Positions 1 to 64,000 of a stretch of 64,000 nucleotides of DNA are shown here, piece after piece. The translations under genes were made by a program, and so were the position numbers. Position 1 is the first letter of the stretch; every line of letters begins with the position of its first letter. Origin of the DNA: Myxococcales bacterium (GTDB lineage: Bacteria; Myxococcota; Myxococcia; Myxococcales; Myxococcaceae); the NCBI GenBank assembly GCA_030681895.1, contig JAUXRI010000266.1:1-64000 (forward strand). The letters are read 5' to 3'. The notes under the pieces were generated by a model, which saw nothing but the letters and a program-made list of their open reading frames with translations, had not been told where the DNA came from and did not search any database.

Positions 1-677
1 AGACCTTCCCGGCCGTGGCACGGCAGACGCTCGGGTACACGAAGGTGGCGGCCGCGCTGCTCGTGCTGGGCGCGATTCTCGGAGCGACGACGGTGTGGCT
101 GTCACCGGGTGGCGCCGATCTGATCCTCGATCCCATGCTGCTCGATCACATCCGACGGCGGGAGCTGTGGACCGATCAAATCCTCGAGCAGTTGCACCCG
201 GCGGAAGCGGCCATCGCCATCTTCACCAACAACCTGCGCGTGTCGTTTCTGGCGTTCGCGGCGGGCATCACCGCGGCGACGGGCACGGTGTTGATGATGG
301 TGTTCAACGGGCTGCACATCGGCGCGATCCTCGCGTGCTGCGCGCAGAACGACGTGGCCGGCACCATGTTGTCCTTCATGTCGGCGCACGGGCCGGTGGA
401 GCTGTCGATCATCGCGATGACGGGAGGCGCTGGGTTGATGATCGGCCACGCGATGATCGAGCCGGGTGAGCGGCCACGCGGCGTCGTGTTGAGAGAGCGC
501 GCGACGAAGGCCGTACAGCTGGTGCTCGGGTGCAGCCCGTTTCTGGTGGCCATCGGCATCGTCGAGGGCTTCGTCAGCCCGGGAGCGTTCTTTCCGTGGC
601 CGCTCAAGCTGCTGCTCGGCGTGGCGACGGGCTTCGCGTTCTGGCGGTACCTGCTGCGCGGCGGGCTGCCCAGGTGA
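1..677 (+). CDS. SpoIIM / DUF95 family integral membrane protein, 5' end outside window
   Basis: This is the C-terminal part of a SpoIIM-like (stage II sporulation protein M, DUF95) membrane protein. The reading frame is open to the left edge, and a GTG at 15 is only an internal possibility. Family members are usually about 320 residues, so roughly the first third is missing. Hydrophobic segments lie near residues 8-30, 70-105, 125-145, 170-190 and 195-215 (counted from the GTG). The segments with NNLRVSFLAFAAGI and HGPVELSIIAMTGGAGL match the conserved core, which in other members reads NN.rv...aF..G and HG..El.ai...ga.G. In non-endospore-formers the function is unknown; a role in envelope remodelling is only inferred from the name. 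The next gene starts inside its stop codon. Confidence 0.78.
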   Translation, partial: TFPAVARQTLGYTKVAAALLVLGAILGATTVWLSPGGADLILDPMLLDHIRRRELWTDQILEQLHPAEAAIAIFTNNLRVSFLAFAAGITAATGTVLMMVFNGLHIGAILACCAQNDVAGTMLSFMSAHGPVELSIIAMTGGAGLMIGHAMIEPGERPRGVVLRERATKAVQLVLGCSPFLVAIGIVEGFVSPGAFFPWPLKLLLGVATGFAFWRYLLRGGLPR

Positions 678-1264
678 AGTTCCATCGGCGGTCGTACGAC
701 GTGTGGGTGATGTCGACCTTCGAGACGCCTCCGTGGGAGCGGCGGTGCTGGGCGAAGCTCGTGCCGATCGTCGAGCCGCTGCTTGACGTGCCGAAGACCA
801 GCGTTCGCACCTCGCAATACGTCGGCGCCGCCGGGAAGAAGCGCCTCGCCCGGTTCGGAAAGCTCGGCTGGAATGCAGCGTCGCATGCGCGGTGGACGAG
901 CCCGGCAGCGCGCGGAGCGAGCTTCTTGTCGATGGAGCTGTGGTGTCCGGGCTGGAGCACGTGCGCACGCCGTGATCTCGCGCCAGACCTCTGCCTCTCG
1001 ATGCTGCTCCCCAGTGCCGCCGGAGCGCCCACGTCGGAGGCGCGATTGCTCCTCGCGGTTGCGGTGGACAGCCCGAACGCTCCCTCGGCGAAACAGGCAG
1101 CACAGGCGCTCGCGATCGCCCTCCAGGCGGACCAACGCATCACGAAGCGCCGGCCGTGGGGCACCTCGAGCGGCGCAGGGTTCGTCGACTCGCTTCAGGA
1201 GTTCCTGATGACGACGGCCGAGTGTCGGGGCCTCGGCTCACTGCGCGCCTGGAAGGCGTTCTGA
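674..1264 (+). CDS. hypothetical protein
   Basis: I do not recognise this 196-residue protein. The GTG at 674 overlaps the TGA of the preceding gene (GTGA), which suggests translational coupling; an ATG at 710 is the alternative start. An open frame extends further upstream to about 530, but that part lies wholly inside the SpoIIM-like gene. The product has no signal peptide or clear membrane segment. It contains several Trp and Cys residues (for example a WCPGWSTCARR stretch near the middle) and ends in a charged, aromatic tail. No catalytic motif was found. It could be an immunity or accessory protein of the kind common as paralogues in myxobacteria, but nothing in the sequence proves this. 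Confidence 0.6.
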   Translation: MKFHRRSYDVWVMSTFETPPWERRCWAKLVPIVEPLLDVPKTSVRTSQYVGAAGKKRLARFGKLGWNAASHARWTSPAARGASFLSMELWCPGWSTCARRDLAPDLCLSMLLPSAAGAPTSEARLLLAVAVDSPNAPSAKQAAQALAIALQADQRITKRRPWGTSSGAGFVDSLQEFLMTTAECRGLGSLRAWKAF

Positions 1265-1267
1265 CGG

Positions 1268-1735
1268 CTACGCCGCAGGCTTCGACTCGAGCTGTTTGAC
1301 GAGCGCGAGCGCCTGGTTGACGTGTTCGTTCACGCGAATCATCGAGTCGAAGCGGTGCCGCACCACGCCGTCACGGTCGATCACGAAGGTGACGCGGCCG
1401 GCGATGAGCCCGAACGTCTTCTTCACGCCGAACGCCTTCGCGGCGACGCCACCACGGTCGGTCAGGAGCACGAAGGGCAGCCGATGGTTCGCCTTGAAGC
1501 TGGCGTGGCTGGCCTCATCGTCTGCGGAGACACCGATCACCTCGGCGCCGGCGGCCTTGAAGTCCTCGTACGAGTCGCGAAATGAGCACGCCTCGGCGGT
1601 GCAACCCGTCGTCTCGTCCTTCGGGTAGAAGTAGAGAACGACCGTCTTCTTGCCGAGATACGCAGACAGCTTCACCTCGGCGCCCTGCTCACCACGGAAG
1701 ACGACTTCGGGGATCTTCTGACCGACGGTTGCCAT
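1268..1735 (-). CDS. peroxiredoxin, Bcp/PrxQ type (AhpC/TSA family)
   Basis: Thiol-dependent peroxidase of 155 residues that reduces hydrogen peroxide and organic hydroperoxides, acting in the cytoplasm. The start at 1735 (MATVGQ) gives the usual family length; the frame extends 34 codons further but that extension has no family character. The peroxidatic cysteine is Cys45 in TTGCTAEAC, with the resolving Cys50 five residues later, the spacing of atypical 2-Cys PrxQ/Bcp enzymes. The thioredoxin-fold strand VVLYFYPKD precedes it, and the conserved TFVIDRDGVVRH strand follows. The gene converges on the upstream hypothetical gene with a 3-base gap, and is divergent from the leucine-rich protein gene. 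Confidence 0.93.
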   Translation of the reverse strand: MATVGQKIPEVVFRGEQGAEVKLSAYLGKKTVVLYFYPKDETTGCTAEACSFRDSYEDFKAAGAEVIGVSADDEASHASFKANHRLPFVLLTDRGGVAAKAFGVKKTFGLIAGRVTFVIDRDGVVRHRFDSMIRVNEHVNQALALVKQLESKPAA

Positions 1736-1836
1736 GGGTGGGTGAGGTAGCGCGCACGCGCAGGGGCCGCAACGCGATGTGGGGCATTGGCTGGCGTTCT
1801 TCCGCAAGCCGCTCGAGTTGCGGGATGCTGCGGCCA

Positions 1837-3828
1837 ATGCTGACGCTGCTCACCTCCTCGCTGGTTGCCGCGTCGCCACTCGTGCTTGTCGATGGCGTCC
1901 GCGTCGAGGGGACGCAGGTCTCGGCTGGCAGCATGATCGTGAACGTCAGCGCCGATCTCAGGTTGTGGCTCCCGACCAATCAGGAATGGCGACTAAGCAC
2001 CGAACGGAGCGAGCCTGAGGGTTCTCTGCTCGTCTTCGACCAGCGCCGGGCCCTCGTCGGTGCCTCCCTGGTACCCGCGACTGTTGCGCCGCCGCGGTAT
2101 CTCGAGGGCCGAAATCTCAAGTCACTTCGAGGCCTGGCGGTGAATGGCTGGGGCGCCGGGCTCGAACGCCTGATGGGCACGCTGCCTCCCGCGGCGTGCC
2201 TGTCGCTCGCGGGAGTTCCATCCGGTTTGAAGCCAGGCGCGCTTCCGGCAGCCCTCCCCTGTCTCGCCGTGAGTTCCCAGGACCCGATCGATCTGGTGCG
2301 CTTCAAGAAGCTCGAGTGGCTCGACGTCGGAGCAAACGGCGCGCTCGCGGTCTTGCCCGAAAAGCTGAAGGTCTTGACGGTCAGACACCTGCGGGTCGAG
2401 GCGAGCGCTCTGGCTCGCCTCGAGGGACTGGTGTCGCTCGCAGTCCACGACACCGACTCGCTGGAACTCGAGAGTTCCTTCCGGGTGCTGGAGCGGCTCC
2501 GGGTTGAAAACGTCGCAAAGGTCAGCATCGCAAAGCTCAACGCTCCGCGCCTACGCACCCTCGACCTCCGCCGATCACACGTCAAGGCGCTCGACCTCGA
2601 GGCGCCGCTCCTCGAGGAGGCCGTCCTGCTCGACATCGATTCCCCTTCTGACGTTTCTGCGGGCTTCGCGAATGCCCATCCTGCTGTCCCGCTCATCAAG
2701 GACTGGACTGCCTTCCTTCGTCACACCTTCCGTGACGCCGACCGTTTGCGGGTTCGAGCGGGCGGCTTGGGTGGGGTGCCAGCAAGCGAACCGGTGCTGG
2801 AGCTCAACACAGCGGCAGAAGTGCAAGCGTTGCTCCGCTCCACAGAACTCGAAGCGGGTGGCCCGCTCTTTTTGTACTGCATGTGCCCGGGGGATCCGTT
2901 CCTCGAGTTCTTCAGGAACTCCGTGCGCATCGACACGATCATGCTCCACCATGGACTCAGGATCCGGTGGGACGAACACCCCGGCGACATTGAGCTCGCG
3001 ACCGATGGCCTGGTCCGATTTCTCGCCTCGCGAGGGCTGAAGAAGCCGCTGGAAGACGTGCTCGCCACCGCGCCGGCGCGGAAAGCGGAAGCGGAACTCC
3101 GACGCGCACGACGAGCGCTGATTCCGGCTCCGCTTCTTCCACTTTTCGACCAGGGAGCCGTTCCCGAACTCCTCACGGTGTTGAAGAAGCACTCGGCGGA
3201 CCGGACTGAGTTCGTGGGCCTTCTGCTCCGGCTGCGCGCGGCGAACCCGCTTCCGCGCGGTGCGCCAGACGCGGACTTCGGCTTCCGCGCGGAGGGCCCG
3301 CTCGACCGAGCGCTCGAGACCGTGACAGCCGATGATGTCATCGCCGTGGCGAAGAGCCCTCGGGCTGCGGAGACCGAGCGCGCTCTGTCGTGGCTCCTGC
3401 TCACGCCACGCCCGCCAGACTTCGCGCGAGAACCGCGCGTGCAAGCCCTGATGGTCCAGCTCTCGCGCGCCGCCCTCTCGAGCCCTTCAGCACGAGCTCG
3501 CGTCGACGCCATCGCCTCGCTCTTCGACAATCAAAGCGACGCAGCCCTCGTTGCGCTTCGTCAGCTCGTCGAGGGCGACATCCAGATCTCAAACGGCGCC
3601 GAGACAGCCGGTGAAGCGAGTGCGTTCGACTTCGTCGTTCTGCTCCGGTCGATGCTGCCGCCACATGACCGACTCGAAGAACGCGACCCGCGCATCCTCG
3701 CGGCGTGGGCGCTCGTCTTGCGGAGAGCGCCAGGAGCCCGCGCCCTCGTCGAGCGACTGCTTGATGACGTGACGGGCCCCGATGCCGACCTGCTTCGAGC
3801 GGCGCTCCGAAAGCTCAACGCGATGTAG
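1837..3828 (+). CDS. secreted leucine-rich-repeat-like hypothetical protein
   Basis: A 663-residue protein of unknown role. The ATG at 1837 was chosen because it opens a signal-peptide-like stretch (MLTLLTSSLVAASPLVLV); frames further upstream run into the divergent peroxiredoxin gene. Residues about 170-330 form irregular leucine-rich segments of roughly 20-24 residues (patterns such as LEWLDVG, LKVLTVR, LVSLAVHD, LRTLDLRR), suggesting a solenoid or LRR-like ligand-binding surface. The C-terminal half is helical and rich in Arg/Ala, resembling HEAT-like packing. It ends in TAG, one of the window's ordinary TAG stops. Probably exported to the periplasm or surface; the function is not predictable. 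A TerB-like gene follows 11 bases downstream. Confidence 0.72.
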   Translation: MLTLLTSSLVAASPLVLVDGVRVEGTQVSAGSMIVNVSADLRLWLPTNQEWRLSTERSEPEGSLLVFDQRRALVGASLVPATVAPPRYLEGRNLKSLRGLAVNGWGAGLERLMGTLPPAACLSLAGVPSGLKPGALPAALPCLAVSSQDPIDLVRFKKLEWLDVGANGALAVLPEKLKVLTVRHLRVEASALARLEGLVSLAVHDTDSLELESSFRVLERLRVENVAKVSIAKLNAPRLRTLDLRRSHVKALDLEAPLLEEAVLLDIDSPSDVSAGFANAHPAVPLIKDWTAFLRHTFRDADRLRVRAGGLGGVPASEPVLELNTAAEVQALLRSTELEAGGPLFLYCMCPGDPFLEFFRNSVRIDTIMLHHGLRIRWDEHPGDIELATDGLVRFLASRGLKKPLEDVLATAPARKAEAELRRARRALIPAPLLPLFDQGAVPELLTVLKKHSADRTEFVGLLLRLRAANPLPRGAPDADFGFRAEGPLDRALETVTADDVIAVAKSPRAAETERALSWLLLTPRPPDFAREPRVQALMVQLSRAALSSPSARARVDAIASLFDNQSDAALVALRQLVEGDIQISNGAETAGEASAFDFVVLLRSMLPPHDRLEERDPRILAAWALVLRRAPGARALVERLLDDVTGPDADLLRAALRKLNAM

Positions 3829-3839
3829 GCTCTGGCCTC

Positions 3840-4178
3840 ATGATCCCCCCTCCGTCGACCGACCCTGTCTTCAACGCCGAGGCGCTCAAGCTGCTGTTGC
3901 AGGTCGCCTGGGCCGACGATCAGCTCGACCCGAAGGAGCGTCAGTTCGTCGCGACCCTGGGCCCGGCCTGGAGCGTCCCCGACGCGGTGATGGTCGTCCT
4001 GCTCGATCACCTCGACCGTGGAAAGCCCCTGCCTCAGCCGAACTTGAAGCTGCTGCGCACGAAGCCCGACGCCGTCATCACCACCGCCGAAGCGCTGATG
4101 GCCGCCGACGGCTTCATCGACAGCGTCGAGATGGAGTTCATGGAGCAGGTGCGCGAGCTGCTCGGCCGCGGGGATTAA
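3840..4178 (+). CDS. TerB-like domain protein
   Basis: A small acidic helical protein (112 residues) resembling the TerB tellurite-resistance fold. It has the typical LLLQVAWADDQLDPKERQF helix pair near residues 18-36, with an acidic cluster where TerB proteins bind metal, and a second AEALMAADGFIDSVEMEF helix pair near 84-102, the expected internal duplication. Stand-alone TerB domains are usually stress-associated and often sit beside J-domain proteins (compare DjlA, which fuses TerB and DnaJ). Here a J-domain gene indeed converges on it: the two stop codons share the tetranucleotide TTAA at 4175-4178. Its start lies 11 bases after the leucine-rich protein gene. Confidence 0.75.
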   Translation: MIPPPSTDPVFNAEALKLLLQVAWADDQLDPKERQFVATLGPAWSVPDAVMVVLLDHLDRGKPLPQPNLKLLRTKPDAVITTAEALMAADGFIDSVEMEFMEQVRELLGRGD

Positions 4179-4657
4179 CCGACCGAGTGCGCCAGCGTGG
4201 TGCGGCGAATGGCGTGCGGCGATTGGGCGCGCCGCTCCAGCACGATCGATTCCCACGCCTCGTTGATCGACCGCATCATCGCCTCGTCGCCACCAGCGTC
4301 CGGGTGGTGTTTGCGAGCCAGCGCGCGGTACCGCTCACGAATGAGTTCGTCACTGTCGCTCTCGACGCAGCCGAGCACGCGGTACGGGTTCTTCGCGTCG
4401 AGGCTCTTGAGCCACGCCTCGAGGCGATCCTTCACGCCACCCAGCGAGGCCATCGGAGGAGGCGTCGTCGAGCGCGTACGCACCTTCGTGTCGGCGCGGA
4501 ACACCTCGGTGTACATGCTCGAGACCCAGCGCTGGCACTTCGGACACTGGAAGTAGCGAATGGTGCCGCCACCGCCGGTCGATGGGCTCATCGTCACGCC
4601 GCAGTGAGTGCACTCGACATCCACGTTCTCGAGGGTCACTGACTTCGCCGATCGCAT
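4175..4657 (-). CDS. zinc-ribbon J-domain (DnaJ-like) protein
   Basis: A 160-residue protein with an N-terminal four-cysteine zinc ribbon (Cys16, Cys19, Cys38, Cys41) and a C-terminal J domain (about residues 88-140). The J domain carries the HPD tripeptide (118-120) needed to stimulate Hsp70/DnaK ATPase. The ribbon probably binds a client or nucleic acid. The start is taken as the ATG at 4657; a TTG immediately upstream (4658-4660) would add one residue. A GGAG run lies about 13 bases upstream. It overlaps the stop of the convergent TerB-like gene by four bases. TerB and J domains occur fused in DjlA-type proteins, so the two neighbours may act together. Confidence 0.85.
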   Translation of the reverse strand: MRSAKSVTLENVDVECTHCGVTMSPSTGGGGTIRYFQCPKCQRWVSSMYTEVFRADTKVRTRSTTPPPMASLGGVKDRLEAWLKSLDAKNPYRVLGCVESDSDELIRERYRALARKHHPDAGGDEAMMRSINEAWESIVLERRAQSPHAIRRTTLAHSVG

Positions 4658-4766
4658 CAAAGGGCTCGCTCCGCTGTGCTACAGGTCTGTGACCGGTTGT
4701 ACCCCCGCGAGATCGGGGAGCAATTTTCTGGCCGTCTTCCCGGCCCCGTCATGTTGAGAACCGCTC

Positions 4767-5312
4767 ATGCGCCTCGCCTGCCTCCTGTGCCTGTTGGCCC
4801 TCCCCGTGCTCGCCCAGCCGAAGAAGGCCTCGGCCTTCGGGAACACCAAAGATGACGAGGACCCCGCGCCGCCGAAGCCCGCCGCCGCTCAGACGGCAGG
4901 CCCCGACATCGCGCTCCTGAGGGGCCTGTTGTTCGCGACGGAGCCCAACCCGCTCGAGGTGCGCGTCCAGGCCATCGAAGACCTCGGCCTGCTGGGTGAC
5001 GCCCGCGCGCTGAACCCCCTGGCGCAGATGGTGTTCGACCCCAACCCTGCCGTCTGGGGCGCCGCGCTCCGGGCCATCAGCGTGATTCGCCACCCGCGCG
5101 CAGAAGAGATCCTCTCGAACATCATTCGGCACCCCGCCCTCGGCGAAGCCCACAAGCTCAAGGCGCTCGAGTACCTGCCCTTTCAGAACACGCCGTCGGC
5201 GATTCGTTTCATCGCGTCGGTTCAGCGGACGACGACGCTCCCCAGCGGTGTTCAGAACCTCGGGCGGCGCATCATGCTCGAGGTCCCCCTGGCTCGCGGA
5301 GGCACGCAGTGA
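4767..5312 (+). CDS. exported HEAT-repeat protein
   Basis: A 181-residue protein with a clear signal peptide (MRLACLLCLLALPVLAQP), then a Pro/Ala/Asp-rich linker (about residues 20-45) and two or three HEAT-like helical pairs. The patterns VRVQAIEDLGLLGDARALNPL and VWGAALRAISVIRHPRAEEIL are typical of scaffolding repeats. It is likely a periplasmic protein-interaction module. It is translationally coupled to proC, whose GTG overlaps its TGA at 5309-5312, but a functional link with proline synthesis is not obvious. The family is not recognised beyond the repeat class. Confidence 0.75.
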   Translation: MRLACLLCLLALPVLAQPKKASAFGNTKDDEDPAPPKPAAAQTAGPDIALLRGLLFATEPNPLEVRVQAIEDLGLLGDARALNPLAQMVFDPNPAVWGAALRAISVIRHPRAEEILSNIIRHPALGEAHKLKALEYLPFQNTPSAIRFIASVQRTTTLPSGVQNLGRRIMLEVPLARGGTQ

Positions 5313-6133
5313 TCGACCAACGCATCACCTTCCTCGGCGCGGGGAACATGGCCAACGCGCTCATTCGCGGGCTGATTCGTTCGGGTGAAAAGGCCTCGAA
5401 CATCACGGCCACGGTGAAGCGCGAGGAGCGCAAGGCCGAGCTCGAGAAGACCCACGGCATCTCGGTGGGCTTCGACAACGTGGCCGCCGCCCGTGACGCA
5501 GACGTCGTCGTGTTGTCGGTGAAGCCCCAGGCGATGGACAAGGTGCTCACGCAGATCGCTCCCGTGATCGACGCGAAGAAGCTCGTCATCTCGGTCGCGG
5601 CCGGCGTCCCCATCGCCGCCATCGAGCGCCGCTTTCCCAAGGGCTCTCGCATCGTGCGCTCGATGCCGAACACACCAGCGCTGGTGGGCCTCGGCGCGAC
5701 GGCCGTCTCGGGCGGCGAACACGCCACGCCGAAGGATCTCGAGCTCGCCAGGAAGCTCTTCGACGCCGTCGGCACCACCTGGGTGCTCGACGAGTCACAG
5801 CTCGACGCCGTCACGGGGCTCTCGGGCAGCGGCCCCGCGTACATCTTCCTCATCATCGAGGCGCTCTCGGACGCCGGCGTGAAGGTCGGCCTCTCTCGGC
5901 ACGTCGCGCTCAAGATGGCGGCGCAGACCGTCTACGGCTCGGCCAAGTTGCTCCTCGAGACCGGTGAACACCCCGGCACGCTGAAGGACCAGGTCACCAG
6001 CCCGGGAGGCACTGCGATCGCCGGCCTCCACACCCTGGAAGCGGGCGGCCTGCGCACCACGCTGATGAACGCGGTCGAGTCCGCGACGCTCCGGGCCAAG
6101 CAGCTCGGCGACAGCTTTCTGGAAAAACACTGA
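5309..6133 (+). CDS. proC: pyrroline-5-carboxylate reductase
   Basis: Catalyses the last step of proline synthesis, NAD(P)H-dependent reduction of 1-pyrroline-5-carboxylate to L-proline, in the cytoplasm. The 274-residue length is typical. The N-terminal Rossmann motif FLGAGNMANALIRGL lies at residues 8-22. The family signature region near the C terminus has GSGPAY, then DQVTSPGGTAIAGL, which closes the active site in the dimer. The GTG start at 5309 overlaps the stop of the HEAT gene. Downstream are a DivIVA-like gene and a DUF167 gene, an arrangement resembling the yggS-proC-yggT-divIVA-yggU neighbourhood seen near division genes in many bacteria. Confidence 0.96.
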   Translation: MIDQRITFLGAGNMANALIRGLIRSGEKASNITATVKREERKAELEKTHGISVGFDNVAAARDADVVVLSVKPQAMDKVLTQIAPVIDAKKLVISVAAGVPIAAIERRFPKGSRIVRSMPNTPALVGLGATAVSGGEHATPKDLELARKLFDAVGTTWVLDESQLDAVTGLSGSGPAYIFLIIEALSDAGVKVGLSRHVALKMAAQTVYGSAKLLLETGEHPGTLKDQVTSPGGTAIAGLHTLEAGGLRTTLMNAVESATLRAKQLGDSFLEKH

Positions 6134-6182
6134 GGGCACGGCAGGCTGACCGCCACAGGCCCCACGCACCGAGGAACACCCC

Positions 6183-6677
6183 ATGAAGATGACCCCGCTC
6201 GACATCCGCCAGAAGCGCTTCGAAGTGAGCTTCCGCGGCTACTCGAAGAAAGAGGTCGAGGGTTTCCTCGAGCTGACCGCGAGCGAGTTCGAAGAAGTCG
6301 TCCGCGAGAACATCTCGATCAAAGAAGAGCTCAAGCGCACGCAGGCCCGCCTCGAGACCCACCTGGAGCGTGAGAAGACGCTGCAGGAGACGATGGTGAC
6401 GGCGCAGCGCATCTCGGAGGACGTGAAGGCGCAGGCCCGCAAAGAGGCCGAGCTGACCGTCGCCGACGCCGAGTTGCAGGGTGAGAAGATCGTCGCCACC
6501 GCGAACAACCGCATCGTCGAGCTCAAGGGCGACATCGCCGAGCTGCGCCGGCAGAAGGTGCAGTTCGAGGCGCAGCTGGAGCAGACCATCGAGTCGCACC
6601 GCAAGCTGCTCGACACGTTCAAGACGCAGCAGCCCGGCTCCGAAGTGGCGTACCTGGTGAAGAAGTCGGGTGAATGA
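6183..6677 (+). CDS. DivIVA-domain coiled-coil protein
   Basis: A 164-residue protein that begins with the DivIVA lipid-binding motif: [18 protein letters not shown] then KKEVEGFLE. This is followed by an almost continuous coiled coil (about residues 30-145) rich in Glu/Lys/Arg heptads. DivIVA proteins bind negatively curved membrane at poles and septa and recruit division or polar-growth factors. The gene has a purine-rich ribosome site (GAGGAA) before the ATG at 6183. The stop overlaps the start of the DUF167 gene (ATGA at 6674-6677), so the two are co-translated. Its place after proC matches Gram-positive divIVA neighbourhoods, which is notable in a Gram-negative genome. Confidence 0.85.
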
Positions 6678-6961
6678 GCTGGCTGAAGGCGATCGACGGA
6701 GGCGTGGAGTTGCTGGTGCTGGTGCAGCCCCGCGCGTCGAGGACGAAGGTCGTCGGCGAGCATGATGGGCGGCTGAAGATCGCGCTGTCCGCGCCTCCCG
6801 TCGACGGTGAGGCGAACGCGGCGCTGATCGAGTTCTTGAGTGACGCGCTCGACGTGAAGAAGGCGTCGGTCGCGCTGGTCGAAGGCGACACCTCACGCCG
6901 CAAACGGCTCCGCGTCGTGGGCGTGACCGCTGAGACCGCGCGCGCATCGCTGGAGCCGTGA
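6674..6961 (+). CDS. DUF167 / YggU family protein
   Basis: A 95-residue protein of the conserved YggU (DUF167) family. Diagnostic features are the early [21 protein letters not shown] strand region and [16 protein letters not shown], followed by a [20 protein letters not shown] tail. Its molecular function is unknown; structures show a small alpha/beta fold. The ATG overlaps the stop of the DivIVA-like gene, so it is co-translated with it, and proC lies just upstream. This gene order is common in bacteria and supports the annotation. Confidence 0.92.
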
Positions 6962-7021
6962 GCCTGTTCATTCGGGCGGGGGCTGGTCGACAAGCACCGA
7001 TCGGCGTTTGATGGTGGTGCC

Positions 7022-8068
7022 GTGCTCGCGACGCTGCTGACAGCCCTGCTGGCGACGTCGCCTCCGCCCGAAGAGGGCCCGATCGATCTCCCCGCCTTCG
7101 CCACCCGCGCTCCCGTCACGACGGTGGCGTTCGACACCGCGCGGTTCCACGTCGTCGCGTCCGAACGAGCCGAACAACCCGCGCGCGCGCTGGGGCCGGA
7201 GCTCGAGACGTTGCGAGACGAGGTCTCGGCGCTGATCGGCCGCGACTGGACCGGGCGAACCGAGGTGCGCGTCGCGTTGGGCCGGGAAGAATACGAGGCG
7301 ATGGCGTTGCCGGGCTCGCGCCCTCCAGGGTGGGCCGTGGCGCTCGCGTGGCCGGGCGCGAACGTGGTGCTCGTCGACGCGCGCTCCATCGCCACGGCTG
7401 AGGGGAAGACGACGCTGCGCCACGAGCTGGTGCACATCGCGCTCGGCCAGCTGGGGAAGGACTGGCCGCGCTGGTTCCAGGAAGGCGTCGCGCAGATGGT
7501 GACGCGCGAGACGCAGTTCAAGAGCGGCCACTACTCGACCATGGCGATCGCGATCGCGAGTGACCGGCTCTTCGACTTCGACGCGCTCCGTGATGGTTTT
7601 CCCGAGCGGCCGCAGGACGTCGAGGTCGCCTACGCGCAGAGCTCGGAGTTCGTGAGCTTCCTGTTCTCTCGCTACGGGCCGGAGCAGTTCGGTGAGCTGA
7701 TCGATCTGAACGGCCAGGGCGTCATCTTCGAGCAGGCGTTCGCGCGCGCGTTCCACACGTCTCTCTCGTTGGAGGAGATCGAGTTCCGCAAGTACGTGGC
7801 GCTGCGCTACCCGTGGTGGCCGGTGCTCTTCATGAGCGGCTCGCTGGTGTGGAGCGGTTCGGCGTTCTTGATGGTGCTCGCGTTCGTCAGGCGTCGCCGG
7901 GCCGTGGCTGCGCATCGCGAGAACCAGAAGCGCCTCGAGCAGCTGGAGGAGACGGCGGTGGTGCTGCTGGGGACGCTGCCCAACGCCGTCAATGAAGATG
8001 GCGGGCCGATCGTCGATCCGATCCCCGAGTTGCCGTGGAGAATCACCTCGGTGAGAACGGGGTCGTGA
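7022..8068 (+). CDS. membrane-anchored peptidase MA-like metalloprotease
   Basis: A 348-residue gluzincin-like zinc metallopeptidase of the 'peptidase MA' type. The GTG start at 7022 opens a short signal sequence. The zinc motif HELVH is at residues 134-138, and the third ligand is probably Glu154 in WFQEG, the usual spacing in this family. A single transmembrane segment (about 265-285, FMSGSLVWSGSAFLMVLAFV) is followed by a basic, coiled-coil cytoplasmic tail. The catalytic domain would therefore face the periplasm. The substrate is unknown. The gene follows DUF167 by 60 bases and converges on the methyltransferase gene; a strong inverted repeat sits at its stop. Confidence 0.8.
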   Translation: MLATLLTALLATSPPPEEGPIDLPAFATRAPVTTVAFDTARFHVVASERAEQPARALGPELETLRDEVSALIGRDWTGRTEVRVALGREEYEAMALPGSRPPGWAVALAWPGANVVLVDARSIATAEGKTTLRHELVHIALGQLGKDWPRWFQEGVAQMVTRETQFKSGHYSTMAIAIASDRLFDFDALRDGFPERPQDVEVAYAQSSEFVSFLFSRYGPEQFGELIDLNGQGVIFEQAFARAFHTSLSLEEIEFRKYVALRYPWWPVLFMSGSLVWSGSAFLMVLAFVRRRRAVAAHRENQKRLEQLEETAVVLLGTLPNAVNEDGGPIVDPIPELPWRITSVRTGS

Positions 8069-8085
8069 CCGTCTCCACGACGGTC
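8067..8085. terminator. inverted repeat at 3' end, possible bidirectional terminator
   Basis: Perfect 7-base arms GACCGTC and GACGGTC enclose a 5-base loop (TCCAC), starting within the stop codon of the metallopeptidase gene and lying between two convergent genes. There is no T-run after it on either strand, so it would not be a classic intrinsic terminator. Its place between converging genes supports a role in 3'-end formation or mRNA protection. Confidence 0.35.
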
Positions 8086-8140
8086 GCGCCGCGGCGACGG
8101 AGCTCCTCACGGAGCCGGCGGTCGACCTGCTCCGGGGCGT

Positions 8141-9073
8141 TCACAGCTCGTGCACGACGCACTTGAGCGCGCTCGGCTGCTGGAAATCGACCGCGCTCGC
8201 TCCAAACGCCGTGACTCGCCGACGCTTTCTCGCCCCCAGGCCCCGCTCGAGCTGCGCGTCGAACTCGTCGGCAGACAGCGCCTCGACGTTGCACATCGAC
8301 AACAACAGGCCCTCGGGCGCGACGACCTTCTCTGCTGCCGAAACGAGCTGGTGATAGTCGCGGGCCGCGGTGAAGCGGCTGGTCTTCGTCGTCGCGAACC
8401 CAGGAGGATCGAGCACCACGAGATCGAACTGCTCCCCCTTCTTCGCGAACCGGGCCAGCCAGTCGAAGCTGTCTCCCGCGATGAAGTCGAAGCGCTCGGG
8501 CGTCAGGCCGTTCTTCGTCAGGTTCTCTTCGCCCCAGTCGAGCACCTTGCGTGACACATCGACGTTCGCGGCCCGCGCCGCGCCACCCACCCTCGCCGCG
8601 AGCCCAAAGCCACACGTGTACGAGAACAGGTTGAGCACCCGCCGGCCCTTCGCGTGCTCTCGCACCCAACGCCTGGCGTCTCGCGCGTCGACGTACAGCC
8701 CGACCGAGAGCCCGTTCGCCGGGCGGATGACGAAGCGTACACCCTGCTCCAGCACCTCGAGCTCCGAGACCGCCTCGCCGACGATGGGCTCCGGCGGCGC
8801 CAGCAGCGACACGTCTTCATTCGCCGCGCGCTTCGCCTCTCTCGGCCGGTGCTTCACGTAGACGCTGCGCACGGCGCCGGTCGACCTCAGCGCGTCACCG
8901 ATTCCGCGCGCCTCGTCGGGCACCGCCACCCGATAGAACGACACCACGGCGACGTCGCCGAACAGATCGATCGTCACGCCGGGCAGCTCGCCATCGATCC
9001 ACCGGAAGCAGCTCGTCTCGGCAGGCAAGCGCGCCCGCCGCCGCACGAGCGCCTCCTTCAGGAGCGCGTCCAC
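8141..9073 (-). CDS. class I SAM-dependent rRNA methyltransferase, RlmI-like
   Basis: A 310-residue methyltransferase of the RlmI/RlmK-like group that forms m5C or m2G in 23S rRNA. A short N-terminal RNA-binding region is followed by the Rossmann domain. The SAM motif is VLNLFSYTCGFGLAA (about residue 150), the acidic ribose-binding turn is ANVDVSRKVLDW, and motif IV is VVLDPPGFATTK. The length is below that of full RlmI (about 390), mainly because the N-terminal PUA domain is reduced or absent. The GTG start at 9073 overlaps the 3' end of the amidohydrolase gene by 16 bases, so the two are probably co-transcribed. The exact target base is not predictable. Confidence 0.85.
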   Translation of the reverse strand: MDALLKEALVRRRARLPAETSCFRWIDGELPGVTIDLFGDVAVVSFYRVAVPDEARGIGDALRSTGAVRSVYVKHRPREAKRAANEDVSLLAPPEPIVGEAVSELEVLEQGVRFVIRPANGLSVGLYVDARDARRWVREHAKGRRVLNLFSYTCGFGLAARVGGAARAANVDVSRKVLDWGEENLTKNGLTPERFDFIAGDSFDWLARFAKKGEQFDLVVLDPPGFATTKTSRFTAARDYHQLVSAAEKVVAPEGLLLSMCNVEALSADEFDAQLERGLGARKRRRVTAFGASAVDFQQPSALKCVVHEL

Positions 9074-10374
9074 ACCGCCTCGACGGCCTTCGCGGCCTGG
9101 TGCTCGAGCTGCATCAACGGCGCGGCGAGCAGCTGCCCTTCACGAACCACCACGCGCCCGTTCACGATCGTCCACGCGACGCGCGTCTGGCTCAGCTGCA
9201 TCAGCAGGTGCGGCGTGAAGTTGCCCACCTCTTGCGCCGGGACGAAGTCGTGCACGACGAGATCCGCCATCGCGCCGACGTCGAGCGTTCCCGAGGGCTG
9301 GCCGAAGACCATCGTGCACAGCTCCGCCGGGCCACCGACGAGGAACGTCGCCATCAAGTTGTCCGGGTCCAGCATGCGGCCAGAGCGCGCGAGCGTCATG
9401 ACGCCGGTGAAGCTCGCCGCGAGCTCTTCCCACAACGTGCCGCTGCCACCGGTGCCGAGGCCGACGAGGTTCTGACTGAGGAGCACCGCTTCCATGCCCA
9501 GCGCGCTGCCGCCTTCCAGCGTGTGCGTGAGGCGTGGGCTCAACGCGATCAACGTGCGGGTGCGGGCCAGCCGCTGCGCCTCGGCGCGATCGATGGCGCG
9601 GGCGTGGGCGCCGATCGACGCTCCACCCAGCAGGCCGAAGGTCTCGAAGCGATTGACGATGCGCGTGTTGTGTCGATCCCACGTCAGCGCGAGATCTTCA
9701 TCGCTCTCCGCCATGCGGAAGTGCGCGCCCACGCCGAGCTCTTCTTTCAGACGCCCGACCCGCCGGAGCAGATCGTCATCGGCGCAGAACGACGCGGCCA
9801 CCCCCAGCGATCCCCGCACGAGCGGGTTGCCCTTCGTCGAGACGACGTGGCCTGCGTTCGCTTCCACCTGCGCGGGACCGGGGAGCTCCTTGAGCTGGCT
9901 GCTCGACGCGTGGCTGTTGATCAGCCGGGCTCCGAGCCGTTCGGCCGTGCGGCCCTGAACGCCGAGCGCGTCTTCGACACACGACGGCGCGTGAAGGTGC
10001 TCGACGAACATCGTGGTGCCACGGAGCAGGCCTCGCGCGAGCGCAGCAGCGGTCAGCGCTTCGACCTCTCCGACGGTCACCACCTTCTCGAGCTGGGCCT
10101 CGACGGTGTAGCGCTCCTCGAGCGGCCGAAGCAGGTGGTGGCCAGACCAGGGCGACAGCTGCGCCCCGACGAGGCGGGTGTGGCAATCGACGAACCCTGG
10201 CGTGACGAGCCGGCCATCACACTGCACCGCCCAATCACCCGGCAGCACCGGGAGCGAAGCATCGTCGACCACCTGAACGATCGACCCGCCCTCGACCAGC
10301 ACCGCCATGTGCGCCCGAACGCGCCCATCGGCGCTGAACAGGCTGCAGTCTTTGAGCAACAGCCGACCTTCCAC
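9058..10374 (-). CDS. SsnA/TrzN-like amidohydrolase homologue lacking several metal ligands
   Basis: A 438-residue protein with the full amidohydrolase (cyclic deaminase/SsnA-like) architecture: an N-terminal beta-sandwich strand set, a TIM barrel beginning at VTPGFVDCHTR, and a C-terminal sandwich ending with GAMADLVVHDF and VNGRVVVREGQ. Key residues are changed. The HxH metal motif is His65-Thr-Arg67. The HxxE motif reads HFRMAE with Arg220 where the ligand His is expected. The catalytic Asp of the LGTDG motif is Gly309. The barrel His257 (GAHA) and Glu223 remain. Such a protein may be inactive, bind metal differently, or serve a regulatory role. The start is a GTG at 10374. It overlaps the downstream methyltransferase gene and follows the small zinc-ribbon gene. 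Confidence 0.8.
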   Translation of the reverse strand: MEGRLLLKDCSLFSADGRVRAHMAVLVEGGSIVQVVDDASLPVLPGDWAVQCDGRLVTPGFVDCHTRLVGAQLSPWSGHHLLRPLEERYTVEAQLEKVVTVGEVEALTAAALARGLLRGTTMFVEHLHAPSCVEDALGVQGRTAERLGARLINSHASSSQLKELPGPAQVEANAGHVVSTKGNPLVRGSLGVAASFCADDDLLRRVGRLKEELGVGAHFRMAESDEDLALTWDRHNTRIVNRFETFGLLGGASIGAHARAIDRAEAQRLARTRTLIALSPRLTHTLEGGSALGMEAVLLSQNLVGLGTGGSGTLWEELAASFTGVMTLARSGRMLDPDNLMATFLVGGPAELCTMVFGQPSGTLDVGAMADLVVHDFVPAQEVGNFTPHLLMQLSQTRVAWTIVNGRVVVREGQLLAAPLMQLEHQAAKAVEAVWTRS

Positions 10375-10405
10375 AGTGCCGGCAGCCTACCCGGGATCTT
10401 TGAAG

Positions 10406-10576
10406 TCACCGCATCGGCGGCGGGACTGGCGTCGAGCTCGCCTGATTCTTGACTGGAGCCTCACGGCACTTGCATCGCTGATCGCGCGGCACCTTGCCGA
10501 GCACCTGCTCCACGTGGGCTCCGCACCCACGCCAGTCAGCCTTCCCACACTTCGGACACGTCACGGCCATGCACAT
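10406..10576 (-). CDS. small CxxC zinc-ribbon protein (56 aa)
   Basis: This short gene encodes 56 residues from the ATG at 10576; a second ATG at 10570 would give 54. A strong ribosome site, AAAGGAG, sits 6 bases upstream. The protein opens with VTCPKCGKADWRGCGAHVEQ and continues VPRDQRCKCRE. This is a compact four-to-six-cysteine motif typical of small stand-alone zinc proteins found across bacteria and eukaryotes (consensus CPKCgk.tW.GCG.Hi...l..vp...rC.C). The C-terminal tail is Pro/Ser-rich. It lies between the kinase and amidohydrolase genes on the same strand (gaps of 58 and 31 bases). No function is established. Confidence 0.82.
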   Translation of the reverse strand: MCMAVTCPKCGKADWRGCGAHVEQVLGKVPRDQRCKCREAPVKNQASSTPVPPPMR

Positions 10577-10634
10577 GAGTCACTCCTTTGAATCGATGCG
10601 TCGGGCATCAGAGTCAGGAGCGCTGCAGCAGGGT

Positions 10635-12629
10635 TCAGTTCGACGGGGGCGTCGTGGGTAGCTTCGGCTTCGGCATCGGCTTCCCGCGCACGACGAGGTT
10701 CGAGAATCGGCACTGCAGGTTGCGGCAACCCACGGCCACTTTGCCCGTCCGCACGCCCAGGCCGGGGAGTTCCTTGCGCAGCACCTCGGCGCCGTTGACC
10801 GTGCCCTTCACCTCGACGCTCCCGGTGTGGAGCGCCCGCAGCTTGACGCCCATGCGGAACTTCCCGCGCGGCACCGTCACCTGATCCTGCGTCATCGCGT
10901 CGGCGGCGCTGTTGCCGACCTCTTCGGTGCCGTTGGGAAGGAAGTAGCGCCACATCAGCCGCATCTCGTTCACGGGAGGCAGGCCCGGCACGTCGGGGAT
11001 CGCAAAGAGGCTGACCTGCGTATCCTTGATGCGGAACGACAGCTCGACGAAGCGCTGGCTGTGCGGATCGAGCGGCGGGAACTCGGGGCTCAGCCGCTCG
11101 AACGCCACCTCGACCTCGGCGCTGAACTCCTCGGTCGAGTAGTAGCGCGCGCCGAGGTATGCGCGCGGAATCACCGTCACGGGCCCTTCGGGATCGGTCA
11201 CGTCGCCATACTGAATCGCCGTCAACGCACCGTCATCGAGCGCCCAGTGCCCCGCGTGCGCGCTGATCTCTTCACCCGCATCGGGCACCGAAGGCTCGAA
11301 ACCGACGGTGAGCACCCTGCCCTCGTCACGAACGGTGGCGAAGAAGGCCTCGTCGGTGTCCTGGTACCAGGCCGGAGCCCGCGCCGCAGGTGGGTTCGGC
11401 TTCGCGACCTCGGTCGGCAACAGCCGCGCCGCCAACGCGACGAGCAGCAGCGCGCCCAGCACGAAGACGCCCAGCTTCCACCCTCCGCCCGACTCCTGCA
11501 CGAAGGACGACACGCGGTTCGGTACCGTCGACTGGCGCTTCACCGGAACCATGCTGCCGACGGTGTCGATGAGAGGCTCGAGAATGGTGGCGACCTCGAG
11601 GGCGCTCGACGGGCGCTGCTCCGGATCGCTGTCGAGCAGCCTGGCCACGAGCTCGTCGATGGTGAGCGACAGCCCCGGCACCTTCTCGCTCGGGAGCTTG
11701 AACCGCCCCAGCGGCAGCTCTCCGGTGAGCATCTCGTAGAGCAACACGCCCAGCGAATAGAGGTCGGCGCGGTGATCGACGTGTTTGGCGTCACGCCGCT
11801 GCTCGGGCGCCATGTAGTTGACCGTGCCCATCGCCACGGCGGTGGCGGTCAACGCGATGTTCTTCTCGCTGTCCTTCATGCCCGCCAGGCCGAAGTCGGC
11901 GATCTTCACGTGGCCGCGCGGGTCCACCAGCACGTTCTCGGGCTTCAGATCGCGGTGAACGACCTTCTGCTCATGCGCGTAGTCGATGGCGCGGGCGATC
12001 TGCACCACCATGCGCAGGGCGTCTTTCGGCGACAGCCTCCGGCCCGTGAGCATCTCGCGCAGGTTGACGCCGGCGACGAGCTCCATCGCGAAGTAGTAGT
12101 GCGTGCCCGCCTGCCCACGATCGATGATCTGCACGATGTTGGGGTGGTTGAGGGCGGCCAGCGCGGTGGCCTCTTTCTCGAAGCGCGCGACGAACTCACG
12201 ATCGGCCGCGAACTTGGCCGGCAGGATCTTCACCGCGACCTGACGATTGAGCGACGTCTGCCGCGCGCGCCACACCTCGCCCATGCCCCCCCGCCCCAAC
12301 AGCTCGACCAGCTCGTAGCCGGGCACCTGCGGGTTGGGCTCGGCGATCGCGGTGTCAGACGGGTTTCGCGGAGAGCTCGTCGTCGCCGCGAGATCGATCT
12401 CGACGTGCGAGGGCACGGGAGGCGGAAGCGGCGCGGGGGGGCTGATGGCGGCGGGCCTGGCGGCTTGAGTCTGCCCCAGCGACGGTGCGCGCACATCGGT
12501 CCGACGCACCTCGAACCTGATGCCGCAGGCGCAGTTGATCACCTGGCCCGAGACGTAGACCGACGTGTCGTGAACGCGAGCGCAGTTGGGGCAGGACTGC
12601 GTGACGGCCTGGCGGCTCGACCGCGTCAC
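10635..12629 (-). CDS. receptor-like Ser/Thr protein kinase with N-terminal zinc ribbon
   Basis: A 664-residue Hanks-type kinase. A zinc ribbon at the N terminus (Cys13, Cys16, Cys33, Cys35) leads into a Pro-rich linker. The kinase domain (about 104-365) has the glycine loop GRGGMGEV (112-119), catalytic Lys134, HRDLKPEN (225-232) and DFG (245-247), so it should be active. One transmembrane helix follows (LGVFVLGALLLVALAARLL, near residue 400-420), and the last 240 residues would be extracytoplasmic and might sense a ligand. The start is a GTG. It is 12 bases downstream of the FHA-adenylate cyclase gene; FHA domains bind phosphothreonine, so the kinase may phosphorylate or recruit that partner. 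Confidence 0.93.
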   Translation of the reverse strand: MTRSSRQAVTQSCPNCARVHDTSVYVSGQVINCACGIRFEVRRTDVRAPSLGQTQAARPAAISPPAPLPPPVPSHVEIDLAATTSSPRNPSDTAIAEPNPQVPGYELVELLGRGGMGEVWRARQTSLNRQVAVKILPAKFAADREFVARFEKEATALAALNHPNIVQIIDRGQAGTHYYFAMELVAGVNLREMLTGRRLSPKDALRMVVQIARAIDYAHEQKVVHRDLKPENVLVDPRGHVKIADFGLAGMKDSEKNIALTATAVAMGTVNYMAPEQRRDAKHVDHRADLYSLGVLLYEMLTGELPLGRFKLPSEKVPGLSLTIDELVARLLDSDPEQRPSSALEVATILEPLIDTVGSMVPVKRQSTVPNRVSSFVQESGGGWKLGVFVLGALLLVALAARLLPTEVAKPNPPAARAPAWYQDTDEAFFATVRDEGRVLTVGFEPSVPDAGEEISAHAGHWALDDGALTAIQYGDVTDPEGPVTVIPRAYLGARYYSTEEFSAEVEVAFERLSPEFPPLDPHSQRFVELSFRIKDTQVSLFAIPDVPGLPPVNEMRLMWRYFLPNGTEEVGNSAADAMTQDQVTVPRGKFRMGVKLRALHTGSVEVKGTVNGAEVLRKELPGLGVRTGKVAVGCRNLQCRFSNLVVRGKPMPKPKLPTTPPSN

Positions 12630-12641
12630 GAGTGCCTTCGA

Positions 12642-14324
12642 TCAGCCCTTGAAGCCGAGAATGCGGAAGGTCGGAACACCCTTCTCCTTGCCCTTGACCT
12701 GCAGCACGGAGACAGGCTCGACGATGAAGCCCGCGCCTGCAGCGCGAACGGTCGCTTCGGTCGCCAGCACCTCTGACGCCTTGGCGAGTCCACACAGGCG
12801 GGACGAGGTGTTGACCGAGTCGCCGATGGCCGTGAACTCGTGACGCTCCGTCGAGCCGATGTAGCCGACGACGGCCGGGCCGGTGTTGACGCCGATGCCG
12901 ACCTCGATGGCCTTCTTGCCGTCCTCGGCGCGCTTGCGGTTCATCTCGTGAATCTCGTCCAGCATCTCGAGGGCGCAGCGCAGCGAGCGGGCGGCGTCGT
13001 CGACGTGGGTGATCGGCGGGCCCCACGTCGCCATGACGCAGTCACCGATGAACTTGTCGAGGTTGCCCTCGTACTTGAAGATCACGTTCGCCATCGCGGT
13101 GAAGAACGTGTTCAGCATCGCGACGGTTTCTTGCGGGCTGTCGGCCTCGGCCATCGAGGTGAAGCCGCGAATGTCGGCGAAGATGACGCTGACCTCGGCG
13201 AGCCGGCCCACGCGCAGCAGCTCGACCTTGCCCGATACCACTGCTTCGGCGACGGCGGGCGCGAGGAACCGCGAGAGCTCGGCGCGGGTGATGGCTTCAC
13301 GCTCGACCTTGCCTGCGAGGTCGGCGTTCTCGAGCGCGATGGCGGCCTGAGACGCGATACCGGCGAGCACCTTGAGGTCCTTCTCGGAGAAGGCGTTGGT
13401 GCGCTCGCGGGTGTCGCAGAAGAGAATGCCCTTGAGCACGCCCTTCGAGAGCAGCGGCACGGCCATGGCGGAGCGGATGCCCTGCGCGACGATCGACTCG
13501 GACGACGAGAACCGGGAGTCGAGGATCGCGTCGGCCGTCAACACGGCGCTGCGCGTTTCCGCCACGCGCTTGAGCACGGTCTCGGAGACGGTGACTTCGC
13601 TGTTGTCTTGCTTGCGGCGCTTGATGGCCTGCGGGTTCAGCTCGCCATCGTCGTCGGTGAGGAAGATGACGGCGTTGTCGGCGGCGAGCAGCTCGAAGGC
13701 GACGCCGAGAATCTTGTCGAGGAGCGAGGGAAGGTCTCGCTCCATGCCGACGAGCCGGTGGAACTCGTTGGCGATACGCAGCTTCTCGTAGTCCTGCTTG
13801 AGCGTCTCGATGTCGCTCAGCTTGTCGGCGGGCCTGAACTCGGCCGACTCCATCTGGGCGACGGTGGCGAGGAAGGCCGGCATCGAGTGCGCCGACTGCA
13901 CGACGGTGACGCCAGCGTTCGAGGTGGGGGTCGCGCCGACCTGATCGACGCCCGACATGAAGACCAGCCGGCTGTTGCCCAGCGCGATCTCGTCGCCGTC
14001 GCGCAGCCGCAGCTCGCGCACCTTGCGGCCATTCACGAAGGTGCCGTTCGACGAGTTGAGATCGCGGAGCAGGAAGGTCGCGCCGACGCGCTCGATCACG
14101 CAGTGCTCTTTCGAGACCTCGCGATCGACGAGCCGCAGCGTGTTGTTCGGGTGCCGGCCGAGCGACGTCTTCTCAGACAGGGGGAACTCGCCCTGTTTGC
14201 CGTCGGCGAATTTGCCCGAGAGACGGGGGCCCTTGATCTGGCCGGGGGCATAGACCTGCGCGGGCTTGGGCTCGCCCGCCGTCGCCAGGTTGGTCAAGGG
14301 AATCGGTTGGTGAGCCAAGCGCAT
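12642..14324 (-). CDS. FHA-GAF-class III adenylate cyclase
   Basis: A 560-residue signalling enzyme making cAMP. The order is an FHA domain (about 48-124, with GR at 56-57, SKEH at 71-74 and the NSSNGT turn near 90-95), a GAF sensor (about 185-340) and a class III cyclase domain (about 375-555). In the cyclase the first metal Asp is in FADIRGFTSM and the second in FIGDCVMATWG. The Lys of DKFIGD and the Asp of TAIGD are the adenine-specifying pair, and the Asn/Arg of GDSVNTSSRL stabilise the transition state, so ATP is the expected substrate. It is followed closely by the Ser/Thr kinase gene; the FHA domain suggests control by phosphorylation. Confidence 0.94.
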   Translation of the reverse strand: MRLAHQPIPLTNLATAGEPKPAQVYAPGQIKGPRLSGKFADGKQGEFPLSEKTSLGRHPNNTLRLVDREVSKEHCVIERVGATFLLRDLNSSNGTFVNGRKVRELRLRDGDEIALGNSRLVFMSGVDQVGATPTSNAGVTVVQSAHSMPAFLATVAQMESAEFRPADKLSDIETLKQDYEKLRIANEFHRLVGMERDLPSLLDKILGVAFELLAADNAVIFLTDDDGELNPQAIKRRKQDNSEVTVSETVLKRVAETRSAVLTADAILDSRFSSSESIVAQGIRSAMAVPLLSKGVLKGILFCDTRERTNAFSEKDLKVLAGIASQAAIALENADLAGKVEREAITRAELSRFLAPAVAEAVVSGKVELLRVGRLAEVSVIFADIRGFTSMAEADSPQETVAMLNTFFTAMANVIFKYEGNLDKFIGDCVMATWGPPITHVDDAARSLRCALEMLDEIHEMNRKRAEDGKKAIEVGIGVNTGPAVVGYIGSTERHEFTAIGDSVNTSSRLCGLAKASEVLATEATVRAAGAGFIVEPVSVLQVKGKEKGVPTFRILGFKG

Positions 14325-14483
14325 GGGACCCTAGCAGAGGAGTGGCCCTGACAAAACGAACTGACGAGCCCTCTGGTCGACGGCGATGACCGGTAGTTCG
14401 TTCCACAGTGCAGCCTTGCAATTCCGTTCGTCGCCCCGGGGACGGTGGAAACACGAGGCGTTGCTTGCTACCTCATCGACACC

Positions 14484-15554
14484 ATGGCGAAGCCAGTCCG
14501 CAAGGCCCCGACGAAGGCATCAAGCCCCCGAACTGACTCGAAAAAAGTGAAGCGGCCCGCGATTCGGCGCACGCAGCCGCGCATCACGGCGACGAAGGCC
14601 GTGCGGCCACCGCCACCGCCCAGAGTGACCCTCTCCGAACGGCGTGGGTTGGTCCTCACCGCCCTCGAAGCCGCGCAGGCGCTGCACTGGGGCCTGAGTC
14701 CGGTGACGGGGTCGAGCGTCGGCGGCGTCGAGGTGCGCGTGGCCGCGATGGCCGGCACTCGTCCCTTCTGGTGGCTGCGCTCGCACGGGCTGTCGTCGAG
14801 CGTGCCGGCTGAGGTCGTGTTGCGGGTGCCGCGCGCGCCCGGCGAGAGCCAGCCCCCAGCCTGGTCCTTTCCCGTGCTCGAGCGGCTGATCACCTTCGCG
14901 CGCGACGGCGAGCTGGAGGCAGGCCAGATCGTCCGCTGGCCAAAGCCCTTCGGTGAAGGCACCGAGACCGATCTCGACGCCTTCGCGATCGCCATCGATC
15001 CGTCTTTTGGAATCATCACGACGCCCCACGACACGGTGCCGGTCCTGCTCGCGGTCGGCGTCACCAACGACGAGGTGCGCCTGGTGCGTGAGTGGAGCCC
15101 CGAGGGCCTGCTCGAGGTGCTGGCGAAGCTCGACCCGACACTTTCGACGACGCTCGATCGCGCCTCGCTCCTCGCGTCTCCCCGGGCGCGGCAGGCCATC
15201 GAGCAGCGCGTCGAAAAAGAGGGCTCGTCGATGGGCGTCCTGCAGGCCCGCGTCTGCGAAGGTGCGGTGAACAAGACCTCCATGTCGTGCAAGGTCGACG
15301 CGGACTCTGCAGACGCGATCCTGAGTCTGCTCAAAGGTCGCATCGGCCATCAGCGGCCCTTCATCGTGCGCGCGCCGGCCTTCGAGCTCGAGTTCCAGCC
15401 CGGCGACGCCCCGGCGCTCACCTTCGACCGGCTCAAAGCCACCCTCAAGCTGACCCAGACGATGGCCCGGAACCTCCGCGCCACCTTGAAGGCCCGGCCG
15501 GGCACGTACACCTGGGAGGGCCTGCCCTCGTTCAGCCTCGAGGTCGTGGCGTGA
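14484..15554 (+). CDS. SUFU (suppressor of fused) domain protein
   Basis: A 356-residue protein. The ATG at 14484 is preferred over a possible ATG 13 codons upstream because the extension lacks conserved character. Residues 1-45 are highly basic and Pro-rich, a possible nucleic-acid or membrane tether. Residues about 75-230 resemble the SUFU domain: PFWWLRSHGLS, then VPAEVVLRVPR, the WSFPVLERLITFAR helix, and AIDPSFGIITTPHD with VPVLLAVGV. Bacterial SUFU domains are widespread, often as immunity-type proteins against toxins, while in animals SUFU regulates Hedgehog signalling. No toxin gene is adjacent here; truD follows 52 bases downstream. The C-terminal 120 residues are not recognised. Confidence 0.7.
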   Translation: MAKPVRKAPTKASSPRTDSKKVKRPAIRRTQPRITATKAVRPPPPPRVTLSERRGLVLTALEAAQALHWGLSPVTGSSVGGVEVRVAAMAGTRPFWWLRSHGLSSSVPAEVVLRVPRAPGESQPPAWSFPVLERLITFARDGELEAGQIVRWPKPFGEGTETDLDAFAIAIDPSFGIITTPHDTVPVLLAVGVTNDEVRLVREWSPEGLLEVLAKLDPTLSTTLDRASLLASPRARQAIEQRVEKEGSSMGVLQARVCEGAVNKTSMSCKVDADSADAILSLLKGRIGHQRPFIVRAPAFELEFQPGDAPALTFDRLKATLKLTQTMARNLRATLKARPGTYTWEGLPSFSLEVVA

Positions 15555-15606
15555 GCTCGACGCTCACCTCTCACGCAGAGGGCGCCGAGCCTGATAAGGC
15601 AGTCTC

Positions 15607-16998
15607 ATGAAGCTCAAGCAGCGCCCAGAAGACTTCTCGGTGAAGGAGTCGTACCGGTTCGACGAGGATCCGGACGGCACGCACCGCGTCTACTTGATGG
15701 ACAAGCAGAAGCTGTCGACCTTCGACGCCGTCGGTCGCATCGCGAAGAAGTTCGGCCTCAAGCCGGGCTCCATCAGCTACTGCGGGCTCAAGGACAAGCA
15801 GGGGCGCACCGAGCAGCTGATCGCCGTCGATGGCTTCGACGTCGACATGCAGGACCCCGATCTGCGCCTGAAGTTCCTGGGCCGCATCGCCGAGCCGCTG
15901 ACCGCCGCGAACACCACCTCGAACCGCTTCGCCGTGACGGTTCGGCAGCTGCGCGAGCAGGAGATGCAGGACGTCACCATGGCCGTCGCCGAGGTCGGCC
16001 GCCTTGGCGTGGTGAACTACTTCGACAACCAGCGCTTCGGCTCGCTCAAGCACGGGCAGGGTTTCATCGCGAAGGACCTGCTGAAAGGCGACTTCGAGGC
16101 CGCGCTGAAGAACTACATGGCCGTGCCTTCGACGCTCGACCTGAGCGACGACGCCAAGGTGAAGGCCTTCTGGGCCGCGAACTGGGGCGACTGGTCGCAG
16201 CACTGCCCGTACGACACGGCCAACAAGAAGTACGGCCGCGTGCTGAACGTGCTGCGCAAGCAGCCGCGCAACTTCGTCGACGCCTTCCTGCAGATCGATT
16301 CGCAGTACCGCGCGATGCAGCTCTTCACGTACCAGTCGTATTTGTGGAACGAGTCTGCGCGACGGCTGCTTCAGCTCGTGTTGCCCCGCGAGTCGTTGTT
16401 CGTGATGCCGTACCAGGCTGGCTCGCTGCTCCATCACCGCGACGCGCCGCACGAGCTGCTCATGTGGATGCGCCACACCACCGTGCCCCTCGTCGGCCCC
16501 ACCACGACGTTTACCGATCGCAAGGTCGAAGAGGCCGTCAACTGGGCGCTGGGCAAAGACAAGCTGACCCTCGCGCAGCTGGTCGTGAAAGACGCGCCAC
16601 GCCTGCTGTATTTCAAGCACGAGGAGCGGCCGCTCCTGATCCAACCGCAGAAGCTGGTCGTCGGCCGCGCGAACAAAGACGAGATCAACCGTGGCTTCTT
16701 GAAGGTGAACGTCGCCTTCACCCTGCCCCCTGGGAGCTACGCCACGCTGACCGTGAAGCGACTCTTCCACTTCGGCGTGGAGCAGCTCGAGAAGGAAGCC
16801 GCCGAGCGGCCGGTCCGCAAAGATCCGCTCGAGGTCCTCACCGATCCGCGCATGAACAAGGGCGCGCGGCCTCCTGAGAAAGCCCGCCACCCCAACGCCG
16901 CTCCCGAAGTCCGCACGCCACGGGTCGGCTTCCGCGACCGCCAGAAGCTCCGCAAGGAAGCCCGGGCCGCTGCGAGGGCCTCACAACCGCGGAAGTAG
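15607..16998 (+). CDS. truD: tRNA pseudouridine(13) synthase
   Basis: Converts U13 of tRNAs (such as tRNA-Glu) to pseudouridine. The protein has 463 residues, somewhat longer than Escherichia coli TruD because of a basic C-terminal tail (about residues 395-463, rich in Arg/Lys/Ala). The catalytic Asp is Asp63 in YCGLKDKQGRTEQ, and the conserved VVNYFDNQRFGSL motif follows near residue 137. The central insertion domain typical of TruD is present. It ends in TAG, followed 21 bases later by a perfect 19-bp palindrome and T-run. It stands between the SUFU gene and the ECF sigma operon. Confidence 0.95.
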   Translation: MKLKQRPEDFSVKESYRFDEDPDGTHRVYLMDKQKLSTFDAVGRIAKKFGLKPGSISYCGLKDKQGRTEQLIAVDGFDVDMQDPDLRLKFLGRIAEPLTAANTTSNRFAVTVRQLREQEMQDVTMAVAEVGRLGVVNYFDNQRFGSLKHGQGFIAKDLLKGDFEAALKNYMAVPSTLDLSDDAKVKAFWAANWGDWSQHCPYDTANKKYGRVLNVLRKQPRNFVDAFLQIDSQYRAMQLFTYQSYLWNESARRLLQLVLPRESLFVMPYQAGSLLHHRDAPHELLMWMRHTTVPLVGPTTTFTDRKVEEAVNWALGKDKLTLAQLVVKDAPRLLYFKHEERPLLIQPQKLVVGRANKDEINRGFLKVNVAFTLPPGSYATLTVKRLFHFGVEQLEKEAAERPVRKDPLEVLTDPRMNKGARPPEKARHPNAAPEVRTPRVGFRDRQKLRKEARAAARASQPRK

Positions 16999-17018
16999 GC
17001 GCCAAGTCACTGGAATTG

Positions 17019-17049
17019 CTGGCTGAATTTCAGCCAGTTTGCCCGGCAA
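17019..17049 (+). terminator. paired perfect palindromes: truD terminator and/or ECF operator
   Basis: The 19-bp sequence CTGGCTGAATTTCAGCCAG (17019-17037) is a perfect inverted repeat around a single central T, followed by TTT. Adjacent to it lies a second perfect palindrome, TTGCCCGGCAA (17039-17049). The first, 21 bases past the truD stop, fits an intrinsic terminator (8-base stem, 3-base loop, short T-run). Because the ECF sigma gene begins just downstream, either palindrome could instead be an operator. Confidence 0.5.
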
Positions 17050-17130
17050 TGAGGGGTGTGGCGGCTCGTACTGCGTGACGTGACTGCACTTGCTCAGATG
17101 CTTCCCTCGCTGTCGATGTCGCTGGGGACG

Positions 17131-17700
17131 ATGACCGCCGACGCTGAACAGCCCTGGGCTCAAGAGGTCCGCCGCGCGCGCAAGGGCGACTCGTCGGCGT
17201 TTGCCGCGCTCGTGCGTGGCCTGCAGCGCCCCATCTTCGGGCTGTGTCTGCGGCTGCTGCGCTCCGAGGCCGAGGCCACCGAGGTCGCCCAGGAGACCTT
17301 CCTGCGCGCGTACCAGAACCTGGAGCGCTTCGACGAGACGCGCCCGTTCGATCTCTGGGTGCTCACCATCGCGCGCAACCTCTGCCTCGACATCCTGCGC
17401 CGCCGCCAGAAGGTGCAGACCGAGGACCTCGAGCCGCACGCGCTCACCTTCGCGTCGAGCGAGCCGAACAGCGAAGAGAAGGCCATCGACAACCAGCAGC
17501 GCCAGTCGCTCGAAGACGCGATGGGCACGCTGTCGGCCGACGATCGCGAGGTGCTCGCGCTCTATTACGTGCAGAAGCGCACCACGAAGGAGATCGCCGT
17601 CATCATGGGCGTCGCTCCGGGGACCATCATGGCGCGCCTCTTCAGGGCCCGTGAGAAGCTGCGCACACGAATGATGGCCGCAGAACGAGGTGCCGCATGA
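17131..17700 (+). CDS. ECF-type RNA polymerase sigma factor
   Basis: Extracytoplasmic-function sigma factor of 189 residues from the ATG at 17131, chosen for the GGGG element 4-8 bases upstream. In-frame starts at 17056 (GTG), 17098 and 17116 would lengthen it by 5 to 25 residues. Sigma region 2 includes FAALVRGLQRPIFGLCLRLLRSEAEATEVAQETFLRAY and the promoter -10-melting segment ending FDLWVLTIARNLCLDILRRR. Region 4 (about 130-180) has LSADDREVLALYYVQ and the helix-turn-helix TTKEIAVIMGVAPGTIMARLFRAREKL. Its stop overlaps the start of the next gene, a likely anti-sigma factor. It is expected to direct transcription of its own operon. Confidence 0.92.
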   Translation: MTADAEQPWAQEVRRARKGDSSAFAALVRGLQRPIFGLCLRLLRSEAEATEVAQETFLRAYQNLERFDETRPFDLWVLTIARNLCLDILRRRQKVQTEDLEPHALTFASSEPNSEEKAIDNQQRQSLEDAMGTLSADDREVLALYYVQKRTTKEIAVIMGVAPGTIMARLFRAREKLRTRMMAAERGAA

Positions 17701-18182
17701 ACACTCCCATGAATGACGACGACGCCGAGCTCGAGCGGCTGCTCGCCGAGGTCTCGCCCGACGAGCTGGGCCGCGACGCGATTCGTGAAGCGCACCGGCA
17801 GCTCGAGAAAGATCTGCTGCGCCTCGCTGACCCGCTGCCGCCCGCCGACTTCCTCACCCAGGTGATGGCGAAGGTCGAAGCCGAGCCGCGCCGCGTGTCG
17901 AGCGCCGAGCTCCGGAGCGCCATGGTGATCACCCTCGCGGCGCTCGCGGCATCGGTGGGAGCCTTCGTCTCGTCTGGTGCCTCGGCGAACGGGGTCGCGG
18001 TCTCGCTGGCCCGCACGTTCGTGTCGGCGCGTGAGGTGCTGGTCGGCTTCGGGAGCGGACTCGCGGCGGTCTGGCGCACGGCTGGCCTTCCGCTCTCCGT
18101 GATGTTGGCAATCCTGGTGATGGTGACGCTGGTGGGCTTCCGCCGGCTCCTGACTCCGATGAACGCAAAGGCGGTGTCGTGA
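17697..18182 (+). CDS. putative anti-sigma factor, membrane protein
   Basis: A 161-residue protein whose ATG overlaps the sigma gene stop (ATGA, 17697-17700). The first 80 residues are acidic and helical (ELERLLAEVSPDELGRDAIREAHRQLEKDLLRL), as expected for a sigma-binding cytoplasmic domain, but no zinc-binding HxxxCxxC motif is present. Two hydrophobic segments follow, about 78-98 (MVITLAALAASVGAFVSSG) and 130-150 (LPLSVMLAILVMVTLVGF). The position directly after an ECF sigma gene is the main reason for the call; the sequence itself does not match a known anti-sigma domain. The next gene start overlaps its stop (GTGA). Confidence 0.6.
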   Translation: MNTPMNDDDAELERLLAEVSPDELGRDAIREAHRQLEKDLLRLADPLPPADFLTQVMAKVEAEPRRVSSAELRSAMVITLAALAASVGAFVSSGASANGVAVSLARTFVSAREVLVGFGSGLAAVWRTAGLPLSVMLAILVMVTLVGFRRLLTPMNAKAVS

Positions 18183-19573
18183 TGCTGTCGTCTCTTCTCG
18201 TGCTGGCGCTCGCCGCCGGGCCGGTGTCGGTGCAGTTCGAGGGCCCGCTCAAGCAGGGGCTCACCACGATCGCGGAGCGCGGTGGGCTCAACCTGATCGT
18301 CGTCGGCGATCTCACCGAGCCTGCGCAGATTCACCTGACCGACGTGACGGCCGAAGAGGCGCTCGAGACGGTCGCGAAGGTGTACCAGCTCGAGGTGACG
18401 AAGCAGGGCAAGCTCTACGTCCTGCGGCGCGGCGCGGTGCTGGCGGCTCCGGTTCCTCCCGTCGCGCCGGCCCCGCTCGTCGCGCCAGTGCCTCCAGTGG
18501 CCCCGGTGCCGCTTGCTGCACCAGTCTCACCCATCGCCCCGACCGATGTGAACAAGACGATCGCCGAGCTCGAGGCTGGGCAGGAGCGCATCGACGCCCT
18601 GATCGAGCAGGCGAACGAGAAGACCGAGGCGCTCACCGACGAAGCCGAACGGCGCGCCGAGCTCGAACGGGAGCAGGCCGAGAAGGTGAAGGAGCTCGCG
18701 GTCGCGAAGGCCGAGGAGCTGAAGGCTGGCGGTCGTTCGCACGGTCAGGTGATCTCGACGGGCGGGCCGGTGGTCGTCGCAGCCGGTGAGTCGGTCAAAG
18801 ACGCGGTCGCCTACGGCGGGCCGATCACCATCGAGCGCGGTGCACGGGTGAAGGGCGACGCGGTGGCGTTCGGTGGAGACGTGGTGCTGAAAGACGGCGC
18901 CATCGTCGAAGGCGACGCGGTCTCGTTCGGTGGGCGCGTGGTGCGCGAAGGCACTGCGATCATCAAAGGTGAAGAGGTGTCGTTCGGAGGCTCCGGCATC
19001 GCCTCGTCGATGGCGGCGCATGCCGTGAAGGCCTCGAAGGCCGCCGAGCTCGACACCAACGAAGAGAAGTCGGGAGGCCTGTCGCTGGCCGCGTTCCTGG
19101 TGCAGTTCGTGGTGTTCTTCGTCTTCGGCTTCCTGCTCATGGTGTTCGCGCCGCAGCGCATGAAGGGCCTCGAGTCGGCCGTGCGTGCGCAGCCGGTGCT
19201 CTCGGGCGCGGTCGGGCTCCTGGCGCTGGTCCTCACGCTCCCGATCACGGTGTTCCTGCTGGTGACGCTCATCGGCATTCCCGTCGCGGCGCTGCTGTGG
19301 CTCAGCCTCGCCTTCGTCATTCCCATGGGCCTGGCGGCCATCGCCAACACCGTGGGCACCTCGATGCCGCTTGGCAAGATGCGCCGTACGCAGGCGATGG
19401 TCCTGGCGCTGGGGCTGCTCGCGCTGATGATCGTCTCGCACGTGCCGGTCCTTGGCCCGCTGGTGATGTCGATGGCCATCTGCGTGTCGCTCGGCGCGGT
19501 GCTGCGGACCCGGCTTGGCGCGACGCCGAAGGGCCTGCCCGTGATGGAGTCGCCGGAGCGTCTGGGCGTCTGA
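18179..19573 (+). CDS. STN-like / beta-helix / polytopic membrane protein in an ECF operon
   Basis: A 464-residue multi-part protein. A signal-like N terminus (MLSSLLVLALAAG) is followed by a short secretin/TonB N-terminal-like fold (about 15-85, with VTAEEALETVAKVYQLEV). Then comes a Pro/Val/Ala repeat linker (about 90-120), a Glu-rich coiled coil (about 122-180), and a right-handed beta-helix-like stretch (about 195-275) with repeated GDAVAFGG and GDAVSFGG turns as in bactofilin-like proteins. The C-terminal third has four or five membrane helices. This looks like a structural or sensing protein that spans the envelope. The GTG start overlaps the putative anti-sigma stop, so it is probably the operon's output or signal source. 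Confidence 0.72.
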   Translation: MMLSSLLVLALAAGPVSVQFEGPLKQGLTTIAERGGLNLIVVGDLTEPAQIHLTDVTAEEALETVAKVYQLEVTKQGKLYVLRRGAVLAAPVPPVAPAPLVAPVPPVAPVPLAAPVSPIAPTDVNKTIAELEAGQERIDALIEQANEKTEALTDEAERRAELEREQAEKVKELAVAKAEELKAGGRSHGQVISTGGPVVVAAGESVKDAVAYGGPITIERGARVKGDAVAFGGDVVLKDGAIVEGDAVSFGGRVVREGTAIIKGEEVSFGGSGIASSMAAHAVKASKAAELDTNEEKSGGLSLAAFLVQFVVFFVFGFLLMVFAPQRMKGLESAVRAQPVLSGAVGLLALVLTLPITVFLLVTLIGIPVAALLWLSLAFVIPMGLAAIANTVGTSMPLGKMRRTQAMVLALGLLALMIVSHVPVLGPLVMSMAICVSLGAVLRTRLGATPKGLPVMESPERLGV

Positions 19574-19613
19574 GGGTTGCCTTCACCCTGGGTGTTGGGT
19601 GACAACTCGCCCC

Positions 19614-20765
19614 ATGCCCCGCGTCACTCAACGCCCCGCAGCCGCTCCCGCCACTCGACCCTCCACGACCCCGACGACGACGCCGGGCGCCGCGCCTGAT
19701 GTGCGCACCGACGCCGTGTGGAACTCTCGCACCCCGCGAGGCCCGAAGCCGACGCTGATGGGGCCACCCGCCTCGTTCCAGACCCCTCAGACGACCCTCG
19801 TCGGCCCGGCGAAGCTCGCCTCGAAGACGATCGCCGGCGTGAACGTGAAGCAGGCCAACGAGCTCCAGTTCCAGGGCCTCACGGGCGCCAACCCGCTGAT
19901 GACGAAGACGCTCGACGTGCAGTTCGGCAAGCTCTCGCAGCCGCAGTTCGACGCCCTCAAGAAGGAGTTCGGCGGGCTCTCGCAGGTGAAGTTCGACGCG
20001 GCACGCGAGTACGGCGCCGTCGACTTCCTGCCGCCGACCCTTCAGGCGCTCGTCAACCGCGACATCGACCCCGGCCCTCCCGCGAAGATCAAGGGCACCA
20101 AGAAGCTCAACGACGCGATGGGGAACGAAGGCCGCGGCGATCTCGAGATCAATACGACGCCCAACTGCCACGGCACCGCGTGGGAGATGATGCGCGCGTA
20201 CCAGGGCCAGCCGTCGACCCACGTGAGCCTGTTGTACGGCGACGCGCAGATGGTCGGGCCCGACTACGAGAACGCCGAGAAGTTCACGACCGTCGGCACC
20301 TCGGAGCCGGGCAAAGCCCCCGCGTTCCTCAACGAGCTGAAGCCGGGCGACGTGGTGGCGTTCAAGCGTGGCGAGTACGAGCTGCTCCACTCGGCGGTCT
20401 ACGTGGGCGGCGGCCTGTTCTTCGAGAAGCCGAACACCGAGTCCGATGAGTACGACGAGTCGCCGTATCGGCTCGTCACGCTCGACCAGGCCATCGCGCC
20501 CATCGCGGACTTCATGGGCGAGCCCCCCACGCTCGTCGGGCTGCGGCCGAAGGCGCCGCTGCCGCCGGGCACCGAGGCGTTCAGCACGGGCGAAGACGCG
20601 CAGAACCTCGAGGCGTGGGCCGCCAAGAAGGGCCAGACCATCGGCAAGCCGCTCGTGCGCGAGTTCGAGGTCAGCATGGGCGGCGGTATTCGCGGGCTGC
20701 ACCTCAACGCGGTCGAGACCAGGCGCGTGGAGATCGGCGCTGACGGCCGCGGCGTCATCAAGTGA
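19614..20765 (+). CDS. NlpC/P60-like (papain-fold) protein
   Basis: A 383-residue protein. The ATG at 19614 is preferred, though an in-frame GTG at 19599 is also possible. The N-terminal 45 residues are Pro/Thr/Ala-rich. The central part has a cysteine-peptidase-like arrangement: the putative nucleophile in TPNCHGTAWEMM (about residue 185) and the putative His in LLHSAVYVGGGLFFEKP (about residue 260), preceded by LKPGDVVAFKRG. This is the same order and spacing as the C, GDlv.F and H...YvG motifs of NlpC/P60 enzymes, which cleave peptidoglycan peptides. No signal peptide is visible, so it may be a secretion-system cargo. The family match is inferred from motifs only. Confidence 0.62.
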   Translation: MPRVTQRPAAAPATRPSTTPTTTPGAAPDVRTDAVWNSRTPRGPKPTLMGPPASFQTPQTTLVGPAKLASKTIAGVNVKQANELQFQGLTGANPLMTKTLDVQFGKLSQPQFDALKKEFGGLSQVKFDAAREYGAVDFLPPTLQALVNRDIDPGPPAKIKGTKKLNDAMGNEGRGDLEINTTPNCHGTAWEMMRAYQGQPSTHVSLLYGDAQMVGPDYENAEKFTTVGTSEPGKAPAFLNELKPGDVVAFKRGEYELLHSAVYVGGGLFFEKPNTESDEYDESPYRLVTLDQAIAPIADFMGEPPTLVGLRPKAPLPPGTEAFSTGEDAQNLEAWAAKKGQTIGKPLVREFEVSMGGGIRGLHLNAVETRRVEIGADGRGVIK

Positions 20766-20783
20766 TTCGCGGGCCGTGTTGGA

Positions 20784-22025
20784 GTGCTCGTCCTGGCCGC
20801 GCTCAGCTGCGCGCCGGCCGAGCCCGATCGACATGAAGCGCGTCAGCAGGCGGCCATTTACCGCGGGCAAGCTGCTCCGAACGACCCGGCGGTGTTCTTC
20901 TTGAGCACCGGGTGCACGGCGTCGCTGATCGCGCCACGGACGTTGTTGACGGCCGCGCACTGCGTCGACACCATTCCTCAGTTCGCAAGCAATGCGCTCG
21001 ACAGCCGTGACGGCATTCGGTGGCGAGTGTCGCGTGCGCAATCGTTCACCGGCCTCGCGGGAGACTGGTCGCCCGATCTCGGGCTGGTCCTGCTGCAGCA
21101 GGCGCCTCCGGTGACGCCCCTGCGCTGGCAATCGACGGGGCCGCTCCCGGTGGTTGGCACGATGGTGCGCCACGTCGGGTACGGCCTCACCGAGGCGCAA
21201 AGTGTCGGGGAGCGAAGAACCGTGACGTTGCCGATCCTCGGGGCAGGGTCGCCCTCGAGCTTCGGCATCAGCCTCATCACCGGGGCGAACGGGGTCGGAA
21301 TCTGCAACGGCGACTCTGGGGGCCCTGCCCTCGTTCGAGACGCGCAGGGCGAGATGATTCTCGGAGTCCACAGCTACGGCTTCGAGTGCGGCGGGCCGAG
21401 CGGCTCGGCGCTCATCTACCCCTACCGCCGGTTCCTCGAGACCTGGCTCGCGCAGAATGAGGCGGCGTCGTGTGAGCGCGATACCCGCTGCGTCACCGGC
21501 TGTTCGCCGGTGGATCTCGACTGCCTCTGTGGCGCTGACGGTACCTGCGCGAGCACCTGCCCCGATGGCGACGATCCCGACTGCCCGGCGTCGTGCCGGC
21601 CTGACGGCGTCTGCGCTCCGCTCACGCAGTGCCCGCTCGATCTCGACTGCCTGCCCTTGGGCACCCGGTGCCTGAGGGAGTCTCAGTGCGCGAGCCGGCT
21701 CTGCCTGGCCGACCCGCAGAACCCCACGCGCTACTGCTCCCAGGCGTGCAGCACGGCAGCGCCCTGCCCTGCCACCTTCCAGTGCGACGCCGCGCGAGGG
21801 GCCTGCATCAAGTCGCAGAAGACGACGCTCGCCGAAGGCGAAGCCTGTACGCCGACCGAGGTTTGCGCCGATGGGTTCCGGTGCGCGCAGCTCGACACGC
21901 CTCCAGCGCGATGCCTCAAGTCGTGCGCCTCGAACCTCGAGTGCCCTGCTCGAACGCGGTGCGACTTTGCGGTCAGTGTGTGTCGCTCCGGCTCGGCGAT
22001 CACGCTCGACGCCGGTACCGAGTAG
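20784..22025 (+). CDS. trypsin-like serine protease (S1) with Cys-rich repeats; in-frame TAG before its sorting tail
   Basis: A 413-residue secreted S1 protease. The GTG start at 20784 gives a short signal ending LAALSC, a poor but possible lipobox. The catalytic triad is His59 (TAAHC), Asp98 (DWSPDLGL) and Ser178 (CNGDSGGP). The last 170 residues contain about 30 cysteines in patterns such as LDCLCGADGTCAS and QCASRLCLADP, resembling the Dickkopf/EGF-like stalks of myxobacterial surface proteins. The frame ends at TAG (22023-22025), but the same frame then encodes a complete MYXO-CTERM-like tail. The native protein was therefore probably longer and cell-surface anchored (see the adjacent feature). 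As it stands, the protease would be released. Confidence 0.85.
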   Translation: MLVLAALSCAPAEPDRHEARQQAAIYRGQAAPNDPAVFFLSTGCTASLIAPRTLLTAAHCVDTIPQFASNALDSRDGIRWRVSRAQSFTGLAGDWSPDLGLVLLQQAPPVTPLRWQSTGPLPVVGTMVRHVGYGLTEAQSVGERRTVTLPILGAGSPSSFGISLITGANGVGICNGDSGGPALVRDAQGEMILGVHSYGFECGGPSGSALIYPYRRFLETWLAQNEAASCERDTRCVTGCSPVDLDCLCGADGTCASTCPDGDDPDCPASCRPDGVCAPLTQCPLDLDCLPLGTRCLRESQCASRLCLADPQNPTRYCSQACSTAAPCPATFQCDAARGACIKSQKTTLAEGEACTPTEVCADGFRCAQLDTPPARCLKSCASNLECPARTRCDFAVSVCRSGSAITLDAGTE

Positions 22026-22127
22026 AGCGGACCGCTCGCGCAGCTTCAGGGCTGCAGCACGACGTCAGGGCCGGTCGGGTTGTTGGGGCTCGGGCTGCTG
22101 CTGCGCGCGTGGCGTCGACGACGCTGA
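22026..22127 (+). other. MYXO-CTERM-like sorting tail in frame behind the protease TAG
   Basis: Reading on in the protease frame after the TAG gives 33 codons to a TGA at 22125-22127. They contain a GCSTTS box, then GLLGLGLLLRAW and a terminal RRRR. This is the three-part MYXO-CTERM pattern (GC motif, hydrophobic helix, basic end) used in myxobacteria to anchor exported proteins. It is in the same frame as the protease, so the TAG is likely a CAG-to-TAG change. The stretch also overlaps the 3' end of the convergent PAP2 gene (22065-22127), so its retention could partly reflect that gene's coding constraint. Confidence 0.7.
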
Positions 22128-22694
22128 ACGACGAGACAGCGCGGCCCTCGTGCCGAAGACGATCAACGCGCCGATCGACGAGCCGTACACGGCTCCGGCC
22201 AGCACGTCGGACGGCCAGTGCACGCCGACCCCGACACGGCTGAAGCCGATGAGGAGCGCGACCGGGAACGCGGCCAGCCCAGCCCTCGGGTACGTGAGGG
22301 TGACGACGGTGGCCACGGCAAAGGCGTTGGCGCTGTGCAGCGACGGCATCGAGCCGACGTTCGACGCCGGCACGAGGACGCGAACGAGCTCGTCGGCGAG
22401 CACGAAGCTCGGGCGAGCTCTGCCAATCGCCGGCTTGATGACCCTCGCTCCGAGGGCGTCGGCCACCGCGATGGCGGCGCCGAGCTGCGCGAGCGGCAAC
22501 ACCACCTGGCGCTTCAGCCTGACGGCGAGCCAGGCTGCGAACGCCAGGGTGATGGCGATGCCGAATGGTCTCGAGGTCGCGACGACCCACACCAGGTCCA
22601 GCCACGCCCAGCCCAGCCCGTTGATGGCGTGAAAGAGCGACTCGTCCCACCCCCACCGAATGTCGACCAGGCTCGACGTCGCGGGAGCGCTCAT
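22065..22694 (-). CDS. PAP2 family phosphatase
   Basis: A 209-residue integral membrane phosphatase of the PAP2 superfamily, which acts on lipid phosphates such as phosphatidic acid or undecaprenyl diphosphate. The three active-site motifs are present: KPAIGRARPS (about residues 88-97), PSLHSAN (about 117-123) and SRVGVGVHWPSDV (about 150-162). Five or six membrane helices surround them. The C terminus is a Gln/Pro-rich tail (about 190-209) that overlaps, on the other strand, the putative MYXO-CTERM coding stretch. The gene starts one base after the dmeF stop, making it the third member of a fur-like / dmeF / PAP2 operon; the functional link with metal efflux is unclear. Confidence 0.92.
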   Translation of the reverse strand: MSAPATSSLVDIRWGWDESLFHAINGLGWAWLDLVWVVATSRPFGIAITLAFAAWLAVRLKRQVVLPLAQLGAAIAVADALGARVIKPAIGRARPSFVLADELVRVLVPASNVGSMPSLHSANAFAVATVVTLTYPRAGLAAFPVALLIGFSRVGVGVHWPSDVLAGAVYGSSIGALIVFGTRAALSRRSASSTPRAQQQPEPQQPDRP

Positions 22695-22695
22695 C

Positions 22696-23766
22696 TCACG
22701 CCGCGGCGCCCGGGCGCGCGATCTCGATCGTCAGGTGGTCGACCGGCACGACGGAGACGACCGCGCGTTTGTAGTCGCCCAGCGTCTGCGGGCCAGACGT
22801 CGAGACCGAGGCCACGCAGACCAGCTGGGTCGGCCCGACGTGCCACAGATGCAGATCGACGACCTTCGTCTCACCGACCTGCTCGAGCGCGGCCTGCACC
22901 CGATCGCGCAGCGCGGTCGAGGGCCCGAGATCGATGAGCTGGCGGGCGCAGTCGGAGATCAGCCCCCACGCCCACTTGAGGATGACGAGGGCCGCGACGA
23001 TGGCCACCACCGCGTCGAGCCAGACGAGGGAATAGAACCGGCCGGCCAGCAAGGCGACGATCGCGAGCAGGCTGGTGAGGGCGTCGGCGACGACGTGCAG
23101 GTAGGCGGCGCGAAGGTTGTTGTCGTGACCCTTCTCGTGCACGGCGCGCCGCAGCGCCTCGGCCTGCTCCTGCTTGTGCTCGCCGTGATCGTGGTCGTGG
23201 CCTGCGTGGTCGTGGGAGTGATCGTGCTTCGAGTGATCGTGCTTCGAGTGATCGTGACCGGCGTGATCAGGCGCACCGTGGTCGTGCCCGTGTGAGTGCG
23301 CTCCATCGAGCAGCCATGCCGAGACGACGTTCACCACCAACCCGATGATCGCCACGGGGAGCGCGTCGGCGAAGTCGACGACCTCAGGCGTGATCAGGCG
23401 CGCGATGCCACTCGACACCATCTCGAACGAGACGATCACCAGCAACGTCGAGCTGGTGAAGCCGGCGAGGGCGTAGACCTTGCCCGTGCCGAAGGCGAAG
23501 CGCGTCTCGCCCGCCCGGGTTCGCGCGTACCAGTACGCCAGCGCCGAGAGGCCCAGGGCTCCGACGTGCGTGGCCATGTGCCAGCCGTCGGCGGTGAGCG
23601 CGAGCGAGTGCGTGATGGTGCCGGCGATCAGCTCGGCGAACATCATCACGGCGGTGAGGCCGACGACCCAGCGCGTGCGCGCCTCGCCAGACGGAGACAC
23701 CTTCGGGGGCGCGCGGACCGAGCACGCAGGATCGTCGACGGCGGGGACTTGTTGAGCGGGAGTCAT
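22696..23766 (-). CDS. dmeF: CDF family cation efflux transporter, DmeF type (Co/Ni)
   Basis: A 356-residue cation-diffusion-facilitator that exports divalent metal in exchange for protons. The start at 23766 is taken 1 base after the fur-like gene's stop. The second helix carries DGWHMATHVGALG, so the usual zinc-type HxxxD is HxxxH, the form found in DmeF cobalt/nickel exporters. The fifth helix has HVVADALTSL with the normal HxxxD. Between helices 4 and 5 is a His/Asp-rich loop with about 20 His residues (DHAGHDHSKHDHSKHDHSH and flanks). FRFG-like motifs around FAFGTGKVYALAGFTSS also match DmeF. The regulator upstream is Fur-like, not the RcnR/CsoR type more usual for DmeF. Confidence 0.88.
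   Translation of the reverse strand: MTPAQQVPAVDDPACSVRAPPKVSPSGEARTRWVVGLTAVMMFAELIAGTITHSLALTADGWHMATHVGALGLSALAYWYARTRAGETRFAFGTGKVYALAGFTSSTLLVIVSFEMVSSGIARLITPEVVDFADALPVAIIGLVVNVVSAWLLDGAHSHGHDHGAPDHAGHDHSKHDHSKHDHSHDHAGHDHDHGEHKQEQAEALRRAVHEKGHDNNLRAAYLHVVADALTSLLAIVALLAGRFYSLVWLDAVVAIVAALVILKWAWGLISDCARQLIDLGPSTALRDRVQAALEQVGETKVVDLHLWHVGPTQLVCVASVSTSGPQTLGDYKRAVVSVVPVDHLTIEIARPGAAA
23221..23250 (+). repeat. 15-bp tandem repeat inside the dmeF His-rich loop
   Basis: Two perfect copies of ATCGTGCTTCGAGTG (23221-23235 and 23236-23250), followed by a partial third. On the coding (minus) strand the unit encodes a five-residue HDHSK-type repeat of the metal-binding loop. The array is likely to change length by slippage and so vary the number of His residues. 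Confidence 0.85.
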
Positions 23767-23767
23767 G

Positions 23768-24214
23768 TCAGGCCGCGCACGCGTCGCACTGACCGCGAAG
23801 TTGGATTTCAACCTTCTGTTGCGTGAGGGCGCGGGGAACACCCTTGCCCTGCTTCACCTTGAGCGTCACCTCGGGCAGGCACGAGACCGCGCCGCAGTCG
23901 GAGCAGGTGAAGTGCGGGTGCCGCGCGTCGTCGCCATTGCCGTTGCCGCGCTTGAGCTCGAAGCGCCAGACGTGATCGCCGAGATCGGTGCGCGAGACGA
24001 GGCCCACCTCGGTGAGATCGACGAGGTTGCGGTAGATGGTCGTGCGATCCATGCCATCGCTCGCGAGCACCTCGACCAGCTCGCCGTGAGAGATCGGCGT
24101 ACTCGCGACCGACAGCCGGCGGAGGACCGCGATTCGAGGCGAGGTGCTGCGCAGGCCCGCTTTGCGAATGACGGACTTGAGCTCATCGAGAGACGGGCTG
24201 AGATCGTAAGCCAT
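23768..24214 (-). CDS. Fur family metal-responsive transcriptional regulator
   Basis: A 148-residue Fur-like repressor. A winged-helix DNA-binding domain (about 12-80) contains RSTSPRIAVLRRL, the turn TPISHGELVEVLA and the recognition segment RTTIYRNLVDLTEVGLV. The dimerisation domain has the HPHFTCSDCG motif and a second CDAC pair at the C terminus, so four cysteines for a structural zinc are present. The regulated metal cannot be read directly. The coupled dmeF gene (1-base gap) suggests cobalt, nickel or zinc, so a Nur- or Zur-like role is possible. A candidate operator lies next to the start codon, consistent with autoregulation. Confidence 0.9.
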   Translation of the reverse strand: MAYDLSPSLDELKSVIRKAGLRSTSPRIAVLRRLSVASTPISHGELVEVLASDGMDRTTIYRNLVDLTEVGLVSRTDLGDHVWRFELKRGNGNGDDARHPHFTCSDCGAVSCLPEVTLKVKQGKGVPRALTQQKVEIQLRGQCDACAA

Positions 24215-24215
24215 G

Positions 24216-24229
24216 ACTGTTGCAACTGT
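24216..24229. promoter_or_regulatory. candidate Fur-family operator before fur-dmeF-PAP2
   Basis: Just upstream of the fur-like start (24214) is ACTGTTGCAACTGT. It contains the perfect palindrome GTTGCAAC (24219-24226), with further matching AC/GT ends and one mismatched pair. A second half-site-like TGTAAC follows. The AT-rich, dyad-symmetric sequence beside a Fur-type gene is what an autoregulatory operator looks like; no binding data are available. Confidence 0.4.
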
Positions 24230-24274
24230 AACTGACGGCGCCGACCGGCCACAACGAGGGAAACGGCCCAGACC

Positions 24275-25909
24275 CTACTCGGCCGACATGAACGGGTAGC
24301 CAACGCTCGTCGGCGGCACGAGGGTCTCTTTGATGGTCCGCGGCGACGTCCACCGCGTCAGGTTCAGCATCGAACCGGCCTTGTCGTTGGTGCCCGAGGC
24401 ACGGCTGCCGCCGAACGGCTGCTGACCGACGACGGCGCCGGTCGGCTTGTCGTTGACGTAAAAATTCCCTGCGGCGTGACGCAGCTCGGTCGACGCCGTC
24501 ACGATCGCCTGGCGGTCACGCGCGAAGACGGCGCCGGTCAACGCGTAGGGCGCGGCTTGATCGCACGCGCGCAGCGTCTCGACGTACTGCGCGTCCGGGT
24601 ACACGACGAGGCTGACGATGGGCGCGAAGATCTCTTCGGTCATGAGGCGATGCGTCGGCGTCGCGCACTGCACCAGCGTCGGTCGAATGAACCAGCCCTC
24701 GCTTCGATCGGCGGTGCCGCCGGCGATCACGGTCGCGTCGGGTCCCTTGGCGAGCTCGAGGTACTTCGAGGCGTTCGCGAAGCTCTTCTCGTCGATCACC
24801 GCGCCCATGAAGTTCCGGAAGTCGGCGACGTCGCCCACCTTCAGGCCGTCGATCATCGGCACCAGGCGCTCCTTGAGCTTCGGCCACAACGACTGCGGCA
24901 CGAAGACGCGCGAACACGCCGAGCACTTCTGGCCCTGGAACTCGAAGCTCCCGCGAACGATCGCCGTCGCGACCGCGTCGAGATCGTCGGCCGCGGAGGG
25001 GTGGACGAAGATGAAGTCCTTCCCGCCGGTCTCTCCGACGATGCGCGGGTACTGGCGGTAGCGGCTGATGTTCTCGCCCACCGTGCGCCACATGAGGTTG
25101 AAGGTGTTGGTCGAGCCTGTGAAGTGAATGCCGCCGAGGTCGGCGTGGTTCAGCACCACGTTGCCGATGACGGGGCCAGGCCCGGGCAGCATCGTGATCA
25201 CGCCGTCAGGGAGGCCCGCCTCTCGCAGGAGTTCCATGATCCAGTGCGCCGAGAGCATCGCGGTCTGCGCAGGCTTGAGGATCACGACGTTCCCCATCAA
25301 CGCCGGCGCGGTGCACAGGTTGAGCGCGATGGCGGTGAAGTTGAATGGCGCGATCGCGAAGACGAAGCCGTCGAGCGGGCGGTAGTCGGTCTGGTTCCAC
25401 ACGCCCGGCGCCGAGAGCGGCTGTTGATCGAGCAGGGTCTGCCCGAAGTGCACGTTGAAGCGCAGGAAGTCGATTGCCTCGCAGGCGGCGTCGATCTCGG
25501 CCTGGAACGCGGTCTTCGACTGCCCGAGCATCGTGGCGGCGTTGAGCAGTGGCCGGTACTTCGTGGTGAGCAGCTCGGCGGCGCGGAGGAAGATCGCCGC
25601 GCGATCGGTGAAGGCCATCGAGCTCCACGAGCGTTTCGCCGCGAGGGCGGCCGTGATGGCAGCAGTCGCGTCGTCAGCGCCGGCTTCGTGGAAGGTGCCC
25701 AATACCTGCGAGTGCCGATGCGGAGATCGAATGGTGTCGACCTTGCCGGTGCGAAGGTCCTTCGAGCCGATTCGCACCGCGATCTCGGGCCGCTCCCCTG
25801 CCATTCGGGCGAGCGTCGCCTTCAGCTCCGACCGCTCGGCAGAACCGGGAGCGTAGGACTTCACCGGCTCGTTCAACGGCTGGGGCACTCGCAGGTTCGC
25901 GCTGATCAT
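24275..25909 (-). CDS. pruA: L-glutamate gamma-semialdehyde dehydrogenase (1-pyrroline-5-carboxylate dehydrogenase)
   Basis: Oxidises glutamate semialdehyde (from proline via P5C) to glutamate with NAD+, the second step of proline breakdown. A 544-residue stand-alone enzyme of the ALDH4-type length. Residues around the catalytic Cys329 are EFQGQKCSACS; the general-base Glu is in IVGETGGKDF, and the ILKPAQTAMLS segment binds the cofactor. The C-terminal substrate-recognition region GQQPFGGSRASGTNDKAG matches this group. The start is taken at 25909 (MISANL) because twelve extra upstream codons have no similarity to the family. The gene ends in TAG. It follows the pyrimidine-phosphorylase gene by 64 bases. 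Confidence 0.95.
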   Translation of the reverse strand: MISANLRVPQPLNEPVKSYAPGSAERSELKATLARMAGERPEIAVRIGSKDLRTGKVDTIRSPHRHSQVLGTFHEAGADDATAAITAALAAKRSWSSMAFTDRAAIFLRAAELLTTKYRPLLNAATMLGQSKTAFQAEIDAACEAIDFLRFNVHFGQTLLDQQPLSAPGVWNQTDYRPLDGFVFAIAPFNFTAIALNLCTAPALMGNVVILKPAQTAMLSAHWIMELLREAGLPDGVITMLPGPGPVIGNVVLNHADLGGIHFTGSTNTFNLMWRTVGENISRYRQYPRIVGETGGKDFIFVHPSAADDLDAVATAIVRGSFEFQGQKCSACSRVFVPQSLWPKLKERLVPMIDGLKVGDVADFRNFMGAVIDEKSFANASKYLELAKGPDATVIAGGTADRSEGWFIRPTLVQCATPTHRLMTEEIFAPIVSLVVYPDAQYVETLRACDQAAPYALTGAVFARDRQAIVTASTELRHAAGNFYVNDKPTGAVVGQQPFGGSRASGTNDKAGSMLNLTRWTSPRTIKETLVPPTSVGYPFMSAE

Positions 25910-25973
25910 GCGGGCTGCTTGCCCGACCCGCGCGGCCTTTTCCACCGCCGTGACGCCTGCGGAGCGCGTCGCG

Positions 25974-27278
25974 TCAGGCGAGGCGTTCGAGGACCAACGG
26001 CCTGGAGGCCGGCGCGGCGACCCCGATGCGGTAGGCGCGGCGCACCCGCTCGATCACCTCGGGCACGCGCCGATCGTCGTTCACGTGCGCCGTCACCAGC
26101 GTCGCGCCCACCGTCACCACGTCGCCGAGCTTCTTCTCGAGCACGAAGCCGACGCCCGGGTCGATCACGTCGCTGGTCTTCTCTCGCCCGGCGCCCAGCG
26201 CCATGGCCGCGAGCCCGATCGCCTCGCTGTTGATGGCGGTGACGAAGCCGGCCGACTCGGCGGTGATGGCCACCGTGGTGCGCGACTTCGGCAATCGGGA
26301 GAGGTCGGTGATCGCGGCGGGATCTCCGCCCTGCGCCGCGACGATCTCCTTCAGCTTCGCTTCGGCCGCGCCACTGGTGATCGAGCGCTGCAACTTCGCG
26401 CGGGCCTCGTCGATGGAGCCCGCCTGCTTGCCCAGCACCAACATCTCTGCGGTGAGCGCCAGGGTCAGCTCGGTGTAGTCGGCGGGCGCCTGCCCACGCA
26501 GCATCTCGACGGCCTCCTTCACCTCGAGCGCGTTGCCGACGGTGCGGCCGAGCGGCTGGTCCATGTCGGTGAGGAGCGCGACCACCTTCTTCCCCATCTC
26601 GGTGCCGATGCCGATCATCGTGCGCGCGAGGATTCGCGCGTCTTCGATCGTCTTCATGAACGCGCCGGAGCCCACCTTCACGTCGAGCACGAGCGCGTCG
26701 ATGCCCTCGGCCATCTTCTTCGACATGATCGACGACGCGATGAGCGGAATGCAGTCGACCGTCGCCGTGACGTCACGCAGGGCGTAGAGCTTCTTGTCCG
26801 CTGGAGCCAACGTCGCGGTCTGGCCGATCAGGCACGCGCCGATCGTCTTCACGAGGCGGCGGTAGTCGGCGATCGAGAGGTCGACTCGGAACCCGGGAAT
26901 CGACTCGAGCTTGTCGAGCGTGCCGCCGGTGTGGCCGAGCCCGCGGCCCGAGATCATCGGCACTGGAACCCCGCACGCAGCGGCCAGCGGCGCGAGGCTG
27001 AGGCTCACCTTGTCGCCGACGCCACCGGTGGAGTGCTTGTCGACCTTCACGCCTGGCGTCTCCGAGAGATCGAGCACCTCGCCGCTCTCGAGCATCGCGC
27101 GGGTCCACGCCGCGAGCTCGGGTGGCGTCAGGCCACGGAAGAACACCGCCATCGTCATCGCCGACATCTGGTAGTCGGCGACGTCGCCTTTGACGTAGCC
27201 GTCGAGGAAGGCACGAATCACTTCTGGCGCGAGAACCTGTCCGTCGCGCTTGGCTTTGATGACCTCGTAGGGACGCAT
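25974..27278 (-). CDS. pyrimidine-nucleoside (thymidine) phosphorylase
   Basis: Catalyses reversible phosphorolysis of thymidine, deoxyuridine or uridine in nucleoside salvage. 434 residues, the normal length. The family signature is very clear: KVDKHSTGGVGDKVSLSLAPL (about 80-100), then MISGRGLGHTGGTLDKLESIPG (about 108-130), with the nucleoside- and phosphate-binding Lys, His, Ser and Arg in place. The C-terminal domain ends in the YRIG region. The start at 27278 (MRPYEV) was chosen because the 25 codons upstream look non-conserved. It lies upstream of pruA on the same strand and divergent from the ATPase-nuclease fusion gene. Confidence 0.94.
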   Translation of the reverse strand: MRPYEVIKAKRDGQVLAPEVIRAFLDGYVKGDVADYQMSAMTMAVFFRGLTPPELAAWTRAMLESGEVLDLSETPGVKVDKHSTGGVGDKVSLSLAPLAAACGVPVPMISGRGLGHTGGTLDKLESIPGFRVDLSIADYRRLVKTIGACLIGQTATLAPADKKLYALRDVTATVDCIPLIASSIMSKKMAEGIDALVLDVKVGSGAFMKTIEDARILARTMIGIGTEMGKKVVALLTDMDQPLGRTVGNALEVKEAVEMLRGQAPADYTELTLALTAEMLVLGKQAGSIDEARAKLQRSITSGAAEAKLKEIVAAQGGDPAAITDLSRLPKSRTTVAITAESAGFVTAINSEAIGLAAMALGAGREKTSDVIDPGVGFVLEKKLGDVVTVGATLVTAHVNDDRRVPEVIERVRRAYRIGVAAPASRPLVLERLA

Positions 27279-27347
27279 GCGCCGCAAGGTACCCGGGCCA
27301 GCGCGTCCAGCCACTTTGCGGCGAGGGGCGGTGGCGTTGAGCCGGGT

Positions 27348-27395
27348 TAGCAACTCTGCTAACTAGCAACCCTGCTCACTCGCAACCCTGCAAAC
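27348..27395 (+). repeat. three tandem 16-bp repeats touching the ATPase-nuclease start codon
   Basis: Three adjoining 16-base units: TAGCAACTCTGCTAAC (27348-27363), TAGCAACCCTGCTCAC (27364-27379) and TCGCAACCCTGCAAAC (27380-27395). The core GCAAC(C/T)CTGC is identical apart from one position, and the next gene's ATG is at 27400, so the array ends 4 bases before it. There is no spacer between units, so this is not CRISPR. The unit length of about one and a half helical turns and the location suggest iterated binding sites (operator or iteron-like) or a 5'UTR control element. No ribosome site is visible. Confidence 0.88.
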
Positions 27396-27399
27396 ACCC

Positions 27400-28947
27400 A
27401 TGTTCGCCACCAGCACCCCAGCCACCGCCGAGGGCTTCTTCGATCGAACGACCGAGCTCGCCCGCATCGAAGACGCCGTCACCAAGCTCATGAAGGGCGC
27501 GCCGAAGTGGCTCTGCCTCGTCGGCCCCCGCAAGGTCGGCAAGACGAGCCTGTTGCGTGAGGTCGAGCGCCGCGCCCGCGAGCGTGGTGCCCCGCAGCCC
27601 TGCTTCGTGGTCGTCGACGTCCTCGAGACCATGCCGGCCTCGACCGAGGTCCTGCGCGCCGTGGCCCTGCAAGCCGTCGACGCCCTGCTGTCACGCGATG
27701 CCGGCCAGGCCCTCGGCCCGCTCGCCTCGACGCCTGATGCCTGGCGCGGCGCGCTCGTCGGCAGCCCCCTGTTCTCGAAGCTGCCACAGGCGCTCAAGCA
27801 GACCGTGCTCGAGCTACCCACCCTGCCCGACGACCCGCGCACGCTCGCCACCATGCTGTCGGTGCCAGAACAGCTCGCGCAGGCGCTCGACACGTGGGTG
27901 GTCGTCGCCATCGACGAGTTCCAGGAGCTGGCCACCCTGCACCGCGGCGGCCCCGACGTCATGGCGCTCTTGCGGAGCATCTGGCAGCGCCACCGCCGCA
28001 CCTCGTACATCGTGTCGGGCTCAGCGCGGAGCACGCTGCTCGAGCTGGCCACGTCGCAGCACTCGCCCTTCTTTCAGCACTTCGAGGTGCTCGAGGTCGG
28101 CGACTTCGACGAGGCGTTCGCGGTGAAGCTGCTGGTCGAAGTGAGCCGCGACGCGACGGCGCCCATCTCAGAGGCCCTCGCGCGAAAGCTCTTCGGCGCT
28201 CTCGGCGGCAATCCCTTCTATCTGCAGGTCGTCGGCGAGGCGGCGGCGCAGGAACGCGGGCGGGCCGAGGCGAGGCTGCGCAACGCGCTCCATCAGGTGG
28301 TCTTCAGCGACACGGGCCGCCTCTCGCTCTACTTCACCAACGAGTTCAACCGCCTCGTCGGGCGCGCCACGACGCTGGCCGCGACGCTCAACGCGCTGTC
28401 GCAGGGGCCGCAGACGCTCACGCAGGTGGCCACACACATCGGCAGCGCGACCGCCGCGACGCTGGGCTACCTCGAGCGCCTCAAAGACGCCGTGCGCAGA
28501 CGGGACGATGGCCGCTGGGAGCTCGCCGACGCGACGTTCGGCTCGTGGCTCGAGTGGCGGCAGCCGGGAGGGACGGTCGTGCCGATGCGCCTGGTGGGCG
28601 ATGAGGCCGAGCTCGCCGTCGCCCAGCGCCTCGCGCAGCTCGGGTTCGAGTTCCTGTATCTCTCTCGTGGCTCGCGCGGGCCGTTCGATCTGCTCGCCTC
28701 ACGCGGGGCGCAGCTGCTCGCGGTGCAGGTGAAACGAAAGCCGCTGCCGTTGCGTTTCACGAAGACCGAATGGCAGCGGATGCAGGGCGAAGCGAAGCGG
28801 TACGGCTGGAAGTGGCTGGTGGCGCAGGTCGAGAAGGGCGGCGCCGTTCACCTGCTCGATCCGAAGCGCGCCTCGACGAAGGCGGGCGTGACGTTGTCCG
28901 AGCGCGCCGCGCTCGAGAACCCGCTCGACTGGTTCGATGCCAGGTGA
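27400..28947 (+). CDS. AAA/STAND-like ATPase fused to a PD-(D/E)XK nuclease-like domain
   Basis: A 515-residue protein. The N-terminal ATPase resembles archaeal-type (ORC/STAND-like) P-loop ATPases: Walker A GPRKVGKT (42-49), Walker B VVVAIDEFQE (about 166-176) and a sensor-1-like SGSARS. A winged-helix-like region follows (about 300-385). Residues 400-450 look like a restriction/resolvase fold: the helix DEAELAVAQRL, then GPFDLLA and AVQVKRK, giving a D-(Q)xK active-site pattern as in archaeal Holliday-junction-resolvase-like domains. The combination suggests ATP-driven DNA recognition and cleavage. The gene is preceded by three 16-bp repeats and converges, with 6 bases between stops, on the DUF3686/flotillin/YqiJ set. 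Function is inferred only. Confidence 0.75.
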   Translation: MFATSTPATAEGFFDRTTELARIEDAVTKLMKGAPKWLCLVGPRKVGKTSLLREVERRARERGAPQPCFVVVDVLETMPASTEVLRAVALQAVDALLSRDAGQALGPLASTPDAWRGALVGSPLFSKLPQALKQTVLELPTLPDDPRTLATMLSVPEQLAQALDTWVVVAIDEFQELATLHRGGPDVMALLRSIWQRHRRTSYIVSGSARSTLLELATSQHSPFFQHFEVLEVGDFDEAFAVKLLVEVSRDATAPISEALARKLFGALGGNPFYLQVVGEAAAQERGRAEARLRNALHQVVFSDTGRLSLYFTNEFNRLVGRATTLAATLNALSQGPQTLTQVATHIGSATAATLGYLERLKDAVRRRDDGRWELADATFGSWLEWRQPGGTVVPMRLVGDEAELAVAQRLAQLGFEFLYLSRGSRGPFDLLASRGAQLLAVQVKRKPLPLRFTKTEWQRMQGEAKRYGWKWLVAQVEKGGAVHLLDPKRASTKAGVTLSERAALENPLDWFDAR

Positions 28948-28957
28948 CGCCCGTCAC
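28944..28957. terminator. short inverted repeat spanning two convergent stop codons
   Basis: GTGACG and CGTCAC arms, with a 2-base centre, overlap both the TGA of the plus-strand ATPase-nuclease gene (28945-28947) and the TGA of the minus-strand DUF3686 gene (28954-28956). It could form a small hairpin at either 3' end, but the stem is short and there is no T-run. Confidence 0.28.
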
Positions 28958-31900
28958 TGCTTACGACGGGGCCTTCCGCTGAGCCGTTCTTCGAGCGCGC
29001 GCACGAGCTGAATCGCCTCGTTCACCTGCTGCCACACCACCACGGCCTTCATCGCGCCGTCGGAGTCGACCTGCAGCACGCTCCGCGCGGCGGCCGCGAT
29101 GGGCGAGAGCGTGTCAGTGAGGGTCGAGAGCTGCCTGCGCACCTCTTCGGAGGCTGGAGCGTCTTTCGCGGCCCGGGCCGGTGCGGCGTTCTGCTGGGCT
29201 GCGAGCTTCTCGAGGAGCGGTCCGAGATCCTTCTGTGGAGCCGCGGCCGGCCGCTCGAGCACCAGCTTCGTCACCTCGGTCAGCTGGTTCAGCACAGGCG
29301 TGAGATCGATCTGCTGCGCCTGCGCACGTTGAGCCATCGCCTCGGCGACCTGCGCGAGCTGCTTGAGCGCTGGCGTCAGGTCGATGGGCGGCCTCGAGTT
29401 CGCCTCGGCGAGCGTCTTCAGCATGGGCCGCAGATCGACGGGCGGCGTGCTCTTCATCGCCTCCCCCGCCGACACCACGGCGTCACGGAGCGCGTCGAGC
29501 TTCGGTCCCAGATCGCTCTGCCTCGGCTTGTTGGCCGTCGCCGCGATCGTTTTCGACAGCGCCTCGAGGTGCGGTGCGAGTGGCGCTTCGGCAGGCCGCC
29601 GCGCGACCTCTGCAGCCGCCTCACGAATGCGCGACAGCTCTTCACCGAGCGCCGCGAGCGTGCCCGTTACCCGGACCACGGGATCGTCGTCCTTCCCGCC
29701 CTGGGTCTGCACGCGCTTGAAGCCCCGCTTGATCTCGTCCCACCGGGCTTTCTGATCGGCCGTCTGCCGCCCACGCAGCTCGGCGAGCTTGAGCAGGTTC
29801 TGCTCGGCCGACGTGGTGAGCGTCTGCGACTCACCCGCGTAGTGGGAGTCGATCAACGTCTCGAGTTCGGGGTCGGTCATCACCGCCACGATCTTCTCGG
29901 CCAGCTTGTTCATGTTGCGATAGCTGCCCTGCAGCTTGAACGGCGGCTCGGTGCGGAACCGATCGTCTTGCGACGCCGAGGCGATGTACTGCTGGTTCAC
30001 CCGGAGCAGGACGCGCTGCGCGAAGAACAGCCGCTTGAGCACCTCGATGATCTCGTTGAGCTCGGCGCCCGAGTAGCCGTGCTCGAGCTCGGTGGTGGCG
30101 ACCGATTGCCCCTGCGCCATCTTGAGCAACCGCGGAATGTCAGCCGGAGGGCGCGTCGTCAGCGGCGCCGTGACGGTGTTCGCCGTCAGCGCGTTCTCGA
30201 GGTAGCTGAGCGCGAAGAGATCGTCCTTCCCCGAGAGAATGTCGCCGAGGTTGTACGTGTCGGCGCGGTTCGCGAGCATGTCGGGAATTTTGAAGACCTC
30301 ACCCGATTCCGTGTACGGGTTGCCGGCCATCACCACGCAGAAGCGCTTGCCGCGAAGATCGTACGTGCGCGTGACGCCATTCCACACGCCCTCGATCTTC
30401 CGCTGCGCGTCGCACAACGAGATGAACTTCTGCAGCAGCTCGGGGTTCGTGTGCTGAATGTCGTCGAGGTACAGCATCACGTTGTTGCCGAGTTCGAACG
30501 AGAAGTTCATCCGCTCGACCTCGAGCTTCGCCGTGCTGTTCGGCGCGTCAGCCGGGTCGACGCTCACCACCTCGTGGCCCAGCGCGGGGCCGTTCACCTT
30601 CACGAAGGTGAGGCCGAGCCGGCTGGCGACGTACTCCATCAGCGTCGTCTTGCCGTAGCCGGGCGGAGAGACGAGCAGCAGCAGGCCGTTTCGATCGGTG
30701 CGCTTGTTCTCGCCTGCGGTGCCGAGCTGCTTGGCGAGGTTGGCGCCGATGAGCGGCAGGTACACCTCGTCGATGAGCCGGTTGCGAACGAAGCTCGAGA
30801 GCACCTTGGGCCGCAGCTCGTCGATGCGCAGCCGCTTGCGCTCGTGCTCGATGACCTCACGCACCTTCGCGCGGAACGCCTGGTAGGCGGGCAGCCGCTC
30901 TTCGACGAAGCGGGCCAGGCGGCGCTCGAACTCGTCGAGCCGCAGCGACAGCTTCTGTCCCTGCACGCGCGGGTGGTTGCTCAAGAGGCCCGTCAGCTCG
31001 GTCGACAGCAGCGCCGACGACACCTCCCGAGAGACCTGCCGTTCTTCGACGGCGAAGAGCCCCGCGGCCTCGAGCACCGGCCCGCGCATGGCCTCCGACG
31101 TGCCGGCCTTCACCACGTACGCCTCGAGCCACGCCCGGGTGAGCTTGAAGCGCTCGGCAGGATCGTCGACGGCACGCAGATCTTCCTCGAACGCGCGTCG
31201 CTGACCGGCGACCTCGATCGACGACAGCAGCGCCTCGCGCAGCGACAGGGCGTCGCGACTGACCACGAAGCGCTGGGTCTCTTTCGCGAGCTCTTCAGCG
31301 AGGTAGCGACCCGAGAGGAGCAGATCGCCGACAGACGCGTCGAGCGTCGAGGCCTTCGCCCACGCGCTGATTCGCGCCGTCAGATCGGCCGCGAGCCGAT
31401 CGAACTCGGCAGCGTGCCCGTACTGCGCCTTCAGCCGGCCCAGGCTCTGCGCGCGGCGAACGATCACCTTCCGCGTGGCGTCGTCGCCAAGCGCGGCCCA
31501 GGCGAGCGTCGCGAGCACCCGGGGCCACGCGTCGTACCGGAGCAACCCCGCCGACTCGTGCAGCGTCAGCAGCGCTTCCAGAATGCGCGCGGCGTCGACG
31601 TCGTGAACGCCTCGCTCGTAGCCCTCGTCGTACCGGCCCTGCGCCGCCTCGCGGGTGATCGACTGCAGGCCTTTGCCCTCGCGAATGAGCTCGTGAAACC
31701 GCGCGAACGACAGGCCGTCCTTGCCCGACTGCGCCGCGGTGAGGAGCGATGACGCGAGATACTCGGCGCGGGCGACGTCGGGCGACTCGCTCGGCAACGT
31801 CTGATCCCAATACGCCTTCGCAGCCTCGACGGCTGGCTCGTTCAGGCGCTGAAAGTAGTCCGAGCCCGTGAGGTGCAGGAACAGGCCGTCGTCCTTCGGG

Positions 31901-34542
31901 AGAACGGTCGCCTCGAGCGGCTGGGTGTTGACGTTGAAGCGGTGAGGCCCGAAGCGCACGACCGCGGTGCCGCCTTCGAAGAGATCTTTCTTGTCGCGAA
32001 GCGACCGGAGCGCCTCCTGCTTCGCCGTCTTGAGCCGCGAGTCGAGCTCATCGGACTTGACGGGATCCTTCAGGTCGATGAGCTGCGCGATGAACTGCTT
32101 GAGCTTCTGCGCGGTGGGGTCCGACGCGAAGTACGCGTTGAGCTCGTCGTCGGTCGTGAAGCTGGCAGCGCGCCGCGCGATGCCCTGCAACACACGCTCT
32201 GCGGCGCCGAACAGGTTGGCGGCCTTACGCTGTCGCTCGTCGACCAGCACCTGACGGCGGCGGGCGAACGCGTCGAACAGCTCTTCACGGCGCTGGGCGA
32301 GTTCACCGGCGAACTCGTCGACGTCCGAGAAGCGGCTCTCGAGCTCCTCGAGCTGCACGGAGAGCTTGCCGAGCTGCTCATCGACCTTCTCTGGTGAGTC
32401 GGCGAGGGCGAGCGCGCTGTCGATGCTCTGGGCGAACAGCTTGAACTGCGAGGTGAACTCGGCGCGAGTCTCGTGACCGAGGAGTTCCTTACGGCGCCCC
32501 TGCACGGTCGCCCGCACCCGGTTGAGCTTCGAGAAGACCTCGCTGATGTCCTCGAGGATCTTCGCCTTCTGGGTCGCGTCACCCGACGACAAGCCGCCGA
32601 CGACCTCGCCGAGCACGGTGAGACCCGTCCCCAGGCGCTCGACCTCTTCGACCTGACCCTTGAGCTCGGGCGTCTTGGTGGCCTTCGCGATCTCGGCGTC
32701 GAGCTTCGCGACACTCTCGTGCAGCGGCTGGAACGCGGCTGGCGTGAGCAGGAACTCGACGGTCCACGTGCTGACCTGCTCGAACGCGGCCACGACCTCG
32801 GCCTCGAGGCCATCGACGCGCGCGGCGTCCATGTACCGAATCTCTTTCAACGTGATGAGCACACCGCGCTGCTGCCGCAGGGAGGCCAGCGCCGTCATCA
32901 ACGAGTCGGTGGAGCGCAGATCGTCCTGCGTGAGGCCACGCAGCAACGTCTGTTGCTTCTCGACGGCCTTCGCCAGCTCCTCGCTGGCGCGCTTCTGCAT
33001 CGACAGCACCTTCTCGAACTCGTCGACGATCAGCTCGGCCGACTTCTTGAGCTCCTGCACCTTGCCGAGGAGATCGATCTCCTTCTGACCGACCCAGTGG
33101 AAGGCGTCGACGATACGCTGGCACGTCGAGATGAGGCCCTCGTAGCTGCGGCGCGTGGGCTTCTCGGACTCCGCCATGCGCTTGACGGTCAGCACCTCTG
33201 AGATGCCCCGCACCAGCTCGGCGTTCCCCAGCTTGCCCAGCGCCGTTTGCGGCGTCGGCAACGCAGCGGCGAACTCAGCCGAGACGAACGGCGTCTGCCA
33301 CACCTGCATCGGGTGCACGCGCGTGGGCTCGTTCGACGTCGAGCGGAACACCACCATCTGCCCGTCGGCGAAGATCGAATACCCGTGGCAGTGAATCGGA
33401 GAAGCGACCTCCTTGCGCACGAGGTTGTACGGCAGCAACACGTAGCGGCCGCCGGCCCGCTCGTAGAAGACGTACAGCACGTCTTCACCGTTCGGCGACT
33501 TGATGGAGCGCTTGAACTCGAGCCCGGTGACGTCGGCCTCGAAGACCTTCACCTCACCGGTCTGCAGCACGTAGCCGCCGGGGAAGATGACGCCCTGATC
33601 TTCGGGCAACTGCACGCACGACACGCCGATGGCGTCGACGCGGGCCACGGTGCTCGTTCGCGTATTGAAGACGAGGTACCGGTACTTCTCTTCCCGGAAC
33701 GGCTTCACCTTGAGCAGCACCAGCACGCCGAGCTTCGCGTAGTGGAACTCGGCGTCGTCGAGCGCTTGCGTGGGCTCGTCGACGGGCTCGGCGTAGATGC
33801 CCTGCCCCGTCTCGGTGTTGTTCTCGACCTTCACCGTGAGATCGCCACCGACCGTCTCGATGAACACCTCGTCGAGCACGTTGACGTGCGGGTGCCGGCC
33901 AGAGACGAAGTTCTCGCGGGTCGCCTGGGTCCAGCTGAAGTCGTGCGAAGGCGTGCGCGACACGTCTCCATCGCCACGGTTGTCGACGTAGGCGACGCGC
34001 CCAGAGGGGTCGACCGAGAAGCGCAGCACCTTCACGTCGCGCTCGGTCTGCCCGGTGCGGAACACGGCGAGCAGGCGGGCCTCGGTCTTCGTCAGCAGGT
34101 CGAGGCGCGCGTCCTTGTAGAACTTGAAGAGCTCTTCGAAGTCCTTCGTGAAGCGTTTGTCCTCGAGGAAGCCGCCGGCCGACGAGTTGGGCAGCGTCGA
34201 GAAGTCGAAGCCACCCTCGGCCGTGCGCGCGAAGGCGTGGAGCGAGAAGACGTCGCTGACGGCCCGCTCCTGCTTGAGCCCCATGAAGACGTTGAAGCCC
34301 AGCAGCAGCGAGCCGCCGATCGGCACGATGTTGCGCGGTACGCAGTTGTTCTCGGTGCGCACCCGCTCCGTGCCGATGACGGTGAGTTCCTGGCCGCCGA
34401 ACTCCACGCGCCGGCGTTCGTTGAGCGCCTCGACCTTCGCGCCGAGCTCCTTCGCCTGGGCGAGGAGCCGCCCTCTGATGACTTCGTAGCTCCCGCCCTC
34501 GAGGGTCGACTCGGTGGCAGGCGCCTGGGCTTCGGTAGCCAT
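28954..34542 (-). CDS. giant 'DNA repair ATPase' (DUF3686 AAA+) protein
   Basis: An 1862-residue AAA+ protein of the DUF3686 family, called DNA repair ATPase in databases on weak grounds. The first 550 residues contain the family signature (RTENNCVPRNIVPIGGSLLLGFNVFMGLK) and many beta-strands. A coiled-coil region covers about 600-850. The AAA+ module has Walker A SPPGYGKTTL (about 1292-1301) and Walker B VMLYLDDIQHTN (about 1352-1363). Residues about 1655-1780 form six DLxPxLxxL-type repeats, an amphipathic array likely to bind a partner. It lies 23 bases downstream of the flotillin gene and completes a YqiJ-flotillin-ATPase operon. The start at 34542 follows GAGGCG by about 7 bases. Function in the cell is unknown. 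Confidence 0.9.
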   Translation of the reverse strand: MATEAQAPATESTLEGGSYEVIRGRLLAQAKELGAKVEALNERRRVEFGGQELTVIGTERVRTENNCVPRNIVPIGGSLLLGFNVFMGLKQERAVSDVFSLHAFARTAEGGFDFSTLPNSSAGGFLEDKRFTKDFEELFKFYKDARLDLLTKTEARLLAVFRTGQTERDVKVLRFSVDPSGRVAYVDNRGDGDVSRTPSHDFSWTQATRENFVSGRHPHVNVLDEVFIETVGGDLTVKVENNTETGQGIYAEPVDEPTQALDDAEFHYAKLGVLVLLKVKPFREEKYRYLVFNTRTSTVARVDAIGVSCVQLPEDQGVIFPGGYVLQTGEVKVFEADVTGLEFKRSIKSPNGEDVLYVFYERAGGRYVLLPYNLVRKEVASPIHCHGYSIFADGQMVVFRSTSNEPTRVHPMQVWQTPFVSAEFAAALPTPQTALGKLGNAELVRGISEVLTVKRMAESEKPTRRSYEGLISTCQRIVDAFHWVGQKEIDLLGKVQELKKSAELIVDEFEKVLSMQKRASEELAKAVEKQQTLLRGLTQDDLRSTDSLMTALASLRQQRGVLITLKEIRYMDAARVDGLEAEVVAAFEQVSTWTVEFLLTPAAFQPLHESVAKLDAEIAKATKTPELKGQVEEVERLGTGLTVLGEVVGGLSSGDATQKAKILEDISEVFSKLNRVRATVQGRRKELLGHETRAEFTSQFKLFAQSIDSALALADSPEKVDEQLGKLSVQLEELESRFSDVDEFAGELAQRREELFDAFARRRQVLVDERQRKAANLFGAAERVLQGIARRAASFTTDDELNAYFASDPTAQKLKQFIAQLIDLKDPVKSDELDSRLKTAKQEALRSLRDKKDLFEGGTAVVRFGPHRFNVNTQPLEATVLPKDDGLFLHLTGSDYFQRLNEPAVEAAKAYWDQTLPSESPDVARAEYLASSLLTAAQSGKDGLSFARFHELIREGKGLQSITREAAQGRYDEGYERGVHDVDAARILEALLTLHESAGLLRYDAWPRVLATLAWAALGDDATRKVIVRRAQSLGRLKAQYGHAAEFDRLAADLTARISAWAKASTLDASVGDLLLSGRYLAEELAKETQRFVVSRDALSLREALLSSIEVAGQRRAFEEDLRAVDDPAERFKLTRAWLEAYVVKAGTSEAMRGPVLEAAGLFAVEERQVSREVSSALLSTELTGLLSNHPRVQGQKLSLRLDEFERRLARFVEERLPAYQAFRAKVREVIEHERKRLRIDELRPKVLSSFVRNRLIDEVYLPLIGANLAKQLGTAGENKRTDRNGLLLLVSPPGYGKTTLMEYVASRLGLTFVKVNGPALGHEVVSVDPADAPNSTAKLEVERMNFSFELGNNVMLYLDDIQHTNPELLQKFISLCDAQRKIEGVWNGVTRTYDLRGKRFCVVMAGNPYTESGEVFKIPDMLANRADTYNLGDILSGKDDLFALSYLENALTANTVTAPLTTRPPADIPRLLKMAQGQSVATTELEHGYSGAELNEIIEVLKRLFFAQRVLLRVNQQYIASASQDDRFRTEPPFKLQGSYRNMNKLAEKIVAVMTDPELETLIDSHYAGESQTLTTSAEQNLLKLAELRGRQTADQKARWDEIKRGFKRVQTQGGKDDDPVVRVTGTLAALGEELSRIREAAAEVARRPAEAPLAPHLEALSKTIAATANKPRQSDLGPKLDALRDAVVSAGEAMKSTPPVDLRPMLKTLAEANSRPPIDLTPALKQLAQVAEAMAQRAQAQQIDLTPVLNQLTEVTKLVLERPAAAPQKDLGPLLEKLAAQQNAAPARAAKDAPASEEVRRQLSTLTDTLSPIAAAARSVLQVDSDGAMKAVVVWQQVNEAIQLVRALEERLSGRPRRKQ

Positions 34543-34565
34543 GGCTTCACGCGCCTCGTGTCAGA

Positions 34566-36671
34566 TCACTTCGACGGCTTGTCGTCGCGAACGAGCCGGC
34601 TCATCAGCGCGGCCGAGGCGAGGTTCTGCACGTCGGTCGTGGCGCCCGGCTTCGAGAGGACCGCCTTCAAGTCGTCGGGCAACGAGCGGCCGCCTTCGAG
34701 GTACTCCTTGAAGAGCACCTTGAGCTGCTCGGAGTTGTCCACCGCCCCGTCGACCGACTGGCCCAGCGAGACCGCCTTGACGAACTGGTCGAAGAAGGCG
34801 CCGTCGCCGCCGACGATGCTGATCTTCGCGTTGCCCATCGCCTGCGAGAGCACCTGTGCCTGGCTGGCCGCGATGTCGCGCTTGACGTGCAGCGCCTCGA
34901 TCTCGACGAACTTGTCCTTCTCGAGCCGCAGGCGGAACTCTTCGTGCTCGCGCGTGACGCCCTCGAGGAGCTTCATGGCGCCGGCCTTCTCGTGCAGACC
35001 GCGCGCCTCGGCGAGCAGCTTCTCTTGAATGCCGTGCGCCTCGGCCTGGACCTTCGCCTTGACCGACTCGGCCTCGGCGAGCCCGCGCCGCTGAATGACG
35101 TCGGCTTCGCCCTGCTCGATGGTGATGCGGGCCATGCCCTTCTTCTCGTCGCCTTCGGCTTCGGCCGTCATCTTGGCGCGCAGCGCGTTGGCGTTCGCGG
35201 CGCCCTGCTTCTCGATGGCCGCGGCTTCGGCTTCACGCACGCGCACCACTGCGAGGCCACGCTTCTCTTCGGCGACGGCCTGGGCCTCGAGCACGCGGGC
35301 CTTCGCGAGCCCATCAGCGGCCGACTCGGCCTGGGTGCCTTCGGCGATGCGCATCTTGGCGCGCGCGTCCTTGTCGGCGGCCTCGAGGTCAGCCTCGGCC
35401 ATGATGAGCCGGGTCTTCGCGGTGTGCTTGGCGACCTCTTCGCTCGCCTCGGCGGCCTTCACCTGCGCGACGACGTTCTCCTGCGCGCGGCCCTCGGCCT
35501 CGATGATGATGGCTTCCTTGTTGCGCGTGGCCTCAGCGACCTTGCGCAGCTGCTTGATGGCCTCTTCTTCGGCGGCGACCTTCTTCTCGACCGAGATGCG
35601 CGTCGAGACGACGTCGGCGATGGCCTTGCGCTCGATCTCGAGCGCCTTCTCCTTGCTGATGCGCTGCAGCTCGACCTCACGCTCGCGCATGATGGCCTCG
35701 AGATCGCGGTCCTTCTTCACGCGCTCGGTCTCGATGCCGACGACGCGCTCGCGGTTCTTCTCGGCGACCTCGACCTGGCGGGACTTGTTCTGCTCGTTGA
35801 TGAGGATCGTCTCTTCCGCGCTGATGCGGGCGTTCTCGGACTTGGTGCGCTCCTCCTGCTGTACCTTCTGGGTGTCGGCGAGCTCGCGGGCCTGAATGGT
35901 CTCGATCTCACGCTTCTGCTTGGCAGCAGCCTCGGCGCGCTGACGCTCGAGCGCGAAGACAGCCTCGTCGGCCTCGACGTTCTGCTTGGTGATCTGCTTG
36001 CGCTCGGTCTGGCGGAAGTCGTTGGTGAGCACGTTCTGAATCGTCGTCAGCTCGGTGATCTTCCGGATGCCGGCGGCGTCGAGGATGTTCTCCTTGTCGA
36101 GCAGCTCGAGCGGCGTCTGCTCGAGGAAGTCGATGGCGACGTCTTCGAGGTTGTAGCCGTTCAGATCCTTGCCGATGACCTGGACGATCTGGTCCTTGAA
36201 GGCCTCTCGCTCCTTGTAGAGGTCTTCGAAGTTGAGGCGCTTGCCGACGGTCTTGAGGGCTTCGGAGAACTTGGCCTCGAAGAGCTCCTGCAGGGTGCGC
36301 TCTTCAGACGCGCGGGCGCAGCCGACCGACTGGGCGACCTTGAGCACGTCTTCGACGGTCTTGTTCACGCGCACGAAGAAGCTGACCTTGATGTCGGCGC
36401 GAATGTTGTCGGCGCAGATCAGGCCTTCCTTGCCGCGGCGATCGATCTCGATCGTCTTCAGCGAGATATCCATCACCTCGGCGCGGTTGATGATCGGCAG
36501 CACCACGGAGCCCGTGAAGGCAACCTTTGGCTCCTTGCCCATGGTGTTGACGATGAGGACCTGGCCCTGGCTCACCTGTCGGTAGAACCGGCTGATCATC
36601 ACGCCGATGAACAACACGAGTACGAACCCAGCAACGACGACGCCGCCGACGATCCACGCAGTCTCTGACAT
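34566..36671 (-). CDS. flotillin-family SPFH protein (YqiK-like)
   Basis: A 701-residue band-7/SPFH protein. One membrane anchor (about 6-29, WIVGGVVVAGFVLVLFIGVMIS) precedes the SPFH domain (about 30-200, GQVLIVNTMGKEPKVAFTGSVVLPIINRAEVMD). The next 400 residues are an almost uninterrupted coiled coil of Glu/Ala/Arg/Lys heptads (EEERTKSENARISAEE, AEAEGDEKKGMARI), as in YqiK, which polymerises on membranes as ring- or raft-like assemblies. A GGGGAGG ribosome site lies 8-14 bases before the ATG. It is coupled to the OB-fold/YqiJ-like gene upstream (194 bases) and to the giant ATPase downstream (23 bases). Its role may be membrane organisation or stress protection. Confidence 0.92.
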   Translation of the reverse strand: MSETAWIVGGVVVAGFVLVLFIGVMISRFYRQVSQGQVLIVNTMGKEPKVAFTGSVVLPIINRAEVMDISLKTIEIDRRGKEGLICADNIRADIKVSFFVRVNKTVEDVLKVAQSVGCARASEERTLQELFEAKFSEALKTVGKRLNFEDLYKEREAFKDQIVQVIGKDLNGYNLEDVAIDFLEQTPLELLDKENILDAAGIRKITELTTIQNVLTNDFRQTERKQITKQNVEADEAVFALERQRAEAAAKQKREIETIQARELADTQKVQQEERTKSENARISAEETILINEQNKSRQVEVAEKNRERVVGIETERVKKDRDLEAIMREREVELQRISKEKALEIERKAIADVVSTRISVEKKVAAEEEAIKQLRKVAEATRNKEAIIIEAEGRAQENVVAQVKAAEASEEVAKHTAKTRLIMAEADLEAADKDARAKMRIAEGTQAESAADGLAKARVLEAQAVAEEKRGLAVVRVREAEAAAIEKQGAANANALRAKMTAEAEGDEKKGMARITIEQGEADVIQRRGLAEAESVKAKVQAEAHGIQEKLLAEARGLHEKAGAMKLLEGVTREHEEFRLRLEKDKFVEIEALHVKRDIAASQAQVLSQAMGNAKISIVGGDGAFFDQFVKAVSLGQSVDGAVDNSEQLKVLFKEYLEGGRSLPDDLKAVLSKPGATTDVQNLASAALMSRLVRDDKPSK

Positions 36672-36865
36672 GTTCCCATCCTCCCCAGAAAGGCTCTGGC
36701 GACTCTATGACGCGCTTGGCTCGCGATGATGGAGTTTCATCGTCCGCTTGAAGCTCGCGAAAGACACGACGGTCCCTCTGAACGATTTCCCTGCTGGACA
36801 ACCCCTTGATTGGTCGTTTTGCGATTGATCAGCGACGACAGCCCACGGTTCTTTCCGAAGCATCT

Positions 36866-37684
36866 TCAGCCGCGCGTGCGCATGCGCGACGAGAGCACCT
36901 GATCGACGCGCGCAGGGTCTTTCAGCGCCTCGAGCTCCTGCGGCTCGAGCCAATCGAGCGGTTCGATGTCCCACGTCTCGGTCTTCTCGTCGAAGTCGAC
37001 GATGAGCGCGCGATCGCCCTTCTTCAACTGGTTCGCCTTCTCGCAGGCGACGTGCAGGTTGAGCCCCGCGCCGCCGTCACTGACCGTCGCGGTGCCGAAG
37101 CCGGCGTCGACACGGCCCGAGGTGATCTCGCAGATCTTCCCGATGAAGTGATGGCGTCGCTGCGGCGCCTCTGATGTGAACGCCTTCGTGATGGGCCTGA
37201 TGGCGCCTGCCGTCGCGAACATCGCCAGCAACATCGAGCCCAGGAGCACGCCCGACTTCGCCGCGAGCCCTGCGTCGGCGCCCAGCCAGGACGAGCCGAA
37301 CATCGAGAAGACCCACGAGAAGAAGACGAGGAAGCTGCCAGAGATGGTCGAGGGCACCTTGCCGAAGCCGAGCAGCGCGAACAGCCCGTTCCCGCCGTCT
37401 TCGGGCTGAGCGAGCTCTCCGCCGATGGCTTCACCCGCGGCCTTCACCCCACCCGTCACCGCCTCGCCCGCCGCTTTGACGCCACCGATCGCTGCGTCCC
37501 CGGCGCCCTTGAGCGCCCCCGTCATCGCGTCGCCAGCAGCCTTGGCACCACCCTCGAGCGCGCCGTCACCGTCGAAGGCCACGACGCCCATGAGCACGAA
37601 CACCCAGTACAGAAACGCGATGCCCAGCAGCACCGTGAACGGCACCGCGGGAAACGACAGGAGCGTGCGCAGGAAGGCTTCCAT
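36866..37684 (-). CDS. YqiJ-like OB-fold membrane protein
   Basis: A 272-residue YqiJ/OB-fold protein of the type paired with flotillins. A first membrane helix lies at about 11-36 (LGIAFLYWVFVLMGVVAF). Residues about 42-90 are an unusual Gly/Ala/Lys-rich run of 11-residue repeats (KAAGDAMTGAL, KGAGDAAIGGV, KAAGEAVTGGV, KAAGEAIGGEL), which would form an amphipathic helix. Two more membrane segments are at about 112-135 and 142-168. The C-terminal domain (about 175-240) is a small beta-barrel with KICEITSGRVDAGFGTATV and KGDRALIVDFDEKTETWDI. NfeD/YqiJ OB domains bind SPFH proteins. It is the first gene of the flotillin/ATPase set. Confidence 0.85.
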   Translation of the reverse strand: MEAFLRTLLSFPAVPFTVLLGIAFLYWVFVLMGVVAFDGDGALEGGAKAAGDAMTGALKGAGDAAIGGVKAAGEAVTGGVKAAGEAIGGELAQPEDGGNGLFALLGFGKVPSTISGSFLVFFSWVFSMFGSSWLGADAGLAAKSGVLLGSMLLAMFATAGAIRPITKAFTSEAPQRRHHFIGKICEITSGRVDAGFGTATVSDGGAGLNLHVACEKANQLKKGDRALIVDFDEKTETWDIEPLDWLEPQELEALKDPARVDQVLSSRMRTRG

Positions 37685-37789
37685 CAGGTGACCCCACTCG
37701 ACTCACTGGTCCGCGACACCGCTCGAAGTCGACCACGAGTGTCCGTCACCCGACAGGACAAACGCCGCGCACACGAGGGCATTGCGTGC

Positions 37790-38335
37790 TCACTCGAGTC
37801 GATGCCCGGAGACCGAGACGTCGGTGCCATCCCGACGGACCCGAAGCGCCCACTGCCGGCCGCACGATGGGCAGTCCTCCACCGAGTCGGCGCCGTCGAG
37901 CTCTTCCATCGGGAGCGACACCTCGATCGGCTCAGCGCAGTACGGACAGCGCGCGTCGTGCTCGAGCGAGACTCGCGCAGGGCCAGGGCGAATCGCGTCA
38001 GGCCACCGCGGCGTCGGGTGTTCACCCGCCTCGAGCTGCCCCCACGTCTCGATCACACAGGTCTTCAGCGACTCGGCATCGAGACCGTCGAAGGTCTCGT
38101 CGACCGGCCCAAGCCGCTCGAGCGCGCGCGCGAGGAGCCGGCGTGCGCCACCGCCGCGCCCCTTCTCGTGATGATGCAGCGCCGCGGCCCACAGCACCAG
38201 CACCTGCAGCACCCGCTTCTCGTCGCCCCGACACACCCGCCACCCATCTTCGAAGGCGTCATGCGCGGCGTGGAACTGCCCTGCTTCGAAGAGGCTGCGG
38301 CCTGCGCTGCAGCTCACCTGAAACGCGGGGCTCAC
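37790..38335 (-). CDS. DUF309 domain fused to CPXCG zinc ribbon
   Basis: A 181-residue protein with a GTG start at 38335 that overlaps the TGA of the BKACE gene (GTGA). The frame extends upstream inside BKACE, but that part is a shadow. Residues about 8-85 form the DUF309 helical domain: LFEAGQFHAAHDAFEDGWRVCRGDEKRVLQVLVLWAAALHH, with the conserved AH...E motif. The C-terminal part has two CxxC pairs, CPYCAEP and CPSCGRQW (about 132-166), typical of CPXCG zinc ribbons that usually stand alone. The fusion of the two is not something I recognise as standard. No function is established for either domain. Confidence 0.78.
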   Translation of the reverse strand: MSPAFQVSCSAGRSLFEAGQFHAAHDAFEDGWRVCRGDEKRVLQVLVLWAAALHHHEKGRGGGARRLLARALERLGPVDETFDGLDAESLKTCVIETWGQLEAGEHPTPRWPDAIRPGPARVSLEHDARCPYCAEPIEVSLPMEELDGADSVEDCPSCGRQWALRVRRDGTDVSVSGHRLE

Positions 38336-39207
38336 GCGCGTGCGCGCAACCCGAGAATGGTGCGCGCCTCGTCTGGCGTCGCCACGACGCGGCCTGCGTT
38401 CGTCGCCACCTTCGCCAGCGCCTCGATCAACGGCCCGTTGCTCGACGCCTTCGTGCCGTCGGGCAGATAGAACGTGTCTTCGAGGCCAGTGCGCAGATCG
38501 CCGCCGAGCTCGGCGCAGCGCTGGTGAAGCGCCCACACCTCTTGCCGGCCGATGCCGATCACCTGCCAGTGCGTGCCGGGAACCATCTCCTCGAGCAACA
38601 GCGGCAGCCACGACCCCTTGTTCGGCATGCCCGACTCGACGCCCATCACCAGCGAGACATGAGGCGGCGTAGGGACGATCCCGCGCTTCGCGAACATCGC
38701 GACGCTGCGGAGAATGCCGGTGTCGAAGCACTCGCACTCGGGGACGATGCCGTTGGCCTGCATCACCTTCGCGAACGATTCGATCTTCTCCACCGTGTTG
38801 TCGAAGAGCATCGGCGGCCAGGCCCAGTCGTTGTTCGACCGGAGCTTGAGGTAGTTGAGCGAGCCCGCGTTGAGCGCGGCCATCTCGGGCTTCACGAGCT
38901 CGAGGCACGAGACCGGTCCGCTGATGTCGGGGCCCACGACGCCGGTGGAGAGGTTGATGATCAGCTCAGGACACTCGGCGCGAATGGCGTCACACACCTT
39001 CTTCGCGTCGGCGGCGTCCCAGCTCGGCAGCCGGCCCATGCCAGGCTCCTGGTTGCGCACGTGCACGTGTACGATCGACGCGCCGGCGTCACGAGCGCGG
39101 CGGGCTTCCTGGGCCATCTGCTCCGGAGTCACGGGCACGCCGTGCTGCGCAGGGTCCGTCAGCACGCCAGTCAACGCGCACGTCAGCACTGCCTTCTTGG
39201 TCGCCAT
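38332..39207 (-). CDS. BKACE family beta-keto acid cleavage enzyme (DUF849)
   Basis: A 291-residue zinc enzyme of the BKACE/DUF849 family. These cleave a beta-keto acid with acetyl-CoA to form acetoacetate and an acyl-CoA, as in 3-keto-5-aminohexanoate cleavage (Kce) of lysine fermentation. The zinc-binding HVHVR motif is His47/His49; the conserved NLSTG segment follows near residue 105, and GIVPECECFDTG near 150. The family contains many substrate variants, so lysine breakdown is not assured. Neighbouring genes give no pathway. The DUF309/CPXCG gene overlaps its stop, and GuaB1 lies 47 bases upstream on the same strand. Confidence 0.9.
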   Translation of the reverse strand: MATKKAVLTCALTGVLTDPAQHGVPVTPEQMAQEARRARDAGASIVHVHVRNQEPGMGRLPSWDAADAKKVCDAIRAECPELIINLSTGVVGPDISGPVSCLELVKPEMAALNAGSLNYLKLRSNNDWAWPPMLFDNTVEKIESFAKVMQANGIVPECECFDTGILRSVAMFAKRGIVPTPPHVSLVMGVESGMPNKGSWLPLLLEEMVPGTHWQVIGIGRQEVWALHQRCAELGGDLRTGLEDTFYLPDGTKASSNGPLIEALAKVATNAGRVVATPDEARTILGLRARA

Positions 39208-39254
39208 GCGCGCAGATATGGCGACGATTGATTCTCAAGTCAACGGGACGAACT

Positions 39255-40691
39255 TCACCAGCTCTGGCGAACCGGCTTGCCCTCGTCGAACCCCGCCGCG
39301 CCCTGCACACCGATGAGGGCGTTCTGGTGGAGCTCCTCCAGCGTCGACGCTCCGGCATAGGTGCACGCGCTCTTCACGCCGGCGACGACGTGATCGATCA
39401 GGTCCTCGACGCCGGGCCGCTGTGGGTCGAGGTACATGCGCGAGGTGCTGATGCCCTCTTCGAACAGCTCCTTGCGCGCGCGCTCGAACAGCGAGTCCTT
39501 CTGCGTGCGGGCCTTCACGGCGCGCTGCGAGGCCATGCCGAAGTTCTCCTTGTAGAGCTTGCCGGCAGCGTCTTCGCGAATGTCGGCGGCGCTCTCGTAG
39601 GTTCCTGCGAACCAGGAGCCGATCATCACGGTGCCGGCACCACCAGCGAGCGCGAGCGCGACGTCACGTGGGTGTCGAATGCCTCCATCGGCGCAGATGG
39701 ACTTCCCGTGTTTCCGCGCCTCGGCGGCGCACTCGAGCACCGCCGAGAACTGCGGCCGGCCAACGCCAGTCATCATTCGAGTCGTGCACATCGCGCCCGG
39801 GCCGACGCCGACCTTGACGAGATCGACGCCAGCCTTGATCAGATCCGCCGTGCCTTCGCGCGTGACCACGTTGCCAGCCATCACCGGCATCTTCGGGCTC
39901 AGCGCTCTGACGGCCTCGACCGCCTCGAGCATCTTGCGTTGGTGCCCGTGCGCGGCGTCGATGACGATCAGATCGATGCCCCACTCGAGGAGCGCCTTCG
40001 CGCGACCGATGACGTCACCGCTGATGCCGACGGCCGCCGCGACCACCAGCTTCCCGGAGGCGTCGAGCGCGGGTTGATAGAGCGTGGAGCGAAGCGCGCC
40101 TTTGCGCGTCACCACCCCCACCAACGTCTTGCCGCGCAGCACCGGCGCACACGTCAGCCGCTTCACCGCGAGGCGCTCGAACATCGTCTCGAGCGGTATG
40201 CCCTCTTCGAACGAGAGCAGCTCAGTCGACATCACGCGATGGAGCTGGGTGAAGCGGTCGTGCCCTTCAGCGTCGTGCTCAGTGAAGATGCCCACCGGCT
40301 CGTTCGCGTCGTTCACCACGATCACCACGCCGTGCGAGCGCTTGTGAATGAGGTTCAGCGCCTCTTGCAGCGTCTCGTGTGGCCGGAGCGTGATCGGCGT
40401 CTCGTAGATGGCGTGCCGCGACTTCACGTACGCGATGTTCTGCTGAACGATGTCGAGGGGAATGTCCTGCGGCAGCACCGCGATGCCGCCACGCCTCGCG
40501 ACGGTCTCGGCCATTCGGCGCCCCGCCACCGCGGTCATGTTCGCGACGATGATCGGCGTGGTGAGCCCCGAGCCTGGCGGCGGGCGCAGATCGACCTCGT
40601 GGCGGGACCCGACCTCGGAGCGCGTCGGCGCCATGAAGACGTCGTTGTAGGTCAACTCGTGGAGCGGCGGCTTGTCGTCGAGGAAGCGCAT
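39255..40691 (-). CDS. guaB1: GuaB1-type GMP reductase with CBS domains
   Basis: A 478-residue member of the IMP dehydrogenase/GMP reductase family. It fits the GuaB1 group, shown in mycobacteria to be a GMP reductase (NADPH-dependent, GMP to IMP plus ammonia) with CBS domains. The N-terminal barrel strand reads LTYNDVFMAPTRSEV. Two CBS motifs (about 100-215, with GVVIVVNDANEPVGIFTEHDAEGHDRF and PVLRGKTLVGVVTRKG) are the likely site of purine-nucleotide regulation. The catalytic Cys loop is VGVGPGAMCTTRMMTGVGRPQ (Cys near 302). DGGIRHPRD and the IGSWFAGTYES phosphate-binding motif follow. The frame is otherwise full-length. Confidence 0.9.
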   Translation of the reverse strand: MRFLDDKPPLHELTYNDVFMAPTRSEVGSRHEVDLRPPPGSGLTTPIIVANMTAVAGRRMAETVARRGGIAVLPQDIPLDIVQQNIAYVKSRHAIYETPITLRPHETLQEALNLIHKRSHGVVIVVNDANEPVGIFTEHDAEGHDRFTQLHRVMSTELLSFEEGIPLETMFERLAVKRLTCAPVLRGKTLVGVVTRKGALRSTLYQPALDASGKLVVAAAVGISGDVIGRAKALLEWGIDLIVIDAAHGHQRKMLEAVEAVRALSPKMPVMAGNVVTREGTADLIKAGVDLVKVGVGPGAMCTTRMMTGVGRPQFSAVLECAAEARKHGKSICADGGIRHPRDVALALAGGAGTVMIGSWFAGTYESAADIREDAAGKLYKENFGMASQRAVKARTQKDSLFERARKELFEEGISTSRMYLDPQRPGVEDLIDHVVAGVKSACTYAGASTLEELHQNALIGVQGAAGFDEGKPVRQSW

Positions 40692-40718
40692 GGAGGCGCA
40701 GACCGTACCACCAGCGTT

Positions 40719-41324
40719 TCAGTGGGGACTCATCACCGGCCAGCCGCCCATCCACAAGGGTTCGCCAGGGGCTCCTTCGACGACGAACTCACAGGTGTCG
40801 TCTCCCTCGAGCAGGCAGCGACGCTGGCTGATCGTCACGGCGACCCCGAGCGCCCTGCCTCCTGCCTGCATGATGCCTTCGTCGAACTGGCAGAGGTGCG
40901 GCGTCGTCTTCTCGATGACGGCCAACGACTGCGCGAACTCGAGCACCCGCCAGCCGCCGATCGCAGTCCCACGATTGGCGCGGCGGTAGATCGCGTCTGC
41001 GCTGAACACGAGGTCGCCGATCGAGGCGGCGCGCGCCGGAAAGTGACGCCCATGCGACAGCATGAAGATGCTGCGCCCCATCGACGCCAGCGCGTCGGAA
41101 CCAGCCCTCTCGTGGATCACGTCGGCGAGGGTCAGCAGCAGGTCGATCGGGTACCAGCCATGGGGATCGATGGTGCGAACCAGTGGCATCCAGTGCGAGC
41201 ACAGCGTGGGCTCGGCGTCGCGGACGGCCTCGAAGACCGCGATGATGTCGGAGCCGATCGTCTCGTGCCCTTTGCCGAGGTACCCCCTTGGCTGACGAAT
41301 GGTGGACGAAGCGCGGGCGATCAC
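40719..41324 (-). CDS. V4R-like / heme-NO-binding-like sensory protein, hypothetical
   Basis: A 201-residue protein of uncertain identity. The GTG start at 41324 is in frame from the divergent rarA side and gives no signal peptide. The C-terminal half ends with QRRCLLEGDDTCEFVVE, a C..EGddtC.F pattern that resembles the V4R and related ligand-binding folds. The middle stretch contains HFPARAASIGDLVFSADAIYRRANRG. No ligand or partner is evident. It is 27 bases upstream of guaB1 on the same strand and divergent from rarA. Confidence 0.55.
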   Translation of the reverse strand: MIARASSTIRQPRGYLGKGHETIGSDIIAVFEAVRDAEPTLCSHWMPLVRTIDPHGWYPIDLLLTLADVIHERAGSDALASMGRSIFMLSHGRHFPARAASIGDLVFSADAIYRRANRGTAIGGWRVLEFAQSLAVIEKTTPHLCQFDEGIMQAGGRALGVAVTISQRRCLLEGDDTCEFVVEGAPGEPLWMGGWPVMSPH

Positions 41325-41401
41325 GGCTGTTCGATGACGGCCCCACCCCCAGACCGCAAGCCGATGCTTGCGCGACCTACCCAGACCGCTACACCGCGCC
41401 G

Positions 41402-42727
41402 ATGGACCTGTTCGACCACGCTGCCGGCACCGAGGCCGCCGCCAGGGCGCCGCTCGCCGAGCGAATGCGGCCGCGCACCCTCGACGAGTACGTCGGGCAG
41501 GAGCACCTCACTGGCCCGGGCAAGCTGCTGCGTCGCGCGATCGAGATCGATCAGGTGCCGTCGATGGTGTTCTGGGGTCCTCCGGGCACGGGGAAGACGA
41601 CGCTGGCGCGGGTGATCGCGAACGCAACCGGCGCGCACTTCGAGTCGGTCTCGGCGGTGCTGGCTGGCGTGAAAGACCTCCGCGAGGCCGTCGCGCGCGC
41701 TGAAGAGCGCTGGAAGCTCAACCGCAAACGCACCCTGCTCTTCGTCGACGAGATCCACCGCTTCAACAAGGGCCAGCAGGACGCGCTGCTCCCGCACGTC
41801 GAGAAGGGCACCCTCACGCTCCTGGGCGCGACGACCGAGAACCCGTCGTTCGAGGTGAACGCCGCGCTGCTGTCACGAATGCGGGTGCTGACGCTGCGCG
41901 GTCTCGAAGAAGACGAACTGCGCGCGGTGTTGAGGCGAGCCATCGACGACCCACGCGGGCTCGACAAGAAGGTGACCGTCGACGACGACGCGCTCGCCTT
42001 CATCGCGATGATGGCCGCAGGCGACGCACGACGGGCGCTCACCGCGCTCGAGGTCGCTGCCCAGCACGGCGGCGCGCACGTCACGAAGCAGTCCGCAGAA
42101 GAGGCGATGCAGCAGCGCACCCTGCTCTACGACAGGAGCGGCGAAGAGCACTTCAACATCATCTCGGCCTTCATCAAGTCGATGCGCGCCTCCGATCCCG
42201 ACGCCGCCGTGTACTGGCTCGCGCGCATGATCGAATCTGGCGAAGACGTGCGCTTCATCGTGCGTCGCATGGTGATCTTCGCGAGCGAAGACGTCGGCAA
42301 CGCGGATCCGCGAGGGCTGCAGGTGGCCGTGTCGGCGCTCCACGCGCTCGAGTTGATGGGCCTGCCCGAGGGCACGCTGCCGCTGACGCAGGCCGTGACG
42401 TACCTGGCGATGGCGCCGAAATCGAACACCGCGCTGACGACGTGGGCGAAGGCGCGTGAGGCCGTGATGAAGCACGGACCGTTGCCCGTCCCCATGCACC
42501 TGCGAAACGCGCCGACGAAGCTGATGAAGTCCATCGGCTACGGCTCGGGCTACCAATACCCTCACGACTTCGACGGCCACTTCGTGCCTGACAACGGCCT
42601 GCCCGAAGGGCTTCGTGGAGAGCGCTTCTACGAGCCGTCCGAGAACGGCGACGAGAAGGCGATGAAGGCGCGGCTCACTGAGTTGCGATCGTTGCGCACC
42701 CCGAAAGAACCGGGCAGTGACGGCTGA
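41402..42727 (+). CDS. rarA: replication-associated recombination protein A
   Basis: A 441-residue AAA+ ATPase related to clamp loaders (MgsA/RarA), acting at stalled replication forks. The start at 41402 (MDLFDHAAG) gives the usual length. Walker A is GPPGTGKT (59-66), Walker B LLFVDEIHRFNKGQQDALLP, sensor 1 LLGATTENPSFEV and the arginine-finger region ALLSRMRVL. The C-terminal tetramerisation part includes RSGEEHFNIISAFIKSMRASDPDAA and YPHDFDGHFVPDNGLPEGL, both signatures of the family. It heads a plus-strand run with an SDR gene 27 bases downstream. Confidence 0.95.
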   Translation: MDLFDHAAGTEAAARAPLAERMRPRTLDEYVGQEHLTGPGKLLRRAIEIDQVPSMVFWGPPGTGKTTLARVIANATGAHFESVSAVLAGVKDLREAVARAEERWKLNRKRTLLFVDEIHRFNKGQQDALLPHVEKGTLTLLGATTENPSFEVNAALLSRMRVLTLRGLEEDELRAVLRRAIDDPRGLDKKVTVDDDALAFIAMMAAGDARRALTALEVAAQHGGAHVTKQSAEEAMQQRTLLYDRSGEEHFNIISAFIKSMRASDPDAAVYWLARMIESGEDVRFIVRRMVIFASEDVGNADPRGLQVAVSALHALELMGLPEGTLPLTQAVTYLAMAPKSNTALTTWAKAREAVMKHGPLPVPMHLRNAPTKLMKSIGYGSGYQYPHDFDGHFVPDNGLPEGLRGERFYEPSENGDEKAMKARLTELRSLRTPKEPGSDG

Positions 42728-42753
42728 CACGACTTTCTGAAAGGCACCTCGAC

Positions 42754-43524
42754 ATGACGACCCCGCTCATCCAGCTCACCGACAAGGTTGCGCTCATCAC
42801 CGGCGCCTCGCGCGGCATCGGAGAGGCCATCGCCCTCGCTTTCGCCAACGCCGGAGCGAAGGTCATCCTCGCGGCCCGCAAGCCCGACGCGCTCGAGTCG
42901 GTTGCGGCCGCCATCGTGAAGGCCGGAGGCCAGGCGCTCGCGGTGCCGGCCCACACCGGGAAGCTCGAAGACGTGAAGCGGCTCGTCGCTGCCGGCGTGG
43001 AGCGCTTCGGGAAGATCGACGTGCTGGTGAACAACGCCGCGACGAACCCCTTCTTCGGCCCGATGCTGGACATCGAAGACGCCGCCTTCGACAAGACGTT
43101 CGAGGTGAACGTGAAGGGCTACTTCTGGCTCTCGCGCGAGGTCGCCCAGCACCTGCAGGCGCGCAACGCGAAGGGCTCGATCATCAACGTCGCCAGCGTC
43201 GCCGGGCTCTCGGCCGCGCCGATGCAGGGCGTCTACGGAATGACGAAGGCTGCGGTGATCTCGATGACGAAGACCTTCGCCGCCGAGCTGGGCGCGTCGG
43301 GCATTCGCGTCAACGCCATCGCGCCCGGGCTCGTCGAGACGAAGTTCGCCTCGGCCCTCACCTCGAATGAAGACATCTTGAAGCTGGTGACGAACCGCAC
43401 GCCGCTGGGCCGCCACGCTCAACCCGAGGAGATCGCCGGCGCCGCGCTGTACCTCGCGTCCGATGCCTCGAGCTTCACCACGGGCCAGACCCTCGTGGTC
43501 GACGGCGGGTTCACCATCAGCTGA
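42754..43524 (+). CDS. SDR family oxidoreductase
   Basis: A 256-residue classical short-chain dehydrogenase/reductase, NAD(P)H-dependent, with an unknown alcohol or ketone substrate. TGASRGIG forms the nucleotide loop (16-23), NNAATNPF the NNAG-type motif, and the catalytic triad is Ser near 148, Tyr161 and Lys165 (YGMTK). The C-terminal TGQTLVVDGGFTIS end is standard. The Arg near residue 42 (AARKPDA) favours NADP. It lies between rarA and an FGGY kinase gene, so it may work on the product or precursor of that kinase, but the spacing (71 bases) does not prove an operon. Confidence 0.92.
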   Translation: MTTPLIQLTDKVALITGASRGIGEAIALAFANAGAKVILAARKPDALESVAAAIVKAGGQALAVPAHTGKLEDVKRLVAAGVERFGKIDVLVNNAATNPFFGPMLDIEDAAFDKTFEVNVKGYFWLSREVAQHLQARNAKGSIINVASVAGLSAAPMQGVYGMTKAAVISMTKTFAAELGASGIRVNAIAPGLVETKFASALTSNEDILKLVTNRTPLGRHAQPEEIAGAALYLASDASSFTTGQTLVVDGGFTIS

Positions 43525-43595
43525 AACCTCCCGCGCGGAATCCGAGGGTGCGGACGGTGGCAGGCGGTTAGCAGGTGTGCCAGCACGCCCCTCTC

Positions 43596-45140
43596 ATGTC
43601 CGACGCCACCATCCTCGCCTTCGATCTCGGCACCTCGGGCCTCAAGGCTGCGGTCATCTCATCGCGCGCGGCGGTGGTGGACAGTGAGGTCGTCCCGCTC
43701 GACGTGACGTTGCTCCCCGGCGGTGGTGCGGAGCAGCGACCGGCCGACTGGTGGGCTGCGATGGTGAAGGCGGCCACGGCGCTGTGGGCGCGCGGCGCCG
43801 CAAAAGCGGAGCACGTCGTCGGCATCGCGCTCTCGTCTCAGTGGGGCGGCACGGTCGCCGTCGATCGCCAGGGCACGCCGCTCCGCCCCGCGCTGATCTG
43901 GATGGACTCGCGTGGCCGCGACGAATCACGACGGCTCGCCGGTGGCTTTCCTTCGATCGACGGCTACGGCGCGTTCAAGGCGCTCAGCTGGATCAGGAAG
44001 ACGGGCGGAGTGCCGAGCCTCTCGGGGAAAGATCCCGTCGGCCACATCGCCTGGCTCAAGCGGCACGAGCGCGCGACGTACGACGCGACGCACTGCTTCC
44101 TCGAGCCGAAGGACTGGGTGAACCTGAAGCTGACCGGCCGCGCGGCTGCGAGCTTCGACTCCATCGTCCTCCACTGGGCGACCGACAACCGCGACATCAA
44201 CGCGATCCGGTACGACGACGCGATGCTGAAGCTGGCCGAGCTCGAGCGCGCGAAGCTGCCCGAGCTGATCCCCGCGGCTTCGATCGTCGGCGAGCTCACC
44301 AGGGAGGCGGCTGCTGCGCTCGGCCTCTCGACGAAGGTGAAGGTGGCGAGCGGCGCCGCCGACATGCACACCGCGGCGATCGGCGCCGGCACCGTCGCTG
44401 ACTACGAGGCGCACCTGTGCCTCGGAACCTCGTCGTGGCTGCTCGCGCACGTGCCGTTCAAGAAGGCCGACCTCGCGCACAACATGGCGTCGCTCCCGGC
44501 GGCGATCCCCGGCCGGTACCTCTTCTGCAACGAGCAGGAGTCAGCCGCCGGTGGCCTCAAGTTCGTCGCCGAGACCCTGCTCAAGCGCACCGACTACCTC
44601 GCGATGTTCGACGAAGCCGAGCAGGCGCCTGCCGGCAGTGACGGCCTCACCTGGCTCCCGTGGCTTCATGGAGAGCGCTCACCGGTCGACGACTCGAAGG
44701 TGCGCGGCGGCTTCGCGGGCCTCTCGCTCGGGCACGAGCAACGCCACGTCATTCGCGCCGTGCTCGAGGGCGTCGCGTTCAACACCCGGTGGCTCCAGAT
44801 GCACCTCGAGACCAACCTCGGCCGGCAGCTCGCGGCGGTGACCGTCGTCGGTGGTGGCGCGCGCTCTCCACTGTGGTGCCAGATTCACGCTGACGTGCTC
44901 GGCCGGCCCGTGAAGCAGGCCGAGGCCCCGCAGATGACGAACGCTCGCGGCGCCGGTGCGCTCGGGCTCGTCGCCCTCGGTCTGCTCTCCTGGAGTGACG
45001 TGCACGCACTCGTGCCGATCGCGAAGACCTTCGAGCCCAGGCGCGAGTTCAAGAACCTCTACGACGACCGTTTCGAGCAGTTTCTGCTCGAGTTCAAACA
45101 CCGCCAGGCGATGGGGCGGCGATTCATGGGTGGACACTGA
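43596..45140 (+). CDS. FGGY family carbohydrate kinase (xylulokinase-like)
   Basis: A 514-residue sugar kinase of the FGGY family, xylulokinase-like. The start at 43596 (MSDATI) is chosen since the ILAFDLGTSGLKAAV phosphate-1 motif follows at once; an ATG-like TGC context 7 codons upstream is weaker. Other motifs are WWAAMVKAA, then LIWMDSRGRDESR, SGAADMHTAAIGAGT and the adenosine-binding GGGARSPLWCQI with LGRPVKQ. The ATP-dependent phosphorylation of a ketose or polyol is expected; the substrate is unknown. The next gene (PLP lyase-like) starts 2 bases downstream, so co-expression is likely. Confidence 0.92.
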   Translation: MSDATILAFDLGTSGLKAAVISSRAAVVDSEVVPLDVTLLPGGGAEQRPADWWAAMVKAATALWARGAAKAEHVVGIALSSQWGGTVAVDRQGTPLRPALIWMDSRGRDESRRLAGGFPSIDGYGAFKALSWIRKTGGVPSLSGKDPVGHIAWLKRHERATYDATHCFLEPKDWVNLKLTGRAAASFDSIVLHWATDNRDINAIRYDDAMLKLAELERAKLPELIPAASIVGELTREAAAALGLSTKVKVASGAADMHTAAIGAGTVADYEAHLCLGTSSWLLAHVPFKKADLAHNMASLPAAIPGRYLFCNEQESAAGGLKFVAETLLKRTDYLAMFDEAEQAPAGSDGLTWLPWLHGERSPVDDSKVRGGFAGLSLGHEQRHVIRAVLEGVAFNTRWLQMHLETNLGRQLAAVTVVGGGARSPLWCQIHADVLGRPVKQAEAPQMTNARGAGALGLVALGLLSWSDVHALVPIAKTFEPRREFKNLYDDRFEQFLLEFKHRQAMGRRFMGGH

Positions 45141-45142
45141 CG

Positions 45143-46663
45143 ATGGATATTCCGAACGCTGCGCAAGCCGTCCTCTCCCGCCTGCCGAAGGGTGTCGCGC
45201 GACGCCTCGAGGTGGTGCTCGACAAGCTGCCGATCGTCGGCGACATGGTGCGGGCCGAGAAGAAGAAGCTCGCCGAGTCGATGCGCGAGTCGGTGAGAAA
45301 ACACCGGCCCACCGAGCTGAAGTTCGACGCCCTGCCGCGTGAGGGCCTGTCGCAGGAGCTGATCCTCGAGACGCTCCGCACCCTCTCGACCCGCGAGTCG
45401 CCGATGTGGCGCGAGGGCCGCGTCTCGGGCGGGGTCTACCATGGTGACGAGCAGCACCTGCGCTTCCTCAACGAGGTGTACGCGCTGTACTCGCAGGCCA
45501 ACCCGTTGCACGCCGACGTGTGGCCCTCGGTGGCGCGGTTCGAGGCCGACCTCGTCGCGTTCACCGCGAAGCTGATGGGCGGCGACGCGCACCTCGAGGA
45601 CGACGAGCAGGTCGTCTGCGGAACGCTCTCGTCCGGCGGCACCGAGAGCATCATGTTGGCGATGAAGGCGTACCGCGATCACGCGCGCGCCACGCGAGGC
45701 ATCAAGCAGGGCAACATCGTCGCTCCCGTCTCGGCGCACCCGGCGTTCGACAAGGCCGCGCACACCATGGGCGTCGAGATGCGCCGCGTGCCGGTCGATG
45801 GAGACGGCCGCGCCAACGTGGCCGCGATGAAGGCCGCGGTCGATGGGTCGACGCTCGTGATGATCGGCTCGGCGGTCTCGTTTCCTCACGGCGTCATCGA
45901 CCCGATCGAAGAGCTCTCGGAGTTCGCGCGCGCCAAGGGCATCGGCTTTCACACCGACGGCTGTCTGGGCGGCTTCATCCTCGCGTTCGCGGCCGAGGCC
46001 GGCTTCCCGGCGCCGAAGTTCGACTTCTCGCTGCCGGGCGTGACGTCGATGTCGAACGACACGCACAAGTTCGGCTACGCGGCGAAGGGCAGCTCGGTGG
46101 TGCTGTATCGGGGGCGTGCGCTGCGCCGGCACCAGTACTTCACGACGCCGGAGTGGACGGGCGGCCTCTACGTGACGCCCGGCTTCGCAGGCAGCCGGCC
46201 CGGAGCGCTCATCGCGTCGGCGTGGGCAGCGATGGTGTCACTCGGTCACGACGGCTACGTGAAGCACACGCGCGCGGTGCTCGAGACGGCGAGAGCGATT
46301 CGCAAGTCGATCGAGGCGATTCCCCAGCTGCGCATCATCGGAGATCCGCTGTGGGTGATCGCGTTCAAGTCCGACGTCATCGACGTGTACCGGGTGCTCG
46401 ACGAGATGGCGAAGCGGGGGTGGAGCCTCAACGGCCTCCAGCACCCTGCCGCGGTGCACCTGTGCGTGACGCTGCGCCACACCCAGCCCGGCGTCGCGGA
46501 GAAGTTCGCCGCTGACCTGCGGGCCTCGGTCGAAGCCGTGCGCGACACGCCACCCGCGAAGGACGGCATGGCCCCGGTCTATGGCCTGGCCTCGTCGCTG
46601 CCGTTCAAGGGCATGGTCAGCGACATGCTCTGCTCGTACGTCGACGCGCTCTACGACGCCTGA
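45143..46663 (+). CDS. sphingosine-1-phosphate-lyase-like PLP enzyme
   Basis: A 506-residue group II PLP decarboxylase-fold enzyme close to eukaryotic sphingosine-1-phosphate lyase. It has the aldolase-like STHK-type lysine in SNDTHKFGYAAKGSSVVLY with Lys309. The glycine-rich loop is GTLSSGGTESIMLAMKAYRDHAR, and the HTDGCLGGF Asp binds the pyridine nitrogen. The KSDVIDVYRVLDEMAKRGW region is also conserved. S1P lyases split phosphorylated sphingoid bases into a fatty aldehyde and phosphoethanolamine. Myxobacteria make sphingolipids, so this is reasonable, but the preceding FGGY kinase gene acts on sugars by family, so a phosphorylated polyol or aminodiol substrate is also possible. Confidence 0.85.
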   Translation: MDIPNAAQAVLSRLPKGVARRLEVVLDKLPIVGDMVRAEKKKLAESMRESVRKHRPTELKFDALPREGLSQELILETLRTLSTRESPMWREGRVSGGVYHGDEQHLRFLNEVYALYSQANPLHADVWPSVARFEADLVAFTAKLMGGDAHLEDDEQVVCGTLSSGGTESIMLAMKAYRDHARATRGIKQGNIVAPVSAHPAFDKAAHTMGVEMRRVPVDGDGRANVAAMKAAVDGSTLVMIGSAVSFPHGVIDPIEELSEFARAKGIGFHTDGCLGGFILAFAAEAGFPAPKFDFSLPGVTSMSNDTHKFGYAAKGSSVVLYRGRALRRHQYFTTPEWTGGLYVTPGFAGSRPGALIASAWAAMVSLGHDGYVKHTRAVLETARAIRKSIEAIPQLRIIGDPLWVIAFKSDVIDVYRVLDEMAKRGWSLNGLQHPAAVHLCVTLRHTQPGVAEKFAADLRASVEAVRDTPPAKDGMAPVYGLASSLPFKGMVSDMLCSYVDALYDA

Positions 46664-46670
46664 GGCGTCA

Positions 46671-48155
46671 TCACATCGACAGCTCGCCCGTGTCGGGCCC
46701 GTCATCGAACTCGTCGTCCTCGCCCTCACCCTTCTTCATGGTGCGGCCGGCGACCTCGTACTGCTTGAGCAGGCGACGGAAGTTGGAGCGATCGACTCCG
46801 GCGGCCCGCGCGGCGCTCGACACGTTGCCCGCCGACTTCTCGAGCAGCGCCGAGAGGTAGCGGCGTTCGAAGGCGCGCATCGCGAGCTTCTTCGCCTGGG
46901 CGTACGGCAGGTGGGCCAGGCTGAACAGCTCGACGTCGGCGCCGCCCTTCTGGTTGCTGCGGATCTCGGCGGGCAGGTCCTCGAGATCGATCTGCTCGGT
47001 CGCGCTGAGCACCACGGCGCGCTCGATGACGTTCTCGAGCTCACGCACGTTTCCGATCCACCGCGCGGTCGTCAGGGCCTCCATGGCGCCCGTCGAGATG
47101 ACGCTGAGCTTCTTGCCCATCTTGTCCGCGTAGATGCGCAGGAAGTGGCTTGCGAGGAGCGGAATGTCCTCCGGCCGCTCACGAAGCGAGGGCAGCTGCA
47201 CCGAGATGACGTTCAGGCGGTAGAAGAGATCTTCGCGGAACCTGCCCTGCTCCTTCGCCTTGGTGAGGTCGACGTTGGTGGCCGCGATGACGCGCACGTC
47301 GACCTTGAGGGTGTCGTTGGCGCCGACCCGCTTGACCTCACCCTCCTGCAGCACGCGGAGCAACCGCACTTGCGTCGCCGCTGGGATATCGCCCATCACG
47401 TCGAGGAAGATGGTGCCGCCGTCGGCCGCTTCGAAGAGGCCCTTCTTGTTGGCGGTCGCGCCGGTGAACGAGCCCTTCATGTGCCCGAACAGCTCGCTCT
47501 CGAGCAGGGTGTCGGTGAGGGCCGAACAGTTGACCGCGACGAAGGGCTTGTCCTTGCGCGGGCTGCGGTAGTGAATCGCGCGCGCCACCAATTCCTTACC
47601 GGTGCCGCTCTCGCCCTGGATGAGGACGGTGGCGGTCGAGTAGCTCACCGTCTCGACGAGCTTGAACACCGAGCGCATCTGCTGCGACTGGCCGACGAGG
47701 TCTTCGAACTGGTTCTTGAAGTTGAGCGCCTCTTCGAGGAACCGCGTGCGATCGCGCAGGGCCTTCTTCTCGGCGGCGCGCGCGACGGCGAGCGAGAGCA
47801 CGTCGATGTTCTCGAACGGCTTGGTCAGGTAGTCGTAGGCGCCGGCCTTCACCGCCTCGACGGCCGTCTCGACGGTCGCGAAGGCCGTCATCATGATGAC
47901 CTCGACGTCAGGCCGGCTCTGCTTGAAGGCCTTGAGCAGGTCCATGCCCGAGAGGTTGGGCATCTTGATGTCGAGCACGGCTACGTCGAACGAGGGATCC
48001 TTGGCGGCCGAGAGCCCTTCGACGGCGTCGTCGATGGCGACCACCGTATAGCCCTCACGGCTCAGGATCTCGGACGCTGCGCGAAGGACGATCTTGTCAT
48101 CGTCGACGACGAGGACCTTGGCCTTCTTGATCACGACAGGTTGAGTGACGCTCAT
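46671..48155 (-). CDS. NtrC-type sigma-54-dependent response regulator with altered Walker B
   Basis: A 494-residue regulator with three domains: a receiver (phospho-Asp62, Lys112), an AAA+ domain, and a Fis-type HTH (VSSAARAAGVDRSNFRRLLKQY). The AAA+ part has Walker A GESGTGKE (181-188) and GSFTGA (228-233), a natural variant of the sigma-54-contacting GAFTGA loop. The Walker B motif reads IFLDVMGD, with Val253 in place of the hydrolytic Glu normally after the Asp (GTLFLDE). It would bind ATP but may hydrolyse it poorly. Its start overlaps the stop of the hybrid kinase gene (48152-48155), so the two form a two-component pair, but a Walker-B defect would weaken sigma-54 activation. Confidence 0.92.
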   Translation of the reverse strand: MSVTQPVVIKKAKVLVVDDDKIVLRAASEILSREGYTVVAIDDAVEGLSAAKDPSFDVAVLDIKMPNLSGMDLLKAFKQSRPDVEVIMMTAFATVETAVEAVKAGAYDYLTKPFENIDVLSLAVARAAEKKALRDRTRFLEEALNFKNQFEDLVGQSQQMRSVFKLVETVSYSTATVLIQGESGTGKELVARAIHYRSPRKDKPFVAVNCSALTDTLLESELFGHMKGSFTGATANKKGLFEAADGGTIFLDVMGDIPAATQVRLLRVLQEGEVKRVGANDTLKVDVRVIAATNVDLTKAKEQGRFREDLFYRLNVISVQLPSLRERPEDIPLLASHFLRIYADKMGKKLSVISTGAMEALTTARWIGNVRELENVIERAVVLSATEQIDLEDLPAEIRSNQKGGADVELFSLAHLPYAQAKKLAMRAFERRYLSALLEKSAGNVSSAARAAGVDRSNFRRLLKQYEVAGRTMKKGEGEDDEFDDGPDTGELSM

Positions 48156-49702
48156 GGCTGCCCTCCAGGCTGCACAGGAATCATGACGGTGAACGTGGTG
48201 CCCTGATCGACGGTGGACTCGACGACGAAGTGGCCGCCGTGGTCCTCCACGATGCGGTAGGCGATGGCGAGGCCGAGGCCCGTGCCTTCGCCCGGCGGCT
48301 TGGTGGTGAAGTGCGGCTCGAACACGCGCGAGAGGTGCTCCTCGGGAATGCCGCAGCCGGTGTCGGTGACCTTGAAGTAGCAGTGCGCGTCAGCGAGGCC
48401 GGTCTCGATCGAGATCGAGCCCTCGCCCTGCGGCAGGGCCTGCATGCCGTTCTGGAGCAGGTTGAGCGCCACCTGGCCCAGCTGCGCCGGGTCGCCGTAG
48501 ACGCCGGGGAGCCCGGTCGCGAGCTTCGTCTCGAGCACCAGGCGCGGGTACTTCTTGGCCTGCGCGCGGAAGAGTACGACGGTGTCTTCGACACACTTCG
48601 ACAGATCGAACGCGCGCCGGTCTTCGGCCTTCGAGCGGCGGCTGAACTTGAGCAGGCTCTCGACGATGCGCTTGCACCGCAGGGCGCTCTCTTCGATCAG
48701 CTGCAGCGACTCCATGTCGGAGCTCGACCGCGCGCCGTCGCGCTGCATCAGCTGCGAGAACGCCAGGATGCCGCCGAGCGGGTTGTTGATCTCGTGCGCC
48801 ACGCCGCCGGCCAGGTTGCCGATCGCGATCATCTTCTCGCTCTCGACCATGCGGCGCGTGAGGTTCCGCTCGTCGGTGACGTCGCGGTAGCTGCACACCG
48901 CCACGGGCTCGTCCTCCATCGGGAAGAGCTGCGCGACGAAGATGCGCCCCTCGCGCGTGACCTCGACGGTGGCCGGGTCCGACAGGTTCACCCCGATGGG
49001 ACAGCCGGTGCACGGCGTGGCGCGGCCGAAGAGGAACTGGTGGCACTTCGGCTTCTCGCCGATGGCGACGATCTCGCGGCCCGCGACCTGCGCCGACGCC
49101 GTGTTCCCGCGGCGCACGGTGAGATCGGACAGCTGCACCACCAGCAACGGGTGATCGATGGTGTCGAAGGTCAGCTCCCAGTCGCGCTTGGCCTTCGAGA
49201 GCATGACGGTGCGCTGCGCGACCCGCTCTTCGAGATCGGCGTTGAGGGTGCGCAGCTCCTGGTTCTGGTTCTGCGTCAGCCGGAACAGACGCTCGTTCTC
49301 CGCGAACAGCGCGTGCTGCTCGAAGGCGCTCTTCACCGTCAACACCAGCTGGGCGTCGTTCCACGGCTTCGAGATGAAGCGGAAGACCTCGGAGCGGTTG
49401 ATGGCCTCTTCGATGGCCTGCTGATCGGCCTGGCCGGTCAACATGATGCGCTGGGTGCGCGGCGAGAGCTCTTTGACGCGCGCGAGAAACTCGACGCCGT
49501 TGAGGCCTGGCATGCGGAAGTCGCTCAAGACGACTTCAGGCTGAAACTGTTCGAACATCGAGAGCGCGGCCTCGGCGTCGGGAGCCGTCTCGATGTGCCA
49601 GTCACCGCGACGCAGCACCCGCTTCAGCGAGCGAAGAATGTTCTCCTCGTCATCGACGAGGAGCAGCCGGCCAGGTCTTCCGGGAAGGGTCTCTGGCGTC
49701 AT
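48152..49702 (-). CDS. receiver-PAS-histidine kinase (REC-PAS-HisKA-HATPase)
   Basis: A 516-residue cytoplasmic sensor kinase. The order is a receiver (about 10-125, phospho-Asp61 in [10 protein letters not shown]), a coiled coil, a PAS domain, the HisKA helix (His303 in [13 protein letters not shown]), then HATPase ([28 protein letters not shown]). The PAS domain has a Cys-rich loop ([17 protein letters not shown], about 217-233) that could bind a metal or react with redox signals. The start is taken at 49702 (MTPETL); 49756 and 49774 are possible. Its stop overlaps the NtrC-like gene start. With no membrane segment, it probably senses an internal signal. Confidence 0.93.
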
Positions 49703-49852
49703 GGCGAGGGCGGACTCCACGGGACTGAGCACTGAGCAAGGAGGCGGCCAACCCATGAGTCGGGGCAACCCCATGAACTTTTAGGGAGTGTGCGACATGT
49801 ACGGAGACCGTGTCGAGGTCACCCGTGACCCTGGGGTGTGTTTGAGGTCCTC

Positions 49853-49888
49853 GCTGACCCGGCCCGGAGGAGCGGCCCCAGGGTCAGC
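49853..49888. terminator. strong hairpin at the 3' end of the GGDEF gene
   Basis: Arms GCTGACCC (49853-49860) and GGGTCAGC (49881-49888) are perfectly complementary. The interior GGCC pairs as well, giving a long GC-rich stem with a CGGAGGAGC loop. It covers the stop codon of the minus-strand diguanylate cyclase (49884-49886). A second small inverted repeat, GGTCAC-CC-GTGACC, lies at 49817-49830. There is no T-run, so termination is plausible but not certain. Confidence 0.45.
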
Positions 49889-50843
49889 CGTTGCGCGCGA
49901 CGTACAGCGACGACTGGAAGAGGCTGATCTTGTTCCGGCCTTCGCGTTTGGAGCGGAAGAGCGCGTCGTCAGCCGTCTTGAAGAGCTGTTCGGCGGTGGT
50001 GACGCCGCGACCCGGGAAGCCCGAGACGCCAAAGCTGGCGGTGACCCGGATGGTGGCTCCAGGGCCTGAGCGCGCGGCCTTGATCGCCTGGCTCATGCGC
50101 TCAGCGACGGTAAGCGCTCCGGCGAGGTGGGTCTTCGGCAACAGCACGGCGAACTCTTCGCCGCCGTAGCGCGCGATGAAGTCGGTCTCGCGCACGGCGG
50201 TCCGAATGGCCCTGGCGACCTCGAGGAGCACCGCGTCGCCGGCCTGGTGCCCATGGGTGTCGTTGACGGCCTTGAAGTGATCGACGTCGGTCACGATCAA
50301 GGCCATCGGGTCGTCGTACCGCTGGGCGCGCCTGAACTCTTCCTTCAGGCGATCCTGGAACGCGCGGTGGTTCGCGACCTGCGTCAGCCCGTCGGTGGTC
50401 GACAACGCCTTGAGCGCGTCTCGCTCGGCCTGCAGCGCCGTGATGGTCGACGAGAGCATCAACCGGCGGGCGAGTCGGGCGAGCACCTCTGCAGGGTCTG
50501 CCGGCGACGACACGACATCATCGGCGCCCACCCGCAGGGCTTCGACCCGTAAGGCGACGTCATCGCCCTCGACGAGCAGCAGAATGGGCATCGGCCGCTC
50601 GTCACCGCGCAGATGGCTGACGACGGCCAGCCCGCTCTCGCCCGGCAGGGTGTTCTCGACGATGGCGGCTGCGAACACCGTGTCCATCGTCAGCTGAATG
50701 GCTTCGATGGCGGTCGAGGCGCGGGAACAGGCGTACCCCTTCGCGGTCAACGCCAGGCACAACGCCTCGGCCTGCGGCGACCCGCCATCAACCAGCAACA
50801 CCGCGACCGGCGAGTCCGCCATGGGTGCGGCGCTCATAGTCAT
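49884..50843 (-). CDS. diguanylate cyclase with degenerate receiver domain
   Basis: A 319-residue GGDEF protein that should make cyclic di-GMP. The start at 50843 (MTMSAAP) is one of several possible; 50837 and 50822 are also in frame. The GGDEF domain has the active GGEEF in RYGGEEFAVLLP, and the FKAVNDTHGHQAGDAVL metal/substrate segment. The N-terminal receiver (about 12-130) is degenerate: the acidic pair is VDG, the phospho-acceptor position is Glu63 (IVENTLPGESG), and the switch Lys is Ser113 (VVSSPAD). It therefore cannot be regulated by normal phosphorylation; Glu may mimic the active form. It is followed by a hairpin, and lies upstream of the hybrid kinase gene. Confidence 0.92.
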   Translation of the reverse strand: MTMSAAPMADSPVAVLLVDGGSPQAEALCLALTAKGYACSRASTAIEAIQLTMDTVFAAAIVENTLPGESGLAVVSHLRGDERPMPILLLVEGDDVALRVEALRVGADDVVSSPADPAEVLARLARRLMLSSTITALQAERDALKALSTTDGLTQVANHRAFQDRLKEEFRRAQRYDDPMALIVTDVDHFKAVNDTHGHQAGDAVLLEVARAIRTAVRETDFIARYGGEEFAVLLPKTHLAGALTVAERMSQAIKAARSGPGATIRVTASFGVSGFPGRGVTTAEQLFKTADDALFRSKREGRNKISLFQSSLYVARNG

Positions 50844-50946
50844 TCCCCGCGGCCATGACAGCCCCCTGTGGCGTTTTCGTGTGCAGGGGACCCATGGAAG
50901 CGCCGTGGTGGATTTCGGCGGCTCCTGCCGGGTAAAGCACGCGCCC

Positions 50947-51726
50947 ATGACCCGGCCCTCGATCAGCCTCTTCCTGCCTGCGTGGAACGAAGAAGACTAC
51001 GTCGAGCGTGCGGTCGCACGGGCCGTGACGGTGCTCGAGCGCCTCACCGACGACTTCGAGGTGCTCGTCATCAACGACGCGTCGACCGATCGCACGAAGG
51101 AGCTCGCCGAGGCCATCGCCGCGAAGGACCCGCGCGTGCGCTGCATCACCCACGAGGTGAACCAGAAGCTGGGCGGCGCGATGAAGACCGGCTTCTCGTC
51201 GTCGACCAAAGACATCGTCGTCTACTCGGACATGGACCTGCCGTTCGACCTCAACGAGATCGGCCGCGCGCTGCACCTGATGGAGTACCTCGAGGCCGAC
51301 ATGATCTCGGCCTTCCGGCACGACCGCACCAGCGAGGGCCCGAAGCGCATCCTCTACTCCTTCGTCTACAACGCGCTGATCACCTCGCTGTTCGGCACGC
51401 ACATCAAGGACATCAACTTCAGCTTCAAGGTGGTGCACCGGCGCGTGCTCGAGGCGCTCGAGCTCAAGTCGCAGGGCAGCTTCATCGACGCCGAGCTGGT
51501 GGTGAAGGCGATCAAGAAGGGCTTCAAGGTGTTCCAGATCGGGGTCGACTACTTCCCGCGCACGCGTGGTGTCTCGACGCTGGCCTCGCCCTCGGTGATC
51601 GTGAAGATGATCAAGGAGCTCTCGGAGCTGCACACCGAGGTGAAACACCCGACCGATCCCGTGAGGCCGGTGCGCCTGCCCGAGTCGGTGAAGCCGATCA
51701 ATCGCACACGGAAGAAGACGGCCTGA
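50947..51726 (+). CDS. family 2 glycosyltransferase (dolichol-phosphate-mannose-synthase-like)
   Basis: A 259-residue cytoplasmic GT-A enzyme that transfers a sugar from a nucleotide to a lipid or glycan acceptor. It begins ISLFLPAWNEEDYVERAVARAV and has VLVINDASTDRTKELAEAIAAKD, the typical nucleotide-binding pair. The metal-binding DxD is SDMDLPFD near residue 98. The KVVHRRVLEALEL acceptor region and YFPRTRGVSTL near the C terminus fit the DPM1-like group. The ATG at 50947 is the first after the divergent GGDEF start. The ChbG-like gene follows 4 bases downstream, so glycan transfer and deacetylation are likely linked. Confidence 0.9.
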   Translation: MTRPSISLFLPAWNEEDYVERAVARAVTVLERLTDDFEVLVINDASTDRTKELAEAIAAKDPRVRCITHEVNQKLGGAMKTGFSSSTKDIVVYSDMDLPFDLNEIGRALHLMEYLEADMISAFRHDRTSEGPKRILYSFVYNALITSLFGTHIKDINFSFKVVHRRVLEALELKSQGSFIDAELVVKAIKKGFKVFQIGVDYFPRTRGVSTLASPSVIVKMIKELSELHTEVKHPTDPVRPVRLPESVKPINRTRKKTA

Positions 51727-51730
51727 CGCG

Positions 51731-52552
51731 ATGGTGCGCCTCGTCCTCAACGCCGACGATCTGGGGCTGCACCCGCGCATCGACGAGGGCATCTTCAGGG
51801 CTCGCGAAGAAGGCGTGCTGACGAGCACGACCGTGCTGGTGACGGGCAAGACGGCCCGTTTCGCCATCGAACGTGCGCAGGCGGTGGGGCTCGGTGTCGG
51901 CGTGCACCTGTGCCTGACGACCCACCTCACGCCGGCGGCCGAGACGCGCCTGGTGCGCTGGCTCGCGCCTGGTGGACGGTTTCGCAAGAACTGGGCAGAG
52001 CTGTCGGTGGCGTGGCTGAGCGGCTTGATTCCCCGCGAAGAGGTCGCGCTGGAGTTCGAGGCGCAGCTGAACCGCGCCCGGGCGTATGGCGCGGTCGTCG
52101 ATCACCTGGACACGCACCAGCACCTGCACCTGTTGCCTGGCGTCTCGTCGATCGTCGAAGAGCTCGCCACGCGCGAAGGCCTGGCGGTGCGCTGGCCGCG
52201 AGAACGCCCGCAGGTGCGCTGGCTGGCCCACCCCGCGAGCGCTGCGAAGGCGACGCTGCTGGCGGGGCTGGCGCGCTCTCCGGTGAAGGCGGCGGCCAGG
52301 CGTATTCGAGCCTGGGGCGTCTTCGAGTCGGGCCGCTTGAGCGTGGCGCGGCTGGTGCGGCTGCTGGAGCGGTTGCCCGACGGCGATCACGAGATCGTCA
52401 CCCACCCCGGCCTCGCGCCTGGGGTCGTCGCCGAAGATCCCGCGTGGCGCTACGACTGGGAGTCGGAGCTCGAGGCCCTCACCAGCCCCGCCGTCGTCGA
52501 CGTAATCGAGCGGCGGAAGATCGAGCTCGTGCGGTACGGCCAGCTCGGCTGA
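51731..52552 (+). CDS. ChbG/YdjC-like carbohydrate deacetylase (HpnK-like)
   Basis: A 273-residue metal-dependent deacetylase of the YdjC/ChbG family, which includes chitooligosaccharide deacetylase and the hopanoid-associated HpnK. Metal ligands are the Asp-Asp of LNADDLGLH (9-10), the His of GVHLCLT, and the double His of HLDTHQHLHLLP (about 124-135); HPG near residue 220 is the catalytic loop. It lies 4 bases downstream of the family 2 glycosyltransferase gene. The pair may modify a lipid-linked sugar, for example deacetylating an N-acetylhexosamine added by the transferase. This is an inference from gene order and family chemistry. Confidence 0.88.
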   Translation: MVRLVLNADDLGLHPRIDEGIFRAREEGVLTSTTVLVTGKTARFAIERAQAVGLGVGVHLCLTTHLTPAAETRLVRWLAPGGRFRKNWAELSVAWLSGLIPREEVALEFEAQLNRARAYGAVVDHLDTHQHLHLLPGVSSIVEELATREGLAVRWPRERPQVRWLAHPASAAKATLLAGLARSPVKAAARRIRAWGVFESGRLSVARLVRLLERLPDGDHEIVTHPGLAPGVVAEDPAWRYDWESELEALTSPAVVDVIERRKIELVRYGQLG

Positions 52553-52574
52553 GCTGGCCGCCCGAACTCTCCGA

Positions 52575-55124
52575 CTACTCGATGCCGGGCTCGCACGCGC
52601 AGGTGGCCTGCTTGCAGGTCAGCCCCGTGCCGCAGGTGTTGCCGCAGTTCGGCATGCAGACACAGGACTTGGCGTTGGGGTCGCACATGAACGGCGCCAC
52701 GCAGGTGCCTCCACACGGGTCGCCGTTCGCGTCAGGGCTGTTGTCGATCCAGTAGCGGTACGAGACGGCGACGCGTTTGCCCATCGTCGGCCGGCACGTT
52801 CCGTAGAAGACGATGCGGCGGGTGGCCGAGTCGATGTCCCAGCCGTTCATGCGGCTGCGGGGCACGTCGGCGGTGTTGCAGGCGCCGGCAGTGCCGTTGG
52901 CCTCGATGGCGACCTTGATGGTGGCCGAGATCGGCGGGCGGTTGAGCTGGCGGCCCGTGCCACCGATGGCAGCGCTCAAGATGGCGTCGATGATCGACTC
53001 CTGGCGTGCACGCTGCGCAGCGTTGGGGTTGGGCACGTTGAACTCTTCGATGCTGCCGAGCACGCCGCCGGTGAGCTGCACGACCGTGCCGTAGGTCGCG
53101 GGGTTCGACTCGTTGGACCCATCGCCGCAGTCACGACCTGCCGGGCAGGTGATGCCGTGCGCCAACAACTGGCGGCCCGCGAACGTCGCCTGAAGGCTGG
53201 CCGTGAAGGCCGCTGGCGCGGTGCCCGACTGATCGCCGGTGTCGGAGAGGAACAACAAGTTCACGTTGGCATCGGTGCGGAAGGCGCCACGAGGCTGCGG
53301 ACCGGTGCGATCGATGAAGGCGCGCGCCGAGGGAAAACCACGCTCGAAGCCGTTACCGCTCGTGCCGAACCAGTTGGCGCCGCTGGCTTGATCGAACCAG
53401 CTCGCCATCACCGTCGACATCGCCGTCCACTCCCGGGTCGAGCCGGGCTGGGAGCTCGCGTAGTACGCAGTCGTCACGGCCGCGGCGCGCCAGTCGAGGC
53501 CGGCCGAGGCGAGCTTGGTGCCGAAGAGCGCTCCGGCGTTGCGAACCGCGTCCTGCGACGAGGCCATCGAGCAGCTGTCGTCGACGACCCACAGGAAGTC
53601 GACCTTCGCGTTCGCGGTGGCCGTGAAGGCTTCACACTGGGTGGCCGTGAGATCGCCCGACTGCGCGACGGCCGTACCGCCGCCGACGTCATCGAGTTGG
53701 AAGAGCGGCGCGCCGTTGAAGAGCGCGAGCGGAATCGCAGCGATCACGGTGACCGAGCGGGTCGCGGTGCGGCGCACGTAGACGGCCTGCACCTTGAACG
53801 GGCCAGTCGTGCCTCCCGAGCCCATGAGGAGTCCGCCGGCGGACATGCCGAGGAAGCGGCGCGCGAGCTCGTTCACGAAGTCCTTCGCGTCGCGGTTCGA
53901 GTTGACGTCGTACGTCGCGCGCACACCGCCGAAGGTGTCCCACGAGGTGTACGTCTGCGTCAGCGGCGTGCTGACGGCGCCGATACCGGCGAGGGTCGCG
54001 CGGGAGGTGAGCTCTTCAGCCGACGGGCTCGCGCCGACGCCCATCGTCTTCGAGATCGCGATGCCGCCGACCTTCGTGGCCGGGTTGTAGAAGACGATGC
54101 CGCGCTCGTCGTTCGCGAGGGTCAGCTTCGCGATCTCGGTGAACTCGGGCACCAGGGCCAACTGAACGTCAGCCGAGCCCGAGGTGTGGAACGAGACCGG
54201 ACGGAGGTTGGCGGTCGAGCACGCCTGCTGCGCGGGGCCCATCGCGTCCATCGAGTCGTTCGGGTTGAGCTCGCCCATGTCGACGCGGCCGTTGGAGTTC
54301 GTGTCTTCGGCGCCGTCGGCGATGCCATCACCATCGGTGTCGGAGCCGCACGCGTTGGAGCCCGTCGCGGTGTCAGCGTCGAAGGTCGTCGCTGGGTAGT
54401 TGCAGCCGCGGGGCTCAGCGCCAGGTGGCACGAGCTTGCCCTCGACGCCGTCCTGCAGACCGTCGCCATCGGTGTCCTTCAGGGTGGGGTTGGTGGCGCA
54501 GCCGGCCGCCATGTCGCGCACTTCTTCCTTGTCGGAGAAGCCGTCGCAGTCGGTGTCGACGCGGAGCGGGTTGGTCTCGGTCGCCTGCCGACGCCCGTCT
54601 TGATCGGTGTCTTCAGCGCCGTCCTTCAGGCCGTCGCCGTCGGTGTCGTCCTGAGTCGGGTTCGTCTTGCTGGCGGGGTCGGCGTCGGGCTGGAACGACG
54701 CTCCACACGTCGCGTTGGGCGTGGTCGTCTTGCCCATCTCGAGGCCGTCGGGCAGGCCGTCCATGTCGCTGTCGCTGTTGCAGGGATCGGTGCGCGCGTT
54801 GTTGCCGTAGTCGGTGCCGTACTCCTCGAGGTCGGACAAGCCGTCACAGTCGGTGTCGCGAGAAGCGTTGTCGGCCGCCATCGGGTCGCAGCCGGTGACG
54901 ATCGTCGTGCCGCCGGCGGTGCCGCCGCCCGCGCTGCCGCCACCTGAGGTGTTGCCGCCACCGGTGCCGGTGATGCCACCTCCGGCTGCTGCGCCGGCGC
55001 GACACTGTCCACCAACGCACGATTGACCAGAACCACACTGAGCAGCTGAGGTGCAGGTGCGAACAGGCGGGCTACAGGAAATGACGCCAGCGCTGAGCAG
55101 CGCGACGAACGAGAGACGCGTCAT
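52575..55124 (-). CDS. large lipoprotein with TSP3-type calcium repeats and a vWA-like domain
   Basis: An 849-residue surface or periplasmic lipoprotein. The start at 55124 (MTRLSFVALLSAG) leads to a lipobox-like VISC. A short Cys-rich segment and a Gly/Thr-rich linker follow. Residues about 75-300 contain repeats such as DTDGDGLKDGAEDTD and DTDCDGFSDKEE, typical thrombospondin type 3 calcium-binding units. A von Willebrand A-like domain has a MIDAS-type VDDSCSM loop near 512-520 and LFLSDTGDQSG further on, preceded and followed by Cys-rich regions. Such proteins often mediate adhesion or motility on surfaces. The last 70 residues are a small Cys-rich module (GGTCVAPFMCDPN). It is convergent with the ChbG-like gene. 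Confidence 0.88.
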   Translation of the reverse strand: MTRLSFVALLSAGVISCSPPVRTCTSAAQCGSGQSCVGGQCRAGAAAGGGITGTGGGNTSGGGSAGGGTAGGTTIVTGCDPMAADNASRDTDCDGLSDLEEYGTDYGNNARTDPCNSDSDMDGLPDGLEMGKTTTPNATCGASFQPDADPASKTNPTQDDTDGDGLKDGAEDTDQDGRRQATETNPLRVDTDCDGFSDKEEVRDMAAGCATNPTLKDTDGDGLQDGVEGKLVPPGAEPRGCNYPATTFDADTATGSNACGSDTDGDGIADGAEDTNSNGRVDMGELNPNDSMDAMGPAQQACSTANLRPVSFHTSGSADVQLALVPEFTEIAKLTLANDERGIVFYNPATKVGGIAISKTMGVGASPSAEELTSRATLAGIGAVSTPLTQTYTSWDTFGGVRATYDVNSNRDAKDFVNELARRFLGMSAGGLLMGSGGTTGPFKVQAVYVRRTATRSVTVIAAIPLALFNGAPLFQLDDVGGGTAVAQSGDLTATQCEAFTATANAKVDFLWVVDDSCSMASSQDAVRNAGALFGTKLASAGLDWRAAAVTTAYYASSQPGSTREWTAMSTVMASWFDQASGANWFGTSGNGFERGFPSARAFIDRTGPQPRGAFRTDANVNLLFLSDTGDQSGTAPAAFTASLQATFAGRQLLAHGITCPAGRDCGDGSNESNPATYGTVVQLTGGVLGSIEEFNVPNPNAAQRARQESIIDAILSAAIGGTGRQLNRPPISATIKVAIEANGTAGACNTADVPRSRMNGWDIDSATRRIVFYGTCRPTMGKRVAVSYRYWIDNSPDANGDPCGGTCVAPFMCDPNAKSCVCMPNCGNTCGTGLTCKQATCACEPGIE

Positions 55125-55191
55125 GATCGAGGACTCCTTGAAAGTTCTGCTGTCGCGAACGAAGGCGACGGCCCCTTTGAACGACGCGACT

Positions 55192-55845
55192 CTACGCAGC
55201 CGCGACGAAAAGTACATGGGGGGTGGTGTATCCACGAGAGAGAGAAACGCTCTCGACGACTGAGAAACCTGTCTCCTCGAGTGCTCGCTTCAGGGTCTCG
55301 CGCGGCTCGAAGCCGATGGCACCGCTGCCGTGGGTGCGACGCAGGACCTTCACCATCACCTGCTCTTGAAGCAGCGCCTTCTTCGCGCGCCACGAGCCGT
55401 CGTTCTCGGCCTCTTTGATGACGAGCCGTCCGCCGGGGACGAGGAGCTCACGGCACGCCGCGAGGAACGCGGGCCACTGCGCGGGTGGGAGCAGATAGAG
55501 GACGTCGGCGACGAAGAGCGTGTCGAAGCGATGCGGCTGTTCTTTCGCGAGTTCCTCGACGGTGCCGGCCTGGAGCTTCACGTTGGGAAACGTCCCGATC
55601 GAGCGCCGGGCCCAGTCGATCTTCCGCGCGTCGGGATCGACGCCCCAGACTTCACGCTCGGGAAAACCAACGGCGAGCAACGACACCAGCACGCCGTGGC
55701 CACAGCCGATGTCGGCGACGCGGTTGCCTTTGACTCTCGTGGCCATCGCCTCGAGCGGAGCCGAGAACAGCCGCGCGTGCACGAAGAGGCGCTCCGCGAG
55801 CGGTAACTGCGCGAACGCGGCGAGTGCTGGGTGAAAGCCGCGCAT
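55192..55845 (-). CDS. class I SAM-dependent methyltransferase
   Basis: A 217-residue methyltransferase of unknown substrate. Motif I is VADIGCGHGVLVSLLA (about 43-58), the acidic end of strand 2 is EVWGVDPDARK, and motif post-I/IV includes FDTLFVADVLYLLPP. The RLVIKEAEND strand and the C-terminal GFSVVESVSLSRG fit the ubiE/COQ5-like small-molecule or lipid methyltransferases. It ends in TAG and its ATG at 55845 shares its last base with the stop of the FadJ gene (TGATG-type contact), so it is probably co-expressed with the beta-oxidation genes. A link to fatty-acid metabolism is plausible only from position. Confidence 0.85.
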   Translation of the reverse strand: MRGFHPALAAFAQLPLAERLFVHARLFSAPLEAMATRVKGNRVADIGCGHGVLVSLLAVGFPEREVWGVDPDARKIDWARRSIGTFPNVKLQAGTVEELAKEQPHRFDTLFVADVLYLLPPAQWPAFLAACRELLVPGGRLVIKEAENDGSWRAKKALLQEQVMVKVLRRTHGSGAIGFEPRETLKRALEETGFSVVESVSLSRGYTTPHVLFVAAA

Positions 55846-58031
55846 CAGTAGAAACGTTTGCCGGTCTTGACGAACTCAGCGAGCAGGGGCGCTGGCGTGT
55901 ACCGAACGCCGTGACGCTCCTGGTAGTGCTCGAGCCGCTGGAGCGTCCGTCCGATGCCCTGCGCTTCGGCGTAGCGGAACGGCCCACCGAGGAACGGCGG
56001 GAAGCCCAGGCCGAAGATGGCGCCGATGTCTCCGTCGCGCGGGGAGCGCAAGATGCCTTCTCCCAGACAGCGCACGGCTTCGTTCACCATTTGCAGCACA
56101 CAGCGCTCGGCGAGTTCGGGGCGATCGATGCGCTTGCGCTCCACGCCTTTGAGCAGCGCGTAGATCGTCGGGTCGACCTCTTTCTTCTTGCCCGACTCGT
56201 ACGTGTAGAAGCCCTTCTTTGCTTTGCGTCCGAGGCGGCCATCAGCCACCAGCACGTCGGTCGTCGCAGGCGCGAGCATTCGGTCGCCGTACGCGTCGTG
56301 CATGATCTTCGAGACCTTCGCGGCGACGTCGATGCCGACCTCATCGAGCAGCGTGATTGGCCCCACGGGGAACCCGAACTCGGTGAGCGCGCGATCGAGT
56401 TCGGCGATGTCGGCGCCTTCGGCCAGCAGGAACGCGGCTTCGTTCAAGTACGGCGCGAGAATGCGTGACGTGTAGAAGCCGACGCCGTCGTTCACCACGA
56501 TGACGGTCTTGCCCTGCTTCTTGCCGACCTCGACGCACGTGGCCGTGACCCAGTCAGCGGTGCCGGGATGCGTGATGATCTCGAGCAGCGGCATTTTGTG
56601 CACTGGGCTGAAGTAGTGCATTCCGATGACGGTCTCGGGGTGGCGCGAGGCCTCGGCGATCTTCGTGATGGGAAGTGACGACGTATTCGACGCGAAGATC
56701 ACGTCTGGTCGGCCGACCGTCTCGATCTCCCGGAGCACCTGGTGCTTCAGCTTCAGGTCCTCGAACACGGCCTCGATGACGACCTCGGCGTTCTTGAAGC
56801 CTGAGGAGTCGGTGGTCGCGGTGACGAGCGCGAGCTGCTTGTCGCGTTCGCGCCAGGTGAGGCTCTTGCGACGCACGCGATCGTCATAGAGCCCACGCAC
56901 GTAGGCGAGCGCACGGCCGACGCCGGCGTCGTCACGATCTTTCAGCCGCACCGGCACTCCCTGGAGCGCCGAGGCGACGTACGCGATGCCGCCACCCATC
57001 AAGCCTCCGCCGACCATGCCGAGCTTGGTGACGGGCCGGGGCTTCACGTCTGGGTTCTTCGTGCCGTTGTCTTTCTTGAGCGCGGTGGTGGCGAAGAAGA
57101 TCTCGACGAGGCGCTTCGAGACGTCAGAGACGACCAGCTCTCCGAACGCCTGCGCTTCCGCCTCGAGCCCGGCCTGGAAACCCTTGTCGAGGCCGGTCTT
57201 GATCACCTCGAGCGCCTTCTCCGGCGCGGGGTATTTGCCCTTGGTCTTCTTGAGCAGCTCTTTCTTCGCTTGATCGAAGAGCACCTTGCGACCGACCGGA
57301 TTGTCTTCGAGCGCGAGCTCCGCCCAGGCCTTCTGATCCGAGAGCCCACGAAGAATGTCTTTGAAGGACCGGCTCTTCGCGACGCTCGAGAGCCCGCGGG
57401 AGCGATCGATGACCAGTTTCCCATCGGCCATCTCGAGCGCACGACGACAGGCGACCTGCAGGAGGATCGGCGCCGGCACGACTTCATCGACGACGCCGAG
57501 CTTGAGGGCCTTCTTCGCCTTGAGCGACTTGCCCGTGAGGATGAGATCGAGCGCGGCTTGCGCGCCGATGAGCCGTGGGAGCCGCTGCGTGCCGCCCGCG
57601 CCAGGAATGAGGCCGAGCTGCACTTCCGGCAGACCGATGGACGTCTTCGGGCTGTCGGTGGCGACGCGCTAGTCACAGGCGAGCGCCCACTCGAGGCCAC
57701 CGCCGAGGCAGGCTCCGTTGATGGCGGCGACGACGGGCTTCTCGAACGCATCGAGGCGGTCGAACCCGGCCTGGCCCTGACGGCACAGCGCGACGGCCTC
57801 GGCGCTCGTCTTGAGCGTCGAGAGGAAGTCGATCTTCGCGCCGGCGATGAAGCTGTCCTTCTTGCCTGAGATGAAGACGATCGCCTTCGCGGTGGTGTCG
57901 GAGGCGGCCTTCGTCATCAGCGTCTCGAACTCCTCGCTGATGGCTGGAGAGAGCGTGTTGACGGCTTCGCCTTCGATGTCGAAGGTGATGACCGCGACGG
58001 AGTCTTCGACGCTGTAGTGGAAGCTGCTCAT
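55845..58031 (-). pseudogene. fadJ: fadJ-like multifunctional beta-oxidation protein, interrupted by in-frame TAG
   Basis: Together the two in-frame pieces form a full 728-residue FadJ/FadB alpha subunit: enoyl-CoA hydratase (about 1-190), then 3-hydroxyacyl-CoA dehydrogenase (about 200-725). They are separated only by a TAG at 57669-57671 in the conserved LEWALACD-(Y)-RVATDS region, where related proteins usually have Tyr or a small residue. The N-terminal piece (57669-58031) covers 120 residues and lacks the second hydratase Glu of GLPEVQLG. The second piece can restart at a GTG (57623) and keeps a complete dehydrogenase part with GGGIAYVAS, SNTSSLP and GMHYFSPVHKMPLLE. The fadI gene is 2 bases upstream. 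Loss, read-through or sequencing error are all possible. Confidence 0.85.
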
Positions 58032-58033
58032 GA

Positions 58034-59335
58034 TCAGACTCGCTCCAGAACGACCGCGGCGCCGAGCCCACCCTGCGCGCAGACGGTGATGAGGGCCGTG
58101 CCGAGGCTGCGACGCTTCAGCTCGCGCAGCGTCTGGTGAACGATGCGGGCGCCGGTGGCTGCGAACGGGTGGCCGATGGCGATGGAGCCGCCGTTGACGT
58201 TGAGGCGGGTGCGATCGATCTCTCCGAGTGGAGCCGACCGGCCGAGCTTCTCGGCGAAGGCGCGCGAGGCGAACGCCTGGATGTTGGAGGCGATCTGCGC
58301 GGCGAAGGCCTCGTGCATGTCGACGAGATCGATGTCCTTGAGCGACATGCCGGCGCGGTCGAGCGCGAGCGGCGCAGCGTACGCCGGGCCCTGGAGGAGC
58401 TGGTCGGCCGGGTCGGTCGCGGCGAACGCGTGAGAGCGCAGGAACCCGAGCGGCTGATACCCGAGCGCCTTCGCCTTCTCTTCACTCATCAACAGCAACG
58501 CAGCGGCGCCATCGGTGAGCGGCGACGCGTTGCCGGCAGTGACCGTGCCGTACTTGCGATCGAACACCGGCTTCAGCGCCATCAGCGCCTCGAGCGAGGT
58601 GTCGGCGCGCACGATGTTGTCCTTGTCGGCGACCGTCGCGTACTTCGGCGGCACCGGCACGTGCATCACCTCGGCGTCGAAGAAGCCCGCCTTCCACGCC
58701 ATCGCGGCGTTCTGGTGCGAGGCGAGCGCGATCTCGTCCTGCTCCTTGCGGGTGATGCCGTTCTCTTTCGCCATCTTCTCGGCCGAGTCGCCCATCGAGA
58801 GGCCGGTCGTGTACTCGGCGATGGCCGGCGGCACGGGAATGAGATCTTTCGGAGACAGCTTCTGAAACGGCTTCACGCGCGCGGCGAGCGTGCGGGCGCG
58901 GGACGACTCGGCGAGCGCGTGGGCGAGCGGCCGGCTGGTGAAGATCGGAGGATCGCTCATCGACTCGGTGCCGCCCGCGATGGCGACGTCAGACTGACCG
59001 AGCGCGATGGCGTTGGCGGCGTTCACCATCGCCTGCACGCTCGTCGCGCAGGCCCGGGCCACCGTGTACGCCTCGATCTTCCGAGGCAGGCCCGAGGTCA
59101 ACACCACCTCACGCGCGATGCTGGCGGCGGTGAGCCCGGGAATGACCTGGCCGAACACCACGCTGTCGATCTCGTTGGGATCGATTTCGGAGCGCTGCAC
59201 GAGCTCGGACACGACGATGCGGCCGAGGTCGAGCGCGGTGAGGTCGGCGAACACGGTCGCGGCCTTGACGAAGGGGGTCCGCAACCCGCTCACGATGGCC
59301 ACGCGACGGTGGGCGTTCGATGGTGCCTTCGCCAT
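58034..59335 (-). CDS. fadI: acetyl-CoA C-acyltransferase (thiolase) of fatty acid oxidation
   Basis: A 433-residue thiolase that cleaves 3-ketoacyl-CoA with CoA, the last step of beta-oxidation. The nucleophile is Cys96 in ARACATSV, and the second catalytic group is the HxxE His in DMHEAFAAQ with NVNGGSIAIGHPFAATGARIV and the CAQGGLGAA Cys near the C terminus. Length and motifs fit FadI rather than biosynthetic thiolases. AAGGAGG lies 5-11 bases before the ATG at 59335. The fadJ-like gene begins 2 bases downstream, so this is a fadI-fadJ operon. A candidate TetR-type operator is about 47 bases upstream. Confidence 0.94.
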   Translation of the reverse strand: MAKAPSNAHRRVAIVSGLRTPFVKAATVFADLTALDLGRIVVSELVQRSEIDPNEIDSVVFGQVIPGLTAASIAREVVLTSGLPRKIEAYTVARACATSVQAMVNAANAIALGQSDVAIAGGTESMSDPPIFTSRPLAHALAESSRARTLAARVKPFQKLSPKDLIPVPPAIAEYTTGLSMGDSAEKMAKENGITRKEQDEIALASHQNAAMAWKAGFFDAEVMHVPVPPKYATVADKDNIVRADTSLEALMALKPVFDRKYGTVTAGNASPLTDGAAALLLMSEEKAKALGYQPLGFLRSHAFAATDPADQLLQGPAYAAPLALDRAGMSLKDIDLVDMHEAFAAQIASNIQAFASRAFAEKLGRSAPLGEIDRTRLNVNGGSIAIGHPFAATGARIVHQTLRELKRRSLGTALITVCAQGGLGAAVVLERV

Positions 59336-59381
59336 GCATCCTCCTTGGGGATCGACGCGACGCGAGGCTTGTAGGGAGCGC

Positions 59382-59395
59382 TGATTGGCCGGTCA
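59382..59395. promoter_or_regulatory. possible TetR/FadR-type operator before fadI-fadJ
   Basis: The 14-base sequence TGATTGGCCGGTCA has dyad symmetry at 5 of 7 positions and, read on the minus strand, resembles the TGACCG(NN)CGGTCA-like sites of TetR-family acyl-CoA-responsive repressors. It is 47 bases before the fadI start, between divergent genes. This is a pattern match only; no binding evidence. Confidence 0.3.
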
Positions 59396-59537
59396 ACGAG
59401 TTTGACGCACCGCGCCGAATGCAGAGCGCGCCTTCTCGAGCCCGCTCCACACCGAGGCGCCGTGCCTTGTCCACCTCGAGTGGAGTCGATACGACCTCAA
59501 GCGCTGGTTCACGACTTGCCGACGGGGTGCGACTGCC

Positions 59538-61715
59538 ATGACGCGAGTGCTGTTTGTGGCGCTCTGGCTCGCGACCGCATCCTGTCGTTGCGGGTCTCTT
59601 CTGGATGTCGACCTCGAGGTTCAGGGCTCGGGTCGCATCGTTGGCGAAGGTGTCGACTGTTCGAGTCGGTGCACGATTCGCGTTCCGCAGGGTTTCACGC
59701 TCAGTGCCATCGCCGAGGCGGGTTGGCGATTCAGTGACTGGAGCGGGCCTTGCGCGAGCGACGCGCTGAGCTGTGCCGTGAACGGCCCAGGCACCGTCGT
59801 GGTTTCGTTTGAGGAGCCGACCGTTCTTGTCGTCGAGGTCGTCGGCGCGGGCTCGGTGTCGTCCGCTGATGGCTCATCGTGCACAGAGGCTCGCTGCGAA
59901 TGGCCGGTAGCCGAAGCGCGAACCCTCGTCCCGGCACCTGACATGGGCTGGCGATTCGCCAGATATGAGGACGGCTGTACTGGGACACAGTGTGTGATTG
60001 CTGCCGGGAGGGTCGTCGTCGTCTTCGAGCCTGTGCCCGCGCCACTCACGATTCGCATCTCTGGCACCGGCACAGGCAAGGTCGTTGATCGCCTTGGGCG
60101 CTTCGAGTGTTCCTCGAACTGCGACGTCTTCCCCACAGGGAGCGTTGAACTGGTGCCCGTCCTTGGCATGGACACGACGAGTGCAACCTTCTCAGGCGCC
60201 TGCAACGCCAGCCCGTGCGTCGTTCAGGCTCCGGCGACCGTCGAAGTGACCTTCACCAAAGGCCGTCGGGTGTTTGCGGCCGTGGGCGGGACGGGCTCGG
60301 GCACGATTCGAGCCCTTCCTGCCATCGACTGCCCCGGCAGCTGCGAGACAACGTTGGACCCGGCATCGTCACTCCTGCTCCGAGCCCAGTCGCAGGGGTC
60401 GCTCTCGCGATTCGTGGCCTGGGATGGGGGCTGCGAACCCGGAAACGACCCCTCGACGTGCCTGATTGGTCCCGGCGTTGGCGATGCTTTCGTGGAGGCT
60501 CGCTTTGATGGCCGGTTGACGTTGCGAAAGTCACTGCCCATTTTGAACTCAGCTGGTCGCGTTGGCGGCGGCTTCGTCAGACTGCTCGAGGGCAACCGCC
60601 TTGTCTTGACGTGGAGTCTCGCGAAAGGCCTGACCATCGATGGCGTGGCCTACGCGCCCGACGCCCCACTCTTCTACTCGGCTGGCATCGCAAGCCTGAG
60701 CCTCGATGGTGGCGTCGACTGGGTCTCGCACCACAGGTCAACGATCGACGGCGGCGTCGTTCAACTCGTTCCGTCGTACATCCGAGAGTTCGGCGGCTCC
60801 CTTGTCGTGGGCGGGTCTTGTGGGTTGACCTCGGGCCCGGTCTGCATGCCGGGCTCGAACTTCGTGATGGAGTTCGACCGTCAGGACGGCGGTGTTCTCG
60901 TGTATCGAACGCTGGGGTCGAGCATGACGGGGGCCTTCCGCGAGCTCGGCTCTGGGCCATTCGCCTCGCAGGACCCAGGGACAGGCCAAGGGTCAGTGCT
61001 GTACTCGTTTCAGAACGGGGCGGCGTCTGCATCGACACAGGTCTTGCCGATGAACATTCTCGGATGCGCCAGCGGCAATCCCGCACCCTGCCTGATCTCG
61101 TGGCGCACTGCCTTCGCCTGGCAAGGCTGTTCCGGCTCGAATGCTCTCGGCCTCAGTCCCAATTCGGAAGACGCTGCGCTGGTTGAGTGGTTGATGCCAT
61201 CGCAGACCTGCAACGTCGTGCAGAGGTTCAATTCGACGCCGCTCACAATGTCCCGGGTCGCTCCGGAAGCAATCGTTCGCACCGCGTCGACTCTCCTCGT
61301 CTTGCTGACGGCGGACGCTGCTGAGCTCGATGCAAGAACAACAACGCCGCCCGGTCGACAGTTCATGCTCGGGGCCATATCGGATGCGGGAACCCAATGG
61401 CTCGCGAGCCCGGGCGGAGGCCAGGCGTACTCACCTTTCCAGGACGACTTTGGGTTGAGCTTTGTGGAGACGACGTCGGGCGCCTCTCGCACCGTGCTTG
61501 GGGTTCAGATTCCAGCCAACTCGAGCGCACTGTTCTCGGTCGATGGACGGCCTGGGTTGAGGAGAGCGCTCATCTTCGAGGGCGCCTGGGCCCTCTCTGG
61601 GCACTCCCTGGGCGGGCGAACAGCGCTGGCTGTTGCTGGAGCCGACGTTCGGTTCGAGGGCGAGCTGTTGGGGCCCGGAGCGGCGATTCACTTGCTGGTG
61701 TTCGAAGACCGATGA
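59538..61715 (+). CDS. lipoprotein with divergent InlB-type B repeats
   Basis: A 725-residue surface lipoprotein with a signal ending ATASC. Residues about 22-320 contain four to five divergent InlB B-repeat-like units, each beginning G.G.i......C...C and ending GW.F..W.G.C....... (for example GWRFSDWSGPCASDALSCAV and GWRFARYEDGCTGTQCVI), with paired Cys. The C-terminal 400 residues have Gly-rich strands and TFV-like turns, like a beta-propeller, with LDGGVDWV and EFDRQDGG periodic segments. No enzymatic motif is seen. Its function may be adhesion or binding. GC content seems slightly lower than in the neighbouring housekeeping genes. It is divergent from fadI. Confidence 0.78.
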   Translation: MTRVLFVALWLATASCRCGSLLDVDLEVQGSGRIVGEGVDCSSRCTIRVPQGFTLSAIAEAGWRFSDWSGPCASDALSCAVNGPGTVVVSFEEPTVLVVEVVGAGSVSSADGSSCTEARCEWPVAEARTLVPAPDMGWRFARYEDGCTGTQCVIAAGRVVVVFEPVPAPLTIRISGTGTGKVVDRLGRFECSSNCDVFPTGSVELVPVLGMDTTSATFSGACNASPCVVQAPATVEVTFTKGRRVFAAVGGTGSGTIRALPAIDCPGSCETTLDPASSLLLRAQSQGSLSRFVAWDGGCEPGNDPSTCLIGPGVGDAFVEARFDGRLTLRKSLPILNSAGRVGGGFVRLLEGNRLVLTWSLAKGLTIDGVAYAPDAPLFYSAGIASLSLDGGVDWVSHHRSTIDGGVVQLVPSYIREFGGSLVVGGSCGLTSGPVCMPGSNFVMEFDRQDGGVLVYRTLGSSMTGAFRELGSGPFASQDPGTGQGSVLYSFQNGAASASTQVLPMNILGCASGNPAPCLISWRTAFAWQGCSGSNALGLSPNSEDAALVEWLMPSQTCNVVQRFNSTPLTMSRVAPEAIVRTASTLLVLLTADAAELDARTTTPPGRQFMLGAISDAGTQWLASPGGGQAYSPFQDDFGLSFVETTSGASRTVLGVQIPANSSALFSVDGRPGLRRALIFEGAWALSGHSLGGRTALAVAGADVRFEGELLGPGAAIHLLVFEDR

Positions 61716-61805
61716 TTCGACGCACGAGGCCGCGGACAGTGAAGGAGCCGAGGCCCTCGCCCAACACATCAACCCCTCAAGCGCCCAGCCGGATACTCTT
61801 TCGTG

Positions 61806-62189
61806 ATGATTCACCTGCTCGCCGTATCGAGGCTCCGGGTCGCAGTCGTCGCTTTGGCGCTCTCAACTGGATGCCAGTCGGCGACGCTGACCGGCACCTG
61901 GACCGGAGCCTTCACGTCGCCGAGCAGCCCCCGGGTGCGGTTCGTTCTCGAGGAGCAAGCGGGCCGACTTCGCGGTCAGACGTACTGGGAGGACCCGAAC
62001 ACTCGAGCGCTCGAGCCAGAAGCTGGAGAGCTGCGAGGCGCAGTGACGAACGGTCGAGCACGGTGGAAGACCCAGGGAGAGGTCGAGGTTGAAGGGCGCT
62101 TCGACGCCAACACCTTCGTGGGCACGCTCACCTTCCCGGCAGTTGATGATCAGCCTTCGCGGACTGCGGCTCTGCAACTCGAGCGATGA
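61806..62189 (+). CDS. small lipoprotein, hypothetical
   Basis: A 127-residue protein with a lipobox LSTGC (about residues 20-24). The start is the ATG at 61806; a GTG directly upstream at 61803 could add one residue. The mature part is a run of beta-strands: GTWTGAFTSPSSPRVRFVLEEQAGRLRGQTYWED and VEVEGRFDANTFVGTLTFP, suggesting a small lipocalin-like beta-barrel. The function is unknown. It stands 90 bases after the InlB-repeat lipoprotein gene and converges on the next lipoprotein gene. Confidence 0.75.
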   Translation: MIHLLAVSRLRVAVVALALSTGCQSATLTGTWTGAFTSPSSPRVRFVLEEQAGRLRGQTYWEDPNTRALEPEAGELRGAVTNGRARWKTQGEVEVEGRFDANTFVGTLTFPAVDDQPSRTAALQLER

Positions 62190-62202
62190 CCGCGGAGATG
62201 CA

Positions 62203-62817
62203 CTAACCCCCGTCCCGCTCCAGTCCCGGCGAACCACTGTCTGCAGGCCCAACCAAGAAGACGTCCTCTGACGGGCAGTTCGCGGCGCCGGTTCGGGAGA
62301 GGCGACTCCCTTCATCGACGATCTTCAGGAACTGCGCGCGCGACACAGGCCGTGTGTAGACCGTGTTGTTCGAGAGGCCGTCTGGGCCTTCGGCGAAGAC
62401 GCCTTGACCGTTGAAGTCGGCCCAGACCGAGTACCGAGAACTCCAGACGAGAAAGACTGTCACCACCGAACCAACAGGAGTGACACCTGTGTCGAGCTCG
62501 AGGTCGGCGTCGAGTTCGAAGCCCGCCTGCGCTGCCCGCAAGACAGCGACTGGCGACGACGCGGCATGCACGCTCGTGTCGTTGGGCGGCGACGCCAGCA
62601 CGGGCTCGACCAATCTGAGCCGGGTGGTTCGAAGCCCGAAGTTCGTGAGCGAATCGGCTGACTTGACGATCTCAAACCGACCGATGAAATCTGATGATTT
62701 GGCCAGCGAACAGAGCCACAGCGGCATCCGACTTCCCGAGCCCGTCGGTGCGCCCGTGCAGCTCCATGCGAACAGGGCGATGGCGGCGATGACTGCAGAG
62801 CAGTGTCTGTGAACCAC
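62203..62817 (-). CDS. lipoprotein, hypothetical
   Basis: A 204-residue protein. The GTG at 62817 is chosen because it opens a signal sequence (SAVIAAIALFAWSC) ending in a lipobox-like Cys; the open frame upstream lacks any such feature. The mature part has about 60 residues of alternating hydrophobic residues (VGSVVTVFLVWSSRYSVWADF), suggesting strands, and two cysteines near the end. Unknown function. It converges on the small lipoprotein gene. Confidence 0.62.
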   Translation of the reverse strand: MVHRHCSAVIAAIALFAWSCTGAPTGSGSRMPLWLCSLAKSSDFIGRFEIVKSADSLTNFGLRTTRLRLVEPVLASPPNDTSVHAASSPVAVLRAAQAGFELDADLELDTGVTPVGSVVTVFLVWSSRYSVWADFNGQGVFAEGPDGLSNNTVYTRPVSRAQFLKIVDEGSRLSRTGAANCPSEDVFLVGPADSGSPGLERDGG

Positions 62818-62885
62818 ACGCGCCTCACTTCGCAAACGACCGGCCCGACGTGTCCGCAGCGTACCTCGGCGACACGCCACCAGCG

Positions 62886-64000
62886 CTACCTGGGGAAGGA
62901 CGGCCTCAACACCACACTGCCCTTCCCCACCTCGTCGACGAACAGCGTCTCGTTCACCTTCGAGTCCCAGATCGTCTTCTCGCCTTCCCTGCGAATCGCC
63001 TTGAACTCGAACGCTCCGCCGATGGGCAGCTCGAGCGTGATCGGCAGCCGAAGCGCCTTCGCCGGGTTCCAATCACCGAACTCAGGCCCGCTCCCGACCA
63101 CCAACGCTCCGGCTGGGCCCTCGAACGTGATGGAGCGCTTCTTCGCCCCCGTACGCCACTGCGGCTCGTTCGCCGCGACGAGCCCCGCGTACGCGCCCGG
63201 CTTCACCGCGCTGACGAACACGCCAATCGATGGCCGCTTCCAACCACCAGGAGGCACCAGCTCCTTCGACGCCTCGGCCCACGCGCCGGCCGGCACCGTC
63301 GGCCGAACCCCGTTGCGCCCCACGACGATCACCGCGAGCTGCGAGCCAGCGATTCGCCCCAACACCACACCCTCGGTCGTCGCGCTCAGCACCACCGGCA
63401 CGCCATCAGCCAGCGCCGGGTTCTTCTTCCGCGCGTCGAGCCAGAACGCGAGCTCGCCCTTCAGCGGGTGCGAGGTGAAGGTCATCGACTTGCGGTTGTC
63501 GGGCTCCTTCGGCCCATCCATCCCCACCTCGGTGCCCCAGATGATCGACGGCACGCCGCGCGTGGTGAGCATGAACGCCAGCGCCGCGCGCACCTTCTCC
63601 ACGTCGCCACCGCACACGCTCATGATTCGCGGCAGATCGTGGTTGTCGAGCAGCGTGACGAGCTTCGACGCGTCGGGATAACGGCGATCGTTCGTCAGCA
63701 CCGCCGCCAGCTTCGCGGGCGAGTCACCCCGACAGAAGACGTCGCCCATCGCGAACCCGAGCGGGAAGTCGAACATCGAGGTGAAGCCGCCGCCGCTCCA
63801 CGCCTGCGCCACCAGTGACGGGTCGCCATCGAGCAGCTCGCCCAGCAACATGAAGTTCGCCGGCGCCGCTGCTTTCAGATCCGCGTTCCACTTCGCCCAG
63901 AAGGGCAGCGGCACGTGCTTCACCGCGTCGAGACGGAAACCGTCAGGCCTGACCTTCTCGAAGCCACCTCCGGGACGAGTCCGTCAGGAACTTCGCGACG
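62886..64000 (-). CDS. alpha-amylase (GH13) with C-terminal starch-binding domain; 5' part outside window, apparent frameshift
   Basis: C-terminal part of a glycoside hydrolase family 13 enzyme that hydrolyses starch or glycogen. The conserved region II DGFRLDAVKHVP is at about 63910-63944, region III's Glu in MLLGELLDGD and region IV in TLLDNHDLPRI. A CBM20-like domain (about 250 to end: ITFEGPAGALVVGSG and FGDWNPAKALRL) is at the C terminus. The downstream frame is open from 63983. The adjoining segment VAKFLTDSSRRWLREG, expected just before region II, is encoded in another frame at 63952-63999. Its frame stops at 63943-63945. A one-base insertion (or two-base deletion) in 63943-63984 therefore appears to break the gene. 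Confidence 0.78.

What the first reader, a model, noticed from the sequence alone, without database searches (positions are those of the whole stretch)
28954..37684. Flotillin, YqiJ-like OB-fold protein and a giant DUF3686 AAA+ ATPase in one operon
The three minus-strand genes are in order YqiJ-like, flotillin, 1862-residue ATPase, with small gaps (194 and 23 bases) and good ribosome sites. Flotillin plus YqiJ/NfeD pairs are established membrane-scaffold partners. Adding a very large AAA+ protein with coiled coils and a C-terminal repeat array suggests an ATP-driven machine held at a membrane scaffold. I do not know of an experimentally described function for the trio, so it is a candidate for a new stress or defence system.
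Basis: partly seen in the sequence, partly recalled or inferred. Interest (0 to 1): 0.75.

Follow-up and report, generated by a model that had tools for sequence, protein, structure and literature searches.

The report
Flotillin–YqiJ–ATPase membrane operon, myxobacterial copy
Three neighbouring genes encode a membrane scaffold protein, its small membrane partner and a very large ATP-driven motor; the same trio recurs in many bacterial phyla and was described from genome comparisons in 2024, so this is a new example of a known, experimentally untested membrane-stress gene set.

Summary
The window (a Myxococcota genome, nearest relative an Archangiaceae bacterium at 88% protein identity) carries YqiJ-like (36866-37684), flotillin (34566-36671) and an 1862-residue DUF3686 AAA+ protein (28954-34542), all on the minus strand with gaps of 194 and 23 bases. 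The linkage is not chance: of 84 related loci with enough upstream sequence, 83 have a flotillin upstream on the same strand, and 80 of 83 also have a YqiJ-like gene, across at least five phyla. Predicted architecture: N-terminal beta-propeller, helical coiled-coil region, RuvB/MoxR-like AAA+ domain with intact catalytic motifs, lineage-specific tail.

The trio is not new. Ravi et al. 2024 (PMC11237479) described band-7/flotillin + YqiJ/YuaF + an AAA+ ATPase with coiled coil and beta-propeller, linked to PspA and CesT/Tir chaperones. Myxococcal DUF3686 genomes almost always carry PspA too (89 of 93).

Most likely function: an ATP-driven protein remodeller recruited to a flotillin-YqiJ membrane platform during envelope stress, possibly acting on PspA or damaged membrane proteins. 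Defence against phage gets no support: near-core in Myxococcaceae, absent from phage collections, no convincing defence-model match. The name 'DNA repair ATPase' has no support here either.

The parts
36866..37684 (-). YqiJ/NfeD2-like membrane protein, 272 aa: N-terminal transmembrane region, Ala/Gly-rich repeat linker, C-terminal OB-like domain
   Evidence: blastp to DUF1449 protein in L034 E 1.7e-8; hhalign of family A2 to E. coli YqiJ 90%; hydrophobic segments
34566..36671 (-). Flotillin (SPFH/Band 7) protein, 701 aa, N-terminal transmembrane helix, long coiled coil
   Evidence: Band_7 E 6.4e-11; blastp to E. coli YqiK E 5e-37; 33-51% identity to orthologues in four other bacterial phyla
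28954..34542 (-). DUF3686 AAA+ protein, 1862 aa
   Evidence: PF12458 E 1.9e-198; orthologues about 42-52% identical over about 1640 residues
33295..34383 (-). beta-propeller domain of the ATPase (residues 54-416)
   Evidence: AlphaFold2 pLDDT mostly 85-94 with all-beta topology; Foldseek matches dominated by propeller proteins (Nup, IFT-A, Kelch, clathrin terminal domain, prolyl oligopeptidase) although TM-scores are low
31981..33225 (-). helical / coiled-coil region of the ATPase (residues 440-854), includes DUF7902 at 603-686
   Evidence: AlphaFold2 model; PF25472 E 1.1e-23
29863..30792 (-). AAA+ domain (residues about 1251-1560): Walker A PPGYGKTT at 1293, Walker B LYLDDIQH at 1357, sensor-1 AGNP at 1406, arginine-finger-like ANRAD at 1424
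   Evidence: Motif positions; motif residues invariant or nearly so in 41 orthologues; Foldseek best matches RuvB, NorQ, CbbQ
29188..29514 (-). C-terminal DLxPxL repeat array (five copies), lineage-specific
   Evidence: Motif scan; two or more copies only in close myxobacterial relatives

Best explanation
The trio is the core 'flotillin-YqiJ-AAA+' operon. Shown here: the three genes are kept together across phyla, the ATPase has intact AAA+ motifs, and the protein is predicted as beta-propeller + helical coiled-coil + RuvB/MoxR-like AAA+ domain. Inferred: YqiJ and the flotillin assemble a ring- or clamp-like platform on the inner membrane; the large ATPase forms a hexamer recruited to it through its propeller or coiled-coil arms, and uses ATP to remodel, unfold or dislodge proteins held there (stress-damaged membrane proteins and/or PspA polymers), as part of envelope-stress maintenance.
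For: Linkage: 83/84 loci have flotillin upstream on the same strand, 79 of them within 700 bp, and 80/83 also have YqiJ. Trees of the three proteins correlate, r 0.83-0.87 against a shuffled maximum of 0.16. Genes outside the trio are kept only in the closest relatives. AAA+ motifs conserved, fold nearest RuvB/NorQ/CbbQ. PspA lies in the same locus in 27 of 83, with CesT/Tir in Hymenobacter and YjfI in pQBR103; 89 of 93 DUF3686-bearing Myxococcota genomes have PspA. Published: FloA-NfeD holds unfolded membrane proteins (PMC11222466), SPFH protein YdjI recruits PspA (PMC8581546), and the operon itself with a chaperone-like/ESCRT-like proposal (PMC11237479).
Against: No experiment on the trio was found; 'DUF3686' appears in no held paper. 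E. coli has YqiJ-YqiK without the ATPase, so the dyad can work alone. The PspA association is weak once clade is considered: inside the family PspA is present whether or not DUF3686 is, and outside it 9/9 vs 48/89, p 0.009. A Xanthomonas genome (G196) has the trio but no PspA match. AAA+ fold matches have modest TM-scores. The mirror-tree also reflects shared species history.
Confidence: 0.5

Rival explanations
1. The ATPase is a dedicated PspA (ESCRT-III-like) disassembler, a bacterial functional counterpart of Vps4, with flotillin/YqiJ only placing it at the membrane.
For: PspA in the same locus in 27/83 loci, Tir-PspA-YqiJ-flotillin-ATPase in Hymenobacter; 89/93 DUF3686 Myxococcota genomes carry PspA.
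Against: No MIT-like domain detected by Pfam; AAA+ fold is closest to RuvB/MoxR, not Vps4; two trio genomes show no PspA match; most trio loci lack PspA nearby.
Confidence: 0.2
2. A MoxR-type assembly or insertion factor for one specific membrane complex or enzyme, as NorQ or CbbQ are for theirs.
For: Foldseek matches to NorQ and CbbQ at E about 1e-6; propeller plus long helices could be a client adaptor.
Against: No constant client gene next to the trio; MoxR partners usually include a VWA protein (own knowledge), none seen in the annotated neighbourhoods.
Confidence: 0.15
3. An anti-phage defence system.
For: Large multidomain ATPase; patchy in Pseudomonadaceae (35/198 genomes); found on some plasmids.
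Against: Near-core and single-copy in the window's family (84 of about 95 genomes sampled); no phage or viral-contig copies; PADLOC matches only weak, AAA/coiled-coil level; no effector domain found.
Confidence: 0.06
4. A DNA repair ATPase, as the Pfam description and NCBI product name state.
For: Names only, plus fold similarity of the AAA+ domain to RuvB.
Against: No DNA-binding or nuclease domain found; constant partners are membrane proteins.
Confidence: 0.04

Closest known systems
Band-7/flotillin + YqiJ/YuaF + beta-propeller AAA+ operon (Ravi et al. 2024, PMC11237479, section 19)
   Same: Same three proteins and the same ATPase architecture; the paper explicitly mentions abbreviated operons with only these genes
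   Different: This copy lacks adjacent PspA and CesT/Tir; ATPase has a lineage-specific DLxPxL tail; PspA is elsewhere in the genome
E. coli yqiJ-yqiK (SPFH2 with NfeD2)
   Same: YqiJ-like plus flotillin pair in the same order; flotillin homologous (E 5e-37)
   Different: No DUF3686 ATPase follows
S. aureus FloA-NfeD unfolded-protein clamp (PMC11222466)
   Same: Flotillin plus NfeD-type partner at the membrane
   Different: No ATPase; its stabilising activity is ATP-independent
B. subtilis YdjFGHI / PspA-SPFH system (PMC8581546)
   Same: SPFH protein linked to PspA and envelope stress
   Different: Different SPFH subfamily and partners, no large ATPase
MoxR AAA+ (NorQ, CbbQ) and RuvB
   Same: AAA+ fold similarity and catalytic motifs
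   Different: Low TM-score overlap, no VWA partner, giant N-terminal region

Membership tests
Flotillin-YqiJ-AAA+ operon (Ravi et al. [quoted passage not shown]
Flotillin-YqiJ-AAA+ operon (Ravi et al. 2024) | YqiJ/YuaF-type transmembrane partner in the same operon | tested here: met
   family-level homology only, direct pairwise match to E. coli YqiJ fails
Flotillin-YqiJ-AAA+ operon (Ravi et al. [quoted passage not shown]
   AlphaFold models and Foldseek; propeller match with low TM-scores
Flotillin-YqiJ-AAA+ operon (Ravi et al. 2024) | PspA with CesT/Tir in the operon (full form only) | tested here: not met
   Not found in the window; one PspA elsewhere in the genome. The paper's abbreviated form does not require it
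Anti-phage defence system | Match to a known defence model or placement among mobile, patchy defence genes | tested here: not met
   PADLOC weak only; near-core in family
MoxR AAA+ family | AAA+ of MoxR type with VWA partner | tested here: inconclusive
   Fold similarity; no VWA gene seen in annotated neighbourhoods
DNA repair ATPase | Action on DNA | not testable with these tools
   No DNA-related domain found; needs a mutant phenotype

The most novel reading that the evidence does not exclude
The DUF3686 protein is a megadalton-scale, membrane-scaffold-docked AAA+ extraction machine that turns a flotillin-NfeD holding platform into an active, ATP-driven membrane-protein or PspA remodelling system, a bacterial functional analogue of membrane-docked unfoldases such as FtsH-HflKC or Vps4-ESCRT.
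Probability: 0.3. Interest if true: 0.75.

Novelty: new member of a known kind. Interest (0 to 1): 0.38.

Why it matters
Flotillins are usually seen as passive scaffolds. A deeply conserved, dedicated giant ATPase would give one class of them a motor, and would make a long-open question (what flotillin platforms do) directly testable in tractable hosts such as Myxococcus, Pseudomonas or Streptomyces. It would also correct a widespread misleading annotation ('DNA repair ATPase').

Tried and rejected
Defence-system reading: PADLOC, phage and viral searches gave nothing convincing. DNA-repair reading: no supporting domain. Wider operon including the neighbours (thymidine phosphorylase, STAND ATPase, BKACE, IMPDH): not conserved beyond close relatives. 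Sequence search of solved structures with the ATPase profile gave only short Walker-region matches. Promoter scan uninformative for this high-GC genome.

Full report
What is there. Three minus-strand ORFs lie at the stated coordinates: a 272-aa membrane protein (36866-37684), a 701-aa SPFH protein (34566-36671) and an 1862-aa protein (28954-34542). Pfam gives Band_7 (E 6e-11) for the second; DUF3686 (E 1.9e-198), DUF7902 (E 1e-23) and AAA (E 1e-8) for the third; and nothing for the first. The first is nonetheless homologous to a DUF1449 (YqiJ) protein (E 1.7e-8), and its family profile matches E. coli YqiJ, though a direct pairwise comparison fails. The flotillin is homologous to E. coli YqiK (E 5e-37). 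The genome is a 9.8 Mb Myxococcota assembly; the nearest held relative is an Archangiaceae bacterium, 88% identical in the ATPase.

Linkage is real. In plasmid records, 12 hold a DUF3686 relative; in the 11 of them that were fetched, a flotillin lies directly upstream on the same strand, in Actinomycetota, Deinococcota, Bacteroidota and Gammaproteobacteria. (Some of these 'plasmid' records are clearly chromosomes or megareplicons by size.) A scan of GTDB genomes found at least 584 relatives. Of 84 loci with at least 2.5 kb upstream, 83 have a flotillin upstream on the same strand (79 within 700 bp, median gap 85 bp), and 80 of 83 with at least 4 kb also a YqiJ-like gene; the loci kept are those best matching the window, so distant forms are under-sampled. 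Exceptions: Labilithrix L100 has no flotillin nearby, and in four loci 2-6 kb lies between flotillin and ATPase. Distances in the three protein trees correlate at 0.83-0.87, partly because of shared species history. Genes beyond the trio are shared only with the closest relatives, so the trio is the unit.

Architecture. AlphaFold2 (mean pLDDT 85 and 83) shows an all-beta domain at residues 54-416, long helices at 440-854, small beta hairpins at 862-899, helices to 1140, and an AAA+ domain with a beta-hairpin pair before sensor 1. Foldseek puts the N-terminal part among propeller-plus-helical proteins, with low TM-scores, in agreement with the published description as beta-propeller, and the AAA+ part nearest RuvB, NorQ and CbbQ. 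Walker A, Walker B, sensor-1 and the arginine-finger-like motif are present and conserved in 41 orthologues, so it is predicted to be an active ATPase. The tail beyond residue about 1645 is variable: DLxPxL repeats in the window's close relatives, and a TIGR02266 domain, which I take (from my own knowledge) to be PilZ-like, in Polyangia (below the curated cut-off).

What is known. Ravi et al. [quoted passage not shown] The window is such an abbreviated form; its genome holds one PspA on another contig and 12 SPFH matches. The word 'DUF3686' occurs in no held paper, and 'DNA repair ATPase' together with flotillin in none.

Mechanism. Flotillin with an NfeD partner forms a clamp that holds unfolded proteins without ATP (PMC11222466), and an SPFH protein recruits PspA to the membrane in B. 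subtilis (PMC8581546). The simplest model is that the ATPase adds an ATP-driven remodelling step to such a platform. PspA is a candidate client: it is in the locus in 27 of 83 cases, and present in 89 of 93 DUF3686-bearing Myxococcota genomes versus 58 of 100 without (counted by hand from the two tables). The four lacking it are draft assemblies of 650 to 1,100 contigs. But inside the window's family PspA is present regardless, and outside it the contrast is 9/9 versus 48/89 (p 0.009, uncorrected for phylogeny), so this is suggestive only. Two trio genomes outside the phylum sample show no PspA match.

Defence is unlikely: single copy and near-core in the window's family, patchy in the family of a Pseudomonas centre (35/198), no phage or viral hits, only weak PADLOC matches. 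Verdict: observation confirmed; a well-conserved, already described operon whose biochemical function is still open.

Noticed in passing
window 27400-28947 (+): Convergent gene ending 6 bases from the ATPase stop: STAND-like AAA ATPase (ATPase_2/AAA_16) with a weak C-terminal PDDEXK-like match; found next to the trio only in the closest relative (L046).
   Followed up: partly
L054, L055, L100, C-terminal end of the DUF3686 ATPase: Polyangial ATPases carry a C-terminal TIGR02266-like domain (E 7e-8 to 1e-14), a possible lineage-specific regulatory input.
   Followed up: partly
window 37400-37564, YqiJ-like residues 41-95: Ala/Gly-rich short tandem repeats (VKAAGEAVTGG-type) between the first membrane segment and the rest; function unknown, absent from the other aligned orthologues in A2.
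   Followed up: no
L033 (pQBR103, Pseudomonas fluorescens SBW25 plasmid): The trio sits behind YjfI-PspA-rhomboid-DUF2491-DUF350-DUF1190-glutathionylspermidine synthase on a large environmental plasmid, a handy place for genetics.
   Followed up: no
L100 (Labilithrix), L052, L054, L094, L108: Loci where the ATPase is separated from, or lacks, the nearby flotillin; useful for testing whether the ATPase can act without linkage.
   Followed up: partly
window 37790-38300 (-): Probable DUF309-like / cysteine-rich (CPYC) gene on the same strand about 100 bases upstream of the YqiJ-like gene (identified by eye); homologues near the trio in L044-L046 only.
   Followed up: partly
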